Origin: a virus
Virus record (IMG/VR): IMGVR_UViG_3300032050_007363
Coordinates: 1-21,162 of that record
DNA length: 21,162 bases
Reading direction: 5' to 3' (one strand)
This document shows, piece by piece, positions 1 to 21,162 of this stretch. The notes beneath the pieces were generated by a model. It was not told the origin of the DNA, did not search any database, and was given only the letters and a program-made list of their open reading frames with translations. Within the stretch, counting starts at the first letter, position 1. Every line of letters starts with the position of its first letter. Position numbers and translations under genes: made by a program.

Positions 1-309
1 TCTATCTTTATTCTCAGGATCTGCGTAATTGAATAAGTTACTGTCTACAACCAGTGTGCGTTTTTTATAAATTCGTTGATTCTCAATCACACGTTTTCTA
101 ACTAATAGATGCGGAGAATTATCACTACCCTCGTGAACCCACCCTTGGATAAATGCCACATCGGCCTGTACGATATTATTTCCTGTTTGTAAAAATCCGT
201 CGTCGCCGGCGGCTCTTACGCCTTGTATAAATCTTGAAAGGATTTCTCTCTTGTGTTGATTTTTAACACCGGGAGGAACACCAGAGATATATCCAACTAC
301 TGTAGTCAT
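1..309 (-). CDS. Partial unrecognised protein of the glycan cassette (N-terminal 103 residues)
   Basis: An open frame runs from an ATG at 309 to the window edge without a stop, giving 103 codons. It begins MTTVVGYISGVPPG and contains the segments FIQGVRAAGD, VAFIQGWVHE and TLVVDSNLFNY. The start forms an ATGA overlap with the stop of the pyruvyltransferase-like gene upstream, so it is translationally coupled and last in the visible part of that operon. The rest of the gene lies outside the window. The alternation of short hydrophobic strands with charged loops fits a Rossmann-like enzyme of glycan metabolism, but I recognise no catalytic motif. Its role is inferred only from its neighbours; that it is a real gene is well supported by coupling and open frame. 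Confidence 0.7.
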   Translation of the reverse strand, partial: MTTVVGYISGVPPGVKNQHKREILSRFIQGVRAAGDDGFLQTGNNIVQADVAFIQGWVHEGSDNSPHLLVRKRVIENQRIYKKRTLVVDSNLFNYADPENKDR

Positions 310-1220
310 AGCTGTTGTACTATTTTCCAAAACTCTTCAGTTGCTGATACACATTCATCTAAAGCAGACGGATGAGCTTCTGCTTTTTCGATAGCCTCAG
401 AAATTTTTTCATTCTTTAATAGAACATAAGGTTTATGTTTTAAATGTTGAAATTTAGAACTCCACGTATCAGTTAAAATTACTTTTTTCCCCAACAGTGT
501 TCCCCAATAAACTCCATGGTAACTGTTAGTTACTATAATATTTGAAGAACCTAATATTTCAATTGTCTGTTCAATGTTACTGCCTGAATTTATAAATCTA
601 GGCATTGCTATATCGCCAAACTCTCTTGTTAATTGTTTTTTATGTTCAAACCAAATAATTTCGTTTTTAATTTCATATTTTTTTCTCAGAGCAGGATGCA
701 TACAACTAGCACAAGGTGCCCAAGAATAGTTCTGTCCGTAATCTCTAATACCAACAAGATCAAAATTGTTTAGATATTCTGGATACTCTATTGTTGATGC
801 TTTTTTTGTAGGATCGCCATTATGTCCTGCTCCCCACACTATTTTTTTAGATGTATTTGGATCTAAACTATTAATTGTTTCGGACAAGAGATTTGAGAAT
901 TTTTCAGTAAATGTTTTATGAACGTTAGCATTTCTAATATCATTTAAAAACCATGATTTTTTTCTAAATTCTGATAAATGAGCATAATCTCCACCACCAA
1001 TGATTGATAAAAATCTATCAAAATTATCATTAGAAATTAAACCACCACCACCCACTATAATTTTTGTATCAGGCGAAATTTTTACATCAGCTGGCCATTC
1101 GGATATATCTATACTATGATATTGATCTTTTTTTAAAAAATATTGAAGGGGATCTGCGGCCATATCGCCAACATTATTTTTGTCTTTTCTATGTATTACT
1201 AGGTATTTTATATTACTCAT
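306..1220 (-). CDS. Polysaccharide pyruvyl transferase family protein
   Basis: A 304-residue protein matching the polysaccharide pyruvyl transferase family (WcaK/AmsJ-like), whose members add pyruvyl groups to, or otherwise modify, surface sugars. Visible signs are NVGDM near residue 16, the glycine-rich strand end IIVGGGG near 54, IVWGAGHN near 127, VGIRDYG in the middle, and the C-terminal lobe segment IIVTNSYHGVYWGTLLGKK, in which the SxHG part is typical of the family. Length is close to that usual for the family. The start overlaps the end of the upstream glycosyltransferase-like gene by 8 nt and the stop overlaps the next start as ATGA, so it belongs to the minus-strand operon beginning at 3857. 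Donor and acceptor cannot be read from sequence; some family members are not true pyruvyltransferases. Confidence 0.8.
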   Translation of the reverse strand: MSNIKYLVIHRKDKNNVGDMAADPLQYFLKKDQYHSIDISEWPADVKISPDTKIIVGGGGLISNDNFDRFLSIIGGGDYAHLSEFRKKSWFLNDIRNANVHKTFTEKFSNLLSETINSLDPNTSKKIVWGAGHNGDPTKKASTIEYPEYLNNFDLVGIRDYGQNYSWAPCASCMHPALRKKYEIKNEIIWFEHKKQLTREFGDIAMPRFINSGSNIEQTIEILGSSNIIVTNSYHGVYWGTLLGKKVILTDTWSSKFQHLKHKPYVLLKNEKISEAIEKAEAHPSALDECVSATEEFWKIVQQL

Positions 1221-2004
1221 TTAATATTTTCCAAACTGAACCGTTTTTCATTTCCGTGAAACTAAATTGTCCATAGGCCAAATGGCATCCCCACGCAAAT
1301 AATTTATCGCTGTCTGGGTAGTAGGGGTTATCTATTTGACTGAGGTCCTGAGACCCAACTGGACTAGCAGCATTGGCCGGTGCTAGTGTAAATGCTGGTA
1401 TACCGTGAAATATACTTTCAACGGCTGCTACGCTATTGTATGTAACTAGAGCAAAAACATCATTGTCTAATGCTTGTTGTAGTGTATCTGTTGTTATTCT
1501 ATCAGTACGCAACTTAGCACGTTCTCTAACAACCACAGGGCGATCAGTGTATTGTTGTATAGTTTCTACAGTTTCTTTTACCCACTGGTCTTTAATTATG
1601 CCGTAAAATTTACAAGGTTTTTCATCCGGTGCTGCCACCAATATCTTTCGACCGTCTTTTTTCCAAGGTTGAAATTTTTTATTAAATTTTTCAAATCTAT
1701 CTGCTGGTCTCGAAACTATCTCTCCGTGCTGTAAGTTATTTTTAACAATGCGGTGCCATAATTTCCAACCATTAGGATTAGCACGAGTTTTTTCATTTCC
1801 AAAATAGCCTGTGTCAACATAATAAAAGTCTCGCTGATCTCTCCAACAATTTTTCATTATTTTATCTTTGAGGATGCCACGCAGTACAATAGGTTCATTG
1901 CTACTTTTATAATCAAAATTGTCAGTGTTTACTAGAGTTCCGTTAGAACCTCGACAAAATTGATTGATATATTCGTCGTGGCCGTTTTTACTTAAGAATA
2001 TCAT
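1213..2004 (-). CDS. Capsule/Kdo-type glycosyltransferase-like protein
   Basis: A 263-residue protein resembling the C-terminal lobe of capsule polysaccharide (Kdo-type, GT-B fold) transferases. The best sign is the segment ALVTYNSVAAVESIFHGIPAF near residues 195-215, the usual nucleotide-sugar-contacting Ser/Glu/Gly pattern in this group, followed by a short C-terminal tail. An earlier strand, KILVAAPDEKP, could open the second Rossmann lobe. The protein is short for a full two-domain enzyme and may have a reduced acceptor lobe. The ATG at 2004 lies inside the 3' end of the upstream glycosyltransferase gene (17-nt overlap), so translation is probably coupled. Specificity is unknown. The class assignment rests on one motif region and operon context. 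Confidence 0.6.
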   Translation of the reverse strand: MIFLSKNGHDEYINQFCRGSNGTLVNTDNFDYKSSNEPIVLRGILKDKIMKNCWRDQRDFYYVDTGYFGNEKTRANPNGWKLWHRIVKNNLQHGEIVSRPADRFEKFNKKFQPWKKDGRKILVAAPDEKPCKFYGIIKDQWVKETVETIQQYTDRPVVVRERAKLRTDRITTDTLQQALDNDVFALVTYNSVAAVESIFHGIPAFTLAPANAASPVGSQDLSQIDNPYYPDSDKLFAWGCHLAYGQFSFTEMKNGSVWKILNE

Positions 2005-2683
2005 GTTGTTGGCAATGCTCTGTTAATACACGCTCTCTATGCCATTCATTGGCAAAACTTCCCTGTGTGGCAAATTCATGAAAGCAAGGTGTGCCTAGAG
2101 TGTAATGTACCAGTTTAGCGTTGGGATTATAATCATATTCAACATCTAACCAGTTCCATTCCTTAGGCAGTTCACCTATACGATCTTCCTCTAGCCACGA
2201 GAAGCGGTGGAGCTCGGCACCTGTAGATTGTTGGATGAACTCGGGAGTAAGTCTCCGGTTAGGAAAGCTATTACAATTCCACAGAATAACACTAGACCAA
2301 TTTTTTCGAGGATAGTCTTCATTTTTTGCTCCTAAATATTTTATAGGCATTTTTGTTTTATAGTCATGCTTAACTACTTGTACATCTTTGCCGACTTCAC
2401 GTAAGTCCCAAAGCTCTGCGATATCGCCACGCACAATCATGTCGCCGTCTATGAATATAGCATGACCAGTGTAGCTCATAAGATAGGGAACAAGAAATCT
2501 AGTATAGATAAAATGATTACTACCGTCAGTATGTGTTTCGGTATAATCTTTAAAAAGACTAAGTGCTACTGGAATAATGCTAACAGGGCGGCTGGAATTT
2601 CTTATTATGCTGTTTACACAGGTATGGTACGCTATGGCTTCTCTAGGATCGTATCCAATAAAAATAGGAATGATATCTTTCAT
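1988..2683 (-). CDS. GT8-like glycosyltransferase
   Basis: A 231-residue GT-A type glycosyltransferase resembling family 8 and related cytosolic sugar transferases. It opens with IPIFIGYDPREAIAYHTCVNSI, a common start of this group. The metal-binding DxD motif is FIDGDMIV (D79-G80-D81), preceded by TRFLVPYLM, where the arginine usually contacts the nucleotide. SSVILWN around residue 130 is the acceptor-side strand, and a histidine-containing HYTLGTPCFH segment lies near the C-terminus. It likely transfers a sugar from a nucleotide sugar to a phage- or host-directed glycan. The stop overlaps the next gene, and the start overlaps the methyltransferase stop by 4 nt. A Shine-Dalgarno-like AAAGG lies upstream of the start. 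Donor unknown. Confidence 0.8.
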   Translation of the reverse strand: MKDIIPIFIGYDPREAIAYHTCVNSIIRNSSRPVSIIPVALSLFKDYTETHTDGSNHFIYTRFLVPYLMSYTGHAIFIDGDMIVRGDIAELWDLREVGKDVQVVKHDYKTKMPIKYLGAKNEDYPRKNWSSVILWNCNSFPNRRLTPEFIQQSTGAELHRFSWLEEDRIGELPKEWNWLDVEYDYNPNAKLVHYTLGTPCFHEFATQGSFANEWHRERVLTEHCQQHDILK

Positions 2684-3117
2684 ACACTAACCTTTGATAA
2701 AATATATCTATTATACCTAAAATTTTCTACAGAATTAAAATGAGCAGTGAGTAATTTTGATATACTATCTTCAGTAAATGCTCGTTTCCATTCTAATTTT
2801 TTTTTAACAGGAAGTGTTAATATTAAAAACATATTGGCAAAGTTTTTTATTTTATTAAGCACAATATCTGGATTATCTACATATTCAAGAACACCAAGTA
2901 ATAATCCCACATCGTAGTTTTTAATTTTTATGTCGTCAATATCTAAATTTAAATTCATCATTGCGTTTGGAATTTTATCTATTCCGAGATATTCTTTAGG
3001 TTTATAAAAATTTAAAATTTCTTGATTGCCACAGCCAAAGTCTACAACAGTACAGTCTATTGGTATGTGTGTCACAACAAAATTAAATCGTTCGCTCCAA
3101 GGATTCTTTGAATTCAT
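2680..3117 (-). CDS. Small SAM-dependent methyltransferase
   Basis: A 145-residue class I methyltransferase-like protein. Motif I is VVDFGCGNQEIL near residues 25-36, followed by EYLGID (acidic residue at the end of strand 2, binding the SAM ribose). The strand-4 segment YDVGLLLGVLEYVDNPDIVL matches the usual 'D-x-G-x-x-L-G-V-L-E-H' region of small-molecule methyltransferases. It is shorter than most class I enzymes (about 200-250 residues), so the C-terminal substrate-capping part is reduced. It sits between the nucleotidyltransferase-cupin fusion and the GT8-like gene, with 4-nt overlaps on both sides, which suggests it methylates a sugar intermediate or finished glycan. This is one of three methyltransferases in the cassette; the substrate is not readable. 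Confidence 0.75.
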   Translation of the reverse strand: MNSKNPWSERFNFVVTHIPIDCTVVDFGCGNQEILNFYKPKEYLGIDKIPNAMMNLNLDIDDIKIKNYDVGLLLGVLEYVDNPDIVLNKIKNFANMFLILTLPVKKKLEWKRAFTEDSISKLLTAHFNSVENFRYNRYILSKVSV

Positions 3118-3857
3118 TTTCGTTCTATGTCTTCTTCAATACATTGTTTGCCATATTGTATTTCTATAACCTTTAACGGGTTATCTGTAGGATTGTGTAA
3201 TTGGTGCCATTCATTAGGATTAATAATTTCAGTTTTATAAGGCTTAATTGTGCTTCCACCAAATTCCCAATTGTTGCCGGCAACTCCTTCGGCAATAAAC
3301 CATAATTCAGATCTATGTTTGTGGCGTTGCATACTTAAAGTTTTACCTGGATCTACAGTAAGTTCTTTAACTTTTACATTGTCACCTATAGTATGAAGTA
3401 CTCTATAATAACCCCAAGGTCTTTCAGTCTTTGGTGCTTTCCATTCTTGTAAAATCCATCTACTAGAGTTTTGCTTGTCAAACCCGCCTACACCAAACGT
3501 AAATGTAAGATTGTCATCTTTAACGTCCATTTCTGGAATGTTAGCGTGTGTTCGATCGCCGCCGTTGGCAAATATTAAACTGGCGTCAGGATAATGTGCT
3601 CGAACCTGTTGTATAAAATGTCTAGCAGAACCATCAGCATCATCAAATGTGTAAACTTCATCTACCATTGATAGATTGTTTATTATACATAGGCGTTCGT
3701 TCCAAGGCATAAAGGCACGCCCTTTTTTACGTTCTAGCCATTCATCGGAATTTAATCCAACGATTAACATGTCGCCAAGTGTTTTGGCTTGTTTGAAATA
3801 GGCAATATGCCCAGAGTGGATGGGGTCAAAGCCGCCTGTAACAAGTACTATTTTCAT
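3114..3857 (-). CDS. Fusion of a cytidylyltransferase-like domain and a mannose-6-P isomerase type cupin
   Basis: A 247-residue two-domain protein. Residues 1-140 form a nucleotidyltransferase fold: VLVTGGFDPIHSGHIAYF carries the HxGH motif (H14-H17), as in the adenylyl/cytidylyltransferase half of HldE and TagD-like enzymes. Residues 145-247 match the C-terminal cupin of mannose-1-phosphate guanylyltransferase/isomerase proteins: ERPWGYYRVL, then RHKHRSELWF with metal ligands near H179 and H181, then NEWHQLHNP and a closing IEIQYGKQCIEEDI. A longer frame to 3944 exists, but I chose the ATG at 3857: conserved sequence starts there, the 29 extra residues are unlike the family, and an AATAAATA box lies between. 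It is the first gene of the minus-strand operon and probably activates a sugar phosphate and isomerises or binds a sugar. Confidence 0.82.
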   Translation of the reverse strand: MKIVLVTGGFDPIHSGHIAYFKQAKTLGDMLIVGLNSDEWLERKKGRAFMPWNERLCIINNLSMVDEVYTFDDADGSARHFIQQVRAHYPDASLIFANGGDRTHANIPEMDVKDDNLTFTFGVGGFDKQNSSRWILQEWKAPKTERPWGYYRVLHTIGDNVKVKELTVDPGKTLSMQRHKHRSELWFIAEGVAGNNWEFGGSTIKPYKTEIINPNEWHQLHNPTDNPLKVIEIQYGKQCIEEDIERK

Positions 3858-3862
3858 GTTTC

Positions 3863-3870
3863 TATTTATT
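3863..3870 (-). promoter_or_regulatory. Late-promoter-like box AATAAATA before the fusion gene
   Basis: On the minus strand AATAAATA is followed by GAAAC and then the ATG at 3857, a gap of only 5 nt. It resembles the T4 late consensus TATAAATA. No Shine-Dalgarno sequence fits between box and start. It would drive the whole 3857-to-left operon. Confidence 0.5.
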
Positions 3871-3884
3871 TGAATAATATGCCC

Positions 3885-3892
3885 ACTAAATA
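3885..3892 (+). promoter_or_regulatory. Late-promoter-like box ACTAAATA before the cupin gene
   Basis: ACTAAATA on the plus strand lies 25 nt before the cupin ATG at 3918, with an AGAGGA ribosome site in between, a normal late-promoter layout. It faces away from the AATAAATA box at 3863-3870, so this 60-nt gap looks like a divergent late promoter pair. Confidence 0.5.
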
Positions 3893-3917
3893 AACTGTGG
3901 TTTAAAGAGGAAACAAA

Positions 3918-4262
3918 ATGATTGCTGGAAAAGTATGGGGGCAAACAGAGCTCCTTGAAGCCAACGGTGTGCTAGAGTTCCACCGCATTGAAGCCCGGAA
4001 AGGCGGCGTCTGTTCGAAGCACAAACATCAATTTAAATGGAACGGGTTTTTTGTTGAATCTGGAAAACTTATTATTCGTGTTTGGAAAAACAACTACGAG
4101 TTGATTGATGAAACTATTCTAACAGCTGGACAATATACCAAGGTTGCCCCCGGAGAATATCATCAATTTGAAGCACTAGAAGATACAGTTGCTTTTGAAT
4201 TGTACTGGGCAGAGTTTGATCATGAAGATATAGAAAGAGATTCAGTAGGATTTAAAAAATGA
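3918..4262 (+). CDS. Single-domain cupin protein
   Basis: A 114-residue one-domain cupin. Cupin motif 1 is seen as SKHKHQFKWNGFFVESGKL (H35, H37, then the G-x-L turn), and motif 2 as VAPGEYHQFEAL (G79, H82). Together these give the usual metal site. Such stand-alone cupins in sugar clusters act as isomerases or epimerases or bind sugar phosphates. The start has a clear AGAGGA Shine-Dalgarno sequence at 3907-3912. The stop overlaps the next gene's ATG by 4 nt, coupling it to the UDP-sugar dehydrogenase. Its C-terminus (EDIERDSVGF) recalls the C-terminus of the divergently transcribed cupin fusion (EEDIERK), which suggests related cupins. Exact reaction unknown. Confidence 0.75.
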   Translation: MIAGKVWGQTELLEANGVLEFHRIEARKGGVCSKHKHQFKWNGFFVESGKLIIRVWKNNYELIDETILTAGQYTKVAPGEYHQFEALEDTVAFELYWAEFDHEDIERDSVGFKK

Positions 4263-5032
4263 AAATTGGAATTTTTGGATTAGGGTACGTAGGATCGGCA
4301 GTAGCACATACACACAGATATCAGAATATTATCGCAAGAGATCCTAAATTAGGAGATCAATCAGCAACAATCAGCGATATTAAAACTTGTGATGCTGTAT
4401 ATATTTGTGTGCCAACACCGATGATGGAGGATGGACATTGCGATGATTCGTATGTTAAATCTGTTCTTAGGGAGTTAGCAGGATATGAAGGTGTTATAAT
4501 TTGTAAAAGCACAGTTCCGCCAGGCGTGTATTTGAGATTACAAGATCAATATCCTAACCTAGTTCATGCTCCTGAATTCCTCACAGCTGCAAACGCAACA
4601 GAGGATTATGAAACATCTATCTGGGTATTAATAGGCGGAAATTCTAAATTTTGTGAAAAAGCAAAACATATAATTTCGTCAAGCACTGTTCAAGCTAAAC
4701 ACTATCACTTCACTGACATAGCATCTGCTAGTCTTTTCAAATATATGGCAAATTCATTTATGGCCACTAAGGTGACATTTATGAATGATCTATTTCACTT
4801 AGCAAAAGCTGTAGGAGTAGAGTGGAATGAACTAAAAGAAATAGCTAAAAATGATCCTAGATTAGGAACCAGCCATTGGGATGTTCCAGGTCCTGATGGA
4901 CAGTTTGGGTATGGCGGTGCTTGTTTTCCTAAAGACGTTGCTGCTATTGTTGAACATGGTCTTGATATAGGTACACCGCAAAAATTATTAGAATCTGTTA
5001 AAGAAATTAACAAATTACATAGAAACTTATAA
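4259..5032 (+). CDS. Short UDP-glucose/GDP-mannose dehydrogenase-like protein
   Basis: A 257-residue member of the UDP-glucose/GDP-mannose 6-dehydrogenase family, which oxidises nucleotide sugars to uronic acids with NAD. The N-terminal Rossmann motif GLGYVG is at residues 7-12, CVPTPM near 50, KSTVPPG near 83, APEF near 104 and KYMANSF near 161. The catalytic segment GYGGACFPKD near 218-226 keeps the cysteine (C222) and the following Lys-Asp. Normal enzymes are about 390-450 residues, and this one stops about 30 residues after the catalytic cysteine, so the whole C-terminal nucleotide-binding domain is absent. It follows the cupin with a 4-nt overlap and converges on a methyltransferase gene with overlapping stops. 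It may use a smaller substrate or need a partner. Confidence 0.85.
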   Translation: MKIGIFGLGYVGSAVAHTHRYQNIIARDPKLGDQSATISDIKTCDAVYICVPTPMMEDGHCDDSYVKSVLRELAGYEGVIICKSTVPPGVYLRLQDQYPNLVHAPEFLTAANATEDYETSIWVLIGGNSKFCEKAKHIISSSTVQAKHYHFTDIASASLFKYMANSFMATKVTFMNDLFHLAKAVGVEWNELKEIAKNDPRLGTSHWDVPGPDGQFGYGGACFPKDVAAIVEHGLDIGTPQKLLESVKEINKLHRNL

Positions 5033-5542
5033 TTTTTGTCCTACAAAAACGTGATCGTTCCATTTAGTTGAATCTTTTTCTGTAGATTCTCTATCTACCC
5101 AATTAGCAATAATTTTTAATTCGCATTCTTCTGCGATTGCCTTAAACGCATCGTCCATAAATCTCCAACAATCTCTTACGTCATGTCTTGGACCGGCACT
5201 AGGAGCAATAATTATAATAAATCCATTAAATTTTACTACTCGTTTTATTTCAGTTACAAGACGAAATGGATTTTTTACATGCTCTAATGTTTGCCCGCTT
5301 ACAATAATATCATAATAATTGTCTTCTGAAGGTATGGTATATTCAGATGGCATAATATGAGTTACATCTTCGCCTGCTACAATATCTGCTATATGATATT
5401 CATTAGAGTGATCTATTAACAAGGATTTATAAGATCTATCTCCTTTTAATCCTCTTCCGCCAATGTCTAACACAGATAAATTTTTTTTAAGTTCTATTAA
5501 AGATAGAGCTTTTTTCATATTTTGAATAGATGAACTATGCAT
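5027..5542 (-). CDS. SAM-dependent methyltransferase
   Basis: A 171-residue class I methyltransferase. Motif I is SVLDIGGRG near residues 23-31, with an Asp-ending strand 2 near YHIADIVAGEDV. Motif IV/post-I is YDIIVSGQTLEHVKNPFRLVTEIKRV, the pattern of the Methyltransf_11 group, followed by GFIIIIAPS. The Gly-Gly-Arg-Gly motif replaces the more usual G-x-G-x-G, as in several sugar-cluster methyltransferases. It overlaps the upstream methyltransferase by 8 nt and is the last gene of the minus-strand run starting at 7024. Its TAA stop overlaps the convergent dehydrogenase stop within TTATAA, and there is no terminator hairpin between them. Substrate unknown. Confidence 0.78.
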   Translation of the reverse strand: MHSSSIQNMKKALSLIELKKNLSVLDIGGRGLKGDRSYKSLLIDHSNEYHIADIVAGEDVTHIMPSEYTIPSEDNYYDIIVSGQTLEHVKNPFRLVTEIKRVVKFNGFIIIIAPSAGPRHDVRDCWRFMDDAFKAIAEECELKIIANWVDRESTEKDSTKWNDHVFVGQKL

Positions 5543-6131
5543 ATTTTTTTATAAAATCTGTATAACTAATCAACGGCAAGTTAAACACATTATCCTTATA
5601 AAACTTCCAAGAATTTTCTATGTTAAGTTTCTTAGGCTCCTGTGGCTGTTTGAATACTACTCCGCAGCCTTCGTCTATTAACACCAATTGAAAAGTTACT
5701 TCTGTTCTAGCTGATAAATTAAAGGCTAGTTTCCAAACATCACCTAACCATGTTTTTGGAAGAGGTGTTGGGATAGGAACTACCGATTCTTCTTCTTTTC
5801 TAGGTAGCATATCGTGTATTATAATAACCCCGTTAGGGTTTAAAAATTTTAAAGAATTATCAACGTCTTTTAACACCTGTTCATAATAATGTAATCCGTC
5901 AACAAAAATTACATCAAACAATTCAGTATTCTGAGAAAAAAATTCATCGCTGGTCATTCTACGGTTGCCGCCTCTAAAAGGATCAACACCTATTTTATAA
6001 TCGCAAATCACGTTATTAAAAATTTTATCTCTATCGCAACCAATTTCTAAATATTTGTTGGCATTAGTTTTTTTAATCATTAGATTGATTAGCTCTAATC
6101 TTGATTCTTGTGTAAATGGAATATTAATCAT
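5535..6131 (-). CDS. SAM-dependent methyltransferase, Methyltransf_24 type
   Basis: A 198-residue methyltransferase resembling the Methyltransf_24 group common in O-antigen and capsule clusters. Signs are KYLEIGCDRDKIF near residue 27 (motif I), YKIGVDP (strand 2 end), FDVIFVDGLHYYEQVLKDVDNSLKFL (motif with D-G-x-H) and GVIIIHDMLPR (strand 5 followed by HD, which often binds a metal). The start overlaps the stop of the epimerase gene as ATGA. It probably methylates a sugar or an amino-sugar in the same pathway; the substrate cannot be read. Confidence 0.8.
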   Translation of the reverse strand: MINIPFTQESRLELINLMIKKTNANKYLEIGCDRDKIFNNVICDYKIGVDPFRGGNRRMTSDEFFSQNTELFDVIFVDGLHYYEQVLKDVDNSLKFLNPNGVIIIHDMLPRKEEESVVPIPTPLPKTWLGDVWKLAFNLSARTEVTFQLVLIDEGCGVVFKQPQEPKKLNIENSWKFYKDNVFNLPLISYTDFIKKYA

Positions 6132-7024
6132 AGATTTTCTTTAACATAATCCTCTAATGTTTTAGAAGGTTGCCAGTCAAACACAGTTTTAAGTTTTGTA
6201 TTGTCTGCTAACGTAATATATGCTTCGCCCATTCGAGGAGCAATCATTTTTGTATTGTTAGATATCATTTCCGCTAATTCTAAAACAGAATGATTAGTAC
6301 CAGTACCAACATTAAAAACTTCTCCGTAATGATTATGATCCTCTTTGCTCATGGCTAAGATATTTGCTTCAACAACATCATCTACGTGAGTAAAATCTCT
6401 ACGTTGTGTGCCGTCGGGAACAATAGTTAATGCTTCATTGGCTTTAAACTGTCTAAGAAATAACCCAACTACAGGAGCATATGGACCTCTTAGGGGTTCT
6501 CTTTCGCCGTAGACATTGAAGTATCTAAAAATTACTGTTTTAAGTCCGAATAATCGAGTGTACATAGTACAGAGCTTTTCACCAGAAACCTTAGATACTG
6601 AATATGGATTAAGGCAGTCGTCTGGCATGTCTTCTCGCAATGGAGGTTCATTTTTTAAACCGTAGCCCGATGATGTAGAACTATACATTACTTTATTAAC
6701 ACCTGCTTCTCTAGCACATTGTAGCACAGTGCCTGTTCCTAGTGTATTTGTTTTAATAGCACCTAGGGGATTTAAAATAGTAGGTTGAATCCTTGATTCG
6801 GCCGCACAGTGAAATACATAATCAACACCATCATATAACTTTCTAGTGTTTTCGTAATCTACAATATCAAGTTTATGATAAGTTGCTTTATCATTATAAT
6901 AGAAGTTGTCATGTACTTGCGATGTTTCGTTATCTATTACAACAACATCATGTCCTAAATTTATTAACTTATCTACAATATGAGAACCAATAAACCCTGC
7001 TCCGCCCGTCACTAATGATTTCAT
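6128..7024 (-). CDS. NAD-dependent sugar epimerase/dehydratase (extended SDR)
   Basis: A 298-residue extended short-chain dehydrogenase/reductase of the UDP-glucose 4-epimerase / dTDP-glucose dehydratase group. GGAGFIGSH at residues 7-15 binds NAD. The catalytic triad is visible as SSTSSGYG (near 115-122) and Y141-x-x-x-K145 in YSVSK. RYFNVYG and RDFTHVDDVV are the usual substrate-binding and subfamily segments. The length is slightly short but complete. It is the first gene of the minus-strand run 7024-5027. An AAAGGAT ribosome site lies upstream, and 26 nt separate the start from a GATAAATA box. It likely makes an epimerised nucleotide sugar for the glycosyltransferases of the cassette. Confidence 0.9.
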   Translation of the reverse strand: MKSLVTGGAGFIGSHIVDKLINLGHDVVVIDNETSQVHDNFYYNDKATYHKLDIVDYENTRKLYDGVDYVFHCAAESRIQPTILNPLGAIKTNTLGTGTVLQCAREAGVNKVMYSSTSSGYGLKNEPPLREDMPDDCLNPYSVSKVSGEKLCTMYTRLFGLKTVIFRYFNVYGEREPLRGPYAPVVGLFLRQFKANEALTIVPDGTQRRDFTHVDDVVEANILAMSKEDHNHYGEVFNVGTGTNHSVLELAEMISNNTKMIAPRMGEAYITLADNTKLKTVFDWQPSKTLEDYVKENL

Positions 7025-7050
7025 TCAAAAATCCTTTAAAATTAACTGAG

Positions 7051-7058
7051 TATTTATC
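7051..7058 (-). promoter_or_regulatory. Late-promoter-like box GATAAATA before the epimerase
   Basis: GATAAATA on the minus strand, 26 nt before the epimerase ATG with an AAAGGAT ribosome site in the leader. This is the normal spacing for a T4-type late promoter. Confidence 0.55.
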
Positions 7059-7062
7059 TAGT

Positions 7063-7070
7063 GATAAGTA
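7063..7070 (+). promoter_or_regulatory. Late-promoter-like box GATAAGTA before the plus-strand glycosyltransferase
   Basis: GATAAGTA on the plus strand lies 20 nt before the ATG at 7091 and 4 nt from the oppositely directed GATAAATA box. The same GATAAGTA variant occurs before the gp16-like gene, which supports it as a real variant. The consensus match is weaker than for the other boxes. Confidence 0.35.
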
Positions 7071-7090
7071 TAGTTTTAAAGTTTAAACTT

Positions 7091-7723
7091 ATGAAGAAAA
7101 TTATATTTCAAATTAACGTTCCTAATCACATTCAAACTAACAAAGTCACAGCATATACTTTTATGTCAGATATGTATGATATCAGCGAAAGAAATGCTAG
7201 AAGGTATGCCGAACGCTGCGGAGCTGAGTATTATAAATTAACCAATGCTAATGATTTTAAACCTGCTGCTGGCAAACACCTTGATTACCAAAAATTAAAA
7301 GCCTATGATTTTGTAGGCTACGATTCTGTAATTTATTTTGATTCGGATTATATTATTAAAGACAATGCTCCTGATTTATTCCAGCTATGCGGAAATAAAT
7401 TTTCAGCAGTTATGGATCCTGGTAAATCAGTTCCTGAGCTAGCCGCTAATTTAGGAATACCCAGAGAAAGATATTTTAACGCAGGATTTATGTATCTAAC
7501 TAAAGAAGTATTAGATAAGACTAGAAAATTCCTACCTGAGTATTTAGAAAAAGAATACGAATTTCAAGGGCAGGGAATTTTAAATAGATTATTCTATGAC
7601 AAAGGAATAGATTTTTACAGATTAGATTCTTACGAATGGAATCCTGTAAAGAAAACATTTGGTCGTTATGCCGACCATTACTCTGGTTTTAAGAAAAAGA
7701 AATGGGGTGAAGTAACTTATTAA
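7091..7723 (+). CDS. GT8-like glycosyltransferase
   Basis: A 210-residue GT-A glycosyltransferase. The DxD motif is VIYFDSDYII (D84-S85-D86), followed by DLFQL, and FNAGFMYLTKEVL near residue 129 is the acceptor-side segment typical of family 8 and glycogenin-like enzymes. HLDYQKLKAYDF before the DxD carries the usual lysine that contacts the nucleotide. A longer frame starts at 7061, but the ATG at 7091 (MKKIIFQINVPNH) fits the family start better and leaves the GATAAGTA box outside the gene. No good ribosome site is visible. The gene stands alone on the plus strand inside a minus-strand region. Its TAA stop overlaps the TAA of the convergent UvsY-like gene within TTAA. Confidence 0.78.
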   Translation: MKKIIFQINVPNHIQTNKVTAYTFMSDMYDISERNARRYAERCGAEYYKLTNANDFKPAAGKHLDYQKLKAYDFVGYDSVIYFDSDYIIKDNAPDLFQLCGNKFSAVMDPGKSVPELAANLGIPRERYFNAGFMYLTKEVLDKTRKFLPEYLEKEYEFQGQGILNRLFYDKGIDFYRLDSYEWNPVKKTFGRYADHYSGFKKKKWGEVTY

Positions 7724-8175
7724 AGTGTAGCGTCTTCCATGCCTGCTACACGTAATTTAACTATATTAGTTAATTGCCATTGTTTCTGATCCAACGACTT
7801 AATAATACCTAGCCATTTGTTGCGTAATAGAGCAAACTCGTTGATAATTTTTTCAAAGTCTACAACATCAGCTTCGCCATCTACAAACTTTTCGCAATCT
7901 CTAGAACTTAGACTACGCTGATAGTTTTCAAGATACTTACGGAAGTGCTGACTTTTAAGCCTTCTTAATTCAATATTAAGGTATTCAAGAATCGCTTCAA
8001 TCTCTTGAAGTTGATTAAAGCGATTCTCAACTATACCTGGCATATTAGCTGATACCTTTTCAATGTTACCAAAAATTTTACATTCAAGTTTTGCAGCCTG
8101 TAGCTCATTTTCGTAGTACTGAGCTGCGTCAGGAATATAAGAAATATCTTTACTAACTTTGTCGTACCAACTCAC
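7720..8175 (-). CDS. uvsY: UvsY-like recombination mediator
   Basis: A 151-residue, mostly helical, charged protein. In T4, UvsY loads UvsX recombinase onto gp32-coated single-stranded DNA. The length is close to T4 UvsY (137 residues). I see long amphipathic helices (residues about 50-95 and 105-140), a basic central part ELRRLKSQHFRKYLENYQR, and a C-terminal segment LRNKWLGIIKSLDQKQWQL that recalls the conserved end of UvsY proteins from marine T4-like phages. It lies in one operon with gp32 and uvsX, its expected partners, coupled to the 79-residue gene by an ATGA overlap. Recognition is by pattern memory and context, not by a catalytic motif. If wrong, it is a conserved helical protein of the recombination operon. 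Confidence 0.6.
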   Translation of the reverse strand: MSWYDKVSKDISYIPDAAQYYENELQAAKLECKIFGNIEKVSANMPGIVENRFNQLQEIEAILEYLNIELRRLKSQHFRKYLENYQRSLSSRDCEKFVDGEADVVDFEKIINEFALLRNKWLGIIKSLDQKQWQLTNIVKLRVAGMEDATL

Positions 8176-8411
8176 TCATCGTCCTCGTTACTTTCATATT
8201 CCTCGTACTCTGCTTCATCTTCAGAATCTAAAGAATATTCAATGGCTTCATCTAGATGGGGATCAATACCTAACATACTGCTCAGTACTGATTCCTTGAT
8301 GCCGTAGTCCAGAAGGACATTTACAAAATCAAATGCTACATCCTTTTTCTGTTTCTCTGGGATGTGTTCGCTCATCACGTGCCAAAGGTCGGCAATCATA
8401 TCTTCTTTCAT
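8172..8411 (-). CDS. Small acidic conserved protein between uvsX and uvsY
   Basis: A 79-residue protein of unknown function. The N-terminal half is helical (MIADLWHVMSEHIPEKQKK, then VAFDFVNVLLDYG), and the last 20 residues are almost entirely Asp, Glu and Ser, giving an acidic tail. Similar short proteins occur beside uvsX in other aquatic T4-like phages as far as I recall. ATGA overlaps on both sides place it firmly in the uvsX operon. The acidic tail could mimic DNA or compete for gp32 or UvsX contacts, but that is speculation. Confidence 0.65.
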   Translation of the reverse strand: MKEDMIADLWHVMSEHIPEKQKKDVAFDFVNVLLDYGIKESVLSSMLGIDPHLDEAIEYSLDSEDEAEYEEYESNEDDE

Positions 8412-9487
8412 TCTACAGTCTCCGGTTGGGGTTCAACATTAGTAGTTATCTCAGATTCTAATTTTACGGCACCTTTAGAAACTTCGTCCATAATCTTGTC
8501 TAAACACCCGCCTTCATTTCTTTCCCATTCTTTACGATAGAATTTAAGAATCTCGCCATCTGTTGTTACATAACTTAACCTATTGCCGTCTTTTTTCAAC
8601 AAAGACTTTCCTTCAAACAAGTCGACTAGTCCACTATATGGATTCATACCTGTTTCGTAAGGAATCTTAACTTGTACTGATTCGAACGGTTTAGCGTAAC
8701 GTGTTTTCATAATCTTACAGGCAGCACGAATACCTTTGACTTCTGAAATTTTGTTGCCATCCTCATCCTCTTTGAGTTTGAGTTTTTTCATAGCAACAAC
8801 AATACTTGATGCGTAGATAAAGCCCTGACCACCGCTGATCTTGTCGTCTGGATCAAACATATCTTGGCTTGCGTATGTGTGATTAGTAGCAACTAATCCC
8901 ACGTTCCAGCTACCAAACATATTCACACAGTTACGAACAAGTGCTGTTAGTGCTTTAGGCTTACGGCCCATGTCACCTTTAAGGTCGCCTGCTTCAAACT
9001 GATTTACATCAGTAGGAGTTAGCAACATACCAAGACTATCTAATACGAATAAAACCTTAGGGCGATTTTCTTCTGGCATAGCCTTATACTCTTTCATGAA
9101 TTCGACAATAGTTTTAGCAACATCGTCAATCATAGCCATGTTGAGTTTAAGTAGTTTTTCTTCTGATGTATCTACACCCAAAGCCGTTAACCAAGATTGG
9201 TCTAATGCGTTCTCTGAATCTACTAAAACTACATAGATGCCCTGTTCTTGGGCGTGTTTAATCATATTACCTGAACAGATATATGACTTACCTGCTCCGC
9301 TTTCGCCAGCAAATACAGTAACCTTACCTAACGGAACACCTTTGTGGAAGTCTCCGCTGATCAAATAATTTAAGGCAAAATTGCCAGTACTAACCCAATC
9401 AGTTGGGTCGTTAAAACCTATACCAAGACCTTCAATACTCTTGGTGAGGCTTTTTCTAAACTTTGAAATATCAAATGCTTTTGTCAT
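8408..9487 (-). CDS. uvsX: UvsX, RecA-like recombinase
   Basis: A 359-residue RecA/Rad51-fold strand-exchange ATPase (T4 UvsX is 391). The Walker A motif is GESGAGKS at residues 61-68. VLVDSEN near 87 contains the Glu/Asp region near the ATP site. Walker B is VLFVLDSLGML at 145-155. LVATNHTY near 198 and KISGGQGFIYASSIV near 216-230 match the region around loop L2 and the conserved glycines. It makes recombination intermediates that start T4-type replication, working with gp32 and UvsY. It lies 57 nt downstream of gp32 after a GC-rich hairpin, with a GAGG ribosome site upstream of the ATG. The C-terminus is acidic and short. Identification is secure. Confidence 0.95.
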   Translation of the reverse strand: MTKAFDISKFRKSLTKSIEGLGIGFNDPTDWVSTGNFALNYLISGDFHKGVPLGKVTVFAGESGAGKSYICSGNMIKHAQEQGIYVVLVDSENALDQSWLTALGVDTSEEKLLKLNMAMIDDVAKTIVEFMKEYKAMPEENRPKVLFVLDSLGMLLTPTDVNQFEAGDLKGDMGRKPKALTALVRNCVNMFGSWNVGLVATNHTYASQDMFDPDDKISGGQGFIYASSIVVAMKKLKLKEDEDGNKISEVKGIRAACKIMKTRYAKPFESVQVKIPYETGMNPYSGLVDLFEGKSLLKKDGNRLSYVTTDGEILKFYRKEWERNEGGCLDKIMDEVSKGAVKLESEITTNVEPQPETVE

Positions 9488-9515
9488 TACTTTTTAGTCC
9501 TCACAGAAATGGAAT

Positions 9516-9534
9516 GGAGGGGCATTGCCCCCCC
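9516..9534 (-). other. GC-rich hairpin between gp32 and uvsX
   Basis: On the minus strand an 8-bp stem (one G-U pair) with a 3-nt loop AAT follows the gp32 stop by about 10 nt. No U-run follows, so it is probably not a full terminator. It may be an mRNA 3' stabiliser or a partial terminator that makes gp32 more abundant than UvsX. Stem: GGGGGGGC / GCCCCTCC. Confidence 0.55.
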
Positions 9535-9544
9535 AATTGTTTTA

Positions 9545-10507
9545 TTAGCTTTGGCGTGAACGGATCATCGCTAGGATGTCTTGTGCTCTACTGTTATTAG
9601 CACCTGCGGCTGCTGCCGGTGCTGCCTCTGCTCTAGGAGTCGGAGCGGCTGCTGCCGGCTCGTCATCTTCGCCTGCTGCTACATCGTCTGTGCGACGTGC
9701 TACAGGATCACCAGTGGCTTGACTCATACCTGCTGGTTTGAAGTATTGACCCCAACGATCCATATCATAGGCCTCTCCATCAACTGATGCTTCAAACATT
9801 TCTTTGATGATTTTGAGTTCTACTTCTGTGGGTTTCTTAGGTAGGAAGTCTTTTAAGTTGAAAAGACCTTGTGCTTCAACTGCCACACGCTCTTCATCGC
9901 TAAGAGCACGTTCAGTACGGCTCCACTTAGATGTGCTGTAGTCAGCATAACCACCTTTGCTAGTTTTAGCAATACGGAAATCAACACCATGGCTGAAATC
10001 AGTTGGTAGTTCGTTAAGCTCAGGATCCATCAAAGCACTCTTAATGATCTGATAGATTTGAGGTCCGATAATAAATCTACGGATTGGATTTTCTGGAGTT
10101 GTATCTTCTGCGATAGGATTCTTAACAACGAAGCCTTGGAAAATGTATGAACGCTTTTTCCAATACTTACGACCCATGTCTTCAAGACTCTTGTCTTTGA
10201 ACCAGCCACGTACTTCTGAAAGGATCGGACATGTTTCATTCCACATTTCCATACAAGGTACTTGTACTTGTACAGCTTTACTGCCTGTGTCACCTTTAAT
10301 ACCGGCAAACGGCAATTTAATCATTGCTCGCTCGATCCAGAAAAAAGTGTTATTAGAGTCGCCGTCGGGTAAGAAACGAATAGTAGCTTCTTTACCTTCT
10401 GCCATGTTCCAGTGTGGATAGATTGCGTTGTCGCCGCCGCTTGTTTTGCCGCCTTGGCCTGCTTGTGCTTCTTGAAGTTTCGCACGGATTTCTGCTAATG
10501 TTGCCAT
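9545..10507 (-). CDS. 32: gp32 single-stranded DNA binding protein
   Basis: A 320-residue T4 gp32-type protein (T4: 301) that coats single-stranded DNA in replication and recombination. HWNMAEGKEATIRFLPDGD near residues 32-50 and FFWIERAMIKLPFAGI near 55-70 are the conserved start of the OB-fold core. The zinc-site region shows VPCMEMWNETCPI with only C85 and C93 nearby, fewer ligands than the T4 set of one His and three Cys. The C-terminus has an acidic patch (DDVAAGEDDEP), then an Ala/Pro-rich linker and a short helical end, RAQDILAMIRSRQ, fitting the acidic protein-interaction tail. The ribosome site AAAGGAGG is very strong, and the leader can form hairpins. First gene of the recombination operon. 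Confidence 0.93.
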   Translation of the reverse strand: MATLAEIRAKLQEAQAGQGGKTSGGDNAIYPHWNMAEGKEATIRFLPDGDSNNTFFWIERAMIKLPFAGIKGDTGSKAVQVQVPCMEMWNETCPILSEVRGWFKDKSLEDMGRKYWKKRSYIFQGFVVKNPIAEDTTPENPIRRFIIGPQIYQIIKSALMDPELNELPTDFSHGVDFRIAKTSKGGYADYSTSKWSRTERALSDEERVAVEAQGLFNLKDFLPKKPTEVELKIIKEMFEASVDGEAYDMDRWGQYFKPAGMSQATGDPVARRTDDVAAGEDDEPAAAAPTPRAEAAPAAAAGANNSRAQDILAMIRSRQS

Positions 10508-10581
10508 TTTAAATTGCCTCCTTTAATATGCCTTAAAATGTATGCCTTACGCATATATGTATTATGCGTGATTTATTTAGT
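10508..10581 (-). promoter_or_regulatory. gp32 leader with promoter-like box, hairpin and GCATA repeats
   Basis: On the minus strand an ACTAAATA box (10574-10581) starts a leader of about 65 nt. A perfect 7-bp hairpin ACGCATA-ATACATA-TATGCGT spans 10549-10569. Two further GGCATA copies follow before the AAAGGAGG ribosome site; their GCATA can pair with the TATGC arm instead. T4 gp32 represses its own translation by binding a structured leader, so this may be the equivalent control site. Confidence 0.5.
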
Positions 10582-10611
10582 AAAAGCAAGATGTTTACTA
10601 TATTTTTTTGC

Positions 10612-10641
10612 CAAAAGAAAAGGTTCTAACAAGAACCCTTT
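10612..10641 (-). terminator. Intrinsic terminator after the secreted-protein gene
   Basis: On the minus strand AAAGGGTTCT-TGTT-AGAACCTTT forms a 9-bp stem with a bulged base, followed by TTTCTTTT. It starts 12 nt after the stop of the 64-residue gene and closes that one-gene unit before gp32. Confidence 0.65.
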
Positions 10642-10652
10642 CTTAAAACCAA

Positions 10653-10847
10653 TCACTTCTTGGCTGCGTCTTTCTTAGCCTCTTCCTTTGCTTTAGCAGG
10701 AGCTGCTGGTTTTGCTTCTTCCTTCTTGGCAGGAGCTGCGGCCGCTGGCTTAGCGTCTGCTGAAGCAGGCTTAGCAGGAGCAGTTGGTGTTTGAGCAAAA
10801 GCAGAAACTGCAAAAAGTGACGAAAATAAAGTTACTAATGATTTCAT
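10653..10847 (-). CDS. Small secreted Ala/Pro/Lys-rich protein (moron-like insert)
   Basis: A 64-residue protein with a clear signal peptide: MKSLVTLFSSLFAVSAFA, one lysine, a hydrophobic core and an AFA site for signal peptidase I. The mature part of about 46 residues is only Ala, Pro, Lys, Glu, Thr, Ser and Asp in repeats such as AKPA and KEEAK, so it is extended or helical, highly charged and probably periplasmic. The ribosome site TGGAGA lies 7 nt before ATG. The gene is locally GC-richer than its surroundings, mainly from Ala and Pro codons. Terminators stand on both sides, and tandem repeats precede it, so it has its own expression unit. Similar proteins are common in proteobacteria, which suggests host origin. 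Function unknown; envelope protection or superinfection exclusion are only guesses. Confidence 0.75.
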   Translation of the reverse strand: MKSLVTLFSSLFAVSAFAQTPTAPAKPASADAKPAAAAPAKKEEAKPAAPAKAKEEAKKDAAKK

Positions 10848-10871
10848 ATGAAAATCTCCATTTTTTATGTC

Positions 10872-10886
10872 GCTGAGATATTCAGC
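10872..10886 (-). promoter_or_regulatory. Inverted repeat in the leader of the secreted-protein gene
   Basis: GCTGA-GATAT-TCAGC is a perfect 5-bp dyad with a 5-nt centre, 25 nt before the start at 10847. It could be an RNA hairpin or an operator half-site pair. Upstream lie AT-rich TATATA stretches that could hold a -10 element; no convincing -35 is seen. Confidence 0.35.
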
Positions 10887-10928
10887 AACTGTATATATAA
10901 CGCTTTAAAATATATAACGGTAAATGCG

Positions 10929-10963
10929 AAATGGTAAGACTGATAGCAAATGGTAAAACTGAT
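10929..10963. repeat. Tandem 16-bp direct repeat upstream of the secreted-protein gene
   Basis: AAATGGTAAGACTGAT (10929-10944) and AAATGGTAAAACTGAT (10948-10963) differ at one base and repeat with a 19-bp period. A third, shorter GGTAAATG copy sits at 10919. They lie about 85-115 bp before the gene and directly beside the terminator of the previous gene, a position that fits an upstream activator or repressor site. Confidence 0.6.
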
Positions 10964-10964
10964 C

Positions 10965-10988
10965 AAAAGAAAGGGCACCGAAGTGCCC
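10965..10988 (-). terminator. Intrinsic terminator after the 625-residue gene
   Basis: On the minus strand GGGCAC-TTCG-GTGCCC forms a 6-bp stem with a UUCG tetraloop followed by TTTCTTTT, 20 nt after the stop at 11009. It ends the packaging-gene transcription unit. Confidence 0.85.
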
Positions 10989-11008
10989 AATCTCAATCTA
11001 AAGTATAA

Positions 11009-12886
11009 TTATAGTCCAGATAATTCTTTAATTCTTGCTAGTTCATTAACTTGAGGTACTTGTGTGTTTTGATTAGGTGCCATACGCTCTACAAACTGTC
11101 GAGCTACTTGTTCTGCCTTTGGACCATATTTTTTGCCTGCCATTATTATCACAGCCTCTGGACCTTTTGGAAAAGTTTCAGACATGCTGTCATAACAACT
11201 GTACATAAATTCAGCTAGTTCTTGTATGTTCAAAGATTCTTCTTGACCAGATCTCTTACGGAAATCTCGAGCATGTCTGTCGTCATGCTTTGCTGGATCA
11301 GGTAAACGATATTTGTCAGTGCCTTTGCCTCTCATACTTGGTGGTAAATCGTAATCGTCTGCTTTGTCGTATTCTGGGTCATTAGGATTGGCAGCTTCGT
11401 ATTCATTGCCAAAATCTCCATAGTCTTCGTCAGATCCATGGCCTGCTGATGCTAGGGCATAACTATCATCAGTTTCGCCGCCTTCATCATCGTATTCCTG
11501 TGCTGGCATATCCATATCGCCAAAATCTAATTCATCTACAACGTCAGGAGCATTGTTTTCTAACCACTGATACACCAACGGACGCACACAAGTGTCTGCG
11601 TCTTCTTGGGCAGCATCCTTGATTTCACGTGCTAATTCCGGATCATCGATTATGCCTTTAAGGCTGCTGATAGCATTCTGTCCATCTACACCTGCTGGGA
11701 AATGTTCACCCACCAATGACTGTAGTTTCTCAACAGCCGCTGCCTTTTCTTCTTCGTCTTGACTAGTAATAGCATTATCTTCGCCTAGGTTCATGGCCCA
11801 ATCTTCAAATTTTGAAAATGGATCATTAAATTCTTCTACGCTGTCGAGGTCGAGTTCTACTTCTTCGTTAGTTGATTGTGTCATCGCGACTATGTCGTCA
11901 TAGTGTATATCTTCTTTGGTCTGCATTAGGCTATAAATGATAGGGAATGCGGCCTTGATATCTTCTTTGAAATTCTTTACTGTAAACTTATTTGTTAGAT
12001 CTTCGATGAACTCTTCTGGAACCTCTGTTACTTGTTCTGCCTGGAACTGTGCCTTGAATTGCTCGTAATGTGTTCTTTTAGCTAGTTTCTTAATTGTTTC
12101 TCTAAGACCGTCTAGTGTTTCATGAGCACGACCAACAATCTCATTAGTTTCGGAGTTCATAAGATCATTACGTACTACATAATTTCCAAAATTCTTTAGG
12201 TGTGCTATTTTTTCGCTGATACCGATAATGTGTTTACCGATATCATCGTAAGGCAATCCGCCTTCTTGTACGTGTCTCTGCATAGCACGAGCACCTGCCA
12301 AATGGATGAACGGATATTTAAATCGCTCACCTTGGCCGTTTTCGATGAACATAGCATTGATGTGTCTAGTTCTAGCACCGGGGCTGGTTTCATCTACTTG
12401 TTGATCATGCTTGATGATCAAACGTGTGTTTTCTAATTTTTGGTAGCTGGTTTTAGCAGTACCGTACATTCCTTCTTTCATAACTCCCTCTCCGACAGGT
12501 GTATTATTTGCATATTGACTTAAGAAACTAAAGTCTCTTTGATCTAAATTATCTTTGGTAATATCGCGTGTGTCAAAACTCATTAATCGACGTTTGGCAA
12601 ACTCTCTAAGACCTCTTAGAAAATCGTACCAACCATCTTTTTGTACAGCATCCATATTTTCAGTAATGCCCGTACTATAGTAGACTTTCATATTCCCAGG
12701 CTCGGCTAAACTGATACTTACATGCCCTACAGGGTTTTCTCCCTCCATGTAATCAAAGTCAAAGAATACCGCATCTTCTGGGTTGATGGTAATTTCGCCT
12801 AATTCGGAACCTAATTTTAGGCCAGAAAAACGGCTTCTAATCTTATAAAAAAGGTCAGTGCTTACGCTTTTGATATTATCTTCCAT
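11009..12886 (-). CDS. Large acidic protein downstream of terminase, function unknown
   Basis: A 625-residue protein with no catalytic motif I recognise. The N-terminal third (to about residue 300) looks folded: it has alternating strands such as DAVFFDFDYMEGENPVGHVSI and a helix DFLRGLREFAKRR. A low-complexity acidic stretch, about residues 430-545, is rich in Asp, Glu, Gly and Tyr, followed by basic RHARDFRKR. The end holds a helical module (ELAEFMYSCYDSM, then AVIIMAGKKYGPKAEQVARQF) and closes with LARIKELSGL, a short ending I associate with proteins of aquatic T4-like phages. It follows the terminase by 13 nt with a GATAAATA box in between and ends in a strong terminator. It is probably a late structural or head-assembly protein; that is inferred from position only. 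Confidence 0.8.
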   Translation of the reverse strand: MEDNIKSVSTDLFYKIRSRFSGLKLGSELGEITINPEDAVFFDFDYMEGENPVGHVSISLAEPGNMKVYYSTGITENMDAVQKDGWYDFLRGLREFAKRRLMSFDTRDITKDNLDQRDFSFLSQYANNTPVGEGVMKEGMYGTAKTSYQKLENTRLIIKHDQQVDETSPGARTRHINAMFIENGQGERFKYPFIHLAGARAMQRHVQEGGLPYDDIGKHIIGISEKIAHLKNFGNYVVRNDLMNSETNEIVGRAHETLDGLRETIKKLAKRTHYEQFKAQFQAEQVTEVPEEFIEDLTNKFTVKNFKEDIKAAFPIIYSLMQTKEDIHYDDIVAMTQSTNEEVELDLDSVEEFNDPFSKFEDWAMNLGEDNAITSQDEEEKAAAVEKLQSLVGEHFPAGVDGQNAISSLKGIIDDPELAREIKDAAQEDADTCVRPLVYQWLENNAPDVVDELDFGDMDMPAQEYDDEGGETDDSYALASAGHGSDEDYGDFGNEYEAANPNDPEYDKADDYDLPPSMRGKGTDKYRLPDPAKHDDRHARDFRKRSGQEESLNIQELAEFMYSCYDSMSETFPKGPEAVIIMAGKKYGPKAEQVARQFVERMAPNQNTQVPQVNELARIKELSGL

Positions 12887-12891
12887 GTTTA

Positions 12892-12899
12892 TATTTATC
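12892..12899 (-). promoter_or_regulatory. Late-promoter-like box GATAAATA before the 625-residue gene
   Basis: GATAAATA, then TAAAC, then the ATG at 12886: a 5-nt gap without a ribosome site. It overlaps the end of the terminase stop region (stop 12900-12902). Confidence 0.45.
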
Positions 12900-14486
12900 T
12901 TAATATATAGAACTTACATAAATGGGCATAGGCATCTGATCTTCAGATAACCTTTCCGTCATTTTTTCATAGATATGCGGATCCCAATCGGCTAAAATAC
13001 CAGCCATCCGTATAATTAGCAGAGTAGACGATACTAGGTCGTCATGTTCGCCTGTTTTAGCACCAAATCCTACTCCGTGTGCTACAAATGTTTTTAACTC
13101 AGAAATCAGCGGTTTGCTGTTTATCTTCATCTTATAGGTTTCTAGCATATTTTTAAGTTGGCTGCAAGCCGTTACTTTAGACCTATGTGTAGTATTAAAT
13201 CCTTTTCGGAATTTACGTACATGACCTTTTCGTATAGGTTCGCTTAAGAATAGTCCCGGAAAGTTTTCTTCGCCTATATCGTTAATCGTTATCAACGCTG
13301 CTTCGCCCAATGTGTTATTTTCAACAGAATAATATATTTGTGGCTGACCACCTAACTCCATAGCACGTTCAGCAATATATTTTAATATCTCTCTCATATG
13401 CTTTACCTGCGATTGGATAGGTGTTAGATTGTGATGCCACTCTGCTACTTGTTCCATCGAAGGCATTTCGTAAACTTGTATAGCACCGTAGTCGCCGCCG
13501 GTGCCTAGACTAGGATCAAGTGCTACTAGATACGTAGCCTGTGGATTAATTTCTTTATACCAACGTGTTTGCCCCATAGTCATTACAGGATCGACACCTT
13601 TGAGTTCTGCTAATTTTACTGCGTTGATTAGGGTTTCATCAAAAATCAAGAATTCACAATCAAACTCTCTGCGGAAACGCTCGTCGCCAATTTTAGCACG
13701 TTCTATTTTTGCCCACTCTTCATCGCGATCCGGGTGTTCTGCCCAATGAGCAAAATAACTGTAAAAACCGTTAGCTCCTAATTTAGCTTCGTTTCCAAAT
13801 TCGTCAAACTTCTTGTTAGCCTCGGTCCATATCAAAGCAAACTGATCTTCGTCTGAGTTTGGAGTTGATGTAATAATACACTTACCACCTGTTGACAATG
13901 TTGGTGATAACGCAGTCCAAAACTCTTTGGCTTTCTCTGGTGGTTGTACAAACGCAAACTCGTCACAGTAAATCAAGGATAGCGACTTACCACGACCTGT
14001 GTTTTCAGTAGTTGTGGTTGCTTGGATACGAGCACCATTATCGTATTCAATAGTATTCCTGTTATAACTGTAAACGCCAGCACGGATAAAATCAGGTAAA
14101 TTTTCATAGCCATATCGATAACGATTCATAATGTCCTGAGCACCCTCATACTTGTGAGCAGCGATCAAAACCTGTGCTTCAGGTACAAACATTGTGTACC
14201 ATAATAGATAACCAGTAGCACAGGTAGTCTTACCCATCTGACGGGGTAACATAGCTATACATTGCTTGTTTTCGTGATAGGCTTGTATCAATCTTTCTTG
14301 ATATTCATACGGCTCAAACGGAATGCTTCCACGAACAGGATGTTGGATCTTTAAAAAATTTCTACAGAAATACAATGGCCCTGTTATAGGATCCATACAT
14401 GCTTCTAGATGCTTTACTTCTTCTAAAGTATACTTGATCTGAGCATGTGCTTTCTTGATCAGATTACCGTCGAGTGATTTTGCCAT
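12900..14486 (-). CDS. 17: Terminase large subunit, gp17
   Basis: A 528-residue DNA-packaging motor and headful nuclease (T4 gp17: 610). In the ATPase domain Walker A is LPRQMGKTT (80-88), Walker B with the catalytic Glu is LIYCDEFAFV (171-180, D175-E176), and the coupling motif is IITSTPN (204-210). The RNase H-like nuclease domain shows its acidic residues in VALDPSLGTGGDYGAI (D323), YYSVENN (E388) and EHDDLVSS (D481/D482). It is shorter than T4 mainly at the two ends. The start follows a UUCG terminator closely, with an ATTAAATA box 5 nt before the ATG and no visible ribosome site. Identification is secure. Confidence 0.96.
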   Translation of the reverse strand: MAKSLDGNLIKKAHAQIKYTLEEVKHLEACMDPITGPLYFCRNFLKIQHPVRGSIPFEPYEYQERLIQAYHENKQCIAMLPRQMGKTTCATGYLLWYTMFVPEAQVLIAAHKYEGAQDIMNRYRYGYENLPDFIRAGVYSYNRNTIEYDNGARIQATTTTENTGRGKSLSLIYCDEFAFVQPPEKAKEFWTALSPTLSTGGKCIITSTPNSDEDQFALIWTEANKKFDEFGNEAKLGANGFYSYFAHWAEHPDRDEEWAKIERAKIGDERFRREFDCEFLIFDETLINAVKLAELKGVDPVMTMGQTRWYKEINPQATYLVALDPSLGTGGDYGAIQVYEMPSMEQVAEWHHNLTPIQSQVKHMREILKYIAERAMELGGQPQIYYSVENNTLGEAALITINDIGEENFPGLFLSEPIRKGHVRKFRKGFNTTHRSKVTACSQLKNMLETYKMKINSKPLISELKTFVAHGVGFGAKTGEHDDLVSSTLLIIRMAGILADWDPHIYEKMTERLSEDQMPMPIYVSSIY

Positions 14487-14491
14487 ACAAC

Positions 14492-14499
14492 TATTTAAT
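14492..14499 (-). promoter_or_regulatory. Late-promoter-like box ATTAAATA before terminase
   Basis: ATTAAATA lies between the U-run of the upstream terminator and the terminase ATG, with a 5-nt gap (GTTGT). There is no other room for a promoter after the terminator, so this box or read-through must supply the mRNA. Confidence 0.5.
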
Positions 14500-14500
14500 G

Positions 14501-14528
14501 AAAAAAATAGGCTCCGAAGAGCCTATTT
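14501..14528 (-). terminator. Intrinsic terminator between the 181-residue gene and terminase
   Basis: A perfect 10-bp stem AAATAGGCTC-TTCG-GAGCCTATTT with a UUCG tetraloop runs directly into seven U on the minus strand, 15 nt after the stop of the 181-residue gene. It is the clearest terminator in the window. Confidence 0.92.
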
Positions 14529-14543
14529 GGTTTTTATGATTGT

Positions 14544-15089
14544 TTATTTAGATTTGATTTCTGCTAACAAAGCTTCTAGTTGTGCTTTGATATCTTCTAC
14601 AGCCATAGGATTGTCGCCGGGCTGTGTAGCAGGGAACTGACGTTTCTTGCGATTTAGATCGTCTCCGTTTGGAATAGCAGCACTCATAGGTTTAATCTCT
14701 GGATCTGCTCCACCATCTGGTGTGTTAGCAAATGATTCTTCTTCCCCACTCATATTATCCATTGGGTCAATATCATTATCGGCCAACGCAGGTGGTTTTG
14801 GTAATAGTTTATCTCTCAACGATGCCATTGATGGTTCTGTTTTAACCATAGGCAGGGTCGGATCGCTGACATTGCCTCCCATAGGTGATCCCATGGTAGG
14901 GTTCACTTTGGTAATCAACTGCATTAATGATTCAATATTGTCCATGCCTTGAGCATTAAGATTAATACTCATCGACGGTGGAGCAGTTGGTGGTGTTGGC
15001 GATGGAGTTGACATAGGCATGCCACACTCCTCTGATACCTCGCTAGCATTTAGCTCAGCCATCTTTTCTAGTATAGCTTTAAAATCCAT
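14544..15089 (-). CDS. Acidic proline-rich protein before terminase, function unknown
   Basis: A 181-residue protein with no recognised enzymatic motif. The N-terminus is a helix (MDFKAILEKMAEL), followed by a Ser/Pro/Thr/Met linker (MPMSTPSPTPPTAPP) and the segment SMSINLNAQGMDNIESLMQLI, a pattern I recall from several small proteins of aquatic T4-like phages. The middle is acidic and disordered-looking, and the C-terminus is again helical (VEDIKAQLEALLAEI). It has a good AGGGAG ribosome site, starts just after the stop of the 187-residue gene, and is followed by the strong UUCG terminator. Its position among gp4, gp16 and gp17 suggests a late role in head assembly or packaging; no direct evidence. 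Confidence 0.75.
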   Translation of the reverse strand: MDFKAILEKMAELNASEVSEECGMPMSTPSPTPPTAPPSMSINLNAQGMDNIESLMQLITKVNPTMGSPMGGNVSDPTLPMVKTEPSMASLRDKLLPKPPALADNDIDPMDNMSGEEESFANTPDGGADPEIKPMSAAIPNGDDLNRKKRQFPATQPGDNPMAVEDIKAQLEALLAEIKSK

Positions 15090-15090
15090 A

Positions 15091-15654
15091 TTAACTCCCT
15101 AGGGCACTTTTAGTGCCTGCTTTATCTTGTTTAGGTGCTTTGGGCATTTTATATTCGCCCTGATTGTTTTCTTTAGTTCTTTCTTTGCTGACCTTAGCAA
15201 TGTCTTTTAAGAAAGCTGCTGTGAATTCGTTACCAAAATTTTCTTTGTGTTTGATTTTTTCAGCGTCTTTTAATTCGCTGTCGTTCAACAAGGCTTTGCC
15301 GCTAGGGCCTTCGACCGGCTCTGCTTGTTCAAACGGATCGTTGACATTTCTTACACGAAGATGTGTATTAGAAATACCGGTTGATTCGTGTACATCGATC
15401 TGTACTTGTTGTGGTGTTACTGGATATGAACACTCACATTCAAACACTGTGACTTCTATATTAGATAGATCTAGAAATTCTAGAGCTGTTTTTTGTATAG
15501 GTGTAGTAGCTACTTTTTCAAATTTTCCGCAACCATACTTGCCCATCTTTGCCTTGGCTTTTTCTTCAAAGCTTTCGGGCAACGGGCCAGCAACCTTGAT
15601 ACGGAAACCGTAGGTTTTTTTGCTTTCAGATAGATATTCTTTGAATGTTTTCAT
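15091..15654 (-). CDS. Protein with a capsid-targeting-like N-terminus, function unknown
   Basis: A 187-residue protein. It begins MKTFKEYLSESKK, close to the T4 capsid-targeting peptide of internal proteins (MKTYQEFIAEA), which the prohead protease gp21 cuts after a Leu/Ile-x-Glu site; here L-S-E is followed by Ser. A compact domain of about residues 15-110 follows, with strands such as YGFRIKVAGPL, IEVTVFECECSYPVT and QQVQIDVHEST. A charged disordered C-terminus comes after it. It starts at 15654, its upstream box shares bases with the stop of the gp16-like gene, and it ends 1 nt before the next start. Delivery into the prohead is a reasonable guess, unproven. It could also be a neck or head protein. 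Confidence 0.75.
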   Translation of the reverse strand: MKTFKEYLSESKKTYGFRIKVAGPLPESFEEKAKAKMGKYGCGKFEKVATTPIQKTALEFLDLSNIEVTVFECECSYPVTPQQVQIDVHESTGISNTHLRVRNVNDPFEQAEPVEGPSGKALLNDSELKDAEKIKHKENFGNEFTAAFLKDIAKVSKERTKENNQGEYKMPKAPKQDKAGTKSALGS

Positions 15655-15659
15655 ATCAG

Positions 15660-15667
15660 TATTTATT
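15660..15667 (-). promoter_or_regulatory. Late-promoter-like box AATAAATA before the 187-residue gene
   Basis: AATAAATA lies 5 nt (CTGAT) before the ATG at 15654 and contains the TAA stop of the upstream gene. A partial ribosome site AAAGG lies just upstream of it, at an unusually long distance from the start. Confidence 0.4.
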
Positions 15668-16145
15668 CCTTTCCCTGGAGTTTTTTCAACAACTCGTTGC
15701 GATCAGTTATTACAAACGCCTGTCCGCTGAGCATGTTATTAGAATCATCATCTCCAGCATCTTTGTCAATTTTAAGTTTTTTTAACTTAGCATCTATAGC
15801 TTTTAATTTCTTATCAATCTTTGCTGATTTAGCATCTATAGCATTTCTCAGCATAGTACCTGCTACTTCAAAAATACGTCCGCTGTAGCGTACTTCTACG
15901 TTCATGCCTAAATCCATAAGATCGTCGTAGGCATCTTCAGCTTTTTTAGCCAATGCGTCTAATTCGTTTTCGCCTAGGTTTTCTAAATCTGCTATATCTG
16001 GCAAACGTCCTGCTATAGCATCTACTTCGCGATAACTTCTTTCTAGATCACGAACTTCTTCTTTAGATTCTTCAATCACAGGAACTTTAGCCTCAACAGC
16101 TCTAGTATCTTCTAAGTTAAAAAGTTCTTCGAGTTTTTTCGTCAT
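15663..16145 (-). CDS. 16: Terminase small subunit, gp16-like
   Basis: A 160-residue helical protein with the length and layout of T4 gp16 (164 residues), which forms rings that regulate the gp17 motor and DNA choice. After an acidic N-terminus comes DLERSYREVDAI, matching the conserved Asp-Leu-Glu-x-x-Tyr region. Then follows a central helical hairpin (MNVEVRYSGRIFEVAGTML, then IDKKLKAIDAKLKKLK) like the coiled-coil oligomerisation core. The end SGQAFVITDRNELLKKLQ corresponds to the T4 ATVFMGSPTELMDEI segment. It sits directly after gp4 and two genes before gp17. The match is by pattern and position; sequence similarity to T4 is low, as usual for this protein. Confidence 0.7.
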   Translation of the reverse strand: MTKKLEELFNLEDTRAVEAKVPVIEESKEEVRDLERSYREVDAIAGRLPDIADLENLGENELDALAKKAEDAYDDLMDLGMNVEVRYSGRIFEVAGTMLRNAIDAKSAKIDKKLKAIDAKLKKLKIDKDAGDDDSNNMLSGQAFVITDRNELLKKLQGKE

Positions 16146-16149
16146 ACTA

Positions 16150-16157
16150 TACTTATC
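16150..16157 (-). promoter_or_regulatory. Late-promoter-like variant GATAAGTA before the gp16-like gene
   Basis: GATAAGTA ends 4 nt before the ATG at 16145 and contains the gp4 stop TAA. It is a weaker match than the AAATA boxes, but the same variant occurs at 7063-7070. Confidence 0.3.
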
Positions 16158-16593
16158 TGCGTTTTGAACCTTTGTGGAAAATATCGTCTTCGTTAACTAC
16201 TCTAAAACGAATTCCTTGTTGCTTACACCAAGCAGTAGCAGCTTCCCATTTGGCAAGATTTTTTACGTATTGTTCTTGATTGTATCTGCTCTTTCCTACT
16301 TTTTCTAAAAAAGTATGATTACTAGGTTTTACTTCTACTAGTTCGGCGTGTTTTTTTCCGCCTTTGTCATTGTAAACAATAAAAAAATCAGGCACATATA
16401 TTGTATATTTGCCTGTTAGCGGGTCTCTATAAGGAATCTGGATACTTTCTGATGCCCAATTTTCCACTCCCGGGTGCTCGTCTAGCATACGCATGAAAAC
16501 AAATTCCCATGAACTACGTGCCAGCGGTGTTTTCTTCCCGATATATTTGTCGGGATTTTTCATTTCAAATTTACCTTGAGCAAATTTAACCAT
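16153..16593 (-). CDS. 4: Head completion protein gp4
   Basis: A 146-residue homologue of T4 gp4 (also called gp50, 150 residues), needed to finish DNA-filled heads before tails join. It has the features of a PD-(D/E)XK nuclease of the TnsA N-terminal type: RSSWEFVFMRMLDEHP (E30), YVPDFFIVY (D69) and ELVEVKP (E87, K89). FAQGKF at the N-terminus and the basic end HKGSKRR also fit the family. Its start and the stop of the upstream gene share a base (TAATG), so translation is coupled. Whether it cuts DNA in virion assembly is not settled for the family, although the catalytic residues are kept. Confidence 0.9.
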   Translation of the reverse strand: MVKFAQGKFEMKNPDKYIGKKTPLARSSWEFVFMRMLDEHPGVENWASESIQIPYRDPLTGKYTIYVPDFFIVYNDKGGKKHAELVEVKPSNHTFLEKVGKSRYNQEQYVKNLAKWEAATAWCKQQGIRFRVVNEDDIFHKGSKRR

Positions 16594-16970
16594 TACGCTC
16601 TAATGTTTCTAAGTTTGAGTTGATTAGCAGTAATCACTGTCCTAAAACCCAATCTCGATGTTTGGCTACGATTTTGATTTAATATCTCAGCCACTAATCC
16701 TGTAAGTTCTAACTGTTTCAAAGAATCCAAAGTTTCTAATAATTGAAAAACAGGAAATCCGTCTTTCTTAGCCTGTTGTAAAAGAACCATGGCTGTAACT
16801 GTTGCTGCTTCGAGGCCAAAACCTTTATTAGTTAAAAATCCTATAGTAGCATCTACGTCACTGCCGAGATATTCTTCACCTCGCTGTCCAAAATTATTTA
16901 AATAGACTCTACTTCTATCAGCACTATCAGTAGATTGTGTAGTCGGTAAATTAGTTAAGACACTATTCAT
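16593..16970 (-). CDS. Conserved small helical protein between tail and head genes
   Basis: A 125-residue protein of unknown function. After a polar N-terminus of about 25 residues it has YLNNFGQRGEEYLGSDVDATIGFLTNKGF, then LEAATVTAMVLLQQAKKDGFPVFQLLETLDSLKQLELTGLVAEILNQNR as two or three amphipathic helices, and ends RLGFRTV. I recall similar 100-130 residue proteins in cyanophages and pelagic phages beside tail genes. It is coupled on both sides: ATGA with the tube-like gene upstream and TAATG with gp4. It may be a small structural or assembly factor of the tail or baseplate. Confidence 0.75.
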   Translation of the reverse strand: MNSVLTNLPTTQSTDSADRSRVYLNNFGQRGEEYLGSDVDATIGFLTNKGFGLEAATVTAMVLLQQAKKDGFPVFQLLETLDSLKQLELTGLVAEILNQNRSQTSRLGFRTVITANQLKLRNIRA

Positions 16971-18100
16971 TCTGCCCTCTTGTTTGTTCCAAAGGATATA
17001 CCAGGTAATCCACTGGTAACATTATCTTGCCCTGTGGGTGTTAGTAATATATTTGTTGCTTCTGCGACTAAATTTTCTGGACGAAGAGATGCTAGACTCT
17101 TATAAAAATTAATAGCTTTGATAGCAGCCTGTAACCCGTCTGTTCTAGAAAAAGCACCTTGGACGTTGTTAACTCCGTATATTGTTGAAGCATCTTCAAT
17201 AATTTGCGACCCTGCGTTAATTAACCCGCCTGGGCCAAATATAGTAGAAATTTGGCCTCCCCCTATAGTTAAAGGACTAGGAGTTCTATCATAATATAGA
17301 TCAGCAAAACCTCGAGGTACTCCTCTGTCAATAATAGAACCGGTTCCATATAAAACTGATTCATAAACAATATTCATCGTAGCTTCAATTGTGCCGTTGT
17401 TAGAGCCTTGATCTACGTTTCCGTGATTCCAGCTTGTTATATGGGGATTAATCAACGTATAAGCATTGAATTTTTTTCGACTTAAAGTGTATATAGTAAT
17501 TGAACCAAAGAATGGTCTTGTATAATTTATTTTATCAACATCGAGGCCGTATCGAATTTGTCCAGCTTCTATTGCCCCTAAAGTTCTTCCTGTGTTAGTA
17601 ATGCCTCCGCCTGCTTTGGGAGCTCCGGTTGTAGTTTGATCTGGAGCATACACTCCGCCTTTTGTCTGTGTCCAAAAATCAGGAGGAAGAAATCTTTCAT
17701 TAGAATAATGAGAAAGATATTGAGCCCATAAAGCATTTATTACCCCTAAGTTGTCGTCATGAAAAACAAGATTTAGTGGTTCGTATTTTATTTCTTTGTA
17801 AATTACACGTTTCCTGTTATATTGATTTTTAACCTCGTGCTCAAAAGTAATTTTAGGTAAATCGGCTTGTTTTACTAACATGTCGATTGCCTGTTGATTA
17901 TTTTTTAGATATGTAGATGACGCTACAGCAGGTTGGTTTATGTTAAACTGAACATGATACAGGAATTTAGTTCTTGGTGCCCGCGACATTCCGTTATCGA
18001 GATATAGTCGAGCCGCGTGACGAGCATCACCAAGATTTCCCTTGGGGTTTGTGATGCCTTGCCCTACTCCTTGAAGGAATCGTGTGAATTTATCTGCCAT
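16967..18100 (-). CDS. Tail-tube-fold baseplate protein, gp48/gp54-like
   Basis: A 377-residue protein that looks like a tail-tube-fold paralogue joining the baseplate to the tube, as T4 gp48 (364) and gp54 (320) do. Signs are KFLYHVQFNIN near residue 45, LPKITFEHEVKNQYNRKRVIYKEIKYEPLNLVFHDD near 82-115, and the tube-type segment GSITIYTLSRKKFNAYTLINPHITSWNH followed by ATMNIVYESVLYG. These alternating strands are shared with gp19 next door. The N-terminal 40 residues and the Gly-rich C-terminal third are extras. It follows a terminator with an ACTAAATA box 5 nt before ATG. I cannot tell gp48 from gp54; a tail-completion role is less likely. Confidence 0.72.
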   Translation of the reverse strand: MADKFTRFLQGVGQGITNPKGNLGDARHAARLYLDNGMSRAPRTKFLYHVQFNINQPAVASSTYLKNNQQAIDMLVKQADLPKITFEHEVKNQYNRKRVIYKEIKYEPLNLVFHDDNLGVINALWAQYLSHYSNERFLPPDFWTQTKGGVYAPDQTTTGAPKAGGGITNTGRTLGAIEAGQIRYGLDVDKINYTRPFFGSITIYTLSRKKFNAYTLINPHITSWNHGNVDQGSNNGTIEATMNIVYESVLYGTGSIIDRGVPRGFADLYYDRTPSPLTIGGGQISTIFGPGGLINAGSQIIEDASTIYGVNNVQGAFSRTDGLQAAIKAINFYKSLASLRPENLVAEATNILLTPTGQDNVTSGLPGISFGTNKRAE

Positions 18101-18105
18101 AATAT

Positions 18106-18113
18106 TATTTAGT
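18106..18113 (-). promoter_or_regulatory. Late-promoter-like box ACTAAATA before the gp48/54-like gene
   Basis: ACTAAATA lies between the terminator U-run and the ATG at 18100, with a 5-nt gap (ATATT) and no ribosome site. The arrangement copies that at terminase. Confidence 0.5.
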
Positions 18114-18116
18114 GAT

Positions 18117-18142
18117 AAAAAAAGCCCGGGGATTCCGGGCTT
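18117..18142 (-). terminator. Intrinsic terminator after gp19
   Basis: On the minus strand AAGCCCGG-AATCC-CCGGGCTT forms an 8-bp GC-rich stem that runs into seven U, 17 nt after the gp19 stop. It isolates the tube gene, which is needed in high copy, from the gene behind it. Confidence 0.92.
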
Positions 18143-18159
18143 GATTTAATTTTGTGATA

Positions 18160-18792
18160 TTAACTTCCTGTAGCTAGGCTACCAAGAGTTCTAGCACCAA
18201 TGTTTCTACCAATGCCGTCAATGCCGCCGCCTTTGTATTGGATCGCGTTATCGTAACGTATTGCTAGTGCAATCATTGCTGGTTCGTTTGATGTATAGTT
18301 TAAATCACCGTAATCGATGTTTTGTACGAAACAACCGTACAATTCAAATGTTTCTAGCACGTTAGGTGTTTGAGCACCATTTCCGCCATCTAGTAGTTCG
18401 ATTAGTGTAGTGAACTTATAGTCTTGAGCAGATGCTGCTCCTGATTGTTCGAAGAAGTCAAATTGTTTCTGAATCTGCTCACCGCACAGGCGTTGGATAG
18501 ATCCTGTAGCATCATCTCTCACGTTTAATGTTACTGGTTCCCAATTGTGTCTACCTGCTAGGTATACTCTTGAGTTGTAAATTGGAAGTTCTATTTCTTC
18601 AAAGTTTACTTTAGGACGAGTAATATCATTTACTTGTTTTGTTAATTCAGTTGCTACTGTTCCATTTGCCCCGAAGCCTTGTAAGACCACCCTAAATCTA
18701 TACTTTAGCTTGGGCATTAACAAGCCCTGAGCACTAGACGAAGCGTCTGTTGCCAAAGGTACTGTTAATTTTGATAGTGTTGAAATTGCCAT
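18160..18792 (-). CDS. 19: Tail tube protein gp19
   Basis: A 210-residue tail tube monomer (T4 gp19: 163), the inner cylinder through which DNA passes. YRFRVVLQGFGANG near residue 31, ITRPKVNFEEIELPIYNSRVYLAGRHNWEPVTLNVRDD near 52-90, then ETFELYGCFVQNIDYGDLNYTSNEPAMIALAIRYDNAIQY near 145-185 are the successive strands of the tube fold shared with phage T4 and type VI secretion Hcp proteins. The CCGGAG ribosome site and a GATAAATA box 22 nt upstream give it its own start of transcription, and it ends at a strong terminator, so it can be made in large amounts. It directly follows the sheath gene as in T4. Confidence 0.93.
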   Translation of the reverse strand: MAISTLSKLTVPLATDASSSAQGLLMPKLKYRFRVVLQGFGANGTVATELTKQVNDITRPKVNFEEIELPIYNSRVYLAGRHNWEPVTLNVRDDATGSIQRLCGEQIQKQFDFFEQSGAASAQDYKFTTLIELLDGGNGAQTPNVLETFELYGCFVQNIDYGDLNYTSNEPAMIALAIRYDNAIQYKGGGIDGIGRNIGARTLGSLATGS

Positions 18793-18814
18793 ATTCTTAT
18801 GCTCCGGATAATAT

Positions 18815-18822
18815 TATTTATC
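18815..18822 (-). promoter_or_regulatory. Late-promoter-like box GATAAATA before gp19
   Basis: GATAAATA on the minus strand, 22 nt before the gp19 ATG with a CCGGAG ribosome site in the leader. This is a standard late-promoter layout and the best-supported box in the window. Confidence 0.65.
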
Positions 18823-18827
18823 TCTTA

Positions 18828-18853
18828 TAATTGGGGGACAAAGCCCCCAATTA
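18828..18853 (-). other. Perfect 10-bp hairpin between gp18 and gp19
   Basis: TAATTGGGGG and CCCCCAATTA pair perfectly around a 6-nt loop, starting right behind the sheath stop. There is no U-run, so it is not a classic terminator. It may stabilise the sheath mRNA 3' end or partly stop transcription before the gp19 promoter. Confidence 0.65.
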
Positions 18854-21162
18854 TTAAGATGCTCTCGATGCTGCTATCTCCCCTGTATTTTTCAATCTCA
18901 ATGGGATGTAAATAAATTCAATTGCTTTTACTGGTTCAATTGCGATATCTACATATAGTTCATTTCGATCAATCCTTGCTGGAGTGTTATTTGTTTCATC
19001 GCAGACCACAGCATAGTCATAGATAGCACGTAGACCTACAAGCTCTAGCAACAGACTTTCTACTGCCTGTCTAACTTCGTCTCTTGTAAGTTTATCGTTA
19101 GGTTCAAACACAAACGGTTTAGCTAATCTGCTTAACTGACTGCGTAGATAAATTACCAAACGTGCTACGTTAATTCTGTCTAATGCTGATGATCCAGTAC
19201 TTAGGGTTTTTTGTCCATAGTTTACTAGACCAACACCGTTAAAGAATGTTAAAGGATTAACTCTAATATTAGCTAATGTGTCACGCTGTCCTTCTGTTAA
19301 TGCTACAGGTTTAAATTGTCCTGTTTTGCTTTCTAGGTATCCTACTGATGTAGCATTAGTAACACCGCCTCGTCTTATACCTGCTGGAGCAAACCATGGA
19401 TAAGATACTTGATCATTTAAAGCAATAGTTCTTAACATCATGTAGCTTGGTGGTACCATGATTGTGTTACCAGTATTATCACTGGTTAATCCTGCTGGAT
19501 AAAATACTCCGGCATACGCATCTGAGCTAACTAAACCTACGTCTCCGTTGTCAGTAGCAGCATTAACGTTTTTGCCCCAGTTGTTTAATGAATTAGTGTC
19601 TGGAAGCAATCTAAAAGGAGCATCGCCTACAACAAATGCTGTTGTTCCGCGATCAATATTTAGAGCAATCATTTCTTGTAGTACTTCAGGATATCCTGGT
19701 GTAGCAATAAGATTGAAATTACGAACTTCGTCTTCACGTATTTCAGCGTTAGAATTTAATAAACCTTTTAACGCCTCAACAACCACTTGACGCTGTGCTT
19801 TACGACCAAAGTCGCTACCAGAATCAGATACCCAACGTGCTGACTCATAATCTATCATTGACTCGTCACCGTAGCGGACATTGTCTGCCGATGTGTTAAC
19901 ATGGTTTCTAACATACTTTTTAATATTGAAACCGCTTCTACGAGTATTGAATAACAAAATACCTCTTGGATATAGGTCAGGATCTGGTGCGTCGTAGTCT
20001 ACAAAATCACTGCTTAACAATTCTAAGATTGTAGCAGGATCTTTTGACTCGCCGTTTAAGTCCCATCGAGCATCGCCAAACACAATACCATCTTCTGATG
20101 TGCTATCGCTCTTGTCAATCAATACCCAATTATTTGCTATCTGGTCAGTTAAGCCGTCTTGGTATTTGTAGATTACAGGATAATTTTCTAGATCGCTAGC
20201 ATCAATCCATAGGTCGCCGGTCACTAAAGCAGTACCATCACTTTGTAGCAATGGTCGAACAGAGTTAACAATTGGTCCCATTGGGTCTGTGCCGTTAACA
20301 TACACTGGGGATGCTGTTGTAGCAATACCGCCACTGCCGCTATATTTGTAACCTACCCAGGCAGATCCGTTGTGTATCATAATGTCTACTTGATCTACTA
20401 AACTGTTAAACCATCTTTGACCATCTGCTGGATCGTTTAACGGAGCATCTGAAGATGCTACATACCCTGTAGATGTACCAGACATTGGCATATAGTTGCT
20501 GATAACATAATCAAAGTCGCTGCTGACGCTCGGAGATCCGTAGAAATTTGGAGTTCCTGTAGCGTCTGTTACATTATATTCAACAAAACCAGCATCAGTA
20601 AACAAATCATCGCCATCGATAATTCTAATCTCACCGCCTAGTTTATGAGTAATTGTAATTTTACCATCTAGTACTGTAGCTTCAACGTTTACAAAACCAG
20701 CATTGTTAATAGCCTGTCTTAATGTATTAGCATCCGCACCTGTACCTGCTGAGGTAAAAGTTATTGAAATAGCACTTGAAAGACTAGCATTATTAACAAG
20801 ACTTTCTCTCATACTAAATGTGTAAGAACCACTAAATGTTCCTGCTCCAATTGTATCAGATGTTACAGATGTCGCACCTTTAATTTTTCTAACAAAAATT
20901 TTAAAACTAGCAGTTTGAGGTGTGTTATCGTAGCCAGTATCTTCAGTGTAATTGTATTGTACATACACTGTATCTTTATCAATCCCAGCACCGCCACCTG
21001 TTTTGTTAACTCCAAAGATAGCACCTTGTGCGTTAGCCGATAAAGGAGCAGCTACTTCTAACCATGATTTAGAAGAACTATTCCAACGTTTTACTCTCCA
21101 ACGTGCTCCAAGATTAGGATCAGTTGTCTTAACCCATATAGATCCGCTTGGTCTAGAAATAG
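18854..21162 (-). CDS. 18: Tail sheath protein gp18 (N-terminus outside the window)
   Basis: A contractile tail sheath subunit. The frame is open to the right window edge; the GTG at 20968 is internal because homologous sequence continues upstream (IWVKTTDPNLGARWRVKRWN). About 768 residues are visible, already longer than T4 gp18 (659). The C-terminal core is clear: GRKAQRQVVVEALKGLLNS, YPWFAPAGIRRGGV, NPLTFFNGVGLVNYGQKTL, LDRINVARLVIYLRSQL and PVKAIEFIYIPLRLKNTGEI, the strands and helices that hold neighbouring sheath subunits. The extra length lies in the middle and N-terminal surface domains, for example a Gly/Ser/Thr-rich strand region with two copies of a motif like TFS-GSYTFS. It is followed by a perfect hairpin and gp19. 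Confidence 0.95.
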   Translation of the reverse strand, partial: ISRPSGSIWVKTTDPNLGARWRVKRWNSSSKSWLEVAAPLSANAQGAIFGVNKTGGGAGIDKDTVYVQYNYTEDTGYDNTPQTASFKIFVRKIKGATSVTSDTIGAGTFSGSYTFSMRESLVNNASLSSAISITFTSAGTGADANTLRQAINNAGFVNVEATVLDGKITITHKLGGEIRIIDGDDLFTDAGFVEYNVTDATGTPNFYGSPSVSSDFDYVISNYMPMSGTSTGYVASSDAPLNDPADGQRWFNSLVDQVDIMIHNGSAWVGYKYSGSGGIATTASPVYVNGTDPMGPIVNSVRPLLQSDGTALVTGDLWIDASDLENYPVIYKYQDGLTDQIANNWVLIDKSDSTSEDGIVFGDARWDLNGESKDPATILELLSSDFVDYDAPDPDLYPRGILLFNTRRSGFNIKKYVRNHVNTSADNVRYGDESMIDYESARWVSDSGSDFGRKAQRQVVVEALKGLLNSNAEIREDEVRNFNLIATPGYPEVLQEMIALNIDRGTTAFVVGDAPFRLLPDTNSLNNWGKNVNAATDNGDVGLVSSDAYAGVFYPAGLTSDNTGNTIMVPPSYMMLRTIALNDQVSYPWFAPAGIRRGGVTNATSVGYLESKTGQFKPVALTEGQRDTLANIRVNPLTFFNGVGLVNYGQKTLSTGSSALDRINVARLVIYLRSQLSRLAKPFVFEPNDKLTRDEVRQAVESLLLELVGLRAIYDYAVVCDETNNTPARIDRNELYVDIAIEPVKAIEFIYIPLRLKNTGEIAASRAS

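Follow-up and report, generated by a model that had tools for sequence, protein, structure and literature searches.

The window analysed here, a 21,162-base virus record from a freshwater T4-like jumbo phage, carries between gp32 and its packaging-side genes a small self-contained unit encoding a predicted exported protein. The unit is read here as a mobile gene cassette for independent expression, with an Asr-like role in the bacterial envelope as its proposed function, a reading to which a probability of roughly 0.4 is given as a whole. Its two halves differ in strength: the anatomy, comprising cassette layout, mobility, selection and constancy of charge as read from sequence, is highly probable, and the function is tentative. 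Phage proteins that are small and exported easily escape notice, and this family is absent from every family library searched (Pfam and PHROG).

The gene (10653-10847, minus strand; ATG start, TGA stop) has the neighbours that the original prediction had named. On one side lies a gp32-like ssDNA-binding protein (SSB; 9545-10507, minus strand; PHROG 1192, E 9e-62), with UvsX next after it, and on the other a virion structural protein (11009-12886, minus strand; PHROG 13484, E 4e-18) and a T4-type large terminase (TerL; 12900-14486; Pfam Terminase_6N, 1.5e-18; PHROG 36964, 1e-122). The terminase is at most 54% identical to those of named phages, PA5oct being the closest, and the TerL-structural-gp32 order recurs in PA5oct, Phosso and Atu_ph07, where no gene is annotated in the gap. 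Elsewhere in the window (306-7024), glycosyltransferase-, cytidylyltransferase-, methyltransferase- and sugar-epimerase-like ORFs were recognized by eye, and this block is probably a phage-borne surface-sugar module.

Flanking terminators had been claimed for the unit, and both fold on the gene's strand. Terminator 1 (10965-10988, minus strand; MFE -14.1, z -4.4) lies at the 3' end of the structural gene and marks the upstream boundary; its fold, from 10988 to 10973, is made up of GGGCACTTCGGTGCCC and TTTCTTTT, and a similar hairpin with a TTTCTTTTG tail is present in relatives, empty sites included. Terminator 2 (10612-10641, minus strand; MFE -16.1, z -4.2) marks the downstream boundary with the hairpin AAGAAAGGGTTCTTGTTAGAACCTTTTCTTTT, located within 10605-10645. 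A CTTTTCTTTTGG-type tail is common to both terminators and to those of empty sites, and full-site and empty-site terminators also share a TTTTCTTTTGG-type tail. The gp32 leader that follows (10508-10600, minus strand) is the same in full and empty sites and contains TTGACC-N17-CATAAT in relatives. A conserved CGCATAATA..TATGCG inverted repeat was seen in this leader, in the window and in relatives, where it overlaps the TTGACC-N17-CATAAT promoter-like site.

The 64-residue product, MKSLVTLFSSLFAVSAFA-QTPTAPAKPASADAKPAAAAPAKKEEAKPAAPAKAKEEAKKDAAKK, is predicted to bear a Sec-type signal peptide (residues 1-18, MKSLVTLFSSLFAVSAFA) ahead of a mature chain of 46 aa (residues 19-64) that consists almost entirely of A, P, K, E, D, S and T and has a net charge of +5. 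The n-, h- and c-regions expected for Sec export can be recognized, with an AxA cleavage site and no lipobox; the window protein has K2, a hydrophobic stretch and an AFA/Q site, and M1, K2, F17, A18 and P21 are conserved across 41 relatives, which bears out the signal peptide of the original prediction. Cys is absent throughout the family. The window protein matched no Pfam family at E ≤ 1, the Asr family included, and no PHROG below E 0.1. Protein BLAST against INPHARED and PLSDB returned no match, a result that is uninformative given the low-complexity filter, and the blank in named phages probably reflects such filters.

Values of pN/pS of 0.28 over the signal peptide (codons 1-18) and 0.25 overall indicate that the protein is kept by purifying selection, but which property is being retained? 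In 94 distinct proteins, with chains of 25-69 residues, the mature net charge never falls outside +4 to +6 (sd 0.69; 0.72 in 34 non-redundant proteins). Three charge nulls gave mean sds of 4.3, 1.7 and 1.9, and none was as low as observed; these nulls take the proteins as independent and shared descent lowers variance, so the case for charge constancy is strong but not final. Lysines and acids increase together (r 0.93), and longer chains have a slightly higher net charge (overall r 0.77). Because net charge is nearly constant at very different lengths, these data suggest that charge, not fold, is the selected trait, and the family offers a case in which selection on an unfolded protein appears to act on its net charge.

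Upstream of the gene is a leader with a promoter-like block. A -10-like GCGTTATATATA box (10892-10903, minus strand) matches exactly once in the window, and an alignment of 72 leaders places an upstream box, ATTTACC (10921-10927, minus strand), 17 nt before the CGTTA box. The CGTTA box precedes the gene in these 72 leaders, mostly as TGTMAAC-N17-CGTTATATA; the upstream box is TGTMAAC in most relatives (0.7-1.9 bits at positions -24..-18), and the ATTTACC of the window is a weak variant of it. The block occurs in about one copy per genome, accompanies the gene to other loci and is all but unique within each large contig, the GCGTTATATATA box being found once per locus, beside the small gene, with 0-1 further copies per contig of 116-364 kb. 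Further GCGTTATATA copies in relatives adjoin no family gene and were dismissed as chance. The small gene's block, a dedicated promoter-like element in a large phage genome, is unlike the TAAATA that precedes TerL (60/62) and the structural gene (15/15), which resembles the T4 late promoter. Tandem repeats upstream of the gene had also been claimed. A repeat is present at 10893-10924, but it is weak (period 17, score 41) and was rejected as a functional element; because only its gene-proximal copy, CGTTATATATA, is conserved in relatives, this copy is better read as a promoter-like element.

Which polymerase partner would recognize such a block? The general ECF sigma promoter pattern has AAC at -35 and CGT at -10 (PMC4153023). 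Most relatives have TGTMAAC-N17-CGTTA, from which we infer that the small gene's block may be an ECF promoter, but the -35-like box of the window is only ATTTACC. No Sigma70_r2 domain (PF04542) was found in nine large contigs, and an ECF-type sigma factor of the host possibly activates the gene. As some leaders have CGTTAAATA, CGTTATATA could also be read by a late sigma of T4 type (gp55) that has diverged beyond the reach of PF04542.

Directly behind the promoter-like box lies a hairpin, GTTGCTGA-ATATC-TCAGCGAC (10869-10889, minus strand; leader z -3.2), which corresponds to the dyad noticed earlier. Stems vary among relatives with pairing retained: 56 distinct leaders have 44 distinct stems, with a mean z of 3.5 relative to dinucleotide shuffles. 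The gene also has a ribosome site of its own, as predicted, in AATGGAGATTTTCAT-ATG, with a Shine-Dalgarno-like GGAG at approximately 10855-10858 (minus strand), and GGAG or AAGGAA is retained in the leaders of relatives. Rfam searches over 10400-11200 gave sub-threshold matches only, with no family above its gathering score.

Comparison of the same gap in related phages, which had been put forward as a check, used relatives with the same gene order from three IMG/VR scans. The gene is present or absent as a block: 42 of the 99 distinct structural-gene/gp32 gaps hold a homologue, and many close relatives, with terminase identities of up to 92%, have a clean empty gap of 144-199 bp. Below 67% terminase identity the gene is never at this site, bar truncated contigs whose TerL could not be scored. 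An empty site has one terminator and the gp32 leader; in a full site the unit lies between terminators 1 and 2, and this same leader comes after them. Recombination between the terminator tails, which are alike, would probably be the route of gain and loss. Mapped onto a tree built from 62 gp32 proteins (37 with the gene, 20 without and 5 with other cargo), presence calls for a minimum of 18 changes, of which well-supported branches force at least 10, and is no more clustered than shuffled labels; identical gp32 proteins are found with the gene in L090 and without it in L028 and L134. Recombination of gp32 itself may account for part of this pattern. The small gene was not found elsewhere in the empty-site contig G003 (364 kb) or fragments G004 and G007, nor elsewhere in G006, whose site has other cargo. 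Near-identical phages with and without the cassette make the unit a clean natural experiment.

The ORF is exchanged as well. Between the window's twin L003 and L108, DNA identity is 97.5% in the leader, 92.5% downstream, 90% at the end of the structural gene and 94.5% at the start of gp32, and only about 60% over the signal peptide and tail, a pattern best read as an ORF swapped inside a conserved frame. No family member was found in Limnohabitans phage DC31. The structural-gene/gp32 gap is a cargo site, often for exported proteins: other cargo occupies it in L117, L173, L145, L017, L144 and L007, with signal-like N-termini on proteins of 65 aa (L007), 102 aa (L017) and 118-132 aa (L117, L173 and L145), and a 204-aa protein in L144.

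How might the cassette act? Transcription would start just behind the CGTTATATA box, so that the hairpin would form the 5' end of the mRNA, probably shielding it from decay. The peptide would leave by the Sec route and, having no Cys and no second hydrophobic stretch, would stay soluble in the periplasm. The least certain step is that this unfolded, weakly cationic polyampholyte may coat or buffer envelope components in the manner of the host acid-shock protein Asr, a protection that would keep the infected cell intact. Asr of E. coli is a disordered periplasmic chaperone (PMC10746267), and the predicted peptide would resemble it as an exported, unfolded, charged protein of the periplasm. In contrast to Asr, the window protein has no Pfam match and its regulation differs, and the likeness is drawn here apart from any link to the acid response. 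A role in the bacterial envelope is what we infer from these features, and it is plausible that the envelope or rival phages are affected.

The original prediction had pointed to a host origin, and recent capture of the gene from a bacterial host along with a stress promoter would explain the ECF-like promoter and a signal peptide whose style we take to be betaproteobacterial; one of the carrier phages encodes a Burkholderiales-type porin. The distribution of the family argues otherwise. A 44-nt degenerate signature occurs in at least 120 stretches of viral contigs and in none of the genomes of 84,980 prokaryote species, a search that covers close relatives of one signature; among 591 peptide-pattern stretches in prokaryote genomes none was confirmed as a relative, whereas in viral contigs this procedure, run with the window protein, confirmed 21. 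The GC content of the gene region (0.33-0.47, against 0.34-0.57 in its surroundings) is ordinary and gives no sign of foreign composition. Host origin is thus not supported, though there may be a diverged host ancestor, and recent capture is improbable. Within viruses the family extends to the more distant jumbo phages L187 and L188, where it sits at another place beside a winged-helix-like gene, and to other T4-like groups, beside another gp32 in L194, L210 and L219 and near a PD-(D/E)XK nuclease gene in L208 and L223. The porin gene mentioned above (L244:3046-4275, minus strand; Porin_4, E 1e-35; closest solved structure Omp32) lies about 1 kb from a small-gene copy in a 357-kb phage contig and is a hint at the host group. 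Ferritin-like genes (Dps-like, rubrerythrin) adjoin the small gene at L211:4908-5342 and L290:584-1018. The lineage of a published moraphage study (PMC12619734) was considered and set aside, being a different jumbo lineage, mostly on Bacteroidota.

A different function has a precedent in T4 itself, whose Spackle protein (gp61.3) is exported and inhibits the gp5 lysozyme (PMC7650644). The window protein is likewise small, exported by means of a predicted signal peptide and encoded by a T4-like phage, and patchy presence with allele exchange fits phage-phage competition, so that superinfection exclusion or control of periplasmic phage lysozyme, with later phages blocked at entry or in their tail lysozyme, deserves consideration. 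Spackle, however, has 97 aa, is folded and has a conserved interface, and the window chain has nearly no hydrophobic or aromatic residues from which one could form; the two have no family match in common, and the absence of any Pfam or PHROG match for the window protein also speaks against this role, which we regard as unlikely. That the functional element is the leader RNA, with the ORF a mere passenger, would suit the good conservation of the hairpin and promoter-like block, but is very improbable when set against an ORF with pN/pS of 0.25-0.28, a conserved signal peptide and near-constant net charge, and a region that yields no Rfam family. Simple composition and the lack of a known domain might even suggest a functionless low-complexity accident or annotation artefact; as about 100 distinct alleles share one ORF design and leader, selection is purifying and empty sites are clean, this is barely credible.

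As a mobile cassette for independent expression, the unit is an arrangement of a known kind. Phage morons, as defined in PMC6469090, are extra genes that are transcribed independently, present in some relatives and acquired as a unit, and the moron-like layout of the original prediction is upheld by the unit's own leader and terminators, its block presence and absence, its many gains and losses, its exchanged ORF and its occurrence at other loci; the own promoter and terminator of a moron are recognizable here at the sequence level only. The gene is not at the site in all relatives, and its signal peptide is conserved. Classic morons are described from temperate phages and act from the prophage, whereas the carriers here are probably lytic T4-like jumbo phages; unlike morons, the cassette is common to phages and not traceable to a host, neither foreign composition nor a donor having been found. 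PeSL cassettes of T4-like phages (Arbiol 2010; Comeau 2014, via PMC4503421) may offer a second parallel, with promoter and stem-loop or terminator elements between genes that mediate modular shuffling, as outlined in PMC4503421. Judged by that outline, the present promoter-like block differs in not being a sigma-70 early promoter, in being nearly unique per genome and in being tied to one protein family. What is new is the family, the charge constraint, the dedicated promoter-like block and a candidate frameshift.

This last feature belongs to relatives of the window. A conserved module of 58-75 aa, here termed module B, follows the small gene's stop in the +1 frame (60 of 60 distinct relatives; for example L041:3263-3436 and L026:884-1054, both plus strand) and ends like KFRLWLARQLALAKYKE. 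Across the first 40 cases ten different stop-to-motif distances occurred, every one of them 1 mod 3, and pN/pS of the module is 0.30 in the +1 frame versus 1.60 and 0.92 in the two other frames. Module B would be explained by a +1 shift that takes place at the stop or ahead of it, or else by internal initiation at a non-canonical start, and the candidate frameshift has strong comparative support. Internal initiation may apply in general, but 9 of the 60 alleles have no ATG, GTG or TTG in the module B frame before the module. In 59 of 60 module-B alleles AAG directly precedes the stop; this codon is usual there in alleles without module B too and so is not by itself evidence of a shift site. 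The window allele has no module B, its +1 frame giving only SDWF. Joining of two modules by a +1 shift beside a stop codon, the candidate event in about 60 relatives, is known from bacterial RF2, a Listeria phage tail-shaft gene (PMC5009743) and Euplotes AAA_UAA (PMC10235951); the junction here is AAG_UAA, and the window allele is without the module. The fuller statement, of a phage-only family of exported polyampholytes common to freshwater T4-like jumbo phages and selected for net charge over sequence, with a dedicated once-per-genome ECF-type promoter and, in many alleles, a +1 frameshift into module B no later than the AAG_UAA junction, is doubtful when taken as a whole. AlphaFold gives one confident helix only for module B, and its own in-frame, signal-like N-terminus in L117 and L173 suggests that module B is exported.
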